From assembly GCA_902590355.1 (NCBI GenBank), contig CACIWI010000002.1, forward strand, positions 25,695-89,694: a DNA stretch of 64,000 nucleotides. The letters run 5' to 3'. Below the pieces are notes generated by a model, which did no database searches, was not told the DNA's origin, and saw only the letters and a list, made by a program, of their open reading frames with translations. Within the stretch, counting starts at the first letter, position 1. Every line of letters begins with the position of its first letter. The translations under genes and the position numbers were made by a program. Below, in pieces: positions 1 to 64,000 of this stretch. This DNA is from an uncultured Prochlorococcus sp. (GTDB lineage: Bacteria > Cyanobacteriota > Cyanobacteriia > PCC-6307 > Cyanobiaceae).

Positions 1-1187
1 GCTTTAATTTTATTGGTAATTGCTTCTGCCTCGGAAATTTCATCATCACAGCTGAGTAACGTTAAAAGTTCCCCTTTTTCTTTAGTAGCCTTTAAAACTT
101 TGTCAATTCTTTCAGAGTTGTTTTCAATGAGTGCGTTTGCAGCATCAAGGATATTGGAAGATGACCTATAATTTTCTTCTAATTTAATTAAAGATGATTT
201 TTTATCATCTTTGATTGAAGTTTTAAAATCTTCTTGAAAACCAATTAAAATTCTAAAGTCAGCTGCTCTGAAACTATAAATACTTTGATCAGCATCCCCA
301 ACAACAAAGATTGATCGATCTTCCCAACTGAAGAATTTTTTGGGTTCAGTATTTCCAGCGGTAATTAATTTTATAAGTTCATATTGTGTTTTATTTGTAT
401 CTTGATATTCGTCAACTAAAATATGTTTAAATCTTTTGTGCCAGTAATCTCTGACTATATCATTTTGCCTCAATAAGAAAACAGGCAAAAGTAGAAGATC
501 ATCAAAGTCTAAAGAATTATTTTTTGAAAGCGAAATTCTATATTTCTTATAGGCTTCTGCAACTGTTTTATCAAAATTATTATCTGCTTTTTCTAAAAGA
601 TCATTAGAAGTTAAGCATTGATTTTTAGCATTACTTATTAATCTTTTAATCTTTTTGGGATCATATCTTTTTGGGTCAAGATTCATATCTTGACTAATAA
701 TTTCTTTTACTAATGTTTGAGAATCTGTTTCATCGTAAATTGAAAATTGCCTTGTCCATTTTAGGCCTTCTGGATCAGTATATTTTTCAATATCGTATCT
801 CAGAAGTCTTGAAAATAAAGAATGGAAAGTACCGATCCAAAGGTTCTGAAGCCTCTCTTGGTGAACGTTTGCTCTTAATTGATTTTGATCAATTTCTTTA
901 AGAGTTGTCCAAGGCTGACCAAATTGATTAAAAGCTAATTCTTGGGCGAGAAGAACCTCTAATCTTGCTTTCATTTCTTTGGCAGCTTTGTTAGTGAAAG
1001 TGACTGCGAGAATGTTATAGGGATCAATAGAGTTACCCTCAATAAGGTTTGCAATTCTGTGGGTAAGAGCCTTAGTTTTTCCGCTACCTGCACCAGCTAC
1101 AACTAATAGTGGTCCATAAACATGTTTTACTGCTTGAAGTTGTTGATTGTTTAGGGACTTAAAAAGGAAATTGTTGGTTTGAGGCAC
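1..1187 (-). CDS. UvrD/PcrA-like ATP-dependent DNA helicase, C-terminus runs off window
   Basis: Reverse-strand translation from GTG at 1187: MPQTNNFLFKSLNNQQLQAVKHVYGPLLVVAGAGSGKTKALTHRIANL; Walker A GAGSGKT and DEYQDTN motif. Confidence 0.9.
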   Translation of the reverse strand, partial: MPQTNNFLFKSLNNQQLQAVKHVYGPLLVVAGAGSGKTKALTHRIANLIEGNSIDPYNILAVTFTNKAAKEMKARLEVLLAQELAFNQFGQPWTTLKEIDQNQLRANVHQERLQNLWIGTFHSLFSRLLRYDIEKYTDPEGLKWTRQFSIYDETDSQTLVKEIISQDMNLDPKRYDPKKIKRLISNAKNQCLTSNDLLEKADNNFDKTVAEAYKKYRISLSKNNSLDFDDLLLLPVFLLRQNDIVRDYWHKRFKHILVDEYQDTNKTQYELIKLITAGNTEPKKFFSWEDRSIFVVGDADQSIYSFRAADFRILIGFQEDFKTSIKDDKKSSLIKLEENYRSSSNILDAANALIENNSERIDKVLKATKEKGELLTLLSCDDEISEAEAITNKIK

Positions 1188-1209
1188 TTTTGGAAGGGTT
1201 TTTCAAAAA

Positions 1210-1416
1210 TCAGACTTTACTATTAGAGTCAGATTCCGTTTCTAGATCTTCTAACGTTTTTTTTAAATTGATAAGTTCATTATTATTATTAATTATTTCT
1301 TCAAATTTATTTTGAGGCATCTTTAATTTCATACTTCTGTCTAGAATTTCTTTTTCCAATCTCTTTTTATATGAGGAAATAAGTTTTTTTGATAATTTTA
1401 AATCCTGTTGATCCAA
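1210..1416 (-). CDS. hypothetical small coiled-coil-like protein
   Basis: 68 aa ORF in intergenic space. Confidence 0.5.
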   Translation of the reverse strand: MDQQDLKLSKKLISSYKKRLEKEILDRSMKLKMPQNKFEEIINNNNELINLKKTLEDLETESDSNSKV

Positions 1417-1593
1417 AACTTTATTGAAAATATAATTTTATATTAGCGGAAAAAATTTTTTTATTTGAATTATTTCAACTATCACTTTGGAATGAAGTTA
1501 TTAATTAAGAAGCGTTGCGTTAAGTTTGAAATTGTATTGTTTTTACTAGCTTTATATTATTCTTAAGATCAATCTTTAATTTTATCCACAGGA

Positions 1594-2106
1594 ATGTCAG
1601 TTTCAAAGAATAATCAACTATTGTCAGCCCATAAGAAATTAAATGATTTAAGCCACATAAAAGAATTTATTAATACTGCAAACTCAAGATTAGATGCAAT
1701 AACCTCAATAACCAATAATTCACATGCAATCGCAGCAGACGCTGTAACAGCTATGATTTGCGAAAATCAAGATTCACTTAATTCAAAAATATCTTTAAAT
1801 ACAACTAACAAGATGTCCGTTTGTTTAAGAGATGGAGAAATAATCCTAAGGGTTGTTGCTTATCTTTTAATTACTAATGACGAATCAGTTTTAGAAAAAA
1901 GTTGTTTGAAGGATCTTAAAAATACTTATCTTGCTCTTGGCGTACCTTTAAGAAATGCAAGAAGGGTTTTTGAATTAATGAGAGATGCAACTATCTCTGA
2001 TTTGAATTCAACAGTTAATAATATGCGTGGAAACAAAGGCTTTCTTCCTAAATTAATATCTGAAACAGAGTTTCAATTTGAAAGGATAATTAATCTATTA
2101 AACTAG
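1594..2106 (+). CDS. cpeB: degenerate phycoerythrin beta subunit
   Basis: [47 protein letters not shown] matches phycobiliprotein beta-chain core. Confidence 0.88.
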
Positions 2107-2641
2107 CTAAATTCCTTATCTCTGAAGTATGGGAGGTTTGTATAACTGAGTTATTTTCCAGATTTCTAATAGTAGAAAATCTAGATCTTACATGAGTGGA
2201 TAAAAAGGAAATTCTTTCTTCGGAAACTGTTGATTTATAAATAGTTTTAATGTGTAAATTATTTTGTTCATCAACAAAATAATTGGATGATGCAATAAAG
2301 GATTCTGTATAACCTTTATTTCTTAAAACAATTCCTGAATTTTCATCTTTGGGTAAAAAAATCAGAATAGTTTCATCTCCCTCACTGATGTCATCATTGC
2401 CCCAATCACTAATTGCTTGCCAGTTTATAGAAATGGCTATGCTCTCGAGGTTTAAACTAAATTTATAATTTTTAAAAATTTCAACGACTTTTTTATTTTT
2501 ATTGTTGATAGGTTTTATATATATTTTACTATTTGAGTTTTCAAATTCCTGAAAAGCTAAAGTGTGAGTACTTCTAATAGATTTCCACTCTCCTATACTT
2601 CTATCAATGAATTGATTAATTATTGTTAGATTCTTCGTCAA
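2090..2641 (-). CDS. cpeS: CpeS/CpcS-like phycobiliprotein lyase
   Basis: [12 protein letters not shown]...[11 protein letters not shown]...[10 protein letters not shown] lyase-type sequence; convergent with cpeB, 17-nt overlap; TTG start. Confidence 0.75.
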
Positions 2642-2795
2642 GTTTATCTTCTACGGAATGATTTTCTGCTTTTTGTATCATCCTTACCATTGAATCAACC
2701 ATTAATCTTTTTGCAGAAGTTACTTTTAATCCAGAAGGAGTTGTTGATATTTGTTCTCCAGGGCGATCATATGAAGTTGGTCTAAATGGAGTCAT
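2616..2795 (-). CDS. small conserved protein upstream of cpeS ([59 protein letters not shown])
   Basis: Own translation; 59 aa ORF overlapping the cpeS start. Confidence 0.6.
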
Positions 2796-2911
2796 CTAAT
2801 AACTTTAAAATTAATCGATTTCTATTCTTGCATGAATCATTATTTATATAGTTATTGTTTGCGAAAATGTCATATCTTTCTTCTTTGATTACAGAATTAT
2901 CAACTGTTTTG

Positions 2912-3547
2912 TTATTTAGGCATTTTATTTTTTGCCAATCCTGAAATAGTCGCTAAAGCAAACATTCCTAATAGAGCAATCCCTAGAAATAAGCCTGCTC
3001 CCTGGCTAACTCCAGCTCCTACCGCGACAAGTATAGAGTCACTGATTAGAAGACTTATTAATAATGCAGGAGTAAATATTTTCCAGCGAGTTCCTCCAAT
3101 ACCAATCGCGTAGCTTAGAAAATCAAAAAGGCCAGTCATTAGTAGTCCTGTCATAAGAAAGAAATTTTCTTCTAGCTGGTTTTGATTAAAACTTTCAATC
3201 TTTTTCATTGCTTTCGGGCCTACTAAATTACGTACAGGAGCCCGACCATAATTTCTTGCGATAAAGAAAGCAGCTTGGCAAAAAACGATATCAGAAAAAA
3301 TTATTGTCATGTAACCTTTTTGAAATCCTAGTAATGAACCAGCTAGGAGAGAATAAGCTGAACTTGGAAGGGCAGGTAAAATAATACTTACTCCTCTAAG
3401 TAGGAATATTCCAAAAGGAGCCCAAATCCCCATATTTTGTATTTTGTTTCTTAGAGGTTCAATTCCATAATTTTGGATAAAAAAAATCAAAACAACAAAT
3501 ATTGCTATAAAAAAAACTACTGAGAGAAATTTTTGTAATTTATTCAT
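2912..3547 (-). CDS. TVP38/TMEM64 (SNARE-associated/DedA-like) membrane protein
   Basis: 211 aa, multiple TM segments, FGIFLLRGVSIILPALPSSAYSLLAGSLLGFQKG. Confidence 0.7.
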   Translation of the reverse strand: MNKLQKFLSVVFFIAIFVVLIFFIQNYGIEPLRNKIQNMGIWAPFGIFLLRGVSIILPALPSSAYSLLAGSLLGFQKGYMTIIFSDIVFCQAAFFIARNYGRAPVRNLVGPKAMKKIESFNQNQLEENFFLMTGLLMTGLFDFLSYAIGIGGTRWKIFTPALLISLLISDSILVAVGAGVSQGAGLFLGIALLGMFALATISGLAKNKMPK

Positions 3548-3692
3548 TATTGTTCTAATTAACTTATTGGAAGTAAGTTTTAATTTAATATTTGATTGTA
3601 TCTATAATAGAAATACTAATCAATAAAAATTTTTACAAATTTTTATCCTTTATTTACTTTAGATAAAAGATTTTTGTATTGCAGAAGTATTC

Positions 3693-4112
3693 ATGGTTGA
3701 TTCTAAGAATAAAGTTAGTTCAATATTAATTAGCAATAGCATTGGTTTACTCCTTTCGATAATCGTTCCAATTTGTATTTTTATAAACCCAGTAAATGCT
3801 TTGCCTCATGAATGGGTTGGAGTCCCCAAAAGTGAATATGGAGAGCAGTTATGGGATAGGCAAAGTATAAAAAGGAATGAGGATGGATCTGTAAGAGTAT
3901 TGAGTAAATATATTCCCAAAACAAAAAGTGAAATTACTAAGGATATTCTCTATACAATGGATATAAATTGTTTTGAAAAATCATTTAGAGATGTTGATGT
4001 CTCAATAGATGAAGCAAATAGTAATTTCAATGATTTAGCTGATTGGCAAGATCCAAATGGAGATAAACTGATTTTGGGTGTTATTGGTCAAGTCTGCAGA
4101 GTCGAAAAATAA
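3693..4112 (+). CDS. hypothetical secreted protein
   Basis: 139 aa with N-terminal signal/TM segment. Confidence 0.6.
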   Translation: MVDSKNKVSSILISNSIGLLLSIIVPICIFINPVNALPHEWVGVPKSEYGEQLWDRQSIKRNEDGSVRVLSKYIPKTKSEITKDILYTMDINCFEKSFRDVDVSIDEANSNFNDLADWQDPNGDKLILGVIGQVCRVEK

Positions 4113-4171
4113 AAATTATAAACTATAAAAAAATACGAAAAAATCACGAGTTCTCAATGACTTTAAAGTAT

Positions 4172-4196
4172 AAAACCCTGTCTAAGACAGGGTTTT
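4172..4196. terminator. bidirectional hairpin AAAACCCTGTC-TAA-GACAGGGTTTT
   Basis: 11-bp perfect arms, between convergent CDS and tRNA-Phe. Confidence 0.75.
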
Positions 4197-4201
4197 AAAG
4201 G

Positions 4202-4274
4202 TGCCAGGACCCAGATTTGAACTGGGGACACGGCGATTTTCAGTCGCCTGCTCTACCAACTGAGCTATCCCGGC
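4202..4274 (-). tRNA. tRNA-Phe (GAA)
   Basis: GCCGGGATAGCTCAGTTGGTAGAGCAGGCGACTGAAAATCGCCGTGTCCCCAGTTCAAATCTGGGTCCTGGCA cloverleaf. Confidence 0.95.
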
Positions 4275-4364
4275 TCTAACCTATATACTTTAAATTAAGA
4301 TGTGTAGTTTGTGAAACCCTTTTCATTAAAAATTTTATATCTTTATTAAATATTCAAAAAATTA

Positions 4365-5594
4365 TTATTTTGAATTTATCGCTAATAAGGCAGTACCAAA
4401 AGAAGTGCTTCTACTACATGAAACTATTGGTATATTAATAATTTTTTCTCTTATTTTTCTCCACTGAGGGTTTTTTGAACCTCCACCAATAGTAATAACT
4501 TTTTTAGGAAGTGAACCTGTTAGTTCGCCTAGTTTTTCCCATCCTTTCAATTCGATCTTGGCTAGCCCCTCGAATAATGCATGTAAATAAAGTGAGTCAC
4601 TCACTGGTCTTGGACCAAGTATAGGCTCTAATTTAGAATTATTAATAGGAAATCTCTCGCCTTTACTATTTAGAGGTAAAAGATTCAAAGAAGTGTTTTT
4701 CGATGGATTTATTTGTCGACTGAGCTCTTTTATTTCTAAATCAGAGAAGAATTGAGACAATACGCCACAGCCTGCGTTTGATGCCCCTCCACATATCCAA
4801 TGACCGCTTACTCTATGGTTTGTAATACCTTGTTTTTTTATTGGTTTATCAATAACTTTTTTAACTACAATAGTTGTTCCTAAAACTGTGAGACCATCTT
4901 CTTTACCTAAACCTGCAGCTATTACACTTGCATTAGAGTCAGTGGTGCCTGAGATTAATATTAATTTCTTATTCAAGTTAAATCTATCTGCTAAATCAAA
5001 ATTCACTTGTCCAATAATTTTCCCACTTTTTACTATTTGAGGTAAGCATTTTTGCCATGAAGTATTGAGATAACTTTTTGGCCATGATTCTTTTTCTAGA
5101 TCCCAACCAAGTTTGAGATTATTACCTTCTTCTCCGTAAGTCCAATCTTTTAAAAACCAACCAGTTATCCAATCAGATTGATGTCGCAAAAGTATATTTG
5201 TCCCATATTTATCTATCAGATTTAATGCTTTAGCAAGGCTACTGTACGGAGTTTGCAGATGATCTTCTCCAGATGCTAGGGATTTAAGAAGGATCTTATG
5301 TTCATTACATGCTTGGTAATAAGGAATTGCTTCTCCTATCGGTTCTCCTTGTAAATTGGATGGCATTAAAGTTCCTGAGGTGCCGGAGATAGCCAATTTA
5401 TTAAGGTTAATTTTTATCTCAATGGGTAAACTAACTAAAAGATTTTCACAAGAATTTATCCAAGAATTTGGATTGTTAAAGCTGAATAAATAAGGTACTG
5501 AATTTGTATATACTAATTTTTTATGAAGATTAATTATTGATATTCTTGCCCCACTGGTTCCAAAATCTAACCCTCCATAAAAATTATCAGGCAT
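4365..5594 (-). CDS. FGGY-family carbohydrate kinase
   Basis: GLDFGTSGARISI N-terminus; TIGGGSKNPQWRKI C-terminal motif. Confidence 0.85.
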   Translation of the reverse strand: MPDNFYGGLDFGTSGARISIINLHKKLVYTNSVPYLFSFNNPNSWINSCENLLVSLPIEIKINLNKLAISGTSGTLMPSNLQGEPIGEAIPYYQACNEHKILLKSLASGEDHLQTPYSSLAKALNLIDKYGTNILLRHQSDWITGWFLKDWTYGEEGNNLKLGWDLEKESWPKSYLNTSWQKCLPQIVKSGKIIGQVNFDLADRFNLNKKLILISGTTDSNASVIAAGLGKEDGLTVLGTTIVVKKVIDKPIKKQGITNHRVSGHWICGGASNAGCGVLSQFFSDLEIKELSRQINPSKNTSLNLLPLNSKGERFPINNSKLEPILGPRPVSDSLYLHALFEGLAKIELKGWEKLGELTGSLPKKVITIGGGSKNPQWRKIREKIINIPIVSCSRSTSFGTALLAINSK

Positions 5595-5607
5595 AGAATA
5601 AATATTT

Positions 5608-6849
5608 TTATAAAAATACTTTGTAAGCCTCCGCTAATTGGGCTGCTTTTTCTTCTACCTTTTCCCAAGGGAGAACAAGATCTCTTCTGCCAAAATGCCC
5701 ATAGGATGCAGTCTTTCTAAAAAATTTGCCACCCATTTTTTGGGGTAGATTTTTTAGATCAAATTCTTTGATAATGGCTGCTGGTCTTAAATCAAAGTAC
5801 TTATTAATAAGCTCAGTCAAATTAGCTTGTGAAATAACGCCAGTATCAAAAGTTTCAACAAGAATGGAAATCGGTTTTGCAACTCCAATTGCATAACTTA
5901 ATTGTACTTCTGCCTTTTTTGCTAATTTTGCCTTAACTATGCTTTTAGCTACATAACGTGCTGCATAAGCAGCTGATCTATCTACTTTTGTGGGATCTTT
6001 ACCAGAAAATGCTCCTCCTCCGTGTCTTGCGTAACCCCCATAAGTATCTACTATAATTTTTCTTCCAGTAAGTCCGGCATCACCTTGAGGCCCCCCTACG
6101 ACGAATTTGCCCGTGGGATTTACTAGAAATCTTGTTGTATGAATGTTTGGTTTGATTTCTAAATCTTCAGTGGCAGGAATTACAACATGCTTCCATAAAT
6201 CTTCTTTTATTCTTTGACGAATTTCTTCTTCATTTGTTATGCCATCTATCTCAGGATTATGTTGAGTTGAAATTAAAATGGTATTAATCGAGACTGGTAC
6301 TCCATTTTTATAATCAATACTTACTTGAGTTTTACCATCAGGGAGTAGATAATTAAGCACGTTTTCGTGCCTTACCTTAGAAAGTTGAATGGCTAATCTA
6401 TGAGCCAAGCTAATCGGTAACGGCATTAATTCAGGCGTCTCATCGCATGCATAGCCGAACATTATGCCTTGGTCACCAGCGCCGGTATTGTCTTCCAAAT
6501 CTTCGTTAACATCATCTGCGTCATTTACTCCTTGTGAAATGTCTGGTGATTGCTCATCAAGTGCTACTAAAACAGCACAACTATTTGAATCAAAACCACC
6601 TGCTTTATAGCCTTCATATCCAATTTCTTTAATTACATTTCTAACAAGTTTTACGTAATCGACTTTTGCTTTTGAAGTTATTTCTCCAGTAAGTAAACAA
6701 AGACCAGTATTAACAACAGTTTCGCATGCAACTCTGCTTTCTGGATCTTCAGTCAGTAAAGCATCTAAAACAGCGTCGCTAATTTGATCACATATTTTGT
6801 CAGGATGACCTTCAGTTACAGATTCAGAAGTGAAAATGAAATCACTCAT
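5608..6849 (-). CDS. metK: S-adenosylmethionine synthetase
   Basis: [58 protein letters not shown]. Confidence 0.97.
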
Positions 6850-6985
6850 TTATAAATAATATTGAAATTAGACAATATCCTAAATTAGACTATCGTTACA
6901 AATCAATTATTGTAAATTAAATAATACTTGCACAAGGATAAATAGGATTGAGCTTTGATATTAATAAAAAAATGAAGAGGTTACT

Positions 6986-8077
6986 TTATACTGTTTCAGA
7001 AGACGCTGTGGGAATTTCTTCGTTATCATCAGTTTGTTCAAATAGCATTTGTTTGTATTTTGCAGCCATTTCTTCTGCTTTACTAAAAACTTTTTGAGGG
7101 TCAGTTAGCATGTCACCTGGTTCAGGTTCAAGTGCTTTTGTAGATAATGAAATTCGTCCTCTTTCCGAATCAAGGTCAATTATCATAACTTTCATTTGGT
7201 CACTCACATTTAAAACATTATGAGGAGTCTCAATATGTTCATGACTAATCTCAGAAATGTGCAATAGTCCACTAACTCCACCAATATCAATAAAGGCTCC
7301 ATAAGGTTTAATACCTTTTACAGAACCAACAACGACTTCGCCTACCTCAAGTCGGTTCATTTTTTTCTCAACCAAAGCTCTTCTATGACTTAGTACTAAT
7401 CTATTTCTCTCTTCATCAACTTCAAGGAATTTTAAAGGTAAATATTCACCTTCCAAGTCATCTTTGATTTTTCGAGCACTTATATGAGAACCTGGGATAA
7501 AACCTCTCAAGCCCTCTACCCTGACGAGAGCACCTCCTCTATTTGTTGCAAAAACTTCAGAATATATAGTGGCATCTTCTTTTTGAAGTTGTCTAACCCT
7601 TTCCCATGCTCTTTGATATTCAATTCTTCGAATGGAGAGGGCTAATTGGCCATCTTCATTTTCTTCGCTCATTATGAAAAATTCTCTACTTTCTGAAGGT
7701 TGTAAAACATCATTAAGTCCTTCAACTCTATTTATTGAAACCTCTTGAACAGGCATAAAAGCAGCTGTTTTTGCCCCTATATCTATCATGGCCCCTTTTG
7801 GCTCTAGAGCAAAAACGGTGCCTTTAACTAAATCGCCAGGCTTAAAGTTATAGTCATACTTACCCAAAAGTGATGCAAATTCTTCTTGTGTGAATCCTGC
7901 GTTGTCAAAATCAGTATTTGTTCTGCTAGAGGAAGAGTCTGCTGAAGGTATATCGCTCTTCTCGAATGATAAATCTTCCTCATTTTGAGAGGTTGAATCA
8001 TTATCTAACTCAGACGAATTTTTAATTTCTTGATCCTCAGAAAGTTCTTTAATGGTTTGGGAAGAATTTTCGTTCAT
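6986..8077 (-). CDS. rpsA: 30S ribosomal protein S1
   Basis: Three S1 domains, KGIKPYGAFIDIGGVSGLLHISEIS. Confidence 0.95.
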   Translation of the reverse strand: MNENSSQTIKELSEDQEIKNSSELDNDSTSQNEEDLSFEKSDIPSADSSSSRTNTDFDNAGFTQEEFASLLGKYDYNFKPGDLVKGTVFALEPKGAMIDIGAKTAAFMPVQEVSINRVEGLNDVLQPSESREFFIMSEENEDGQLALSIRRIEYQRAWERVRQLQKEDATIYSEVFATNRGGALVRVEGLRGFIPGSHISARKIKDDLEGEYLPLKFLEVDEERNRLVLSHRRALVEKKMNRLEVGEVVVGSVKGIKPYGAFIDIGGVSGLLHISEISHEHIETPHNVLNVSDQMKVMIIDLDSERGRISLSTKALEPEPGDMLTDPQKVFSKAEEMAAKYKQMLFEQTDDNEEIPTASSETV

Positions 8078-8186
8078 TTGTTGAATCGCAGACTACCTAA
8101 GGTAGTTAGAAAGGGATGCTACTAGCCTGCAAACCAATAGCAATAAACATTTGTGATATTTATTCTACACTTTAAGATGCTTAATT

Positions 8187-8666
8187 TTATGAAATTGATG
8201 CTAATTGGTTTTTTGAACTTCCCTTTAGAGATTCAAGAGTTGAAATAAAATCTTTTACCCCATTAAATTTTCTGTAAACTGAGGCGTATCTTATATAGGC
8301 GACTTCGTTTTCTTTTCGAAGATTTTTAAGTATTAATTCTCCGATTTGTGAAGATTTAATATCTTTATTAGAGTCTTGAACGATTTGTGATTCAATTCCA
8401 TCTACGAAATTAATAATTGCTTCACTACTGAAGTTAGTCTTTTCGCATGCCCTTGATATGCCAGTAAATAATTTTTGTTTATCAAATAATTCTCTGCCAC
8501 CGTCTTTCTTTATAACTGAAACTGGCATTGTTTCGACTCTTTCATAAGTTGTAAATCTAAAGCTGCAATTTAAGCACTCTCTTCTTCGTCGAACACTTTT
8601 ACCACTATCAGCAGATCTTGACTCCAAAACTCTGCTATCTGTGTTTTGACAGGTTGGACACTGCAT
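8187..8666 (-). CDS. nrdR: transcriptional repressor NrdR
   Basis: [45 protein letters not shown]. Confidence 0.97.
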
Positions 8667-8724
8667 GTGGTGAAATAATGCACTTCAACCCTAATAGTAG
8701 GGTAATATTCTAATTATGAAAAGT

Positions 8725-8756
8725 AAAAAAAAACCTCTTGTTAAAGAGGTCTTTTT
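8725..8756. terminator. Rho-independent terminator, AAAACCTCTTTGTTAAAGAGGT-type hairpin with T-tract
   Basis: AACCTCTTgttaAAGAGGTCTTTTT directly downstream of psbT. Confidence 0.75.
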
Positions 8757-8762
8757 CATGGT

Positions 8763-8861
8763 TCATTTTCTATCGAATTTAGGTGGGTCTCTAAAGGCGA
8801 CAGCAAAGAATAGGGTTACAACTGCGAGAGTTAGAATAAGAACGTAAGCGAAAGCTTCCAT
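8763..8861 (-). CDS. psbT: photosystem II protein T
   Basis: [32 protein letters not shown], own translation. Confidence 0.95.
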
Positions 8862-8884
8862 AAGATTAAGTAATAAAGTTTAGT

Positions 8885-10408
8885 TTAAACCCTTCCAGGG
8901 ATTCTTCTTGTGGTTTCATCACCAAGCTTCTTGAATAAACCAAATTCAACTTGGTCGCCAATCTCAGCATCAATACCAGCAAAGGAATTTCTGTAAAGAG
9001 TTCTTGAAGCGTGCCACCAGTGCCCAAATAAGAATAGCAATCCGAAACATAAATGTGCATATGTAAACCATGCTCTTGGAGAACTTCGGAATACACCGTC
9101 AGATTTATATGTCTCTCTGTCAAACTTGAATGCTTCTCCAAGTTGAGCCTTTCTTGCTAATCTTTTCACCACTGCAGGATCTGTAAATGTTTGACCATCT
9201 AGGTCCCCTCCATAGATAGTTGCAGTAATGCCAGTTTGCTCAAATGAGTACTTTGCTTCAGCTCTTCTAAATGGGATATCTGCCCTTACATTGCCTTCTT
9301 TGTCTTCAAGAATAACAGGGAAGTTTTCAAAGAAATTAGGAATTCTTCTAACTTCTAATTCGTTACCTTCCTTATCTTGGAAAGCAATGTGACCTTGCCA
9401 ACCAGTTGGTAAACCATCACCATTAACAAGAGCTCCAACTCTGAATAGTCCACCTTTAGCTGGACTATTACCTACATAATCATAGAAGGCTAATTTTTCT
9501 GGAATCGATGCATATGCCTCTGATTTAGTCGCACCATCATCAATAGCAGCTTGTACTCTTCTATTAATTTCAGTTTTGAAATAACCTGAATCCCATTGAT
9601 ATCTAGTAGGACCAAAAAGCTCTATTGGGGTGGTTGCTGAACCGTACCACATTGTTCCGGAAACAACGAAAGAAACAAATAGTACAGCAGCTAAAGCACT
9701 AGCAAGAACTCCTTCAAGACTTCCAAGTTTTAATGCTCTGTAGAGTCTTTCTCCAGGCCTGTTGGTAATGTGGAAAATACCTCCAATAATACCCATAAGT
9801 CCTGCTGCGATGTGATTAGCTACAATACCTCCTGGATTAAAAGGGTTAAATCCTTCAACCCCCCAGGAAGGTGCTACAGGTTCTACATGCCCACTTAAAC
9901 CATAGGGATCAGAAACCCAAATCCCCACGTTTGCGCAATGAAAAGCTCCAAAACCAAAACATGTAAGTCCTGCTAGAAGAAGGTGGATTCCGAAAATTCT
10001 TGGTAAATCAAGAGCAGGCTCACCAGTTCTTGAATCTTCCCATAAATCTAGGTCCCAATATGTCCAGTGCCAAATAGATGCCAACATCAATAGACCACTA
10101 AATACTATGTGTGCTGCCGCAACCCCTTCGAAACTCCAGAATCCAGGATCAACTCCAGTAGCACCCGTAATATCCCATCCATTCCAACTACTTGTGATAC
10201 CTAGTCTTGCCATGAAAGGCATAACGTACATCCCCTGTCTCCACATTGGATTGAGAACAGCATCAGAAGGATCAAAAATGGCTAATTCATAAAGAGCCAT
10301 AGAACCGGCCCAGCCGGCTAATAATGCAGTATGCATAAGATGCACAGCAAGTAGTCGACCTGGGTCATTAATAACTACTGTGTGAACTCGATACCAAGGC
10401 AATCCCAT
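8885..10408 (-). CDS. psbB: photosystem II CP47 chlorophyll protein
   Basis: [43 protein letters not shown]. Confidence 0.98.
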
Positions 10409-10630
10409 CGGTTAATTTCTAGTAACTATGCTGAGTAAACAGCTAAACATCACGATAGTAAGGGTTTTTTAGTCTTTGAGGGATTTTTGTAAATAAATTT
10501 ATTTTCTTGCAAAAATTGGGCAAATCCATTGTTAGAACTTAGTTTACAAGAAATTTTTAGCTAAAAACTGTTAATATTTTGGTCACAATTCTCAAAGTAA
10601 AACGCCAAAATAAGAAAAATAACTAAAAAA

Positions 10631-10993
10631 ATGGCAACTATCAGATTTATCCGTGAGGATTTAGAGGTTCAATGTAATCCTGGTGAAAATTTAAGGGAAT
10701 TGGTAATGAAAGAAAATTTACAACTTTATGGTTTAAAAGGTATTTTGGGAAATTGTGGAGGAGCAGGACAATGCAGTACTTGCTTTATTTCAGTTGAAGG
10801 TGGAAACAAAAATTCTTTGAGTCCTCTTACATCTGTTGAAGAAGAAAAACTAAAAAATAGACCAGAAAATTGGCGTCTTGCATGTCAAACATTGATAAAA
10901 TCATCTGCCGTAATTTTAACAAAACCACAATCTCCCCCCTCAAATTTGGAAGAACTAAAAAAAATTAGTGAAAATAAAAAATTACCGCGATAA
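10631..10993 (+). CDS. 2Fe-2S ferredoxin-like protein
   Basis: GNCGGAGQCSTCFISVEGG...RLACQT cysteine ligand pattern. Confidence 0.88.
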   Translation: MATIRFIREDLEVQCNPGENLRELVMKENLQLYGLKGILGNCGGAGQCSTCFISVEGGNKNSLSPLTSVEEEKLKNRPENWRLACQTLIKSSAVILTKPQSPPSNLEELKKISENKKLPR

Positions 10994-11098
10994 ATTGTTT
11001 AAGACTGTTAATCAGTTTATAAAATTTGTTTATTTTTCCACTTTATTCCAAGTTATACGTCTATAGTCTTAATACTTAAATATAGAACTACCAATTAA

Positions 11099-11251
11099 AT
11101 GGAAACAACTAACTTTGGATTCGTAGCGAGTCTTTTATTTGTAGGAGTGCCAACAATATTCCTGATTGGTTTATTTATTTCTACACAAGATGGAGAAAAA
11201 TCAAGCTTCTACTCTGACTCTAGTAAAGGTAGGCTTGGGCCAAAACGCTAA
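11099..11251 (+). CDS. psbM: photosystem II protein M
   Basis: METTNFGFVASLLFVGVPTIFLIGLFISTQDGEKSSFYSDSSKGRLGPKR, own translation. Confidence 0.93.
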   Translation: METTNFGFVASLLFVGVPTIFLIGLFISTQDGEKSSFYSDSSKGRLGPKR

Positions 11252-11262
11252 TACTTTAATAA

Positions 11263-12132
11263 ATGCTTTGCATTTCTGTAGAAGAATTTTTATTTTGGAA
11301 GAAAAAGCAACTTTCTAAAGGAGGGGATCAACCATCTTTTGCTGTTTTACTTGATTGTATAGGCGGTATATCGTCTAGTGATCTTAACTTGAAAAGTATA
11401 AATCCCAAGGAAGACATATATTTAAAAAATAATTTGGAATTTTTAGAATCTGTTTGGGATGATCATTTACTAAAATCTTGCCCAATTCAGTATCTTTGTG
11501 GAATAACTTTTTGGAGAGATTTAAAATTAAAAGTTACAAACAAAGTACTCATTCCCAGACCAGAAACTGAACTAATAGTTGATATCGTCTTTAATATATT
11601 TCGAAAGAAATCAGAAAAATTATTTTTTGCTGAATTAGGAACTGGATCAGGTGCAATTAGTATTGCGTTGGCATTGGCTTATCCATTTAGCAAAGGAGTG
11701 GCAACTGACATAGATCAAGACGCATTAGAAATTGCCATTAAAAATTTTACAAATTCTTCTAAACAATCAAATTTGAAATTTTATTGTGGAAATTGGTGGT
11801 CCCCTCTTGAAAGTTTTAAAGGAAAATTAGACCTCGCTATTTCAAACCCGCCATATATTCCCAGAGATACTTATGAAAAATTACCCAAAGAAGTTAAGAA
11901 TTTCGAACCTAAAGTCGCTTTACTAGGTGGCGAAGATGGTTTAAAACATATTAGTGAAATAATACGTAAAGCACCATTATTCTTAAAAGAGAATGGTTGG
12001 ATAATTTTAGAGAATCATTTTGATCAAAGTGAAAAAGTAAAACAACTACTTATTAAAAATAAATTTACATCAATAGAAATTGTGAAAGATTTTTCAGGTA
12101 TTGGTAGGTTTACCATTGGAAGATATAAATAA
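11263..12132 (+). CDS. prmC: peptide chain release factor N5-glutamine methyltransferase
   Basis: ELGTGSGAISIALA and NPPYIP motifs. Confidence 0.93.
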   Translation: MLCISVEEFLFWKKKQLSKGGDQPSFAVLLDCIGGISSSDLNLKSINPKEDIYLKNNLEFLESVWDDHLLKSCPIQYLCGITFWRDLKLKVTNKVLIPRPETELIVDIVFNIFRKKSEKLFFAELGTGSGAISIALALAYPFSKGVATDIDQDALEIAIKNFTNSSKQSNLKFYCGNWWSPLESFKGKLDLAISNPPYIPRDTYEKLPKEVKNFEPKVALLGGEDGLKHISEIIRKAPLFLKENGWIILENHFDQSEKVKQLLIKNKFTSIEIVKDFSGIGRFTIGRYK

Positions 12133-12156
12133 ATTAATTATAGGTTCTTGATCTAA

Positions 12157-12738
12157 ATGAATTTAGTAGACTGTAAAACTGCTTGGAGAACCCTTAAAAG
12201 TGGTTTACCTATAATTTTCCCAACGGACACTTTACCTGCAATTGGATGCTTACCAAAATTCTCAAGTATTATTTATGAGTTTAAAAAAAGAGATAAAAAC
12301 AAACCCTTAATTCTTATGGGATCAGAACATAAAAATTTAATTGATTATGTTCACGAATCAGCAAAAGAAGATTACGAAAATTTAGCCTCAAAATATTGGC
12401 CTGGAGCTCTGACAATTGTTATTCCTGCTTCAGCAAAGCAGACTGAACATATTACCAGTAATGATCAGACTATTGGGTTGAGAATTCCAAATTCAAATAT
12501 CGCACAATCTCTTTTGAGAGAAACAGGCCCATTGTTAACTTCAAGTGCAAATATTTCAGGTTTTAAAGGATCAATTACAGCTGAAGGTATTGCTCTAGAC
12601 TTCCCTTCTATAAAAATTTTGGGCCCCATCCCCTGGGGGAAAAGTAGTGGAAAAGCTAGTACTATTATACTTTGGAAGAACAGTGGAAATTGGAAACTGA
12701 TTAGAGAAGGAGAAGTAATAGTTAGGGAATTGTATTAA
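12157..12738 (+). CDS. Sua5/YciO/YrdC family threonylcarbamoyl-AMP synthase
   Basis: FPTDTLPAIGCLP; KRDKNKPLILM; PLLTSSANISG. Confidence 0.9.
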   Translation: MNLVDCKTAWRTLKSGLPIIFPTDTLPAIGCLPKFSSIIYEFKKRDKNKPLILMGSEHKNLIDYVHESAKEDYENLASKYWPGALTIVIPASAKQTEHITSNDQTIGLRIPNSNIAQSLLRETGPLLTSSANISGFKGSITAEGIALDFPSIKILGPIPWGKSSGKASTIILWKNSGNWKLIREGEVIVRELY

Positions 12739-12905
12739 TGTTTTTATTATTATTTTTTGTTTTATTAATTCAATTTTTTACTTATTGGATATTTGAACCC
12801 CTTGCATCTTTTTTAGAGTATGTTCTGGAAATAAGATTTTTTCCTATTGTTGCTCTGATAGGTTTAGTCTTTTTATTTTCAGCAAAGAATATTGAACAGA
12901 ATTAA
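12738..12905 (+). CDS. small membrane protein
   Basis: MFLLLFFVLLIQFFTYWIFEPLASFLEYVLEIRFFPIVALIGLVFLFSAKNIEQN; start overlaps stop of previous gene. Confidence 0.55.
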   Translation: MFLLLFFVLLIQFFTYWIFEPLASFLEYVLEIRFFPIVALIGLVFLFSAKNIEQN

Positions 12906-12916
12906 ATCAATCAAAA

Positions 12917-12988
12917 TGCCGGCTAACAGATTTGAACTGATGACCTTCGCTTTACAAAAGCGCTGCTCTACCGCTGAGCTAAGCCGGC
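12917..12988 (-). tRNA. tRNA-Thr (TGT)
   Basis: GCCGGCTTAGCTCAGCGGTAGAGCAGCGCTTTTGTAAAGCGAAGGTCATCAGTTCAAATCTGTTAGCCGGCA. Confidence 0.94.
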
Positions 12989-13054
12989 AATCTCTTCATC
13001 TTACAATTAGGGAGGGTCAATTATCTGTATTTTTTTAGCTTTTTTTTAAATTTA

Positions 13055-13390
13055 TTACTTTTTGATATCTTTGTTAGCTTTATCAGTTTTATCAGTTTTT
13101 TTGAATTTTATCTCTCCTGAAATAGTTCTTTTGATTGGTAAATTGGCAACTAGTGCAGTCATTCTATCCTCAGTCTCCAAACTTACTGCCACCTCCTCAA
13201 AATCAATTTCAACATATTTAGCAACAACATCAAGGATCTCTTTCCTCATTTTATCTAAAAGATCAGTTGTTAAGGAACTCATATCAACTCTGTCATGAGC
13301 AAGTACAAGTTGTAATCTTTCTCTAGCTGTATTCGCACTAGACGTTTCTCTGCCTAGTAATTTATTTATAAGATCTCTGAGAGTCATCAT
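13055..13390 (-). CDS. minE: cell division topological specificity factor
   Basis: [17 protein letters not shown]; operon with minD, minC. Confidence 0.96.
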
Positions 13391-13391
13391 T

Positions 13392-14207
13392 TTAAAAAAC
13401 CTTTGTTTGCATTAATCTCATGAATTTATCTTTAAGACTTTTGCCTTCTTTTTTTGGATCGATAATTGGTACATCTTTATTTGTAAGTCTTTGAGAAACA
13501 TTTAAATAACATTTTTTTGCAGGAGATCTACCATCTGAAAGTGTCAGTGGCTCTCCTCTGTTTGTACTTATTATTACCTGTTCATCTTCTAAAACAATCC
13601 CTAATAAAGGCAAAGAAAGGATCCCTTGAACATCTTCGATGGATAACATTTCTTGACTAGCCATCATGTTAGGGCGAACTCTATTGATTACAAGTTGAAT
13701 AGGCTCAATATCTGAAGTATTAAGAATCCCTATTACTCTATCCGCATCCCGCACTGCTGATAATTCCGGGTTCGTTACAACAATAGCTTCTTTACAGGCT
13801 GCAAGAGCATTTTTAAAGCCATCTTCTACACCAGCAGGACAATCTACTAAGACAAAATCAAATTTCTCACTAAGTAGCTCACTAATTTTTTTCATATCTT
13901 CAGGTTTCATCCAATCCAACATCCTTGGGTCTCCAGCAGGTAGAAGTGCGAGATTAGGTTCCTTTTTATGTCTAACCAATGCTTGGTCAAGACGACAATT
14001 TTTGTCTAGAACATCTTGAGCGGTGTAAATGATGCGATTTTCTAATCCTAGAAGAAGATCTAAATTTCTTAAGCCAAAATCAGCATCTAATACAGCAGTT
14101 GTTGCTCCGCTATTAGCAAGTGCTATTCCTAGGTTTGCAGTTAAAGTTGTTTTGCCAACTCCTCCTTTACCTGAACAAATTAATATTGTGCGAGTATTCT
14201 TCCCCAC
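13392..14207 (-). CDS. minD: septum site-determining protein MinD
   Basis: [36 protein letters not shown]. Confidence 0.97.
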
Positions 14208-14318
14208 GATTTTTAAGATTTTCCAAATAATAAAGCCACTTGCAGAAAGTTAAATATTTTAAAGATTAAGTAATTCTTAAATTTATCTATCTTGAATTAA
14301 TTTATTGCAGATTGTTGA

Positions 14319-14981
14319 TTAATTTTTATTTTCGATTATGTGTGGTTTGATAATTATCGTTTGTTTATCAATTACTGCAATTTCTGGATAATAATTTTTG
14401 GGTTTATCCTTTGGTCCTATAGCTATCACATCTGCAATTCTCAACTGTAAAGGGTTTAGATAAAGTGATGCAATAGATGCATTTTTATTTCCACTTTTAC
14501 CTGCGAATGCGATCCCTAGTAATTTGCCCCAAACATAAATATTTTTCTTAGCGGAAACTATTGCTCCTGGATTAACGTCTCCAATAATGCATAGGTTTCC
14601 ATTTGAAGATATTCTTTCACCGGATCTTACTGTTCCTTTGTGAAGAATATCATTTTTCTTTTTTGAATTTAACGATAGTAACTTTTTTTTAATCTCTTGC
14701 TCTTTAATAAATACTGAATCAATTTTTAAAGACTTCCCACTTAATATTGTATTTCTATTGTTTGAGTAGATGTGCAAAGAACAAACATTAACCTTGTTAA
14801 GGTGGGTTTTTAATTTTGCTAATTGATGAGAACTTATTGACTCGCTAACGGCAAAGATTTTTGCTTCTAAAGGTTCCTTGATGAAAGAAAAACTTTTGAA
14901 AGTTTCATGGATATTATCTAAATCTAATAAAGAAAAAATCTCTAAATTTTCACTTTTAGTATTTTTTAAAACGATTTCCAT
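14319..14981 (-). CDS. minC: septum site-determining protein MinC
   Basis: RSGERISSNGNLCIIGDVNPGAIVSAKKNIYVWGKLLGIAFAG; next to minDE. Confidence 0.92.
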   Translation of the reverse strand: MEIVLKNTKSENLEIFSLLDLDNIHETFKSFSFIKEPLEAKIFAVSESISSHQLAKLKTHLNKVNVCSLHIYSNNRNTILSGKSLKIDSVFIKEQEIKKKLLSLNSKKKNDILHKGTVRSGERISSNGNLCIIGDVNPGAIVSAKKNIYVWGKLLGIAFAGKSGNKNASIASLYLNPLQLRIADVIAIGPKDKPKNYYPEIAVIDKQTIIIKPHIIENKN

Positions 14982-14991
14982 TGAATTAAAT

Positions 14992-16248
14992 CTAGGAATT
15001 GTTTTTTATTAATGAAATTTCATTTTTAATTTCATTTTTGATCATATCTGGGTAAATAATAAAAGAACTTTCCTCAGATCTCATTAAAGTTTTTATTAAT
15101 GCAGAACTATTTTCTAATGCGCTTTGATGAGTGCCGTCCCATATTTTTAGCGCATTATTAGATTCAAAACCTTTAAAAGACTTTTCCTTAATCCCACAAA
15201 ATATTTCTGAATCATAACCATTCTTTTCACATAATTTTGTGGCAAATGCAAGGATTTTTAATCTATTCATCTTACTTAAAAAACTTATGTCTGATGCCTT
15301 TAATAAATCTCTGTCAATAAACATTTTGCATAGTGTAGAAAGTGGCTCAAAAGATTCATCTTTCCATCTAATCAAGTGATAATAAAAAGTTATATCATCA
15401 TTTTTTATGAAATCCTCAAAATCAACCTTTGAAGGTGAAAAAATCCATTTATGTAGAGAATTATCTAACCAAATATTCTTTTCGTAATTATTTTTTATTG
15501 TGTGTAATATTTTTTCTAGAATCCATGTTGATATTTCATTTATCTTGTGATGGTAGATAGTTCTATACATCAAGTTTCTAAGAACAAGGAAATGCTCAAT
15601 AGCGATCACTCCTTTTGGTTTGATTCCAATATTTCCATCAGGTGAAAAGGTAAGAGCTGAAATTATTCTCTCTAAATCTACTAAACCGTAATAAGTACCT
15701 GTGTTGTAACTATCGCGTAAAAGATAATCGAGACGATCGCAATCAATCTCACTACTTATCAATGTTTTTAGAGGTTTTGAAAATAGTTGTTTTGATTGAA
15801 ATAATTCACAAATTTTTCTGGGTAAATCCTTGTCATACTTTTTGAGGATTGAGTTTATTGGAGAATAATTTGTAACTAAGTTTTCAGACCATTGTTCGTG
15901 ATCATGCTCGAATATTGTTTCGCTGGTATGGCTCAAAGGTCCATGACCTAAGTCATGTAGTAGAGCTGCTCCATAAAGAACAAATTTATTTTCACAAAAT
16001 GAAGATTTAATTTCAATTAATCTCTTAAAAATTTTTCTAGCAATATAAAAAACACCAATTGAGTGAGTAAATCTACTCGATTCTGCACCATGAAAAAGTA
16101 ATGATGCCGCTCCAAGTTGTTTTATTCTTCTTAGTCTTTGAAAAGCGACTGTATCAATTAATTCCATAATCATTAATTCTTCTGACTTTCCTGCATCAAA
16201 TACTATTTCTTTATGAATTGGGTCATGAAAAATTCTTTTAATACTCAT
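14992..16248 (-). CDS. HD-domain phosphohydrolase (dGTPase-like)
   Basis: RRIKQLGAASLLFHGAESSRFTHSIGV; AALLHDLGHGPLSHTSE. Confidence 0.9.
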   Translation of the reverse strand: MSIKRIFHDPIHKEIVFDAGKSEELMIMELIDTVAFQRLRRIKQLGAASLLFHGAESSRFTHSIGVFYIARKIFKRLIEIKSSFCENKFVLYGAALLHDLGHGPLSHTSETIFEHDHEQWSENLVTNYSPINSILKKYDKDLPRKICELFQSKQLFSKPLKTLISSEIDCDRLDYLLRDSYNTGTYYGLVDLERIISALTFSPDGNIGIKPKGVIAIEHFLVLRNLMYRTIYHHKINEISTWILEKILHTIKNNYEKNIWLDNSLHKWIFSPSKVDFEDFIKNDDITFYYHLIRWKDESFEPLSTLCKMFIDRDLLKASDISFLSKMNRLKILAFATKLCEKNGYDSEIFCGIKEKSFKGFESNNALKIWDGTHQSALENSSALIKTLMRSEESSFIIYPDMIKNEIKNEISLIKNNS

Positions 16249-16274
16249 AATTTTTAGATTTTTATTTTTAATCT

Positions 16275-17591
16275 TTAGCCATTAAAAGATTTAATTTCTT
16301 CATTGTTTAATTCAATAGTTTGAACTGGAACTTCTTCTTTTTCCAGAAGCGATCCTAAAAATAATTCCGCATTCTTCAACCATTTATCGTCAGTACTTCC
16401 AAAATCAATTGCATCCGGTAGATCAAGTAATTTGTCAGGGGTTATACCTTGGCCTTGAATATTATTACCAATTGGTGTTAAGTAACTAGCCACTGTTATA
16501 GCAATACCACTATCTTCTCCCAAACTTTTTAGGGATTGAATTAAACCTTTACCATAAGTTTGTTCTCCCATAAGAATTGACCTCTCATTATCCTTTAAAG
16601 AACCAGCAAGTATTTCGCTGGCACTTGCAGTGCCTTTATTTACTAAAGTCACCATTGGACCATCAAAAGATGTCTCTTTTTGAGAAATAATTGCATCTTT
16701 GATTCCATTTCTATCTTTTGTCTCGACTACGGGTTTCTCACTCAATAATGAGTCTGCAACTGCAATACCTGAGCTTACTAGTCCCCCTGAATTATTTCTA
16801 AGATCCAAGATTAAGCCCTCAACCTCCTTCTCATTTAACTCTTGAAGAGCCTCTTCAACTTTTTTGGGTACGCTTTCGCTAAATTGAGTTATTCTTAGAT
16901 ATCCTATTGTGTGAGAATCGTCTCTTAATCTTTTTGTTCTAACTGGTCTGAGATCTACCGATCTCCTCTCTAAATCGACTTCCCTAAGTTCTCCTGATTC
17001 CGTAGATAATTCAACTAAAACTTTTGTCCCTGATTCACCTCTTAACTTAGAGGCGGTACTTGCAAGCCCTAATTTTTCTGATGAGATTCCATCCACTGTC
17101 TCGATAACGTCCCCGCTTACTATTCCAGCTTCTTCAGCTGGCGAGCCCCCAAGAGTAGAAATAACTTTAACTTTATTGTTTTCATCTTCACCTAATTGAA
17201 GCCCAACACCATTAATTTCACTCCCAAAATTACTTGATTTTAGTAGCTCATAATCTTTGGGGCGTAAAACTCTCGTGTAGGGATCCTCTAGAGGTTTTAA
17301 CATGTCTTCAATTGCGGAATAAGCCTCTTCACTTGTTTCAATTTGTTTCTGTAACGTTTTTTGTCTAATTCTTTTCCATTGGATTTCATCAAACTTTTCT
17401 GGATCATAAAAACCTTCGTTTACCAAGGTCCAAGCGTCAAGTACTAATTGCCTACTATCACTGAGAGCATCCACTCTTTCAACCAATAAAAGATTGATAG
17501 AAAAAACGATGATCATTGAGGCAGTGATCACAGTTTTGAATGTTAAAAGTTTGTTAAAAGATGAATTCATTGGGTTAAGTGTTAACACCAA
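16275..17591 (-). CDS. ctpA: carboxyl-terminal processing protease (S41, PDZ)
   Basis: [40 protein letters not shown]. Confidence 0.92.
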
Positions 17592-17641
17592 GTATAAGAA
17601 TTTTGAGTAAGCTCTTTATATCAAAGCTAATTTTTTTTTGG

Positions 17642-18298
17642 ATGGCGAATTCTTCATCTGTTTATGACTGGTTTCAAGAAAGACTTGAAATTCAAGACAT
17701 AACTGACGACGTAACTTCCAAGTACGTACCCCCTCACGTAAATATTTTTTATTGTTTAGGTGGCATAACTTTAGTATGCTTCTTAATTCAATTTGCAACA
17801 GGTTTTGCAATGACTTTTTACTATAAGCCAACAGTTACGCAAGCTTATAGCTCAGTAAGTTATTTGATGACTGATGTAAGTTTTGGCTGGTTAATACGTT
17901 CTGTTCATAGATGGAGCGCATCAATGATGGTTTTGATGTTAATCCTTCATGTTTTTAGAGTTTACCTCACCGGTGGTTTCAAAAGGCCTAGAGAATTAAC
18001 TTGGGTAACAGGAGTTGTAATGGCAGTTATAACAGTAGCTTTTGGAGTTACAGGATATTCTTTACCTTGGGATCAAGTAGGTTATTGGGCAGTTAAGATC
18101 GTTTCAGGTGTACCTGCTGCAATTCCAGTAATTGGTGATTTTATGGTCGAACTTCTTAGGGGTGGAGAAAGTGTTGGACAATCAACTCTTACTAGATTTT
18201 ATAGCCTACATACTTTTGTTTTACCCTGGTCATTAGCAGTTTTCATGTTGATGCACTTTTTAATGATTCGTAAACAGGGTATTTCAGGTCCCTTATAA
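17642..18298 (+). CDS. petB: cytochrome b6
   Basis: [36 protein letters not shown]; start moved from ORF start to ATG at 17642. Confidence 0.97.
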
Positions 18299-18332
18299 AC
18301 TTTTATACTTAAACCATTATTAAGACTCCCTC

Positions 18333-18815
18333 ATGTCTACGTTAAAAAAACCAGATTTATCTGATCCAAAATTAAGAGCAAAACTAGCCAAAGGTATGGG
18401 CCATAATTATTATGGAGAGCCAGCTTGGCCTAATGATTTACTATATATATTCCCAGTAGTTATTTTAGGTACTATAGCGTGCGTAGTTGGACTTGCAGTT
18501 CTTGATCCCGCAATGCTTGGAGATAAGGCAAATCCATTCGCAACCCCTTTAGAAATTCTCCCAGAATGGTACTTATACCCAGTTTTCCAAATACTTAGGG
18601 TAGTTCCTAATAAACTTTTGGGTATCGCACTTCAAACATTAATTCCACTTGGATTAATGATTTTACCCTTTATCGAAAACGTTAACAAATTTTCAAATCC
18701 ATTTAGAAGACCGATAGCAATGTCTGTTTTCTTGTTTGGAACTTTTCTAACAATATATCTCGGTATTGGAGCATGTTTGCCAATTGATAAATCACTAACT
18801 TTAGGTCTGTTTTAG
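18333..18815 (+). CDS. petD: cytochrome b6-f subunit IV
   Basis: [38 protein letters not shown]. Confidence 0.97.
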
Positions 18816-18817
18816 TC

Positions 18818-20257
18818 CTAAATTTTAAACATATCAAGATCGTTATTCTCATTTCTTAAGAAATGATTCATCAATAAAAATCCAACAATTGTCCAAGTTT
18901 GATAAGTTCTCGATTGTTGCCCAACCCAAGTACCTGTTGGACCATCAAAATATTCTGCCCACTCTTGCTTAGGCAATTGATTAAGTTGACACCAATATGA
19001 TTCTTCTATTAAAGATTTCATCTCTTCCATGAGAATTACATCATCAGAACCATAATTGTTTTGATGTAATAGAACGGCAGCACCAAAAAACCAAAGTAAA
19101 CTTGGCCAATGACCGCCGTTATGGTAACTCCAAGGCCAATTCTTTGGATCCGATCCAGTTTTATTTTGCCACTCTTCGACATCCATATGAGGATGACAAA
19201 TTCTCATAGGCATTTGAGCCATCAAATGCTGTCTGTTATGTAAAACTAATCTAAATAAAGCTCTTTGTTCTTCAGCAGGGAGTACCCCGAACATACAAGC
19301 TAAAGAATTACCTAAACTGTAAAATCGAAAGTCTGGCCTTCCTGTCCTAATATTTCCAATTAAGTAACCTCCTCTATTCTCCAACCAATCTTGTAGCCAT
19401 GAGGGAACAACTTGAGGTTGAACATTAAATTCATTAAAATGTTGATCTTCCCCATATTGCTCAGTTGGCCTTCTTCTTAAAATTTGCATTGTTTGGCTTG
19501 TAACCCAATAATGTTTTAAAAGAAAACTTCCTAAATCCTTAACCCATTGATTCGTAAGAATAAGTCTTTGATCTAAAAGTCTACTAACGTGATCTGCTCT
19601 ACTTAATTCCATTAAATTTATACAACTTCTTAAACATCCATGAAGTAAAACTTCAACTTCTAAGGGTGCTCCCCATACATCCATAGGTCTATCAATCATA
19701 AACGCGCAATCTGGAACAAAAAGTACTGGAGTACCCTCAAATGTTGGATGTAGAACAAGATCTAGTAGAAGTTGAATACCTCTTTGAACACTTTGACTTT
19801 TTCCGAAGGCATAATCACCGCTCTTGTTGACATAATACCAACATAAAATGGGCCACCATAAACTTGCATCAGCTGAAGTAATTCTCCCTATTGATCTCTG
19901 ACCATAGTCGCCAATGAGCTTTCCATTCTCTTCAATGAAACTAGTAGGAAATACCCCACGTGTTTGGTAATTAGTGCTTTGTAACTGAAGACATACGTTT
20001 AGGAACTTTTTGACAATTTCGTATCGCTTTTGCGTTATGAGGTAAATCATTACAGGAACGTTGTCTCTTAAAAATATTTCTCCATAATTTAATTTTTTAT
20101 TTTTTGTTGGATGTTCTAGTGCAGCAACGCTTCCTACTAACTCGCCTGAGATCTCAACCAAAGTCTTTTCGAAGTGTTTTTTTGCATTTGTTACAATTTT
20201 CTCTTCATCGGAACTTGGTCTTACTCTTAAATTTTTTTGACTAAATCTTTCTGCCAT
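18818..20257 (-). CDS. neutral/alkaline invertase-like glycoside hydrolase (GH100 type)
   Basis: NYGEIFLRDNVPVMIYL; CHPHMDVEEWQNKTGSDPKNWPWSYHNGGHWPSLLWFF. Confidence 0.88.
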   Translation of the reverse strand: MAERFSQKNLRVRPSSDEEKIVTNAKKHFEKTLVEISGELVGSVAALEHPTKNKKLNYGEIFLRDNVPVMIYLITQKRYEIVKKFLNVCLQLQSTNYQTRGVFPTSFIEENGKLIGDYGQRSIGRITSADASLWWPILCWYYVNKSGDYAFGKSQSVQRGIQLLLDLVLHPTFEGTPVLFVPDCAFMIDRPMDVWGAPLEVEVLLHGCLRSCINLMELSRADHVSRLLDQRLILTNQWVKDLGSFLLKHYWVTSQTMQILRRRPTEQYGEDQHFNEFNVQPQVVPSWLQDWLENRGGYLIGNIRTGRPDFRFYSLGNSLACMFGVLPAEEQRALFRLVLHNRQHLMAQMPMRICHPHMDVEEWQNKTGSDPKNWPWSYHNGGHWPSLLWFFGAAVLLHQNNYGSDDVILMEEMKSLIEESYWCQLNQLPKQEWAEYFDGPTGTWVGQQSRTYQTWTIVGFLLMNHFLRNENNDLDMFKI

Positions 20258-20861
20258 TTCATTTATATCCCTTTATTTAAGGCTAGTTGTTTAAAGAGAC
20301 TTTGAACAAATAAAAAATTAATAAAAAATTTTTGTATAAAAGGTTGCACAATTACTGTGGGATGGTTTAATATTTTCTTCTGGGCAGAAATATACTTTTT
20401 GCATTATTCAATCATTTACCTCAAATTTTATTTTTGGTAAATTTATGAATTCTCTAGAGATTTGATTTCTATCTTAATTTCTAGCCAGGTGAAGGGTTTT
20501 CCCTTCGAATGAGTTATCCACTTGTTGTTTAACTCTGCACCTAGAAAATTTAAAAACTTAGGAACTGATGCTTTTATTGCGTCAAGAATAACTAAAATTC
20601 TTTTTTGTTATCTCAAGATGTATAAGCAATAAAGGTGTGAGGTCCCGTCAAGAATATATAAAATGTCATCAATTGCTAACTTTTAGCTTTGATGCAAACG
20701 GATCTGAGATCTTGGAAAGTCACTTTGGATTTTTTTCTAATGTGCACTCAATGTAATCCTTAAAAATTTAAGGAGGCTGAAACTAAATACATAAAACAGA
20801 AGTTTTTATTTGGATAAGGCAATTCAATTTGAGTAGATTTATCTACAAAAGGATTTGAACA

Positions 20862-22346
<1,485 letters not shown>

Positions 22347-22470
22347 AGGGAGACAACAAAATGTTTAATATTATTATTTTGTCACCTTAGGTCGATCGGT
22401 ATCTCACGTTTTTAATTTATTAAGAATTTCATTTCCTAAGTTTTTCTAGGTCACACCCATTATATTTCCT

Positions 22471-22544
<74 letters not shown>

Positions 22545-22556
22545 TATCTCTATGTT

Positions 22557-22629
22557 GGGGGTATAGCTCAGTTGGTAGAGCGCCTGCTTTGCAAGCAGGA
22601 TGTCAGCGGTTCGAGTCCGCTTACCTCCA
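22557..22629 (+). tRNA. tRNA-Ala (TGC)
   Basis: GGGGGTATAGCTCAGTTGGTAGAGCGCCTGCTTTGCAAGCAGGATGTCAGCGGTTCGAGTCCGCTTACCTCCA. Confidence 0.97.
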
Positions 22630-22887
22630 CTGATTACCACCTCTCCCATAATTATGTAGAAAGGAAATGTTTTGAGTGTGATCAAATTCTGAACGAATCT
22701 AGCTTCCTAATGTAATCATTAAGATGCTGGACTCATTGAATTATTTTCATTGTTTTCAGAGAACCTTGACAACTGCATAGATTATTTTTTTAAAGACAAT
22801 AAGCATCTTTAATGATGCAGATTTATTATTTGTGCGAATGCATTAATAACAATTCTATTAAGCTGATGCTTCAATTTTGAAGTTATT

Positions 22888-25763
<2,876 letters not shown>

Positions 25764-25828
25764 ATAAACTTAATTTATTGTTTTTTTAATTTTTATAATT
25801 TTCTATGCAGTTCTCAAGGTTCAAACTA

Positions 25829-25946
25829 TCCTGGTGTTCATGGCGATGTGGAACCACTCCGATCCATCTCGAACTCGGTTGTGAAACGCATCAGCGGCGA
25901 AAATATTTAGGGGGTAGCCCCTTGAGAAAATAGCTCAATGCCAGGT
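25829..25946 (+). rRNA. rrf: 5S ribosomal RNA
   Basis: TCCTGGTGTTCATGGCGATGTGGAACCACTCCGATCCATCTCGAACTCGG...CAATGCCAGG. Confidence 0.96.
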
Positions 25947-25956
25947 AAAAATATTT

Positions 25957-25992
25957 AAAAGGGTTTACTCTTTTTGAGTAACCCCTTTTTTA
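25957..25992 (+). terminator. rRNA operon Rho-independent terminator
   Basis: AAAAGGGTTTACTCtttttGAGTAACCCCTTTTTT. Confidence 0.85.
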
Positions 25993-26868
25993 TTTTTGGC
26001 ATCTAGGACACCAATGGGTACTTCTTCCAGTAATTTTTTGTCTTTCAATTAAATTTCCACATTTACGACATTCTTTACCAGTTCTCCTATAGACATTTGT
26101 CTGTAAACCAAAATTCCCATTCTCTCCTTCCAAGTCCCTAAAATCGCTAAATGTAGTACCTCCAGAACCTATACTTTTTTTTAATACAGTCACGATTGAT
26201 TCTTTGAGCTTGATTAACTCATTATTTTTTATTGTTTGAGCTTCTCTAAAAGGTGAGATTCCAGCAGAGTATAAACTTTCATCAGCATAAATATTACCTA
26301 TGCCAGCCACGATTGTTTGATCTAATAAAATAGCTTTTATAGATTTTGTTCTTTTTGAAATAACTTTCTTAAGGTAATTTGCGTCAAAGTCTTTAGAAAA
26401 TGGCTCTGGTCCTAATGAACCTAATCCTTTAATAATTTTGTTAAGCGATAGGTCTTTATTAATCCACCACATTTGACCAAAACTTCTTACGTCAATGTAC
26501 CTAAGCTCATTATTATTTTTATCGAAAAATCTTATTCTTGTATGTTTACAAGGATGACTTGAGTTTTCAATAAATTTAAAATATCCAGTCATTCTTAGAT
26601 GAACTACAAGAAACCCGTTATATTGTGAATTTTCTAGAGGTAATTGAGTATTCTCATTTTGAACTTCTTTTAATTGAGCTATTAAATATTTTCCTCTTCT
26701 ATCCCATTTATGAATAAGTGAGTTCTGAAGTCCTTTAATAAATTCATCTTTGTTTTTTGGGAATGCAACAGTTGAATCCCTACATACTTCTACTTTTTTA
26801 ATAATAAAGTTATCAAGTTTTTTCTCTAAACCTCTGCGAACAGTTTCTACTTCAGGTAATTCAGGCAA
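25990..26868 (-). CDS. mutM: formamidopyrimidine-DNA glycosylase
   Basis: [18 protein letters not shown]; zinc finger [25 protein letters not shown]. Confidence 0.97.
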
Positions 26869-26872
26869 TTAT

Positions 26873-27082
26873 TTAAGCTTTCTCTAATTCACTTTCTGCG
26901 AAATTATTAGTATTAGCTCCACCATCTGTCCCGCTTATACCAGCGTAATTTACTTTATCAAATCTAACTACACAATTATATTTAATACCTGAGGTATCAA
27001 CTGAAGCAACTTTACCTATTTCATTGTACCAATATGATTCTGGTCTTTTTACTCTTACGAGATCTCCTCTAGAAATTGCCAT
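26873..27082 (-). CDS. psaE: photosystem I subunit IV
   Basis: [48 protein letters not shown]. Confidence 0.96.
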
Positions 27083-27162
27083 TACTATTAATTTAACTTT
27101 TTGTAGAATAACTCATCATTAATATTCTTAGACAAATTATTCACACATATTAATTAAAAGTT

Positions 27163-27933
27163 TCAACAAAAATCATTTATTAAATTATTTTCGAATTCTT
27201 CTTTAGCAGGCTTGCTTCCCATCCATTTCCTACCAGGTATTCTTACATCTAATTCATTTGTATCACAATTGATTGAAAGAATAAGTTTTTTATTTTCTTG
27301 ATTTAGTACGTTTAAAACTTTTCTACCTTTAATATCTTTATATGATTTACTTTGGATAATTATAGGACCGTAAATTTTTTTATCTAACTCAAGTAAGTCA
27401 TTATTTTTTTTATTTTCAGTTGTTTCATAATTTTCTGAATTAACTGTATCCTTTTTTCTTATTATGAGCTTTTGACCAACTTTTATTGAATCCGGATTAT
27501 TGAGATTATTAATCTCTATTAGATCGATTACTTTTAAATTATATTTGTTTGATATTTCAGTAAGATTTTCACCTGTTTGAACAATATGATAATCATTTAT
27601 TAAATCAGATTGTTTTGTAAGATTTTCAGTAGATTCAGAAATAATAAGATTTTGGCCAATAAAGATATAATTTTCATCTTTTAAGTTATTCAATTTAATA
27701 ATTAAATCTTTATTTATTGAATAGAATTTTGAAATACTTGATAGTGTATCTCCACTTTTTACGATATGAATTTTTTTTATTTCAGCTTTTTCTTCAGTAA
27801 TTGATTCTTTTTTAGCAATATTCTCAATATTATTTTTTCCTGTAAGTATTTTTTCTTCTGATTTTATCAATGAGTGATTAAAAAAATTAATAAATATGGC
27901 AATTACTAAAAATGCAAATTTCATAAAACTCAC
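27163..27933 (-). CDS. LysM-domain secreted/membrane-anchored protein
   Basis: Two LysM repeats: HIVKSGDTLSSISKFYSINKDLIIKLNNL, HIVQTGENLTEISNKYNLKVIDLIEINNL. Confidence 0.9.
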   Translation of the reverse strand: MSFMKFAFLVIAIFINFFNHSLIKSEEKILTGKNNIENIAKKESITEEKAEIKKIHIVKSGDTLSSISKFYSINKDLIIKLNNLKDENYIFIGQNLIISESTENLTKQSDLINDYHIVQTGENLTEISNKYNLKVIDLIEINNLNNPDSIKVGQKLIIRKKDTVNSENYETTENKKNNDLLELDKKIYGPIIIQSKSYKDIKGRKVLNVLNQENKKLILSINCDTNELDVRIPGRKWMGSKPAKEEFENNLINDFC

Positions 27934-27996
27934 TATTTATTTAAAGATAATCTTTAAATTTAAAATCGCTAGGTTTTTGAAAACAATTTAAGTAAT

Positions 27997-29388
27997 TTAA
28001 ACCTGAAAAATAAACTTTAAAAATTTCTTTACTCTTTCATAGGGGGGATACCGCAGATTTGAATCAAATAAAAAACCTTTAAAAGTAATAGATTTTTGAT
28101 TTGAAAAATTTCGAAAACCTTCTTCTCCATGAAATTTACCAATACCACTTTGACCAACGCCTCCAAACGGTAAATTTGGAATAAGGACTGGTAACATTAC
28201 ATCATTTATACAAATTGTTCCAGAGCTGGTTACTTTTGAAATATGATTATGGATTTTTTTATTGCCTCCAAATAAGTATATTGCTAGGGGTTTTGATGTT
28301 TGACTAATCTGTTTTAAAGCTGATTCCTTATCATTAATTCCAACTACAGGAAGTAGTGAACTGAATAATTCTTTCTGCAAAATATCAGTTTCATTTAATT
28401 TAGTTTTCAAAATTGTAGGAGATATTTTCAACTTTTTTTTACTAAAAGTCCCCCCAAATAAAATTTTTTTTTCTTTTTCATATTGTTTGAGAATTTCTAC
28501 AGTTGATGTAAATTGTTTTTTCTCCAATTTTGATAGGTTTTCGGAAATAATTGGATTATCTCCGTAAAAACTTATTATGTATTTCTTTAATTTTTCTATA
28601 AAAATATTTTCGATTTCTTTATCTACAAAGATATGATTCGGAGCCATGCAGGATTGACCGGAATTAAAAAATTTACCCCAAACAATTCTTTTTGCAGCTA
28701 CTTCTAAATTAGCATTCTTGAAAACAATTACAGGATTTGTTCCGCTTAACTCAAGAGTTAATGGAGTTAAGTTTTTTGAAGCTAATTTCATTATAGATTT
28801 TCCAGTTTCAGTACTTCCTGTAAAAAAAATGTGGTCAAAATTTTGTTCAATTAATTTTATGGATTGTTTATTATCACCCTCTACTGTCATTAGGACATCT
28901 TTACGGAAATATTTGGAAGTAAGCTTTTTAATAAGTTTTGAGGTCGCAGGACATTTCTCTGATGGTTTTATAACTGCAGTATTTCCTGCTGAGAAAATAT
29001 TTACTAATGGCTTTAAAATGTAAAGTAATGGGTAATTATAAGGACCAAGAATTAAGACACACCCAAGAGGTTCATAAATAACTTTGGAGGATGATGGAAA
29101 AAGATAAAAAGGTGTATCAATTTTTTTTGGTCGCATCCAAGAATTGAGTTTCTTTTTTATAAGTGAAATTTCTTCTTTCACTAAAAGTATTTCTGAAAGC
29201 CCTTCAATTTCAGATTTGCCGAGATCAACAAAAAGTGATTTAATTATCTCTTTTTTATTTTCATACAAAAGTTTAGAAACTATATTGATATGATGGATCC
29301 GCCATTTTATATCTTCAGTTTTACCAGTGAGAACTGTATTTTTTAGTTTATAGATGTCTTCTAAATGAAATTTATCAGAAATTTTCAT
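27997..29388 (-). CDS. aldehyde dehydrogenase family protein
   Basis: GPYNYPLLYILKPLVNIFSAGNTAVIKPSE; LELSGTNPVIVF; NSGQSCMAPNHIFV. Confidence 0.93.
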   Translation of the reverse strand: MKISDKFHLEDIYKLKNTVLTGKTEDIKWRIHHINIVSKLLYENKKEIIKSLFVDLGKSEIEGLSEILLVKEEISLIKKKLNSWMRPKKIDTPFYLFPSSSKVIYEPLGCVLILGPYNYPLLYILKPLVNIFSAGNTAVIKPSEKCPATSKLIKKLTSKYFRKDVLMTVEGDNKQSIKLIEQNFDHIFFTGSTETGKSIMKLASKNLTPLTLELSGTNPVIVFKNANLEVAAKRIVWGKFFNSGQSCMAPNHIFVDKEIENIFIEKLKKYIISFYGDNPIISENLSKLEKKQFTSTVEILKQYEKEKKILFGGTFSKKKLKISPTILKTKLNETDILQKELFSSLLPVVGINDKESALKQISQTSKPLAIYLFGGNKKIHNHISKVTSSGTICINDVMLPVLIPNLPFGGVGQSGIGKFHGEEGFRNFSNQKSITFKGFLFDSNLRYPPYERVKKFLKFIFQV

Positions 29389-29544
29389 TTTTTACCTTTC
29401 AATAGTATTAAATATATCAGAGGATAAATTGTAAATAACTAAGGTTTTTAGGCAGTTCAATCAAAGCGAATGATTTATGAGAAATAATCAAATTTATTAA
29501 TATTGCTATTAAAAATTCAAATTTTTCTTGGTTAGTATATTTCT

Positions 29545-30435
29545 ATGAGGGAAAATTTTTCAATTAGATTGATATCTATAAATGAAATACCAGAAGTCAC
29601 AAACTGGGCAAGGTTAGAAGGATTTTCTCCTGGAATGGATGATTTATCAATTTATAGAAATACAGATAAACAAGGGGTATGGGTAGCTTGCCTAGACAAT
29701 AATCCCATAGGCTCTATTGCGTGTATAAAATATAATTCCTCGTATAGTTTTATAGGTTTATTTATCATTAAAAAAGAATTCCGGAATAACGGATATGGAG
29801 TGAGATTATGGAAACATGCCCTCGAATATTTGAAAAATGTTGATTGTATTGGTCTTGAGGCTGCCCCAGATAGATTAAATGATTACGCAAAGTGGGGGTT
29901 TAGAAAATCTTCCATTACAAATCGATGGAAATTAAATGGTTCTCAAGATTTGCCATTGAGAAATTTCTATAAAGATCAATTTCATTCTTTTAAAGTTGTC
30001 CCGGGTAATAAAATTTCTTCTGAAGCAGTCTTAATTTATGATGATCAAAGAGAACCTAGTCCCAGACCACATTTTCTAAATGACTGGTTGAAAAATTCTC
30101 ATGGTAATGTCAGTGCAATTGTCGATAATAATGGGATGTGCCATGGATTTGGCAGGATTAGACCTTGTGTATTGGAGGATAATGAGCAAGGCTGGAGAAT
30201 TGGCCCACTTTTAGCGGATACTCCACCACTTGCTGAATTATTAATAAGGGAGTTAGTTGGTGATTTAGATGCTCAAATCTTATTGGATTGCTCTAATCTA
30301 AACCCTTATGCAAATTATCTTTTATCAAGTTTGGGATTTGAGGAAATATCAAAAACTTACAGAATGTATAAAGGTATTCAACCTCCCTGCCCTATGAATC
30401 AAGTATATGGACTTGCCTGCTTGGAACTGGGATGA
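29545..30435 (+). CDS. GNAT family N-acetyltransferase
   Basis: LFIIKKEFRNNGYGVRLWKHALEYLKN. Confidence 0.85.
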   Translation: MRENFSIRLISINEIPEVTNWARLEGFSPGMDDLSIYRNTDKQGVWVACLDNNPIGSIACIKYNSSYSFIGLFIIKKEFRNNGYGVRLWKHALEYLKNVDCIGLEAAPDRLNDYAKWGFRKSSITNRWKLNGSQDLPLRNFYKDQFHSFKVVPGNKISSEAVLIYDDQREPSPRPHFLNDWLKNSHGNVSAIVDNNGMCHGFGRIRPCVLEDNEQGWRIGPLLADTPPLAELLIRELVGDLDAQILLDCSNLNPYANYLLSSLGFEEISKTYRMYKGIQPPCPMNQVYGLACLELG

Positions 30436-30498
30436 TTTCCTTTAAAACGTTAATTTCCCCTTTTTTTGTAATACTGAAAGAAGTTTGTTTGATTAAGA

Positions 30499-30747
30499 TT
30501 AACTTCCAGAAGGTTTCAAAATTTTTTCTACAATATCGGCGTTGATTATAGTGATCTCTCCATTGTCAATATTGGCAACTTGAAACAAGGTCCATGAATT
30601 TGGATTTCTAGCTCCTCCAATGCAGTCGATAACTTGACCGACCCAATAATTTTCATTCTTTTCCTTAGTATCTTCGCAATTTTCTTTTTTAATTGCGACA
30701 TAATCACCAGGCCTAACGAAAAGAAACTCAGGAGTTGCTGAGCTCAC
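30499..30747 (-). CDS. DUF3104-like picocyanobacterial protein
   Basis: FVRPGDYVAIKKE...YWVGQVIDCIGGARNPNSWTLFQVANIDNGEITIINADIV. Confidence 0.7.
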   Translation of the reverse strand: MSSATPEFLFVRPGDYVAIKKENCEDTKEKNENYWVGQVIDCIGGARNPNSWTLFQVANIDNGEITIINADIVEKILKPSGS

Positions 30748-30844
30748 AATAAATAACTGCTAGTATATACGTACTATAGTAAGTTATTGGTTTTATTGCT
30801 GAACTTTGAATTATTTAGCAAACTAGGGGTAATTTAAAAATAAA

Positions 30845-30937
30845 ATGGAATCAACTGAAATTGCTATATTTTCAACATTATTGGGGTTAATTTTAGCTTT
30901 AACTGACGCTTATATAGAACGAAATATTCCTGGATAA
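30845..30937 (+). CDS. tiny single-TM protein (MESTEIAIFSTLLGLILALTDAYIERNIPG)
   Basis: 30 aa ORF not in supplied track; ATG/TAA, hydrophobic segment. Confidence 0.45.
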   Translation: MESTEIAIFSTLLGLILALTDAYIERNIPG

Positions 30938-30958
30938 TAAATACTTCTAATTCATTTC

Positions 30959-31090
30959 TTAAATTAAATAAGATTTAAGCTGGTCTAATATGTCGGCACG
31001 GTTGGAAACTAGTTTTGTAAAAACTAAATATATCAACCCTCCCATTGCGAGCCTTCCGTTAATTTTTTCTAACTGCTTTAGTTTTCTCAA
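30959..31090 (-). CDS. divergent high-light-inducible (Hlip/CAB-like) protein
   Basis: TTG-start ORF missed by track: MRKLKQLEKINGRLAMGGLIYLVFTKLVSNRADILDQLKSYLI, with ExxNGRxAM motif; AGGG 8 nt upstream. Confidence 0.5.
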   Translation of the reverse strand: MRKLKQLEKINGRLAMGGLIYLVFTKLVSNRADILDQLKSYLI

Positions 31091-31203
31091 AAGTTACCCT
31101 GACGGTTAGATAAAATTTAAAGGGTATAGAAAATAAAAAAGTATTGATTACTTCAAAATTAAAAAAAAATTTATAGAAATATTATTTCAAACACGAATTA
31201 AAT

Positions 31204-31341
31204 TTAAAGCCAAGCTTCTTTCATCTCAAGATAAAGTCTCTCACTCTCAGCAGAGTTAATTTTGCTGTCTGAATAGGATTGTTGCTGTTGCTGCTGCTGC
31301 TGCTGAGTTGAGTTTGTATTAGGATTTTGGACTTCGCTCAT
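31204..31341 (-). CDS. small polyglutamine-containing protein
   Basis: MSEVQNPNTNSTQQQQQQQQQSYSDSKINSAESERLYLEMKEAWL, own translation. Confidence 0.55.
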   Translation of the reverse strand: MSEVQNPNTNSTQQQQQQQQQSYSDSKINSAESERLYLEMKEAWL

Positions 31342-31457
31342 TAGAAGGGCTAAATATTTGTGTTTATTCTCTCATATTTAGAGCTTTTTTTGTCAACTTA
31401 AATTCTTAAATTTTTTTTAAATTTTCTACGCTTTTAATTTTCCTGTTTTGAGTGAAT

Positions 31458-31559
31458 TTATTTCGCTACAGTAGTTTTGGTATATAGGAATTTAACTTCC
31501 CAATATACAATCCCTAGGAAGATAGCACTTGCAATAATAATTTCAGAAATGGCTAACAT
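31458..31559 (-). CDS. tiny membrane protein (MLAISEIIIASAIFLGIVYWEVKFLYTKTTVAK)
   Basis: 33 aa ORF, single TM. Confidence 0.45.
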   Translation of the reverse strand: MLAISEIIIASAIFLGIVYWEVKFLYTKTTVAK

Positions 31560-31707
31560 TTTATTTTTCCAATACTAATTTAATTTTGGTATCAATTTAC
31601 ACAGAATGCAATAGGTACTAATTACATTCTAGATTTTAAAAAATCTTATTTAATAAAATAACGCGGCGAAATAATATAAAATTTTAAGTTAGATACATAT
31701 TTTTTCC

Positions 31708-32142
31708 GTGGGAAATTTCATAAATTCAACAACTCTTATACCTTTAATACCTTTAGTAACCTCTTTTTTTATTCTTATTTTATTGGCGAGTTTTAACAGA
31801 ACACTTAACAGGTTAACAAAACCAGTTACTGCACTGGTTGCATTATCTTTATTAAGTTCTGCTTTTATAAGCTTATTTGACTATTTTAAGAAAATAGAAG
31901 AAGAATTAGTTTTATCTGAATTTCTCAAATTTTTTGAAGAAAAAAATTTAGTTATACATCTCAATTTAGTAAATGAAAAAATTATAATTTTTTTCTCATT
32001 AATAATGATATTAATTGTTGGAATATCTTTTTATAAATTGCCTAGAAAAAAAGGTTACGTCTCATTAATGATCAGCCTAGGATTAATTTCTTCTTCGGTG
32101 ATACTCTCAATATTGCTGATAGATTTCTCAGCACTAATCTAA
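31708..32142 (+). CDS. hypothetical multi-TM protein, weak resemblance to NDH proton-pumping subunit N-termini
   Basis: 144 aa, about four TM segments. Confidence 0.55.
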   Translation: MGNFINSTTLIPLIPLVTSFFILILLASFNRTLNRLTKPVTALVALSLLSSAFISLFDYFKKIEEELVLSEFLKFFEEKNLVIHLNLVNEKIIIFFSLIMILIVGISFYKLPRKKGYVSLMISLGLISSSVILSILLIDFSALI

Positions 32143-32648
32143 ACTGTTGTAAGCATTGACAAAGCTTCGTTAAGTTCTTGGACATGATTTAATTCATCTT
32201 GAGCAATTTCTTTTATTTTTTGATCATTTGGATTATCTATTAAATATTTTGAATAAGTTTCAAATGCATGTTCTTCGATTTTTATGTTTACATCATAAGC
32301 ATTAGCTGGAGAGAGGAAATAATAAAAAACCATGATCCAGTAATAGACAAGAACAAGGTGTCTCGCAAAAAATCTATCAATCCAGAACCTATCACCTCCT
32401 CTTTTCTCCATTTCTTTAAGATGCTCAGTTTCGTTAATAGCTTGATAAAAATGTTCTTTCATTAAAATCATTGTTTTCTCATTTTTAATTCCTAGAGATT
32501 CTTTAAAATGAAGAACTGAAAGAAATGCAAAATAAGGTGATCTAGCTATAACTTCTAAAACCCAAAATCTTTGTAAAGATCTACCAGAGTATAAGAAGTC
32601 TAAGAAGTTAACTGTGCTGTTCAAAATCAAAGAATTCAATTTCTTCAT
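32139..32648 (-). CDS. plastoquinol terminal oxidase / alternative oxidase family (PTOX)
   Basis: Di-iron carboxylate pattern: FWVLEVIARSPYFAFLSVLHF, NETEHLKEM, EEHAFETY, DELNHVQEL. Confidence 0.85.
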   Translation of the reverse strand: MKKLNSLILNSTVNFLDFLYSGRSLQRFWVLEVIARSPYFAFLSVLHFKESLGIKNEKTMILMKEHFYQAINETEHLKEMEKRGGDRFWIDRFFARHLVLVYYWIMVFYYFLSPANAYDVNIKIEEHAFETYSKYLIDNPNDQKIKEIAQDELNHVQELNEALSMLTTV

Positions 32649-32803
32649 GGATTTAGTTTTTCTTTAAGTATAATTACTCAGCCGCTCGAGGACTATGATG
32701 TATTGAAGTAATTAACCAAAAATTAATATTTATAGTCTAAAAATTGTTACTTCCATTGAAATATTTTTTTTTCATGCATTAATTGGATAGATAAAAATTT
32801 TAT

Positions 32804-32944
32804 ATGACAACTACTGAAAAAATTGCAAATGCAAAAAAAAGGATTGATGAATTAGAAAGACTTATAAAATTTTGGAATGATTCAGACCATGATGAGGCAA
32901 AAATAGTAAATTTTTTAAAGAACATTGAAAATAAAGTTGCTTAG
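32804..32944 (+). CDS. small hypothetical protein (MTTTEKIANAKKRIDELERLIKFWNDSDHDEAKIVNFLKNIENKVA)
   Basis: 46 aa ORF, soluble helical composition. Confidence 0.5.
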   Translation: MTTTEKIANAKKRIDELERLIKFWNDSDHDEAKIVNFLKNIENKVA

Positions 32945-33090
32945 ATTGTGAAGATTAAGGCTAATTAACTTTATCTACTTAAAGTGATTTAATATCTTTG
33001 AGGTTTCGAATATTGTTTAATTTATAAATAGAGCAATTAAACCTATTTTCAAAAACTGTAAGGAAGAAATAATCTAAAAGAAAAATAAAT

Positions 33091-33204
33091 ATGAAAACCT
33101 TTTCAAAAAAATATTTAGTTCCGATTAAATTTATACCATGGGTTTTTTGGGTATTTATATCTTTTATGAGTTTATATTTGTGTAAGATAGCCTGGGTAAA
33201 TTGA
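33091..33204 (+). CDS. tiny membrane protein (MKTFSKKYLVPIKFIPWVFWVFISFMSLYLCKIAWVN)
   Basis: 37 aa ORF, one TM. Confidence 0.35.
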   Translation: MKTFSKKYLVPIKFIPWVFWVFISFMSLYLCKIAWVN

Positions 33205-33217
33205 ATAATTAATGGAT

Positions 33218-33526
33218 CTAGCTTCTCCTTAGCCAACCAGGAGCACCGCCAAACCAATCCGATATGTCATCTTCATTAGGGTTGAAATGATTTTCTTTAT
33301 CTAGTCCATCTATCCCAAATGATTGTAAGAGGTTATCAATCCCCCCATCATTTTTCGTGCCATTCCTTCTAAAACTGTTAGCTTTTTTCAGCCAAAGAGA
33401 AATTGTAGAGTTATGGTGTGCAAATTTCTCGACATATATTCTTTCTTCTAATGTAATTGATTTATCTTGAGCAATTCTTTTAATTATTCCTTGGATTTTT
33501 AGTCTTTTTGAATTACTAAGAAGCAT
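33218..33526 (-). CDS. conserved hypothetical protein
   Basis: 102 aa ORF. Confidence 0.65.
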   Translation of the reverse strand: MLLSNSKRLKIQGIIKRIAQDKSITLEERIYVEKFAHHNSTISLWLKKANSFRRNGTKNDGGIDNLLQSFGIDGLDKENHFNPNEDDISDWFGGAPGWLRRS

Positions 33527-33792
33527 TTTGCGATCAATTCATTATTCTTTTTATAGGAAGGATTACTAAATATATCTTGTCAATGTTAATTTCAACAAAT
33601 TAACTATTTTAAGAGGTTTTTAAGCAATAAAAGTCTTAAGACACTAAAAAAAGGGATCAATAAGTTACTTATGATACTTTTATTCATTTATCAAACTTAT
33701 AATTCCCGCAAATTAGATAAAAAAATCAATCCATTCATAAGGATACTTTGAAATTAAGATAGATGGATGCAGCTGTTGCATGATAGTAAAAA

Positions 33793-33810
33793 TGTACTAA
33801 TATTAGTACA
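33793..33810. promoter_or_regulatory. 18-bp perfect palindrome TGTACTAATATTAGTACA (putative operator)
   Basis: Perfect dyad 15 nt upstream of ATG 33826, next to TATTAT. Confidence 0.5.
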
Positions 33811-33825
33811 GATGTATTATAAGAT

Positions 33826-34032
33826 ATGAAAGTGATTTCATCTTCTCCTTATGCCCCTTTTAATTCAAAAGAGTGGAATTCTCTAATAAGAAAAAATGCA
33901 AAGTTTGAAAATACTCCAATAAAAATTCAAAAAAAATTTTATAAAACTTTTGCTCTAAAAAAGATTGAAAAAGATGAACTATCGCAAGAGAAAAATGAAT
34001 TGCATCAACAAATGCAACTTGTATTTGGATAG
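33826..34032 (+). CDS. small hypothetical protein
   Basis: 68 aa ORF behind palindromic promoter region. Confidence 0.6.
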   Translation: MKVISSSPYAPFNSKEWNSLIRKNAKFENTPIKIQKKFYKTFALKKIEKDELSQEKNELHQQMQLVFG

Positions 34033-34123
34033 AAAAAATATTAAGTAACAATCTTTTTATCGAATATTATTTTACGAGATCCAATTTTTTGTTAGATTAG
34101 TAGAAATACAAGAAGGATTTAAT

Positions 34124-34414
34124 TTGGCTGTAGATCGAGAACTTTTAAAAGAAGTTACCCAAGAACTTTGGAATACCGTAAAAAAACTAAGACCTGAAAT
34201 AGATCGGCAAACTCGACTTCAATTAGTTTTAAAGGCTTTATTAACTATTGGAGATTTACCAGATCAAATGCAAGCTGCCATGGTAGTAGGTGTTTGCGCA
34301 GAAATGGATAAAAGTGATGTTGATAATATTGAAACTAATTCACAAACTAAAGATTCAAGCGGAGTTGATACTTCTACAGGCAGAAAAGTAGTTAGAAGAA
34401 GTTCAGCTAAATAA
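34124..34414 (+). CDS. conserved marine picocyanobacterial hypothetical protein
   Basis: LLKEVTQELWNTVKKLRPEIDRQTRLQLVLKALLTIGDLPDQMQAAMVVGVCAEMD. Confidence 0.7.
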   Translation: MAVDRELLKEVTQELWNTVKKLRPEIDRQTRLQLVLKALLTIGDLPDQMQAAMVVGVCAEMDKSDVDNIETNSQTKDSSGVDTSTGRKVVRRSSAK

Positions 34415-34425
34415 ACCTTAAACGA

Positions 34426-34629
34426 TCATCCTTTAATTTTCTTTGATTCGTTTTTATTAAGTCTATTGAATAGGTAATATGAAATTACAAGTAAGAGAGG
34501 AACGAATATTGAATGTAAAGTCATCATTAATTCTGTTTGGCCCATTCCTATAAGATTTGACTCGTTTGGAAGTTGTTCTGACCAAGTGCCAACTAAATGC
34601 CAAGCTTGAGGAATTGATAAGAAAAACAT
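34426..34629 (-). CDS. small membrane protein
   Basis: 67 aa ORF, one TM. Confidence 0.55.
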   Translation of the reverse strand: MFFLSIPQAWHLVGTWSEQLPNESNLIGMGQTELMMTLHSIFVPLLLVISYYLFNRLNKNESKKIKG

Positions 34630-34745
34630 ATAAGAGCTATAAGTTAAGTTTATGTTCAGGTAAAGATTATCATTATTGAAAGTTTTTGCTTTCTTTATTG
34701 TTATTTCTTAACTAAGTATTTGTAGAGTTTTAAAAAGAACTTGAT

Positions 34746-36275
34746 TCATAAATTTATTTTCTTAAGAAGAGTTTTAAATTCTTTTTTACCAATAATTTGC
34801 TCAGCTGCGTAAGCGCCACTTGCTGAAACAGCAGGAATTCCAATACCTGGAAATGTACTTGCACCGCAAGTAAATAAATTTTTCACTGGAGTTTTGCAGC
34901 CTGGGAAAAGACCTTTTGCTGCAGATAATGCAGGGCCGTAACTACCGCAATAGGTATTGGTAAATTTTTTATGAGTGATTGGGGTTCCTAGCATCTTTAA
35001 ATCAATCCTTTTATCTATATCAGGGATGAATTTTCGCACTGCATTAAGGAATATTGAACATCTTTCTTCTTTCAAATTTCTATATTCTAATTCCTTTGGA
35101 TTTAGGTTTTCCCAAATTTCCCAAGGTTCATTTGCGGGAGTATATCCATGAAGAACATGTTTTCCTTCAGGGGCCATATTTTTATCTAAAACAGATGGGA
35201 TTGAAAATACAGCTATATTTCTTTCTGCGGTTATACCTTTTTCCCAATCATCAACATGTATCGCATGTATTGGCAAATTTTCAAGACCATCAGCATCAAA
35301 ACCTAGATGTATATGAAGGAAAGAATCACATTTATTAGGGTTCAAAACTTTTGTATTCCATCTTTTTGAAATTTCATTTGGAATTAACTTTTTTAAATTC
35401 CAAACATCAGTGTTGGTGACAACAGACTCACAACTATAACTAGAACCATTATTAAGAGTTATACCTGTAGCTAAATTTTTATTGAAGTTAATTGTCTTTA
35501 CTCTCGAAGAAAGAATTAATTCTCCTCCATTTTTTTTAAATCCATTAATTAAGGCTTTTACGATAGATTCACTACCTCCTTTGGGGTATTCAAGGTATGA
35601 ATTTGGTTCAAACCATTCGTTAAATAAAGTAGCCATTGCAGCTGTATTTGTATCATGCATTGACATACCACTTATTAAAAAGCTCAATAAATCAACCCAA
35701 TTTCTGAGAAAAGGATCCTCTAGATGATTATTTACTAAATTCCCAAAGCCTTTATTAATTTTTGGTATTTGATTGATATTAGGTAAAAATTTTGGTGTTA
35801 AATTTATTAGATCTAAGAAATTTATTGATTCGGGAGAAAAAGAGAGTAATGGTATTTCATTTATTATTTGGCTAAGAGGTTTTATTCCGGAAATAAATGA
35901 TTCCCATTCTTTAACAGATTTCTCACCTCTTAAAGTTTTAATTGTTTGTTTAAAAGGTTCTTCCCCCACATCAAGATTAAAATTGCCTTCTGGGACAATT
36001 ACTTGCCAACCTTTGTATTGAAATAGTTCAACTTCTTCATCAAGTAATTTAAGAATTTGCCCTAGGGGATTAGTTGTCGGCCATTTACCTATTCCACTCC
36101 ACAAGGAAGGACCTGATTCGAAAGTGTAACCATTTCTTTTGAAACTGTGGGCAACACCACCTGGCTGCCTATGAGCTTCACATATAAGTACTTTTTTGCC
36201 TGATAAACCGAGAATCGAACCACAACATAATCCACCTATTCCACTACCCACTATTACAACATCGTACTTTTCCAT
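34746..36275 (-). CDS. carotenoid isomerase/phytoene-desaturase-family FAD oxidoreductase (CrtH-like)
   Basis: DVVIVGSGIGGLCCGSILGLSGKKVLICEAHRQPGGVAHSFKRNGYTFESGPSLWSG; C-terminal GASTFPGIGIPAVSASGAYAAEQI. Confidence 0.88.
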   Translation of the reverse strand: MEKYDVVIVGSGIGGLCCGSILGLSGKKVLICEAHRQPGGVAHSFKRNGYTFESGPSLWSGIGKWPTTNPLGQILKLLDEEVELFQYKGWQVIVPEGNFNLDVGEEPFKQTIKTLRGEKSVKEWESFISGIKPLSQIINEIPLLSFSPESINFLDLINLTPKFLPNINQIPKINKGFGNLVNNHLEDPFLRNWVDLLSFLISGMSMHDTNTAAMATLFNEWFEPNSYLEYPKGGSESIVKALINGFKKNGGELILSSRVKTINFNKNLATGITLNNGSSYSCESVVTNTDVWNLKKLIPNEISKRWNTKVLNPNKCDSFLHIHLGFDADGLENLPIHAIHVDDWEKGITAERNIAVFSIPSVLDKNMAPEGKHVLHGYTPANEPWEIWENLNPKELEYRNLKEERCSIFLNAVRKFIPDIDKRIDLKMLGTPITHKKFTNTYCGSYGPALSAAKGLFPGCKTPVKNLFTCGASTFPGIGIPAVSASGAYAAEQIIGKKEFKTLLKKINL

Positions 36276-36314
36276 TAAATATTCACTTTACTCTTCTCGC
36301 GAAACTAACTAGTT

Positions 36315-36425
36315 TTAGACAAATGTATTAGTTGAAGTTGTAATACTTAGTACAACAGCTAAGAAAAATATGTAAGGGACTGCTTTAAGAGGGATATATC
36401 CCTGACTTTTAGAAATAAAATCCAT
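36315..36425 (-). CDS. tiny membrane protein (MDFISKSQGYIPLKAVPYIFFLAVVLSITTSTNTFV)
   Basis: 36 aa ORF upstream of CrtH-like gene. Confidence 0.4.
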   Translation of the reverse strand: MDFISKSQGYIPLKAVPYIFFLAVVLSITTSTNTFV

Positions 36426-36573
36426 TAATTTAGTTACTTTATGTAAACATAATAACGAGATCTTGTTCCTTATGTGTGCCATAAAATTATTTTTTTGGAA
36501 ATATTTTGAAATAAAGAAATCTTTTTGGAGATATTTTTAACAAAGAACATTTTTTATAGAGTTATCTTAGTAT

Positions 36574-37083
36574 TTGATTCTTAGATTAAAATCTATTATG
36601 AAACAATTTCCTGATATTAATGAGATAAAACTATTAGAAAAAAATTCCCAAAAAAATGGTAGCGGAATTGCATATGAGGAATTGTTAGGAATATGGAAGT
36701 TTAAGTATGTATGGGGAAAGGAGTCAGGTGAAATCAAAAATATACCCAGTTCCATTCTCCAAGTATTGTCGGCAAGACTCGAACTGAAAAGTAAAAATAA
36801 AGAGGATCAAATAAATTATGAAATAAAAAATTCAATTAATTTCGGATTATTAAATATCACTTTTATAGGCAACGCAGAATTAAAAGGGATTAGACCTTTA
36901 TTGGCTTTCTATTTTGAAGAATTAAAAATTAGTATTAGTAGTTTTCCTATATTTAATAAGGAATTAAAAAAACCAGAAGATAAAAGAATGCCTTTTTTCT
37001 CACTTGTAGGAATTAGTACTAAAGATAATTGGTTGTGTGCTCGAGGCAGAGGCGGAGGGCTGGCAATATGGGTTAAGTCTTAA
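36574..37083 (+). CDS. conserved cyanobacterial hypothetical protein (possibly PAP/fibrillin-like)
   Basis: 170 aa, ...DNWLCARGRGGGLAIWVKS C-terminus. Confidence 0.65.
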   Translation: MILRLKSIMKQFPDINEIKLLEKNSQKNGSGIAYEELLGIWKFKYVWGKESGEIKNIPSSILQVLSARLELKSKNKEDQINYEIKNSINFGLLNITFIGNAELKGIRPLLAFYFEELKISISSFPIFNKELKKPEDKRMPFFSLVGISTKDNWLCARGRGGGLAIWVKS

Positions 37084-37084
37084 T

Positions 37085-37300
37085 TTAGTGGTATTCTCCT
37101 GGATGATCTACCTTTCTTACGGTAACTTTATCAACTTTTTGTCCATTAAATCTTAAGAGATCATCTCCTGAAAAGTCATAACCTAAGCGTTGACCTATTA
37201 TGGCTACATCATCTGCTGTAGAGGATGTAGTAACCTGCTTTTTTAATTCTTCATCAGATTGCATCTTAATTAAAAATTTTCTTATTTCAGAAAAACTCAT
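37085..37300 (-). CDS. Nif11-like leader-domain protein
   Basis: MSFSEIRKFLIKMQSDEELKKQVTTSSTADDVAIIGQRLGYDFSGDDLLRF. Confidence 0.75.
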   Translation of the reverse strand: MSFSEIRKFLIKMQSDEELKKQVTTSSTADDVAIIGQRLGYDFSGDDLLRFNGQKVDKVTVRKVDHPGEYH

Positions 37301-37391
37301 TACTAGAATTTGATTGATTGATGTTAAAGAAATTTATAAAATCTTTTTCTTAGCAAGAACAAGATAAATAGATAATCATTATACTATTTTT

Positions 37392-37709
37392 ATGACTTAC
37401 TTATTCCTATATATAGTTGGCATAATTTTAATATGGTGGATATATCGTGTCGGTTGGCTTGAGGCGCTCAAAACAGTAGTTAAAGTTATAGTCCCTTCAG
37501 CGCTTATTATTTTATTTAACATAAAAGCCGGAAGATTACTTTTTAAAAGTCCTGTAGTCGGATTATTAAGCGCTTTGCCTACCTCTATTTTTATTTTTAG
37601 AGGTTCATTACCTTTAGTTAGTTATATAAATAACTGGATTGAAAATAAAATAAATAATTATGATGATTCGGAAGTTATAGATACTGATTCTGTGCCTTTA
37701 GATGATTAA
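37392..37709 (+). CDS. conserved membrane protein
   Basis: 105 aa, 2-3 TM. Confidence 0.6.
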   Translation: MTYLFLYIVGIILIWWIYRVGWLEALKTVVKVIVPSALIILFNIKAGRLLFKSPVVGLLSALPTSIFIFRGSLPLVSYINNWIENKINNYDDSEVIDTDSVPLDD

Positions 37710-37710
37710 T

Positions 37711-38103
37711 TTAATCAAATCCAAGAAATAATTCTTTGTGTACAACAAGAACATCAAATAAAGTTGTTCCATGAATAGGACTTAATGGGATTTTGTCTAT
37801 ATTTAATGCTTCTGCGCAAATTAAATGAGCATCCCATTTTGTATTGTGATCACTTATTTCGATTGACCACTCAATTACTTTTTTGAAATGATCTGGCATC
37901 TCCGAACCAATTTTTCTGCAAATTTGACATAGAACTGACAAAAGAGGAGGTTTTGATGGCCTTTTTAAATCTTTAATAAGACTAGGTTGTGTAAAAACAC
38001 TTGTATAGCGGATGTAGTCTATCAATTCATATTCTTCTTTAGTAAGAGCTGCTTTATCTAATGCTCTTTCAAATTCGTCTATGGGGGTTATGGGCCTATC
38101 CAA
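37711..38103 (-). CDS. conserved hypothetical protein
   Basis: 130 aa ORF, adjacent to tatA. Confidence 0.65.
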   Translation of the reverse strand: MDRPITPIDEFERALDKAALTKEEYELIDYIRYTSVFTQPSLIKDLKRPSKPPLLSVLCQICRKIGSEMPDHFKKVIEWSIEISDHNTKWDAHLICAEALNIDKIPLSPIHGTTLFDVLVVHKELFLGFD

Positions 38104-38107
38104 GATA

Positions 38108-38368
38108 TTATTTTTTGCTGTTTTCTGAATCTATTTTTTCTTGATTAATTTCATTGGTTTGATTGCTTTCTATAGATTTAGGAGATTCATCTTCTTCGTT
38201 CATAACTTGGTCGATTTCATTTTGAAATTCATTCGATGCTTTTTTAAGACTTTTCAAAGTTTTACCAAGCTGTTTCCCTAATTCTGGAAGCTTTTTTGGA
38301 CCAAAAATTAAAAGAGCTAAGATAAGTATTACAGTAACTTCAGGCAAACCTACACCAAAAATATTCAT
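38108..38368 (-). CDS. tatA: Sec-independent translocase TatA/E-like
   Basis: IFGVGLPEVTVILILALLIFGPKKLPELGKQLGKTLKSLKKA. Confidence 0.95.
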   Translation of the reverse strand: MNIFGVGLPEVTVILILALLIFGPKKLPELGKQLGKTLKSLKKASNEFQNEIDQVMNEEDESPKSIESNQTNEINQEKIDSENSKK

Positions 38369-38458
38369 AACTGATAACTATTTAACTAATTAGGAAATCT
38401 ACTATTAAATATAGTCAAATCATGTGAAAATTTCATTCTCGGAAGAGCTTTTTTAATA

Positions 38459-38596
38459 TTAAAAAATTTTGAAAAATATTATTGTTATTAATACTCCTTT
38501 AAAGAAAACTAACCAAAGTAATTGATAATCACTCAATTTGAATTTTTTTTGGTACCAATTTATAAGAGTTTTATGTTTGTCTATTAATTTTCTCAT
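38459..38596 (-). CDS. small membrane protein (MRKLIDKHKTLINWYQKKFKLSDYQLLWLVFFKGVLITIIFFKIF)
   Basis: 45 aa ORF not in track. Confidence 0.45.
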   Translation of the reverse strand: MRKLIDKHKTLINWYQKKFKLSDYQLLWLVFFKGVLITIIFFKIF

Positions 38597-38757
38597 TTTC
38601 ACCGAGATAATTTATTACTATCACTTATTTTATCTTAATTTCTTTTATTATTATTTATAGAAATCCTACATTCAATCCATAATAGATTATTCTATTAGAT
38701 TTTAATCTTTTCTAAATTATTGAAACTATTCACTAAATATCTTCCTTCTTAAAAAAA

Positions 38758-38991
38758 ATGAAGTACTTATTTGTTGTTTTTTATCTATTCTTTATAATTT
38801 ATCCAGCTGAAGCCGTTACCACAAAAATGTTTAAAGTATTGGATACGTGTGCAAGATATCGACTCGGTGAGATTAATGCTAATGAGGCTATAGAAAAACT
38901 AAAATTAAAAAATTCTTCCATTAGTCAGCCAAAGGATCTAGTAAAAAAATATTGCTCAGTATTTACTCCAAATGAAAAAATTGAATTTTAA
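38758..38991 (+). CDS. small secreted hypothetical protein
   Basis: 77 aa with signal peptide. Confidence 0.6.
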   Translation: MKYLFVVFYLFFIIYPAEAVTTKMFKVLDTCARYRLGEINANEAIEKLKLKNSSISQPKDLVKKYCSVFTPNEKIEF

Positions 38992-39007
38992 ATTTAGCAC
39001 TATATAT

Positions 39008-39142
39008 TTAATTATTCTTTTTTGAATAATCTTTAGCTTTGCTTCTTATTTCTTTAACTTTTTTATAATTAGTTATTTTTAAATTAAAAATAACTCCCAA
39101 AAAAAGAATAAGAAATAAAAAAATATAAATTATTAATTCCAT
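39008..39142 (-). CDS. small membrane protein (MELIIYIFLFLILFLGVIFNLKITNYKKVKEIRSKAKDYSKKNN)
   Basis: 44 aa ORF, one TM plus basic tail. Confidence 0.45.
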   Translation of the reverse strand: MELIIYIFLFLILFLGVIFNLKITNYKKVKEIRSKAKDYSKKNN

Positions 39143-39306
39143 ATTATTGAATTAATAAATTTACCATAGTTAAATTCACCCTAGTTTATTTCAACAATTT
39201 TTTAGTATCTTATAAAACAAAAAAACTGACTTTAATATCAGTTATTTACTTCAAGGCCACAAAAAAAACATATTAACCCCTAATATGGAATTTTATAAGA
39301 ATTATT

Positions 39307-39756
39307 GTGCAGATTGGAGATAAAATTCCAGAATTTTCTTTACTGGATCAAAATGGAGTTAAAAGATCAAATAAGGGTTTAAAAAATCCCCTTGTTTTGT
39401 TTTTTTATCCAAAAGATGATACGCCGGGTTGCACTATAGAAGTTTGCGGATTTAGAGATAAATATGACTTATTTAAAGTATTAGGCGCACAAGTTTGGGG
39501 AGTAAGTAATGGAAGTACCTCAAGTCATTTGGCATTTGCTAATAAAAATAAATTACAGTATCCATTACTTTGTGATACGAATGACTCTCTTAGGAAAACT
39601 TTTAAAGTTCCTAAAGTATTAGGTTTTATGGATGGTAGGGTAACTTACGTTATTGATCGCAAAGGGACAGTTAGGCATATTTTTAGAGATTTATTAAATG
39701 GTCCTGAACACATTAAAGAGGCTATTAGAGTACTTAAGGAAATTCAAAATCAATAA
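39307..39756 (+). CDS. bcp: peroxiredoxin, Bcp/PrxQ type
   Basis: LVLFFYPKDDTPGCTIEVCGFRD. Confidence 0.94.
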   Translation: MQIGDKIPEFSLLDQNGVKRSNKGLKNPLVLFFYPKDDTPGCTIEVCGFRDKYDLFKVLGAQVWGVSNGSTSSHLAFANKNKLQYPLLCDTNDSLRKTFKVPKVLGFMDGRVTYVIDRKGTVRHIFRDLLNGPEHIKEAIRVLKEIQNQ

Positions 39757-39819
39757 ATTATTCAAAGAATTTTAGATTAATAAGTTTTGTTTTATTATAG
39801 TTTCAGCTTTTTTAACTAT

Positions 39820-40092
39820 ATGAAGAAAATAGGAATGCAGGCTGTTGATCTTGCTATTCAAAATGGAGTGGATCTTGACGGTACTCCAATCCCTCAAAAA
39901 ATGCTTGATCTATACAATAGAATTATGGATGAGGAGAATAAAAGAAAAAGGAGTGGTGTTAAAAAATCAATGAGAAATAGATGCGTCAAAACGGGTTCTA
40001 AGCATTTTGATAAAGAAACATTGAATCAATTATTAATAGACTCGGGATGGGAAGGTCTCAAAGAAAAAGAAATTTTGTTTTTTTATAACTAA
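39820..40092 (+). CDS. conserved hypothetical protein
   Basis: MKKIGMQAVDLAIQNGVDLDGTPIPQKMLDLYNRIMDEE; start moved to ATG 39820. Confidence 0.65.
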   Translation: MKKIGMQAVDLAIQNGVDLDGTPIPQKMLDLYNRIMDEENKRKRSGVKKSMRNRCVKTGSKHFDKETLNQLLIDSGWEGLKEKEILFFYN

Positions 40093-40191
40093 AAATTTTT
40101 AAATTATCTTGCAATTTATATATGGTAATTTTTACTTAAATTAAAAAAATTGAGAACTAACAAAGTAATTATTTAGATCTAATTTTTTAAA

Positions 40192-40536
40192 TTATTTAAA
40201 CCATCCTTTTTTGTTGGAGGATATTATTTTCTCTTTTTCAGCTTTTGTTTTATTACTTGCTTTTTTGAAAGCCAAGTTGGCTTCGATAACTGTAACTATT
40301 GATATGAAAAAAAGACCAGAAATCCCAATTATTTGTTCATTTTGAGAAGGTTCTGAATCACCTTGTAAAAAAATACCTATAGCGAACCATGCGGTACTAG
40401 CAGTGATGGTAAAAAAATAGGGTTTCCATCTTCTTTGATATAAGTAACCTGATCCTAAACCAGGAAGAAAATTCAAAAAAGAAGCTACCCATCCTTTTGA
40501 AGATGCAAGTATTTCGTCTCTTGAGGGGTAAGACAT
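40192..40536 (-). CDS. membrane protein
   Basis: GWVASFLNFLPGLGSGYLYQRRWKPYFFTITASTAWFAIGIFLQG. Confidence 0.7.
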   Translation of the reverse strand: MSYPSRDEILASSKGWVASFLNFLPGLGSGYLYQRRWKPYFFTITASTAWFAIGIFLQGDSEPSQNEQIIGISGLFFISIVTVIEANLAFKKASNKTKAEKEKIISSNKKGWFK

Positions 40537-40541
40537 TTATG

Positions 40542-40646
40542 TTAGGTATTTATTAAATGTGAATTTATATAAGCAAAAGATATTGCTGCACAAATTACCC
40601 AACTAAAGGGTAAGAACATTCTTATTTTTTCTTTATTGTTATTCAT
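40542..40646 (-). CDS. tiny membrane protein (MNNNKEKIRMFLPFSWVICAAISFAYINSHLINT)
   Basis: 34 aa ORF. Confidence 0.35.
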   Translation of the reverse strand: MNNNKEKIRMFLPFSWVICAAISFAYINSHLINT

Positions 40647-40713
40647 GAGTTTATTATGGAAAATATTTTTAAAATCTGTGGATTTAATAGATACCTTAAA
40701 ATCAGAAGAATTA

Positions 40714-40745
40714 AAAAAGACGGTTTTTAACCGTCTTTGAAAAAA
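40714..40745. terminator. hairpin AAAGACGGTTTTTAACCGTCTTTG with A/T tracts
   Basis: AAAGACGG/CCGTCTTT downstream of 40766 CDS (minus). Confidence 0.75.
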
Positions 40746-40765
40746 GTAATTTCTCTAAAAATAAA

Positions 40766-41140
40766 TTATTTATCTTTTGAGACTGAGAGTACTTTAAGTT
40801 GTTTTTTTACTTCTTTTTCTCTCTCTTCAAGATGTTTTAGTTGAGCTTTAAAAGCATCTTCAAGTCTTACTTTTTGTGTTGTAATTTCATCAAGCTCTTC
40901 TTGATGTTGGTTTTTCTTTAACTCCTTCATTTCACTATCGGAAATAACATATACAGGGCGATATGAAGGTGTTTCAAAAAGAAGATCAAACATTGAATAC
41001 ATAAGTGACCTTTGAATTAGTACAAATTCAATATCTGATAATTCTTTGGAATATGAAAGGATAAATACCGAAGATATTGATACGGCAAATACACCGAATT
41101 TCGGTTTACATAACATAACCGCCCAGTATTTACCGATCAA
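40766..41140 (-). CDS. hypothetical protein with coiled-coil C-terminus
   Basis: 124 aa ORF. Confidence 0.6.
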   Translation of the reverse strand: MIGKYWAVMLCKPKFGVFAVSISSVFILSYSKELSDIEFVLIQRSLMYSMFDLLFETPSYRPVYVISDSEMKELKKNQHQEELDEITTQKVRLEDAFKAQLKHLEEREKEVKKQLKVLSVSKDK

Positions 41141-41206
41141 ATTTTAAGGTATGTTTTAAAGTATTAAGGAGATGATTCTAAAAATTTAAATCAAAAAGAA
41201 CTAAAA

Positions 41207-41635
41207 ATGGATTTAAAAATTACTAAAACATTAGTAATCCCATCCAACGAAATTAAATGGCGATTTTCCAGATCCTCCGGTCCTGGAGGGCAAAATGTAA
41301 ATAAAATTGAAAGCAGAGTAGAGATTATTTTTGATTTAGAAGATTCCAAAGTATTAAATGATTATCAGAAAGAAATTCTTAAAAGAAACTTGAAAAACAA
41401 ATTAGTAAATAATAGCTTGCGTTTAGCCGTTCAAGAACATAGAAATCAATTATTAAATAGGCAGCTAGCTTTAATGAAATTTAGTTCAATCATAAAAAAT
41501 GCTTTAAATAAACCATTTAAATTAAGAAAATCTACACAACCTACTAAAGCATCACAAAAGAAAAGAGTTGAGGTTAAGAAAAAACGCGGCGAATTGAAAA
41601 AAAGTCGACAAAAAGAAAAAATATATCAAATATGA
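41207..41635 (+). CDS. arfB: ArfB/YaeJ-like peptidyl-tRNA hydrolase (RF-1 GGQ domain)
   Basis: FSRSSGPGGQNVNKIESRVEIIFDLE and basic C-terminal tail. Confidence 0.9.
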   Translation: MDLKITKTLVIPSNEIKWRFSRSSGPGGQNVNKIESRVEIIFDLEDSKVLNDYQKEILKRNLKNKLVNNSLRLAVQEHRNQLLNRQLALMKFSSIIKNALNKPFKLRKSTQPTKASQKKRVEVKKKRGELKKSRQKEKIYQI

Positions 41636-41706
41636 ATAAACTAAATAATTTTTTCCTCGAAGATTGCAATCAAAGCATGTGATAAATTTAATTTTATTTT
41701 GGTTTA

Positions 41707-41955
41707 TTGAATTCAACTAATGATTTCTGGTTAATTGACTCTAATTTTGTAGGGGTGATTCGTTTCTACAAAGATAGAGATTATTCTGATAAATCTATTG
41801 ATTATATGTTTATTGAAGAAGGAATTATTATGGGAATTCATGGAGAAAATCCTCCATTAATGAAAACTAGAAAAAAAATTGTTATTGAAGAAGCGAGATT
41901 ATTATGGCAAAAATTGTTAAATGAAGGTTGGCAAAAAACTAATAAAAAATGGTGA
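41707..41955 (+). CDS. conserved hypothetical protein
   Basis: 82 aa ORF. Confidence 0.6.
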   Translation: MNSTNDFWLIDSNFVGVIRFYKDRDYSDKSIDYMFIEEGIIMGIHGENPPLMKTRKKIVIEEARLLWQKLLNEGWQKTNKKW

Positions 41956-41983
41956 GGAAATTCTACAAAAAATTTTTTTAATT

Positions 41984-42190
41984 TCAGAAAATTAATGAAC
42001 CCTTAGGGTATAGCTTGGAAATTTTTTTCTGTTGCAAATATTTCTTTTTTTTGACGTCGTTTTCATATCTTCTCAACATCATTAGATAGTTTATAACTCC
42101 AAAAATTATTAAAAACACAATAAATCTTATTCCTGCATCAAAGTTCATATGAATATTAAGCTTTATTTTAATCTGACAATTACTAATCAA
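41984..42190 (-). CDS. small membrane protein
   Basis: ATG likely internal (MNFDAGIRFIVFLIIFGVINYLMMLRRYENDVKKKKY). Confidence 0.45.
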   Translation of the reverse strand: MISNCQIKIKLNIHMNFDAGIRFIVFLIIFGVINYLMMLRRYENDVKKKKYLQQKKISKLYPKGSLIF

Positions 42191-42210
42191 AAATCAATCG
42201 GTATTTATAT

Positions 42211-43071
42211 CTAATTAATACGTCTAGTAAAAATCTTTTTTGATTGTACGGTATAAAAAATACATAATAAAAGTAATATTAAAATTGCACTAAAGCTTCC
42301 GATTGGGTTTGGAATATTTTGTGTAAAAGGACCTGCTAAAAAAGAAGGTGTCTTTTCTTTGAATTCTATTAATCCGTTATTTAATAAAAACCAAATGCCT
42401 ACTAGTCCTGCATGAATTCCTATGCAATTCCATAAAGAACCTTTATCTCTAATTTTTACTAATGATAGAAATATCCCAAGTAAAATAAATCCCAAGCGTA
42501 ATCCTACTATGTTCCAAAAGATCTCATTTGATAAATTATGAACGAAGCTAAAAATCATAGCTTGTAAAGCTATTGATATTTTTGTACCATATTCAAATTT
42601 CAATTCTTCTAGTAACCAGCCTCTAAAAATTATTTCCTCTGCGAATCCAACACCTAATCCCAGTAAAATAGAATTTAACAATATTATTGGCGAGAATTCA
42701 CCTATCCAAGAAATATAATTTTTTTGCAATAGTGGTACCAGAATTAGAATTATTAAAACTAAAGCAAATAAAATACCTTGAGAAAAATTGAAAAAGTTTT
42801 TCAAGAATTTGTCTTTTGTTATCCCAAGAATTATCCAAGCATTTGATTTATTTCGTTTGATATAAAACCAATATGGGAGTAAAAAGATAAAAAGTAAGAA
42901 AGTAATAATAGTACCAATTAAGGATAAATTATCTTTTTCAAAATTAAACAAATAAAGTGGCTGAGATAAAGCCCAGCCAATTCCGTAGAGAATAGGAATA
43001 AAAAATATAGTGGATAAAAATCTTGGTCTTAAAAGAAAAAAACTTCTAATTAGTATCATTAAATTTTTCAT
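42211..43071 (-). CDS. CPBP-family intramembrane metalloprotease
   Basis: FAEEIIFRGWLLEEL motif in multi-TM protein. Confidence 0.88.
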   Translation of the reverse strand: MKNLMILIRSFFLLRPRFLSTIFFIPILYGIGWALSQPLYLFNFEKDNLSLIGTIITFLLFIFLLPYWFYIKRNKSNAWIILGITKDKFLKNFFNFSQGILFALVLIILILVPLLQKNYISWIGEFSPIILLNSILLGLGVGFAEEIIFRGWLLEELKFEYGTKISIALQAMIFSFVHNLSNEIFWNIVGLRLGFILLGIFLSLVKIRDKGSLWNCIGIHAGLVGIWFLLNNGLIEFKEKTPSFLAGPFTQNIPNPIGSFSAILILLLLCIFYTVQSKKIFTRRIN

Positions 43072-43088
43072 TTTAGTTTGAATATTAA

Positions 43089-43286
43089 TTAATCCCAGCC
43101 TTTCCCTTTTATTATTCTAATTACTTGTTCAAAAGGTTTTAGCTTTTTCTTTTTACTATAATTTATGTTTTTTGAAAGATTAGATAAATCTTTATAAAAT
43201 TGCCGAGTTATTTTATCTTCTTTATCACTAGGCCATAGTAAGTCTGAGCCCTCTTCATATTCTTCTTTATATCTGTCTTTATTCAA
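43089..43286 (-). CDS. small hypothetical protein
   Basis: 65 aa ORF. Confidence 0.5.
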   Translation of the reverse strand: MNKDRYKEEYEEGSDLLWPSDKEDKITRQFYKDLSNLSKNINYSKKKKLKPFEQVIRIIKGKGWD

Positions 43287-43375
43287 ATTTTTTTTATATC
43301 GTAATAATTTAAATTTTACTTATTGCAAATGCTAAAAAGTGATGTTTATTAAATTTGTGTATTTATTTAAAATTT

Positions 43376-43465
43376 ATGCTGATTAATCTTTCAACTTTAG
43401 TTTTTACAATATTATCTCCATTGCTTATTTTTGCAGTAATAGTATCGGTTTACTTATTTCATTAG
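43376..43465 (+). CDS. tiny membrane protein (MLINLSTLVFTILSPLLIFAVIVSVYLFH)
   Basis: 29 aa ORF. Confidence 0.35.
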   Translation: MLINLSTLVFTILSPLLIFAVIVSVYLFH

Positions 43466-43493
43466 GAAGCATTTACAAATAAACTTAATTAAT

Positions 43494-43589
43494 TTAAGGG
43501 TGTATTATGCCTACTTTTTCTAATGCAAATGATAAAACTGCAATTACGGCCATTAGTGTTAAGATCTTGTTCTTTTTGATGAAATCCAT
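43494..43589 (-). CDS. tiny membrane protein (MDFIKKNKILTLMAVIAVLSFALEKVGIIHP)
   Basis: 31 aa ORF, basic N-terminus plus TM. Confidence 0.35.
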   Translation of the reverse strand: MDFIKKNKILTLMAVIAVLSFALEKVGIIHP

Positions 43590-43663
43590 AATGCATATTA
43601 ATAATCTTTTTATTAAATTCTTATATAAAATAATAAATAATTAAAATTATTATAACAATTACA

Positions 43664-43804
43664 ATGGAATCCATATATATTAGAGATTTAGTTCCCTCAA
43701 TTGCTTCTTATAAAAAGATAATTGAAAAATATGATAAAGGTATAAAAGAAGGGGAATTTTATGAAGAACCTATTGGAGGAGATTTTAATTACCCTGATTG
43801 GTAA
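43664..43804 (+). CDS. small hypothetical protein (MESIYIRDLVPSIASYKKIIEKYDKGIKEGEFYEEPIGGDFNYPDW)
   Basis: 46 aa ORF. Confidence 0.5.
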   Translation: MESIYIRDLVPSIASYKKIIEKYDKGIKEGEFYEEPIGGDFNYPDW

Positions 43805-43806
43805 AT

Positions 43807-43989
43807 ATGCTTACTACAAAAATAACTTTTGCCTTGGCAGATTAGATTAGAGAGTGGCGTAAGTGCCGGGACAAGAATCCTTCTATAGATGAGTGTGTAA
43901 AATTTGTTCAGTGGAAATTAGAAGATCATAAACTTTCTGATAGTGATAAAAGAATAATTGAATCTATTTTGCTCTATGAATCTGAATAA
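43807..43989 (+). pseudogene. small ORF interrupted by in-frame TAG at 43843-43845
   Basis: MLTTKITFALAD*IREWRKCRDKNPSIDECVKFVQWKLEDHKLSDSDKRIIESILLYESE*. Confidence 0.65.
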
Positions 43990-44150
43990 ATAAGTGATTA
44001 TAGACTTTAACTCTTATATTTATCTATAAAAAACAAAGGATCATTAAAATCCTCTTACAAATTAAGAAAAAAGTAAATCAGCATATTTACGGATTTACTG
44101 AAAATATAAAAAGGAGTAATTTATAAATGTTGAGTTCGGAGGCAATCTAA

Positions 44151-44252
44151 ATGATTGATAGTCCGCCTGAAATTTAGCAAATTCCAAAATATAGGAAGCG
44201 TATTCCTGAGAATGGGATTATTCGAAAATTAAAGTTCAATCAATTAGTCTGA
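44151..44252 (+). pseudogene. possible decayed ORF with in-frame TAG at 44175-44177
   Basis: MIDSPPEI*QIPKYRKRIPENGIIRKLKFNQLV*. Confidence 0.35.
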
Positions 44253-44394
44253 TAAGACTTCGCTTTATAATTACTTGCGACAATAGGGACTGAAATTATC
44301 GAGAGAAATCCCCGAATTCACGTATTCTAGGTTTATGAGTAAATAGACTTAAAAATATGTAATTTTATATCCTGTAAGAAGGAAATCAAATATT

Positions 44395-44424
44395 AAAAAG
44401 GACTGTTTGTACAGTCCTTTTTTT
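44395..44424 (+). terminator. Rho-independent terminator AAAAAGGACTGTttgtACAGTCCTTTTTTT
   Basis: Perfect stem with T-tract, ends a roughly 400-nt region lacking intact CDS. Confidence 0.85.
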
Positions 44425-44499
44425 GTTTAACAAATTTTTTCTAAACTAGACTTCTTTTTGGATATTATGGATTAATAAAGTGATTAAAAATATTTAAAA

Positions 44500-45450
44500 A
44501 TGAAAGATCAAGTCTTGTTTCCAAAAATTGAAGTACGTGAAAAGGGTTTTTTACAAGTAAGTGATATTCATACTATTTATTGGGAAAGATCTGGTAATCC
44601 AAATGGCCAAAAAATTCTTGTTATTCATGGAGGTCCAGGAGGAGGAAGTCAACCAAGATATAGAAGATACTTTGACCCAGATAAATTTGATATTATTCAA
44701 TTTGACCAAAGAGGATGCGGTTCTTCAACTCCTTTCTCCGAATTAAAAGAAAATACGACAAATCATTTAGTTGATGATATTGAGAAATTAAGGATCCTTT
44801 TAAAAATAGATAGTTGGCATTTGTTTGGTGGATCTTGGGGCTCAACACTTTCACTTATATATGCGATTAAAAATCCCTCAAGAGTTATCAGCTTAACTTT
44901 GCGAGGAATATTTTTATGTAGAAAGTTTGAATTATTGTGGTTCTATCAATATGGTGCAAGTGAGATATTCCCCGATGAATTTGAAGAATATATTTCTGTA
45001 ATACCAAAAGAAGAAAGAAATGATTTAATAAGTTCTTTTTATAAATATCTAACATCATCAGATGCAAATCTTAGATCAAAAGCAGCAGCAGCTTGGACAA
45101 AATGGGAACTCTCAACAAGTCATTTAATAAATAAAAAATTTGATTTTGATAAGTCTGAAGTTAATTCTTTTTCAGATGCTTTTGCAAGGATCGAATGTCA
45201 TTATTTTATTAATAATATTTTCTTAGAGGATGATTTTATTTTGAAAAATATAAAAACAATAGAATCGATTCCAACAAAAATAATTCAGGGTAGGTATGAC
45301 GTAGTTTGTCCTGTTAGGAGTGCTTGGGATCTAAATAAAAAATTAAAGAATTCTGAATTAATTATTGTTGATGATGCTGGTCATTCAATGAGTGAAAAAG
45401 GTATTACTATCCAACTAATAAAAGCTGTAAAAGGAATTCAAAATCTCTAA
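44500..45450 (+). CDS. pip: proline iminopeptidase (alpha/beta hydrolase)
   Basis: VIHGGPGGGSQPRYRRYFDPDKFDIIQFDQRGCGSS; LFGGSWGSTLSL. Confidence 0.93.
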   Translation: MKDQVLFPKIEVREKGFLQVSDIHTIYWERSGNPNGQKILVIHGGPGGGSQPRYRRYFDPDKFDIIQFDQRGCGSSTPFSELKENTTNHLVDDIEKLRILLKIDSWHLFGGSWGSTLSLIYAIKNPSRVISLTLRGIFLCRKFELLWFYQYGASEIFPDEFEEYISVIPKEERNDLISSFYKYLTSSDANLRSKAAAAWTKWELSTSHLINKKFDFDKSEVNSFSDAFARIECHYFINNIFLEDDFILKNIKTIESIPTKIIQGRYDVVCPVRSAWDLNKKLKNSELIIVDDAGHSMSEKGITIQLIKAVKGIQNL

Positions 45451-45473
45451 AAGAGATAATATTACTTTAAAAA

Positions 45474-45647
45474 TTAAAGTCCATTATCTTCAATATTTTG
45501 TGCAATACTCCTAAGAAGTTCGACGATATCAGAATCTTCGCATTTAGTATCTTCTTTGAGCAAAATGCACTCGTCTCTAATACTTACATTAGTACTCCAC
45601 CATATACCTGAACTATTGGTATCGTCCCATTGAAATCTTTCAAACAT
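45474..45647 (-). CDS. small hypothetical protein (MFERFQWDDTNSSGIWWSTNVSIRDECILLKEDTKCEDSDIVELLRSIAQNIEDNGL)
   Basis: 57 aa ORF not in track. Confidence 0.5.
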   Translation of the reverse strand: MFERFQWDDTNSSGIWWSTNVSIRDECILLKEDTKCEDSDIVELLRSIAQNIEDNGL

Positions 45648-45774
45648 AATTAATAAAATCTAATAATTACATTAAAGCTTGCATTAGTTCATCGTGGATT
45701 CATATATTTAATTTCAAAATTTAAAAAATTTTCCTAGGCGCTAAAAGGAATCCAGAAATTTATAACAATAAAAT

Positions 45775-47271
45775 TTAGAAATCTAATTTCAGTTCGTATT
45801 GTTTTCCCTTTTCCTTAGAAACAATTTTTTTATTACTTATATTTTTTCTTGGCCTTTTTCTAGAGCCATGCTTTAAATAAATTTCTTTTGAGATATCCCA
45901 ATATCCATCCTTTTTAGTGATTTCCTGAATTTTCTTCTTTGCAGTTTTAGTGCTATTTGGGATGTCAATTATTGGTCTTATGTAATCAACTTGTTCATAT
46001 TCTTTTTGATTAAATCTAGATAATAGCCATGGTTCATGAATAAAATTAAGTGAAATATCTTTTAATTCTGGTATCCATTTTTTTATAAATTTTCCTTGAG
46101 GATCATGATCCTTTCCCTGCTTAATAGGATTATAAATTCTATTGGTATTTATAGAAGTAGTTCCAGATTGCATTTGGCATTGGTTCCAATGTATTCCAGG
46201 CTCATAATCTACAAATTTATTTGCTAATTCAGAACCTGAATCTTGCCATGGTAGCCATAAATTATAGCTAGCAAAAGACATTAACATCGCTCGCATCCTA
46301 AAGTTAATCCATCCATTGAAATTTAATGAACGCATACATGCATCTATAAAAGGATAGCCCGTATTCCCTGAACTCCATGCATAAAGTAATTCATTATTTT
46401 TTTCTCTAATATTTTTAAAAAAAGGATGGTATTCCCTAAACTCTAGTTCTGGTTCACTTTCAAGTTTCTGAATAAAATGACAATGCCAAGTTAGTCTACT
46501 TTTTAACATCCTGGAATTATTGTTTTTTGATATATTTGCCTTTTTAAAAATTTCTTTTAATGAAATGCATCCCCAACAAATATATGGGGATAGTCTTGAA
46601 CAACTATCAAATGATTTTTCTGGGCTAGATATATCTTTTGAATAAGAATCTAATTTATTACTAAAGAAGTATTGCATTCTCTCTAAACCTTTCTTTCTGC
46701 CACCTTGCATTCTTCCTGGACAAGTTTCTTTTTTAAAGGTAAAAATTGCGTCTGAGGGTAATTCTCCAACATTAAAGTTTATAGAATTAATTCTTAATGG
46801 AGCTTTAAGTAAGTTTTTTTCGGAATTTTCTTGCCACTTTTTAGACCAATTATTCCTATCTAAATTTCCTCTAAAAACTGAAAATTGTAGAAATTCCTTC
46901 CAAATAATATTTTTGCTTAAAGCCCATTCTCTTACTTTTTGATCTCTTTTATAAGTAAGCCAATCTCCGGTTTCTTGATGGCTATATATACCTTTGATTC
47001 TAAATTTTGAACTAATTTCATCAAAAATATTAATAACATTACCAGTCCTAATAATTAATGGTTGTCCAATCTCAGTAAGTGCATTTCTTAAATCTATTAA
47101 ACTTTCTTTGCAAAATTGCCATTGTCTATCTGAATGAGTATTTTGGCTCCAAATATCTAACTCAATAACATAAATAGGTAAAATATCATTATCTTTTATA
47201 GCCTCACAGAGAGCTTCGTTATCAAAAATTCTTAAATCTTTCTTAAACCATAAAATATTTATTTCTTTCAT
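45775..47271 (-). CDS. cryptochrome/photolyase family protein
   Basis: NILWFKKDLRIFDNEAL; FAD-domain INFRMRAMLMSFASYNLWLPWQDSG. Confidence 0.92.
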   Translation of the reverse strand: MKEINILWFKKDLRIFDNEALCEAIKDNDILPIYVIELDIWSQNTHSDRQWQFCKESLIDLRNALTEIGQPLIIRTGNVINIFDEISSKFRIKGIYSHQETGDWLTYKRDQKVREWALSKNIIWKEFLQFSVFRGNLDRNNWSKKWQENSEKNLLKAPLRINSINFNVGELPSDAIFTFKKETCPGRMQGGRKKGLERMQYFFSNKLDSYSKDISSPEKSFDSCSRLSPYICWGCISLKEIFKKANISKNNNSRMLKSRLTWHCHFIQKLESEPELEFREYHPFFKNIREKNNELLYAWSSGNTGYPFIDACMRSLNFNGWINFRMRAMLMSFASYNLWLPWQDSGSELANKFVDYEPGIHWNQCQMQSGTTSINTNRIYNPIKQGKDHDPQGKFIKKWIPELKDISLNFIHEPWLLSRFNQKEYEQVDYIRPIIDIPNSTKTAKKKIQEITKKDGYWDISKEIYLKHGSRKRPRKNISNKKIVSKEKGKQYELKLDF

Positions 47272-47356
47272 AATTTTTTCTTTAATCCTAGAAAAATAAG
47301 ATTAAGTTTGTAGGTATAAAATATAAAAAATTTTAGAATAACTAAAAATCAAAAAA

Positions 47357-47980
47357 ATGAAAATAACAAAAAAACTTTGGGAGGATAATTTTGAGATTGC
47401 TTTACTAAGTTTAAATACAAAATTTGTTCAAGGTTTAAAGAATGGAAGTCTCCCTAAAAATATATTTCAAGAATATTTAGCTCAAGATTATTTCTTTTTA
47501 GAGACTTTTGCTAGGGCTTATGGTCTCGCTGTTTCAAAATCAAAAGATAAGTACTCAATAAGGAAGTTAAGTGAACTCTTAATGGGCGTTTCAGAGGAGT
47601 TAATACTTCATGAAACGTATGCAAAAGAATGGGATATTGATTTGTCTAATAATTACATAAAAAAAGCTACTAAAAATTATACAGATTTTCTTGATGATAC
47701 TTCCAAAAGACTTAGCTCCGTTGAAATAATGTTTGCAATGACTCCATGCATGCAACTTTATTCTTGGATAGGAAAAAGTTTGTATGAGGAGGATTTTGAC
47801 ATTAAGTATAAAGAGTGGATAATTACTTATTCTGATGAGAGCTTTGAAAAGCTAGCAGATTCACTTGAAAATCTTATTGAGACTAATAAAGAAAAATATG
47901 ATATTAATCAGGCCAAATATTTATACAGGAGAGCTATGGAATTGGAGTTAGATTTTTTTTATGCATATTCAGATTTCTGA
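47357..47980 (+). CDS. tenA: TenA-family thiaminase-like protein
   Basis: EYLAQDYFFLETFARAYGLAVSKS; precedes thiD. Confidence 0.87.
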   Translation: MKITKKLWEDNFEIALLSLNTKFVQGLKNGSLPKNIFQEYLAQDYFFLETFARAYGLAVSKSKDKYSIRKLSELLMGVSEELILHETYAKEWDIDLSNNYIKKATKNYTDFLDDTSKRLSSVEIMFAMTPCMQLYSWIGKSLYEEDFDIKYKEWIITYSDESFEKLADSLENLIETNKEKYDINQAKYLYRRAMELELDFFYAYSDF

Positions 47981-48029
47981 TTTAGATTAAAATTTACTTA
48001 TAGTATTTGCAAAAACAATTTAATAAATT

Positions 48030-48809
48030 ATGTATTCTAAAATTGCACTTTCAATAGGTGGGAGTGACTCCGGTGGTGGAGCAGGTATTCAGGCTGACTT
48101 GAGAACTTTTATGGCCCTTAAAGTACATGGATGTTCTGTTATTACATGTATTACCGCACAAAATAGTGTAGAGGTTTCGTGCGTTCAGCCAGTAGAGAAG
48201 AATACTTTATTAAATCAGTTTGATACTTTATTTGCTGATTTTGGTATTGGTGCCTTAAAAACTGGAATGTTATTAAATGAAAGGATAATCAATGATACTA
48301 CTTCAAAATTAAATACATACAAAATAACTAAAATTATTGACCCAGTAATGGTTACAAGAACTGGTTCCAAATTACTGGAAGATTCTGCTATTAATGCTTA
48401 TAAAAATCTCTTATTACCAATTGCTGATTTGGTAACTCCAAATATTTACGAAGCAAATCTACTTTCTGGTTTAGAAATAAGGAGTAAAGCAGATATTGAA
48501 AATTCAGCAAGAAAAATTATTGGTCTTGGAGCTAAAGCGGTACTTATAAAAGGTGGCGGTTTAAAAGATATGAAAGGGAAGGATTTTTTCCTTGACTTAA
48601 ATGGTAGAAAAGAGTGGCTATTTAATAATTTTATAAATACAAAAAATACCCACGGTAGCGGCTGTACTTTGAGTGCTGCTATTTGTGGTTACAAGGCTTT
48701 AGGTTTTGATTTATTTGATTCCATACAAAAAGCAAAATTATTTGTTGAGAAATCTTTAGACAATTCTTATAAAATAGGCTCTGGCCCTGGTCCCTTAGGC
48801 CATTATTAA
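48030..48809 (+). CDS. thiD: hydroxymethylpyrimidine/phosphomethylpyrimidine kinase
   Basis: ALSIGGSDSGGGAGIQADLRTF; DPVMVTRTGSKLL; NTKNTHGSGCTLSAAI. Confidence 0.95.
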   Translation: MYSKIALSIGGSDSGGGAGIQADLRTFMALKVHGCSVITCITAQNSVEVSCVQPVEKNTLLNQFDTLFADFGIGALKTGMLLNERIINDTTSKLNTYKITKIIDPVMVTRTGSKLLEDSAINAYKNLLLPIADLVTPNIYEANLLSGLEIRSKADIENSARKIIGLGAKAVLIKGGGLKDMKGKDFFLDLNGRKEWLFNNFINTKNTHGSGCTLSAAICGYKALGFDLFDSIQKAKLFVEKSLDNSYKIGSGPGPLGHY

Positions 48810-48827
48810 TTATTTATAGAAGTGGAG

Positions 48828-49013
48828 TTAGAACCACCATTTTCTGTAGGGCTTTTTTAAAAATAAGATTTCTTCAGTCTCCCATCCTCCCTCCAACCAC
48901 TCAAGATGCTCAAGTAATAAAGACTCACTTTCCCTTTTGCTTAATTGCCCAATTCTATTAGCAATACCATCGAACCTTACTTTCATCAATTCCTCAATCT
49001 TGATGTTATTCAT
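48828..49013 (-). CDS. small hypothetical protein
   Basis: 61 aa ORF. Confidence 0.55.
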   Translation of the reverse strand: MNNIKIEELMKVRFDGIANRIGQLSKRESESLLLEHLEWLEGGWETEEILFLKKPYRKWWF

Positions 49014-49195
49014 AGGTTAAATATTAAATTTTTTCTACTCTTACTTGTATACATTTTCTTGTCAACGATTTAATTTTATTTGTTTACTAGCAGTTCTTAA
49101 ATATGTATTAAATACAACTTTTTAAAATAGATAGTAATTAAGACTTATTCACATTGATTTAATTAAATACTAATTTATATAAAAATACTTTAACT

Positions 49196-49339
49196 ATGAA
49201 TAAAGAAGAAGCATCAAATCAAAAAACTATTTTAAATGTAGGCTATTGTGAAACCACCTCTGAATGGCTGAATAGAATCATTACTGAGCTGGCAGATGAA
49301 AATAAAAATTTTGTAGATTTATCAGTTATTTGTGCTTAA
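49196..49339 (+). CDS. small hypothetical protein (MNKEEASNQKTILNVGYCETTSEWLNRIITELADENKNFVDLSVICA)
   Basis: 47 aa ORF not in track. Confidence 0.45.
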   Translation: MNKEEASNQKTILNVGYCETTSEWLNRIITELADENKNFVDLSVICA

Positions 49340-49419
49340 GTTTTTAGAAAATGTAGTTTATTTTGATTTTTTTCAGTCAGCTTTTAAGTATATGAGAAAT
49401 TTAAAAGATATTTTGTGAT

Positions 49420-49887
49420 GTGAATCCTAATAAAAAAAATATAGAAATAATTAAACAATACAATTTATCTCCTCATCCAGAGGGTGGATGGTTTAGAGAG
49501 ATACTAAGAAGTGATAATTCTCTAATAAGGGAAGATGGCCAAAGTAGAAACTTTATTACGGGAATTTATTATCTTTTGGAGAGAGATGCAAAAAGTGCTT
49601 GGCACAGAGTAAATAATGCTGATGAAATTTGGATTTATTTAAGGGGCGATCCTCTGAATTTATGGTGCCTAGATAATGATAATAAGTTAATAAGAAATTT
49701 AATTTTAGATTCCAATAATCCAGTAGAAATGATCCCATCTGGATATTGGCAAGCTGCAAAAAGTAGAGGCGAATTTACATTAGTGAGTTGTTGTGTTGGC
49801 CCGGGATTTGATTTTAAGGATTTTGAATTACTCAAAAATACAAATCATACTTCTAGATTGGATAAAGCAATTAATGATCTTATTTGA
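49420..49887 (+). CDS. cupin-superfamily DUF985-like protein
   Basis: LSPHPEGGWFREILRSD...FITGIYYLLERDAKSAWHRVNNADEIWIYLRGDPL. Confidence 0.88.
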   Translation: MNPNKKNIEIIKQYNLSPHPEGGWFREILRSDNSLIREDGQSRNFITGIYYLLERDAKSAWHRVNNADEIWIYLRGDPLNLWCLDNDNKLIRNLILDSNNPVEMIPSGYWQAAKSRGEFTLVSCCVGPGFDFKDFELLKNTNHTSRLDKAINDLI

Positions 49888-49957
49888 GATATTTTTTTGT
49901 TTATATTTTTGAAATTATCCTCTAGATTTATAAGGCTACTCAATTAATCTATATTTA

Positions 49958-50335
49958 ATGAATCAAAATTCTGTCAAAACAATTGGTATTAATGATGAGC
50001 CAAGAAAAGATTCATACTTAGTATATGTAAATCAGGCTGATGGATTAAAAGGCATCCTTAATAGGGATTTTGATGAATGGTCGAATTTTGATAGTTGGGA
50101 AAGTATTTCAGTTCAGCAATGGATTTTTTCTAGAGCTTTAGAGGTTTTCAGAGGTAAGAAAATTGATATTAAATGCGACTGTTGTGAACATAATGATTTA
50201 ATCCCAAATGACTTTGAGAGTATTAAAAAAGAAAAATGTTTTGGTAAAAAAAGTGCTTACATGATTGAAAAAGTTGTAGATGAAATCGTATTAGCTAAGG
50301 CAAGAAGAGAAAGTGATGGAACATATTCTGCGTAA
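49958..50335 (+). CDS. hypothetical protein
   Basis: 125 aa ORF. Confidence 0.6.
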   Translation: MNQNSVKTIGINDEPRKDSYLVYVNQADGLKGILNRDFDEWSNFDSWESISVQQWIFSRALEVFRGKKIDIKCDCCEHNDLIPNDFESIKKEKCFGKKSAYMIEKVVDEIVLAKARRESDGTYSA

Positions 50336-50371
50336 GATTCATAAATATCTACGAAGTGAAAAATCTTTTAT

Positions 50372-50560
50372 TTACCAGTGAAAATTATCAGAAGAACCAA
50401 TCGTTAAATTTCTAGTGGACATCTTATGGAACTTAAAGTGTACCGAATCACTGAACTCCTTTTCATCTGAGTAATTCACAAGATCAACTGGGTCGATGTT
50501 TTCATCGAACCATTCATCATATTCAATATGGTTTGGTTCAGCAAAATAACTCATATCCAA
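50372..50560 (-). CDS. small hypothetical protein
   Basis: 62 aa acidic ORF. Confidence 0.45.
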   Translation of the reverse strand: MDMSYFAEPNHIEYDEWFDENIDPVDLVNYSDEKEFSDSVHFKFHKMSTRNLTIGSSDNFHW

Positions 50561-50694
50561 TTAATAGCTTCCAAATAACGTATAAACGGTACATGCGATA
50601 CCAAATTAAAATTCTTAATTTTTAGATAATCTATATTTTTAACTTTTTCATCAAGATTAGTTGCTTAAAAGATAGGAGTAATATCTATAAATTC

Positions 50695-50888
50695 ATGTCT
50701 CTCGATACATCCATGGTTTCTATCCATCCCCACTTCACAATCAAGGATGGGAAGATAGACCTTTTGGACCAGGGTTCGAACAAGATGCACTTATGAATAT
50801 CTATAAACCAATTGACACAGCTTCAATGAATGAACAAACACCCTATCCACCAGTTTTTTCTTTATTATTGACAATCGATTTAAAATAA
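50695..50888 (+). pseudogene. frameshifted small gene (2-nt CT insertion near start)
   Basis: Removing one CT gives MSRYIHGFYPSPLHNQGWEDRPFGPGFEQDALMNIYKPIDTASMNEQTPYPPVFSLLLTIDLK; 194 nt is 192+2. Confidence 0.5.
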
Positions 50889-50908
50889 ATATCAATTAGC
50901 TTTTTTTT

Positions 50909-51192
50909 ATGACTATTGAAACTACTGTTTTCACCTTTAAACTTTCAAATACATTTGAGGAATGGGTAAAAATGTTTGATAGTTCAGAGATAGATGCATT
51001 TCATAAAACGGTAGGACTTACTCCTTTATATCGTGGCAAAAGTTTAATCGATCCAAAAGAAGTTATTGTTATTCATCAAGCTGAAGAAGGTGTTGCTAAG
51101 CATGTTTTTTAGATCCTGAAACCATTAAGAATATAGAATCTGGAGGACATATTTATAGCACAACGAAAATCACAAGTTGGGTTTCTGATTAG
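50909..51192 (+). pseudogene. DUF3764-like protein, frameshifted in a T homopolymer
   Basis: ...VIVIHQAEEGVAKHVF* then, in the +1 frame, LDPETIKNIESGGHIYSTTKITSWVSD*; one extra T restores the frame. Confidence 0.7.
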
Positions 51193-51315
51193 TCGAAAAA
51201 CTAATTATGCAAACTTATACAAGTTTAATACGAACAGGAGTTCTACATAAGATATTTAAAACAAAATTAGGATATAGGAGAATTTAAGGACAAGAGTATT
51301 AACTAATTTATTTGA

Positions 51316-51435
51316 CTAAATTATTATTAAGAATCTAAGTGCTAGAGGTAACCATAGACATAGAAGAAGCATTATTAAAAGAGTAATGGCATGGATATTT
51401 GGAATGTATTGCTCTTTAAAAATTTGTGTTTTCAT
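51316..51435 (-). CDS. tiny membrane protein (MKTQIFKEQYIPNIHAITLLIMLLLCLWLPLALRFLIII)
   Basis: 39 aa ORF. Confidence 0.35.
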   Translation of the reverse strand: MKTQIFKEQYIPNIHAITLLIMLLLCLWLPLALRFLIII

Positions 51436-51670
51436 GATTTATCTCGCCTTCTTAAGTTTTATTTCTCTTCTGATTAGCAAAGCAATAACAACAACACACA
51501 TGTTCATTAGAAATACGTCTAATGGCATTTAATAAAAAAAGTCTCTAATCAATTAATAGCAAGATTATTGATCTAGGAATCAAGAAATGATTATTAATGT
51601 TTATTGGCTTAATAAAACGAATTTAAAAATTAAATTTATGCTTAAATATCTCAATTCTCTTAACTATTAA

Positions 51671-51970
51671 ATGGCTTATTCAGAAACAAGAATAGTAATA
51701 GGCGGTTTAGCTCATGTGCCTGTTCTTATTTTTATAGCCAATTTTATTAAAGGTAAGTTTGGAATTAAAACTGAAGAGACAAAAGATATTGTAATTAAAG
51801 GAGAGCCAGTTAAAATTATTGAGATAAGTGATACTGTATTTAAAGAAGGGAAAGCAAAAGCTATAAAAGAAATCTCAAATAAACTGGACAGTATTGAACA
51901 GAATGCTGATGAGCTTTATGAAAAGGTAAAGAAGAAAAAGAAAGATAAGAAGAAGAAAAAAAATAACTAA
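51671..51970 (+). CDS. hypothetical protein with lysine-rich tail
   Basis: 99 aa ORF. Confidence 0.6.
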   Translation: MAYSETRIVIGGLAHVPVLIFIANFIKGKFGIKTEETKDIVIKGEPVKIIEISDTVFKEGKAKAIKEISNKLDSIEQNADELYEKVKKKKKDKKKKKNN

Positions 51971-52152
51971 ATTGAGATTTTATCAAGCATCAATACATCT
52001 TGAGCTTGGATTGTATCTCTCTTATCTTCGTTTTCGGGATCTTTATAAGATTCAATTTCAGCTTGAATTTTCTTCTTGTAAACTCCTTTTATATAGTCCA
52101 TTTCTCTTTTGTCTTTGTCAAGAATTGAGAATGGTGATCTTTTCAAGTTCAT
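51967..52152 (-). CDS. small hypothetical protein
   Basis: MNLKRSPFSILDKDKREMDYIKGVYKKKIQAEIESYKDPENEDKRDTIQAQDVLMLDKISI. Confidence 0.55.
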   Translation of the reverse strand: MNLKRSPFSILDKDKREMDYIKGVYKKKIQAEIESYKDPENEDKRDTIQAQDVLMLDKISI

Positions 52153-52180
52153 AACTTTCTCCTTAATAAATAAAATCTAA

Positions 52181-52318
52181 TCAGCTCCAGTTTTTATCAG
52201 ATTCAACAAAGCTATCCAATGTTTGCTGATTCCTGATTTCTTCCTCAAGAAGTTCTTCTTCTGATCTTTCTTCAATCTCAGATTTATGATCTTCTTTTAG
52301 TGTGGATTTCGTAGACAT
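52181..52318 (-). CDS. small acidic hypothetical protein (MSTKSTLKEDHKSEIEERSEEELLEEEIRNQQTLDSFVESDKNWS)
   Basis: 45 aa ORF. Confidence 0.5.
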   Translation of the reverse strand: MSTKSTLKEDHKSEIEERSEEELLEEEIRNQQTLDSFVESDKNWS

Positions 52319-52461
52319 TCGCTCATGACAGCTATATCTATGTTCTAACTAGTTAGAGAGGCCATACGACTTATAAATATGTACGGTTTGAGGTACTCCC
52401 ATATACGGATAAAGGATCAACAATTGAATTGAAATATGTGTAGGATGTTATGAAATTTTTG

Positions 52462-52548
52462 TCAATTTTTGCCTTTAAGAATCATCAACAAAGGTAGACC
52501 AATAAGCATCAAACTTCCATCAATTAATAAAAAAGTATTCAGGTTCAT
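52462..52548 (-). CDS. tiny membrane protein (MNLNTFLLIDGSLMLIGLPLLMILKGKN)
   Basis: 28 aa ORF with ATGA overlap to upstream ORF. Confidence 0.45.
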   Translation of the reverse strand: MNLNTFLLIDGSLMLIGLPLLMILKGKN

Positions 52549-52748
52549 TTTCCCATTCCTTCGGGGGTATTCCAATTGAGAGAAATTCCTTTTTTAATTG
52601 GTTGTTTTTTCATATCATCCATCTCTTTTCTGATTTTGTTGTAGTAGGCCAACTCCTCTGGATCATCAGAACCAAGACCATAATTCATAGTTGCTGCAAT
52701 ATATATTTTGTGCATCCGGTATGACGATAGTGGCATTACTAAAGGCAA
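52545..52748 (-). CDS. small hypothetical protein
   Basis: Likely start MHKIYIAATMNYGLGSDDPEELAYYNKIRKEMDD. Confidence 0.5.
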   Translation of the reverse strand: MPLVMPLSSYRMHKIYIAATMNYGLGSDDPEELAYYNKIRKEMDDMKKQPIKKGISLNWNTPEGMGK

Positions 52749-52788
52749 ACTATTTTAAATATATTTAAATTTTAGTTAAAATGCTGAT

Positions 52789-53175
52789 CTACGAGATCTC
52801 AGTTTCAAAATTTGCTTTATTTTCCTTAATTTCTTGATTAGCCCATTGCAATAATCTTATAGATAATATTAAGTCTCCATCTAACCATGCTCTAATAGCT
52901 ATAGCTCTTCTAGGATCATAAAACTTTTTCTTTCTATACCAATCAAAAACATTCTCATCTGATTTGTCTCCATTGCATGAAAGACAAGCTGGAACACAAT
53001 TTTCTGTTAAGTTTGAACCTCCTTTACTTCGTGGCAATATATGATCAATAGATTCTGAAGGTTTTCCGCAATATATGCATCTTTTGCTCGTAAATGTATG
53101 AATAGACTTTCTCCAAAATCTTAATTTGAGCTTAGGGCATAAATCCTCTAAAAACACTGCATCATCAATATGCAT
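52789..53175 (-). CDS. HNH endonuclease
   Basis: CIYCGKPSESIDHILPRSKGGSNLTENCVPACLSCNGDKSD. Confidence 0.93.
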   Translation of the reverse strand: MHIDDAVFLEDLCPKLKLRFWRKSIHTFTSKRCIYCGKPSESIDHILPRSKGGSNLTENCVPACLSCNGDKSDENVFDWYRKKKFYDPRRAIAIRAWLDGDLILSIRLLQWANQEIKENKANFETEIS

Positions 53176-53465
53176 TAAGATTATTCAATTATCTATATTT
53201 GTGTCATATGAAATTTAAAAATAATTTAAGAAAACGTTATTTTTAAGAAATTAAATTATTTTCAAAAACCAATCACAAAATAATTAATTTCAAATAAATT
53301 TTTAATTAATTTTCTCATCACTTTTTCTACTTTTTAGTTTGAGCTTTTCCTCTTCAGAATTTGGTTATGGGATTAACAATATACATTTAACTTTATAACT
53401 CACCTTTTCTTTATGTGGAGTCTAGTTATTTAGTTGAATATAATAAGCTAAGAATTTCAAAAAAA

Positions 53466-53699
53466 ATGTCTGATAAAAAGAAAGATACAAAAAAAGATTT
53501 TAAAAAGAATAAAGCTATGCTTGCTTACGGAGTGATACAACTAGGATCAGCAGTTGTATCAGCTGTTGCCTTAGTAGCTATTGCACTAAGCTTTTGCTCA
53601 TTAAAAAAAGAATCAAAGTTCTTTAATGAATGTGTTGAAGAAATGAAAGCGACTGGTTCGCCAACAGCTGATGCGGTTCGTTTCTGTACTGGTGGTTAG
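53466..53699 (+). CDS. small membrane protein
   Basis: MSDKKKDTKKDFKKNKAMLAYGVIQLGSAVVSAVALVAIALSFCSLKK; internal start of ORF 53415. Confidence 0.6.
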   Translation: MSDKKKDTKKDFKKNKAMLAYGVIQLGSAVVSAVALVAIALSFCSLKKESKFFNECVEEMKATGSPTADAVRFCTGG

Positions 53700-53855
53700 C
53701 ATTAGGTAAATTAAGTGTTCCGATATTTTTATAAATAATATTTAATTTGTCTTAGTTCATATTAACCATAAATTAATTTTTTCTTATTTTCCCCTTAGTA
53801 AAACTAATAAATAAACTAACTAAAATTTAAGTGGTTATAAATTTAGGAAAATTTT

Positions 53856-54008
53856 ATGAGTGGAGATTATGAGACATTAGAAATCAATCAACCTAAGATT
53901 TCTTATTTTAAAAAGAGATCAGAAGATAATACTTTATGGCTAGAGGAAATGATTAAAGAGATTGAAAAGATTGAAGATACGAATAACAATATATCTGATG
54001 CTGCTTAA
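53856..54008 (+). CDS. small hypothetical protein (MSGDYETLEINQPKISYFKKRSEDNTLWLEEMIKEIEKIEDTNNNISDAA)
   Basis: 50 aa ORF. Confidence 0.5.
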   Translation: MSGDYETLEINQPKISYFKKRSEDNTLWLEEMIKEIEKIEDTNNNISDAA

Positions 54009-54025
54009 TCTACGATGGTTTGTGA

Positions 54026-54145
54026 TTAATGATATTTATTGAGTAATCGATTATAAATTACCAACAATAATATTATTCCACCTATACCAAGAATTGCATG
54101 GTATGGGTCATAATGATTCTGCCAAAGCTCCTTTAAAAATTCCAT
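54026..54145 (-). CDS. tiny membrane protein (MEFLKELWQNHYDPYHAILGIGGIILLLVIYNRLLNKYH)
   Basis: 39 aa ORF, one TM. Confidence 0.45.
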   Translation of the reverse strand: MEFLKELWQNHYDPYHAILGIGGIILLLVIYNRLLNKYH

Positions 54146-54255
54146 TAATTTAGTCTTTGGGTCGAGTTAATATCAAGCGTTTCATTTATTTGTTTTATTG
54201 GAAGAATTACCTAAGGAAAAAATATTAGAAGAATTAGCAAATTTATTAGATGGAT

Positions 54256-54933
54256 TTAAAATCCTTTATATAACTTTAAATAATAAATAATTTCTGATAA
54301 ATCATTAATTTTTTGAATCTTTTCTTGGTTAAATTCATTTATTAATTTATTTAGTATTTCAATATCTTTTGAAAAAAACATTAAATTACATTCCGCTTTA
54401 AGTCCTGAGATAGATCCTGCATATGAGTCTTCTATAACCCATGATTTCCTTGGATCTACATCCAATATTTTTAATGCTCTCAAATAAGGATCAGGCGAAG
54501 GCTTGCCATCAGAAATGAATTTATCATCTCCAAGAACCTTTGTATTGAATAAATTTAACCAGGGATTTGCAGAGCTTTTTATTTTAAAACTTTCACTACT
54601 ACTACTTGTTACTAGTGCAATAGGTAATTTTGTATTTATACAAAATTTGATTAATTCTATTGCTCCTTTAAAAGGTTTTGCTTTAGTAAGTACTTTATCT
54701 ACTTTTAACTTTTGAGTAATGAGTAATTCTTCTATTGTGATTTCTTCATTTATCCATTTGAAAACTTTTTTTGCGCAATCTATTCTTCTTCTTCCTTTTA
54801 ATTCTAGTAATTTATCGTTTGATAAATAGTAATTATATTCTTTTGCGGTTTCATACCAGGCATTAGCTAGTAATGGTTCTGTATCTAGTAATACCCCATC
54901 TAAATCAAAAAGAATTGCTTCTGGTAATTCCAT
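54256..54933 (-). CDS. HAD-superfamily hydrolase (beta-phosphoglucomutase-like)
   Basis: AILFDLDGVLLDTEPL; ALVTSSSSESFKIK; DGKPSPDPYLRAL; VIEDSYAG. Confidence 0.92.
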   Translation of the reverse strand: MELPEAILFDLDGVLLDTEPLLANAWYETAKEYNYYLSNDKLLELKGRRRIDCAKKVFKWINEEITIEELLITQKLKVDKVLTKAKPFKGAIELIKFCINTKLPIALVTSSSSESFKIKSSANPWLNLFNTKVLGDDKFISDGKPSPDPYLRALKILDVDPRKSWVIEDSYAGSISGLKAECNLMFFSKDIEILNKLINEFNQEKIQKINDLSEIIYYLKLYKGF

Positions 54934-55018
54934 CTTTATAGAAATATTTTTTTATTTGCTTTTAAAATTTGGAATATCTTTTTAAAGATAGCTTATTAAA
55001 AGGAGATAATTGCCCCTT

Positions 55019-55037
55019 ATTTTAGATCGACTGTCAA
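55019..55037 (+). repeat. 19-bp dispersed repeat copy A: ATTTTAGATCGACTGTCAA
   Basis: Identical to copy D. Confidence 0.8.
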
Positions 55038-55489
55038 AAATATTTAATATAGCGGTGCAAGTAGTAAGCGTTTCATTTAATCGTTGACTTTTTGGTCTAA
55101 TAATTCTTTTAATTACTTTGGTAAGTTTAAAAAGAATCTCTTAAATTTTCATTCTTTTCTCCTATATGCAGTATCCACTCTCTAAATTATTCTTCTATTG
55201 CATAACTGTCTTCAACTCTTTTACTTTCAAGAAATGAAAATGAAATGAAGTTTATAAGTTGATTTTTGTTCATGTTTATCTTTTAGGTCTCTATTGTTAA
55301 CTTTTAATTAAATACTTATTAAATAAACTTTTGACTATTAAAAAAATATTTAATTTAAAAATTTAGAAATTTTTTAAACAAATTTATTTTTTACTTAATA
55401 ACTTATTAATCCAATAATCTTAGATTATATAATACTTCTATATTTTTACGCCTTAAATATTGAAGACAATCATATAAAAAAAATAATAA

Positions 55490-55711
55490 ATGATTATAAA
55501 AAATTCACCTTCTCCCAAAAACTCAAATCAAGCCCAAGAAATAGGGCATATCAAATATTCTTATAAAGAAAGTTTTAAAAGAGAAAATAAATCTATTTTG
55601 GATGATTCGGAATTTATTGAAAATTACAATAACGCCCTTAAATCACCACAATCAAGAAGATTGTATAAAGATGCAGAGAATGAAATTCATTTGGACTCAA
55701 TTGAGGCCTAG
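55490..55711 (+). CDS. hypothetical protein
   Basis: 73 aa ORF. Confidence 0.55.
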   Translation: MIIKNSPSPKNSNQAQEIGHIKYSYKESFKRENKSILDDSEFIENYNNALKSPQSRRLYKDAENEIHLDSIEA

Positions 55712-55896
55712 AATATCCTACCTCTAGATAAAATTTCTATTTAAAATTATACTAAAAACTACTTTTAAAGATTTTTTAAATATATCTTAAATCCGAACTT
55801 CTTTTTTTAATGTTAGTTTACTTCTACGTTCATCCAATTTATTTGGACGCATGATATGAGAATAGGGAACGGGATTCTCATTAACTGCATAAGATC

Positions 55897-56067
55897 ATGA
55901 ATGAGCTCTCTCAAATAAGAGAAAAAATTACAAAAGCCAAGAGGCTTTATGAAGCCCAAATCTTGGCAACTAAAAATGGAGAAGTTACTCCATATAGAAG
56001 ATCAGTCTTTGAAGAAAGAATTAGGGAAGCACAAAAAGAAATGAGATCGCAAGACACCAAAAAATAA
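55897..56067 (+). CDS. small hypothetical protein (MNELSQIREKITKAKRLYEAQILATKNGEVTPYRRSVFEERIREAQKEMRSQDTKK)
   Basis: 56 aa ORF not in track. Confidence 0.5.
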   Translation: MNELSQIREKITKAKRLYEAQILATKNGEVTPYRRSVFEERIREAQKEMRSQDTKK

Positions 56068-56083
56068 ATTCTTTTGTAAAAAT

Positions 56084-56332
56084 CTATTTTGTATCAGCTA
56101 CATTCTTGAAGAAATCACAGTAAGCCATTAATTCTGATTCGGTTTCAATTTTTAGATTTAAATCATTAATTGCTTTCTTGGTATCAATTCTGTAGCCATA
56201 CCAATCTAGACAAACTTCTCTCTGCTTTTGGGTTTCAGAAACCTTTTGAGTACCTATTTTGTTTGAGTTACTAGTACAACTCGCAAGGAAAATAGTTGAG
56301 AGAGCTAGTAGTGGGAATAGTAGTCTTTTCAT
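56084..56332 (-). CDS. small lipoprotein
   Basis: MKRLLFPLLALSTIFLASCTSNSNK lipobox LASC. Confidence 0.75.
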   Translation of the reverse strand: MKRLLFPLLALSTIFLASCTSNSNKIGTQKVSETQKQREVCLDWYGYRIDTKKAINDLNLKIETESELMAYCDFFKNVADTK

Positions 56333-56335
56333 TTG

Positions 56336-56641
56336 TTAATCACAACAACTTTCCGTTGTTGCCGAAGAAGTCCAAGATGATTCTTCCATTGTTGAAAGGT
56401 CAACTCTATGGGTTGCCATCCAGTCACCATTAGCTTCCACAAACTTCTGAACATTACCTTCTGGAGCTTGATGAATAACAATAACTTTTTGAGGATCTTC
56501 CTTACTTACTCCTCTAAAAAGTGGCTTAATATCAAATTCTGAATGCCTTTTATCTGCTTCTGCACTATCAAATATTGCTGCCCATTCATCGAAAGTGCTT
56601 TCAATTTTAAAAGTAAAAACAGATGTTATAGAACAAGACAT
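56336..56641 (-). CDS. DUF3764-like protein
   Basis: VFTFKIESTFDEWAAIFDSAEADKRHSEFDIKPLFRGVSKEDPQKVIVIHQAPEG, paralogous to 50909. Confidence 0.75.
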   Translation of the reverse strand: MSCSITSVFTFKIESTFDEWAAIFDSAEADKRHSEFDIKPLFRGVSKEDPQKVIVIHQAPEGNVQKFVEANGDWMATHRVDLSTMEESSWTSSATTESCCD

Positions 56642-56691
56642 AATAAAATATTATTTGTAGCTTAAAATAAGTCTGTTTAATTAAGGTTTGG

Positions 56692-57228
56692 TTAATTATC
56701 TTTAAACGGAATTAAAATACCTTTTTTTTCAAATTTGAGCCAACCTTTTTTTTCTAGTATTTTTAAATTTCTCGTTACGGTTACTCTTGTTGAAGAAATT
56801 GAATTGCCGATAATTTTATGGGTGAAATTAAATTCTTTTAAATTTAAATAAATATATTTATCTTTTTTTAAGCCAATTATTGAGGATAAGTATAAAAGAA
56901 ATTCTTTTAATTTTTCTTCTGATTTTTTTATATTACTTATTAATAAAAGTTTTTCCAATTGATCAATTCTTTTTAGACTTTTTGTTAATAAGTCTGTAGA
57001 TGAAAAAAATAGCCCTCTTTTAATTGTTTTAATTTCGCAATTTGTCAACGCAATTAATTTAATATTTTCGTAGTTACATAATTCCAAATTTATTACAATA
57101 TTTTCATTTATTATCCCAACAATATTTTTCTTATTCTTGATTTTTGATTCCATTATTAATATTCCTGATTTGACTTCTAAAATTGTATTTTCTTTAAATT
57201 CTATTTTTTGCTTTTCAGGAATTATCAT
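56692..57228 (-). CDS. Crp/Fnr-family-like transcriptional regulator
   Basis: C-terminal HTH HKIIGNSISSTRVTVTRNLKILEKKGWLKFEKKGILIP; divergent from phnD-like gene. Confidence 0.8.
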   Translation of the reverse strand: MIIPEKQKIEFKENTILEVKSGILIMESKIKNKKNIVGIINENIVINLELCNYENIKLIALTNCEIKTIKRGLFFSSTDLLTKSLKRIDQLEKLLLISNIKKSEEKLKEFLLYLSSIIGLKKDKYIYLNLKEFNFTHKIIGNSISSTRVTVTRNLKILEKKGWLKFEKKGILIPFKDN

Positions 57229-57420
57229 ATTTATTTCTTAAAATACTTTCACCCTAAATTTATAAAGTTAAAAATAAATTAAAAATTATTTAATTCCCTA
57301 ATAAATCTGATTAAAAATTGACTAACTCAAAATAAAACAATTAATCAGAATTTAAACTCTTTTTTGGAAAAACTTAATCTCTTTAGAGCAAGTTAAATGA
57401 GGAGAATAAATTCAACACTA

Positions 57421-58419
57421 ATGAAAAATTTTTTAAAGATAGTCTTAGGGCTATCAATAATTAGTACAAGTATTTCAAGTTGTGGGAACAAATCAAATGA
57501 TTTAATTGGAGATTTAGATTTATCTGATTGCAATCCAAATAATACTGTTGACAGTAAATATTGTGATCGAGATGGAGATTTTCTCGCAGATCTACCCCTT
57601 TCCGAAGATGAATGGATAGATCCTGAAACCATTGTGTTCTCATATACACCTGTTGAAGACCCCTCCGTTTATGCAAAAGTTTGGGAAGATTTTGTAATGC
57701 ATATGTCTAAGGTGACTGGTAAAAAAGTCACTTTCTTACCAGTTCAATCTTATGCTGCTCAAGTTGAGGCAATGAGATCCGGACGTCTTCATGTAGCAGG
57801 AATTAATACTGGAAGCAATACAGTGGCAGCAGCATGTGCAGGAGCAGTTCCATTTGGAATGATGGCTAAAAAAGATTTATCTTACGGTTATGAAATGGAA
57901 ATTATTGTTCCTTCTGATAGTCCAATTAATTCTCCTGCAGATTTAAAAGGTAAAAAAGTTACATTTACATCTAAAACATCTAATTCAGGATTTAAAGCAC
58001 CATCGGCCATTCTTAAAGGAGAATTTGGTCTTGAGGCAAATAAAGATTTCACCCCAGTCTTTTCTGGCAAGCATCAAAATTCAATAATTGGTGTTGCAAA
58101 CAAAGATTATGAAGTAGCACCAATTGCTAACTCAGTTCTTACAAGAATGGATGCAAGAGGTGTTGTTGATTCTTCTAAAATAAGAACTATTTATAAATCC
58201 CAAACCTTCCCAACGACAGGTTATGCTCATGCTCATAATCTACATCCAGCTGTAGTTGCAAAAGTAAAGCAAGCTTTTTACACCTATAACTGGGATAATT
58301 CAACATTAGATAAAGAATTTAAAAAGGCTGATAGATTCATTTCAATAAGTCACAAGCATGATTGGGATGTTATTAGAAAAATAGATAAGGCTAATGGTGT
58401 TGTTTATGATTGCAAATAA
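57421..58419 (+). CDS. phnD: phosphonate/phosphite ABC transporter substrate-binding lipoprotein (PhnD/PtxB family)
   Basis: Lipobox SISSC; KKVTFLPVQSYAAQVEAMRSGRLHVAGINTGSN; DLKGKKVTFTSKTSNSGFKAP; start possibly 57397. Confidence 0.92.
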   Translation: MKNFLKIVLGLSIISTSISSCGNKSNDLIGDLDLSDCNPNNTVDSKYCDRDGDFLADLPLSEDEWIDPETIVFSYTPVEDPSVYAKVWEDFVMHMSKVTGKKVTFLPVQSYAAQVEAMRSGRLHVAGINTGSNTVAAACAGAVPFGMMAKKDLSYGYEMEIIVPSDSPINSPADLKGKKVTFTSKTSNSGFKAPSAILKGEFGLEANKDFTPVFSGKHQNSIIGVANKDYEVAPIANSVLTRMDARGVVDSSKIRTIYKSQTFPTTGYAHAHNLHPAVVAKVKQAFYTYNWDNSTLDKEFKKADRFISISHKHDWDVIRKIDKANGVVYDCK

Positions 58420-58449
58420 AAATTTTAATCATAAATAAAATCAGACTTA

Positions 58450-59217
58450 ATGCTTAAAACAATAAACCTCAAAAAGGTTTATCCAAATGGAGAAGAGGCG
58501 CTTAAAGGAATAAACCTAGAAATTCCTAATGGGCAAGTAGTTGCTCTTATCGGTCCTTCAGGTGCTGGTAAAAGTACTTTTATTAGAACAATAAATAGAC
58601 TAGTTGAGCCCACTTCAGGGAAAGTTTATTTCGCTAATGAAAAAAATGACATTACTTCTTTAAATAAATCTAAATTAAGAAAAATAAGAAGACAAATTGG
58701 AATGATTTTCCAGGAATTTGCTTTGGTAGAAAGATTAAGTGTAATGGAAAATGTCCTTTCCGGCAGATTAGGTTACGTAGGATTTTGGAATAGTTTTTTC
58801 AGGAAATTTCCTCAAAATGATATTGAAGAAGCATTCCGTCTGCTTCAAAGAATTGGACTAGAGCATATGCTTGATAAAAGAGCCGATGAATTGTCAGGAG
58901 GGCAGAGGCAAAGAGTAGGAATTGCTAGAGCTTTGATACAAAATCCAATGTTACTTTTAGTAGATGAACCTACAGCTAGTTTAGATCCCAAAAATTCCAG
59001 GCAAATTATGCGATTAATATGCGAGTTATGTAAGGAAAGAAATCTTGCTGCGATTATAAATATTCATGATGTTTTTCTTGCTCAGAATTTTGCAGAAAGA
59101 ATAATAGGTTTAAAATCTGGAGAAATTGTTTACGATGGCAAGCCAAGTGGCTTATCAGAGACAATACTTACAAAAATATATGGAGAAGAAGACTGGTCTA
59201 AAACCGTAGCAAATTAG
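58450..59217 (+). CDS. phnC: phosphonate-type ABC transporter ATP-binding protein
   Basis: [44 protein letters not shown]. Confidence 0.94.
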
Positions 59218-59230
59218 GAAAATATATTAA

Positions 59231-60028
59231 ATGAATTATAAGAAAGTAATTTGGAAAAGAAAACCGTTAATAAAAAATAGGTTATTGAGAATTGGATTAA
59301 TTTTGCTAATTATTACTTACTTATTATCTGTTTTCCTAACTACCGAAATTGATTGGCAAAGAATTCTTGAAGGGATCCCAAGGGGTAAAATTTTTATATT
59401 TGCTTTTTTCCCTCCAGATTTTATAACTAGATCTAATGAGATTTTGGCAGGTATTTTTGAAAGTCTATGGATGACTATTGTTGCAACTATTGTGGGGATA
59501 CTTATTTCTATACCTGTATCCTTAGGGGCGGCTAAAAACATAGCTCCTAAATTTGTTTATTTCTTATCAAGAGGAGTTATCACATTGTCGAGGAGTTTTC
59601 AGGAAGTTATCCTAGCAATATTTTTTGTTAAGTTAATGGGTTTTGGACCTTTTGCTGGGATGGTAACTCTGAGTTTATCAACAATAGGGTTTTTCGCTAA
59701 ATTATTATCTGAAGATATTGAAGACATTAATAAATCCCAAGCTGAAGCAATCAAATCTACTGGCAGCAGTTGGTTTCAATGGGTTAATTATGGTGTCCAG
59801 CCTCAAGTTATGCCAAGATTCATTGGATTATCTTTATACAGATTGGATATTAATTTTAGAGAGTCAGCGGTAATTGGAATTGTTGGGGGAGGAGGTATTG
59901 GTTCTACCTTAAATACAGCTTTTGATAGATATGAATTTGAGACTGCAGCGGCTGTTCTTATCGTAATTATTTCTATCGTGATGATTGTTGAATATACATC
60001 TAGTCATCTCAGGAAATTAATAAAGTAA
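59231..60028 (+). CDS. phnE: phosphonate-type ABC transporter permease 1
   Basis: EAIKSTGSSWFQWVNYGVQPQVMPRFIGLSLYRLDINFRESAVIGIVGGGGIG. Confidence 0.92.
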   Translation: MNYKKVIWKRKPLIKNRLLRIGLILLIITYLLSVFLTTEIDWQRILEGIPRGKIFIFAFFPPDFITRSNEILAGIFESLWMTIVATIVGILISIPVSLGAAKNIAPKFVYFLSRGVITLSRSFQEVILAIFFVKLMGFGPFAGMVTLSLSTIGFFAKLLSEDIEDINKSQAEAIKSTGSSWFQWVNYGVQPQVMPRFIGLSLYRLDINFRESAVIGIVGGGGIGSTLNTAFDRYEFETAAAVLIVIISIVMIVEYTSSHLRKLIK

Positions 60029-60843
60029 TGCCAATAATAAAACAAAAGGATTACAAAACCTGGAAAAAATTTGATCGAAAAAGAGATTTACAAAACTGGC
60101 TTTGTTGGTTCTTAGGTACTTTAATTTTTAGCTTTTGTTTCGGTCTGATTAGTAGTAAAACAATCTGGTTTTATGTTTTTGATTCACATAATGAGGCTTT
60201 AGATCTTTTAGGTAGGATGTTTCCTCCAGAAACTAATTATTTCTTCACTTTAATAAAACCTATTTGGGATACTTTAAATATCGCGACTATTGGTACAACG
60301 ATTGGAACTTTAATTGCAATACCATTAGCTTTTTTATCCGCAAACAATACTACCCCAAGTAAAAAGTTTATAAGACCTTTAGCCTTATTTTGCATAGTTT
60401 CAAGCAGATCAATTAATTCAGTAATCTGGGCATTACTTCTGGTTGCAGTTGTCGGTCCAGGAGTCTTGGCTGGCATAATTGCTATCGGATTAAGATCGAT
60501 AGGATTTTGTGGAAAATTACTTTATGAAGCTATAGAGGAAATTGATGAAAACCAAATTGAAGCTATTGAGGCAACAGGGGCAAATAAAGCACAAATTATG
60601 ACCTTTGGCATAGTGCCTCAAATTCTCCCAGCATTTACGAGTATTTCTATTTATAGGTGGGATATAAATATTAGAGAAGCAACTGTTGTTGGCTTAGTTG
60701 GAGCAGGAGGTATAGGGATAGAATTAGATGCTCAAATAGGAGACTTAGCTTGGGCTAAGGTATCAGTTATTTTATTAGCAATAGTAGTGGCGGTAGTTTT
60801 TAGTGAATGGATTACAGCAAAAATAAGAAAGGCTATTATTTAG
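60028..60843 (+). CDS. phnE: phosphonate-type ABC transporter permease 2
   Basis: EAIEATGANKAQIMTFGIVPQILPAFTSISIYRWDINIREATVVGLVGAGGIG; start overlaps previous stop. Confidence 0.92.
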   Translation: MPIIKQKDYKTWKKFDRKRDLQNWLCWFLGTLIFSFCFGLISSKTIWFYVFDSHNEALDLLGRMFPPETNYFFTLIKPIWDTLNIATIGTTIGTLIAIPLAFLSANNTTPSKKFIRPLALFCIVSSRSINSVIWALLLVAVVGPGVLAGIIAIGLRSIGFCGKLLYEAIEEIDENQIEAIEATGANKAQIMTFGIVPQILPAFTSISIYRWDINIREATVVGLVGAGGIGIELDAQIGDLAWAKVSVILLAIVVAVVFSEWITAKIRKAII

Positions 60844-60888
60844 ATTAAATTAAATACTAGTATGAATATTTGAGTAAAAAAATTTTAA

Positions 60889-61899
60889 ATGCAATTTTCT
60901 GATAGATATCTAAGTATTTGGGTTTTCTTAGCAATGTGTATTGGATCTTTATCCGGTTATTTATTTCCTAATTTATCTCAATTTATAGGCGGATTAGAAC
61001 TCTCAAGAATAAATCTTCCAATAGCAATTCTTATCTGGGGAATGATTTTCCCAATGATGTTATCAATAGATTTCAAGTCAATAATAAATTTGAAATATAA
61101 GATTAAAGGATTTTCTATTGTCCTTTTTATTAATTGGTTAATAAAACCAGTTGCAATGGCAATCATTGCAGCCTCTTTTTTATATTTTTTATATGGTAAT
61201 TTGATAGATCCTGTACTTGCTAAAGAATATGTTTCTGGAATGATCCTATTAGGAATAGCGCCATGTACAGCAATGGTTTTTGTCTGGAGTAATCTTGCTA
61301 AAGGCGATCCTTTATTTACTTTAATACAAGTAGCTATTAATGATCTAATATTAATTTTAGCCTTTCCATTATTGTCAAAAATTCTTTTAGGATTTAACAG
61401 TATAGATATCCCGTTAGATACTGTTTTCGGTTCTGTAATAATCTTTATTTTGGTACCACTTTTTCTAGCAATATTTTTAAAAAATAAAATCTATAGCGAA
61501 AAAAAAATAAAAAGTATTTTGAATAAAAGTAAAAGTTATTCGTTATTTTTTTTAATTCTTACAGTCTTTTTATTATTCTTTGTTCAATCAAAATCTATAT
61601 TACAAAATCCTATTCATATAATCTTAATTTCAATTCCATTAATAATACAGACTCTTTTTATTTTTTATTTAACTGCTTTTTCAATGAAGTTTTTTAGGCA
61701 AAAGTATTCTATTTCCTGTCCAGGCTCGATGATAGCCGCTTCAAACTTTTTTGAACTTGCAGTAGCTGTATCGATAACTCTTTTTGGTATTAATTCAGGA
61801 GCTGCTTTGGCTACCATAGTTGGGGTACTAGTAGAAGTTCCTTTGATGCTTTATTTAGTAAATATTTCTAAGTCTTCCAAAATATTATTTATAAAGTAA
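60889..61899 (+). CDS. ACR3-family arsenite efflux permease
   Basis: LLGIAPCTAMVFVWSNLAKGDPLFTLIQVAINDLILILAFPL contains ACR3 conserved Cys. Confidence 0.88.
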   Translation: MQFSDRYLSIWVFLAMCIGSLSGYLFPNLSQFIGGLELSRINLPIAILIWGMIFPMMLSIDFKSIINLKYKIKGFSIVLFINWLIKPVAMAIIAASFLYFLYGNLIDPVLAKEYVSGMILLGIAPCTAMVFVWSNLAKGDPLFTLIQVAINDLILILAFPLLSKILLGFNSIDIPLDTVFGSVIIFILVPLFLAIFLKNKIYSEKKIKSILNKSKSYSLFFLILTVFLLFFVQSKSILQNPIHIILISIPLIIQTLFIFYLTAFSMKFFRQKYSISCPGSMIAASNFFELAVAVSITLFGINSGAALATIVGVLVEVPLMLYLVNISKSSKILFIK

Positions 61900-62056
61900 T
61901 ATTTTCTTCTTCAAGTTTTTTCTTTAGTTCTAGTGGCATATAAGTAATATCTTTTTTAACTGCATCTATCGCATCTTTATACTTTTGAGGATTAGATAAA
62001 AGCGTTTTTATCAAGTTGTATTGACTTTCTATTTCCTGAGAGGAAAATTTACTCAT
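61889..62056 (-). CDS. small hypothetical protein (MSKFSSQEIESQYNLIKTLLSNPQKYKDAIDAVKKDITYMPLELKKKLEEENITL)
   Basis: 55 aa ORF, convergent 11-nt overlap with ACR3 gene. Confidence 0.5.
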   Translation of the reverse strand: MSKFSSQEIESQYNLIKTLLSNPQKYKDAIDAVKKDITYMPLELKKKLEEENITL

Positions 62057-62080
62057 TTATAAAAACTTATTACTTTTTTT

Positions 62081-62099
62081 ATTTTAGATTGACTGTCAA
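62081..62099 (+). repeat. 19-bp dispersed repeat copy B: ATTTTAGATTGACTGTCAA
   Basis: 1 mismatch to A/D. Confidence 0.75.
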
Positions 62100-62153
62100 T
62101 TTAATCTGTCTTTAAATATCAACTCCTAAAGTAAATTTAATTTTTAAATTATT

Positions 62154-62411
62154 TTGGGTTACTTTAAAAAAGAATTTATTAAATCACTTAAAGTTAAAGG
62201 GTCCATATTTTTAATTGTGTTAATTATTGGATTTATTTACTCAAGTCCAAAATCAAAAGTAATTATTGCAAATTCTTTGACTTCTTCCGCTAAATTTTTA
62301 AACGAAACTGTAGAAATAACAGATAAAGATAGTTGGTTTTCTGAACCTGATTTCATTTTTAGTCTTAGGTTAAAATTACGAGAATTATTGAGAGGAACTC
62401 AAAGAGGTTGA
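62154..62411 (+). CDS. small membrane-anchored hypothetical protein
   Basis: 85 aa ORF, one TM. Confidence 0.5.
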   Translation: MGYFKKEFIKSLKVKGSIFLIVLIIGFIYSSPKSKVIIANSLTSSAKFLNETVEITDKDSWFSEPDFIFSLRLKLRELLRGTQRG

Positions 62412-62431
62412 GAAGGAGCTAAATGCTAATT

Positions 62432-62450
62432 ATGGTAGATCGACTGTCAA
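62432..62450 (+). repeat. 19-bp dispersed repeat copy C: ATGGTAGATCGACTGTCAA
   Basis: 2 mismatches to A/D; overlaps stop codon of the 62447 CDS. Confidence 0.75.
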
Positions 62451-62755
62451 TCGTGATATCCAACTTTAGAAACAATATTTCCTGAAACAGGGTCAGTAAC
62501 TCCAAGTTCTGGAGACAACTCTTCCATAAATCCTCTAACCTCATCAAGGTGAGCAATCATAGCTGGTCTTTGAGCTGAAATAGCTTCTGCACTTTTCCAG
62601 ATCCCAACAAAACAGTAATCATAATCTCCAGTTTTAGCGATATATCTTTGAGTCATTCCCTCAAAACTTGTTTTATCTATTACTTCGAAATACTTATCTA
62701 CACAATCAGACTTTAATTTAAATCGAACAACATTCATGAAATTTTGAGCAGTCAT
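62447..62755 (-). CDS. antibiotic-biosynthesis-monooxygenase/dimeric alpha-beta barrel-like small protein
   Basis: MNVVRFKLKSDCVDKYFEVIDKT...DYDYCFVGIWKSAEAISAQRPAMIAHLDEVRGFMEEL. Confidence 0.65.
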   Translation of the reverse strand: MTAQNFMNVVRFKLKSDCVDKYFEVIDKTSFEGMTQRYIAKTGDYDYCFVGIWKSAEAISAQRPAMIAHLDEVRGFMEELSPELGVTDPVSGNIVSKVGYHD

Positions 62756-62756
62756 A

Positions 62757-62780
62757 AAAAAAGAGGGTTTTTATACCCTC
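62757..62780 (-). terminator. hairpin GGAGGGTATAAAAACCCTCTTTTTTT abutting ATG of 62447 CDS
   Basis: GAGGGT/ACCCTC stem followed by T7 on minus strand. Confidence 0.7.
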
Positions 62781-62782
62781 CA

Positions 62783-62801
62783 ATTTTAGATCGACTGTCA
62801 A
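62783..62801 (+). repeat. 19-bp dispersed repeat copy D: ATTTTAGATCGACTGTCAA
   Basis: Identical to copy A. Confidence 0.8.
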
Positions 62802-62810
62802 TCAATTAAA

Positions 62811-63116
62811 TTATCCCATCGCTGCTACTTCTTCAGCAAGTTGTTTATTTCTTAGAATAACTTCTTCATCATTAAAAACAGGAAGTACATTCCATTCAAC
62901 GCCAAATTTTGCTCTCCAAATACCAAAATGTTCAGCCATTTTAAGATGACTGTCAGCTTTGCATGTTACGAAAACTTCTCTGGTTTGAGGAGCATGGACT
63001 CAACTTATCAATTCAAAGCCGTCAAAATTATCCTTAAGTGCGCCGGAAGCAATATATTGTTCAAAGAGTTTGTACCCTTTTCTAAATTCTTTAAAACTCT
63101 TGCGGTAGTTGGGCTT
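62811..63116 (-). pseudogene. DUF3303-like protein with in-frame TGA and missing N-terminus
   Basis: KSFKEFRKGYKLFEQYIASGALKDNFDGFELIS*VHAPQTREVFVTCKADSHLKMAEHFGIWRAKFGVEWNVLPVFNDEEVILRNKQLAEEVAAMG*. Confidence 0.65.
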
Positions 63117-63123
63117 TGGGCTA

Positions 63124-63169
63124 TGCCCTCGCCGAGAATTGAACTCGGGGCCTCTCCCTTGCCAAGGGA
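63124..63169 (-). pseudogene. 3' half of a tRNA (tRNA-Thr GGT-like), D-arm and 5' acceptor absent
   Basis: TCCCTTGGCAAGGGAGAGGCCCCGAGTTCAATTCTCGGCGAGGGCA: anticodon arm, T-arm CCGAG-TTCAATT-CTCGG, 3' acceptor CGAGGGC plus A. Confidence 0.75.
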
Positions 63170-63478
63170 AATTTTTATATACTAAAGCTATTGGTATGAC
63201 TGATGTTAATTGGTATATATTACTAAGTATTAACTATTTAGTGCGATAACTAGTGCGAAGAGAATTAAAGATAAATAAATTGGCGAGGTACTAATTCTAT
63301 TAATAGTTCTACAAAAATCTTTGATTATATTCAGGCTAACTAAAATAATTATTAAGATTAGGGTAAGCTAAGCCATAACCCCTTGTTAGAACTAAATTTA
63401 TTCTACAAATCTATAATATTTAATGCTATAAATACAGTAGTTACACCTACTTTATGTCTTTTTTTGAGCAAGAGCTAG

Positions 63479-63850
63479 ATGCAAAGATGGGCAAATCAAA
63501 TAGTAATGCCTAAAAGAGCAACTAAACAGGAAACTGAATTAAGGGTTGCACATGCTGCTGAATTAGTTGCTGAAGGACAAGCCTATTCATCTATTACTTC
63601 CCTTGTTGCCGCAAAATATGGTATCTCAAGAAGAAGAGCCAGGCAGATCACTTCGAATGCTTATCTTTTATTGAAAAATGATATTGAGGAAGGGGACTTA
63701 AATCGCCCTGAAATGACAGCGAAATTAGTATGTACATTAGAAAATGCAATGCATAGAGCAATGAGAGAAAAAGAATATTCTGCAGTTGCAAGTAATGCAA
63801 AAGTCCTTATGAAATTAATAGGTTTAGAAGCAAAAACACAAATTAGATAA
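63479..63850 (+). CDS. HTH protein resembling phage/satellite terminase small subunit
   Basis: AAKYGISRRRARQITSNAYLLLKNDI...LENAMHRAMREKEYSAVASNAKVLMKLIGLEAK; real start possibly MPKRATKQE. Confidence 0.5.
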   Translation: MQRWANQIVMPKRATKQETELRVAHAAELVAEGQAYSSITSLVAAKYGISRRRARQITSNAYLLLKNDIEEGDLNRPEMTAKLVCTLENAMHRAMREKEYSAVASNAKVLMKLIGLEAKTQIR

Positions 63851-64000
63851 TTACTTTTTATTAAAAATATAACTTGCAAAAATCCCTTTCTTTTTGTTTC
63901 TTTTTTTTTCTTTTAAACAATTCATAACTTGCTTATAACTTTAAAATGTGATTCTAATAATGCATTCAATTCTTCTAAAGCAAAGCAGTGGTCTTGGATG

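Follow-up and report, generated by a model that had tools for sequence, protein, structure and literature searches.

A displaced tRNA-Thr(GGT) 3' half lies at the probable junction of two tandem tRNA-targeted elements in Prochlorococcus

Why does a Prochlorococcus genome that keeps an intact tRNA-Thr(GGT) gene also carry a severed 3' half of one? We addressed this in a 64,000-nt stretch of DNA from an uncultured Prochlorococcus sp. (the window), which is part of contig C2 in an assembly of 946,674 bp and 42 contigs that is 59% complete (G, C and L numbers are our handles for genomes, contigs and loci). Its RNA families, which are cyanobacterial, and its close relatives within the genus bear out the assignment to Prochlorococcus. 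The minus strand at 63124-63169 reads TCCCTTGGCAAGGGAGAGGCCCCGAGTTCAATTCTCGGCGAGGGCA, which comprises an anticodon arm with the loop TTGGCAA (anticodon GGC), a T-arm, a 3' acceptor and the discriminator A, and which breaks off at nt 28, on the 5' side of the anticodon stem. A first-pass annotation, made from the sequence, had read the same parts (anticodon arm, T-arm, 3' acceptor, A73), had assigned the piece to the 3' half of a tRNA-Thr(GGT) and had noted a GGC-for-GGT change in the anticodon. The parts and the change are as it described, the 5' strand that would pair with the acceptor is absent, and alignment with the genome's intact tRNA-Thr(GGT), on the minus strand of contig C8 (G000:C8:12346-12419), confirms the identity: the match spans 89 nt with 88% identity (E=3e-26), beginning at tRNA nt 28, reaching the 3' end of the gene and running on through 43 nt of flank (63081-63123). 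Placed ungapped against the 46 nt of the intact 3' half, the fragment agrees at 39/46 positions, while the best of 30 shuffled windows reached 27/46; the match is far above chance. The window's own Thr(TGT) tRNA matches much more poorly than Thr(GGT). We give almost no credence to the idea that this piece works as a shortened tRNA or as a small RNA. The Rfam tRNA model does score 63188-63124 marginally above its cut-off (30.7 bits vs 29), but the piece has no pairing 5' acceptor strand, ARAGORN calls no tRNA at 63124-63169, the GGC anticodon occurs in this copy only among the related copies compared, and the genome keeps the intact gene.

If the fragment was displaced by an integration, an intact gene should lie on the same strand across the inserted DNA. 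The first-pass annotation had predicted just that, a minus-strand tRNA-Thr(GGT) with a matching 3' half to the right of position 64000. The window stops at the end of C2, and the gene is found on C8, next to tRNA-Tyr, aroQ and miaE. Because G064 runs from the C2 tail (95.7%) through ~272 bp into C8:1-5309 (99.6%), the two contigs are probably adjacent, which would put the intact gene ~13.4 kb to the right of the fragment. The intact tRNA and the displaced 3' fragment thus share a strand, here on two contigs linked through G064. In five relatives (G216, G124, G156, G245 and G157) both lie on one contig, 15-24 kb apart, in the order and on the strand that had been predicted.

We then compared sites with and without an insertion. 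To the left of the array lies a conserved chromosomal flank, the left core, whose part 52200-52804 is present in 252/266 genomes. Among the best 30 left-core loci, more than 20 pass ~20 nt later into an intact tRNA-Thr. These are empty sites, and at most of them the tRNA-Thr shows 100% identity across 73 nt. Of the same 30 loci, five are occupied (G234, G157, G011, G216 and G038), and there the left core and the same 20 nt are followed by nt 28-73 of the tRNA (98-100%), with the break at nt 28, and then by element sequence. At occupied sites 46 bp are duplicated, with sharp ends. G157 holds a complete single element on one contig, in the order left core, fragment, repeat, F5 (a small gene described below), 22 kb, recombinase, repeat, intact tRNA, aroQ. 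The empty-site comparison that the first-pass annotation had proposed thus yields at least 20 Prochlorococcus genomes in which the left core is joined to an intact tRNA-Thr, and neither outcome it had named against itself was seen, namely the lack of a matching intact tRNA or a fragment conserved in all genomes without a variable segment. These data also bear on whether a tRNA piece was simply copied by tandem duplication or gene conversion, with no mobile element. Such pieces can duplicate segmentally, and the copy does include 43 nt of flank, but the same base of the anticodon stem is the break point in unrelated contexts at three tRNAs, and what distinguishes occupied from empty sites is whole elements with a recombinase at the far end, which contradicts plain duplication; we consider this origin very unlikely.

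Table 1. Features of the window around the tRNA fragment.
Positions	Strand	Feature	Basis or remark
51971..52804	+	Conserved chromosomal flank (left core)	Adjoins intact tRNA-Thr in empty-site genomes
52805..63080	.	Left-hand element remnant	Synteny, domain matches
57397..61899	+	Cargo operon phnD, phnC, phnE, phnE (phosphonate/phosphite ABC transporter) and ACR3 arsenite efflux	
62811..63080	-	DUF3303-family pseudogene, 5' end missing at att flank	73% to C8 paralogue
63081..63123	-	43-nt flank, normally 3' of intact tRNA-Thr	Right end of left-hand (phn) element
63124..63169	-	3' half of tRNA-Thr(GGT), nt 28-73, anticodon GGC	att core, inter-element junction
63170..64000	.	Left end of right-hand element, probably continuing as C8:1-12303 to intact tRNA-Thr	G064 synteny
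63240..63257	-	Paired 12-bp-period direct repeat CGCACTAGTTATCGCACT, candidate arm-type recombinase site	90 nt from core motif
63506..63850	+	F5, gene for a 114-aa helix-turn-helix phage-type protein	Marks element distal end

The fragment had been taken for an integration boundary with the element on its right. It is indeed an attachment scar with an element to the right, but it is not the edge between island and chromosome. That edge lies near 52804, and at the fragment two elements meet in tandem: to the left one of about 10 kb with phnCDEE-acr3, which carries genes for phosphonate uptake, and to the right one of about 13 kb, which carries genes for phosphonate degradation. The left-hand remnant encodes an HNH endonuclease, a DUF3764 protein, a Crp-type regulator, phnD-phnC-phnE-phnE, acr3 and a truncated DUF3303 protein. 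Its cargo genes match NCBIfam TIGR01098, TIGR02315, TIGR01097 (twice) and TIGR00832 above cut-off, and the same phnD-phnC-phnE-phnE-acr3 cargo lies between F5 and the intact tRNA in G216, G124 and G156. The DUF3303 pseudogene has an in-frame stop at 63000-63002; a full-length paralogue stands at C8:10459-10806. Compared with G216, the window lacks ~1.5 kb at its left edge, including a fragment and F5, and a fragment looked for at 52804 is absent from the window. As the left-hand element lacks its own distal fragment, we read its integration history from relatives. The right-hand element encodes an ABC transporter and a set of three phosphonate-degradation proteins; the TIGR03364 oxidoreductase among them scores above cut-off, and the other two, an HD-domain oxygenase-like protein and a PhnX-like hydrolase, fall below their curated cut-offs.

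The tRNA itself records which element the fragment belongs to. Two T-arm alleles occur, and displaced fragments, empty sites and the genome's own intact tRNA share one of them. The window fragment carries the other, together with the flank of the intact tRNA in G216 (97.8%, against 88% over 89 nt for the C8 copy and its flank), which itself lies beside phn cargo. Since both T-arm allele and flank match G216, we assign the fragment to the right end of the phn element. Judged from these sequences, the allele distribution appears to be the swap predicted by the Campbell model. Separately, we observe that the two alleles occur with compensating stem changes in the intact, presumably essential tRNA-Thr (L014, L016-L018 and L036 vs L003 and L021-L025).

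Could the junction be an artifact? The genome comes from an amplified single cell, its assembly is fragmented and the window stops at a contig end, so that a chimeric assembly might have joined the phn element to the fragment. G245, in a single 164-kb contig, has the same tandem array (its left-edge fragment is likewise absent), and G150 has another tandem junction in which the phn element is joined to flank and fragment. Because these genomes of other species carry tandem junctions, a chimera is highly improbable.

An autonomous element needs a recombinase gene beside the tRNA, which decayed members lack, and the first-pass annotation had expected a tyrosine recombinase near the intact tRNA. 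The expectation is borne out in many relatives, where one adjoins the intact tRNA-Thr (453 aa in G124; the relatives' recombinase at this site matches the phrog_1 integrase at E=5e-8), but not in the 59%-complete genome of the window, which has no PF00589 or other recombinase match. We found no recombinase remnant beside the intact tRNA on C8, where similarity to right ends that bear a recombinase ceases ~30 nt beyond the flank. Both elements look probably non-autonomous, either immobile or in need of help, and as no recombinase matched in this partial genome, their present-day mobility is doubtful. Divergent relatives of the recombinase adjoin tRNA-Gly(GCC) and tRNA-Ala(GGC), so that at tRNA-Thr, -Gly and -Ala alike the recombinase lies beside intact copies and F5 beside fragments. 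Some tRNA-Ala(GGC) elements sit on the 5' side of the gene: the recombinase adjoins the tRNA 5' end (L136, L138), or F5 lies beside a 5'-half fragment (L061-L064, L069, L078, L082), which suggests that insertion into tRNA-Ala can take either orientation at a near-palindromic anticodon arm.

Across the elements, F5 marks the end opposite the recombinase. All 63 F5 loci are in Prochlorococcus or single cells of the same family, and upstream of most of them lies a piece of tRNA-Thr, -Ala or -Gly whose break is at the anticodon arm. In the window F5 could also begin earlier, at 63479, but in several relatives that longer frame is closed. F5 has no relatives among IMG/VR or INPHARED phages, nor in the PDB by sequence or fold, and we rejected it as a core or phage gene. 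BFVD returns uncharacterised phage helix-turn-helix proteins only (best E 2.5e-4). A role as TerS is a guess, given that terminase small subunits match there at E about 0.5-1. We also rejected the idea that F5 determines the target: in its tree, loci with one target tend to group together, yet targets switch (13 changes vs 21.9 after shuffling).

Between the fragment and F5 lies CGCACTAGTTATCGCACT, the sole copy within the window. The pair YGCACTN6YGCACT is present in 47/53 F5 loci. Its start keeps a set distance from the core motif, exactly 90 nt at 27/27 Thr loci and at 3/3 Gly loci, and 81-82 nt at Ala loci; from F5 it lies anywhere between 21 and 229 nt away. On the recombinase side, where pairs were scored allowing variant letters, the start is at +139 or +151 for Thr, +139 or +129 for Gly and +137 to +139 for Ala. 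Lambda-type integration employs a tyrosine integrase with core and arm-type sites. The present arrangement resembles it in having a core in the target, flanked to either side by short repeated sites whose distances are fixed; it differs in that binding of the repeats by the recombinase is, for these elements, a prediction from their sequence. Repeats kept in fixed phase with the core on both sides, across targets whose intervening sequences differ, are what one would expect of arm-type integrase sites, although the sequences compared are related.

Together, we consider it very probable that the fragment is an att scar, left by site-specific integration in Prochlorococcus with the anticodon arm of tRNA-Thr(GGT) as its target. 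In such an event, a tyrosine recombinase whose gene lies at the element's tRNA-proximal end would join the element to the chromosome inside the anticodon arm; the element's own 3' half and flank would restore the tRNA, and the 46 bp of the host's 3' half would be displaced to the far side, beside the paired repeats and F5. At this locus the event would have taken place twice. The phosphonate-uptake/arsenite element would have entered first. The phosphonate-degradation element would then have inserted into the same tRNA, thereby moving the first element's 3' half to 63124-63169, between the two. Deletions would later have taken away the leftmost fragment together with the F5 copy beside it and, we infer, both recombinase genes. 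A more speculative extension, possible but rather doubtful, is that such recombinase-less cargo elements are mobile in trans through a full att code, made up of a near-palindromic core, phase-locked repeats and F5 as a directionality or packaging factor. If true, the near-palindromic core would also account for the insertions in both orientations at tRNA-Ala, including those beside the tRNA 5' end.

What kind of elements are these? Hackl and colleagues reportedly described, in 2023, tycheposons of Prochlorococcus that target tRNA genes, carry nutrient-acquisition cargo and occupy genomic island sites. According to PMC10872708, tycheposons span 4-200 kb, use seven tRNA genes and encode a tyrosine recombinase. 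Our elements share integration into a tRNA gene, a tRNA-end tyrosine recombinase (in relatives), a size within 4-200 kb, nutrient-acquisition cargo and location at a genomic island site; they differ in that the window's genome, 59% complete, yielded no recombinase match. They are members of the known tRNA-targeted integrative elements, tycheposon-like rather than proven tycheposons. They might instead form a separate family. More than one integrase family does exist, since PMC10187409 reports a second picocyanobacterial one at tRNA-Phe and tRNA-Cys, distinct from the tycheposon integrases, but our elements agree with the account of tycheposons in PMC10872708 in recombinase type, targeted tRNAs, size range and nutrient cargo, which makes a separate family unlikely. 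For tRNA-targeted islands generally, the Islander work (PMC4383910) takes the regenerated intact tRNA and the displaced 3' fragment as end points. These two marks delimit our elements as well; the difference is that the displaced fragment here lies between tandem elements and not at the chromosome edge.

The locus provides base-level end points for the entry of phosphorus-acquisition genes into Prochlorococcus at one tRNA, and natural genomes present the empty, single-insertion and tandem-insertion states of tRNA-Thr. Repeat spacing and F5 can serve as markers for elements even after recombinase loss, and the proposed integration mechanism is testable in the laboratory.

Two smaller features of these islands were also seen. 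A short intergenic repeat, TTTTAGATCGACTGTCAATC, separates single small island genes at 62087-62100, 62438-62451 and 62789-62802, with further copies at 55025-55038 (one mismatch) and at C8:10437 and 10859. Nine relatives have 3-22 copies per genome, and a reversed control gave none. Junctions of small-module presence and absence coincide exactly with it: G156 and G150 lack the gene at 62447-62755 between two copies, and G124 has a block of ~1.27 kb between copies that is missing from the window. The repeat may mark a module-exchange mechanism or may be an island repeat that has already been described. Finally, G150 carries a short element of ~3.7 kb between fragment and intact tRNA (C11:6867-10248, L043), with two DNA methylase genes (N6_N4_Mtase) and one unassigned gene, possibly a restriction-modification set.
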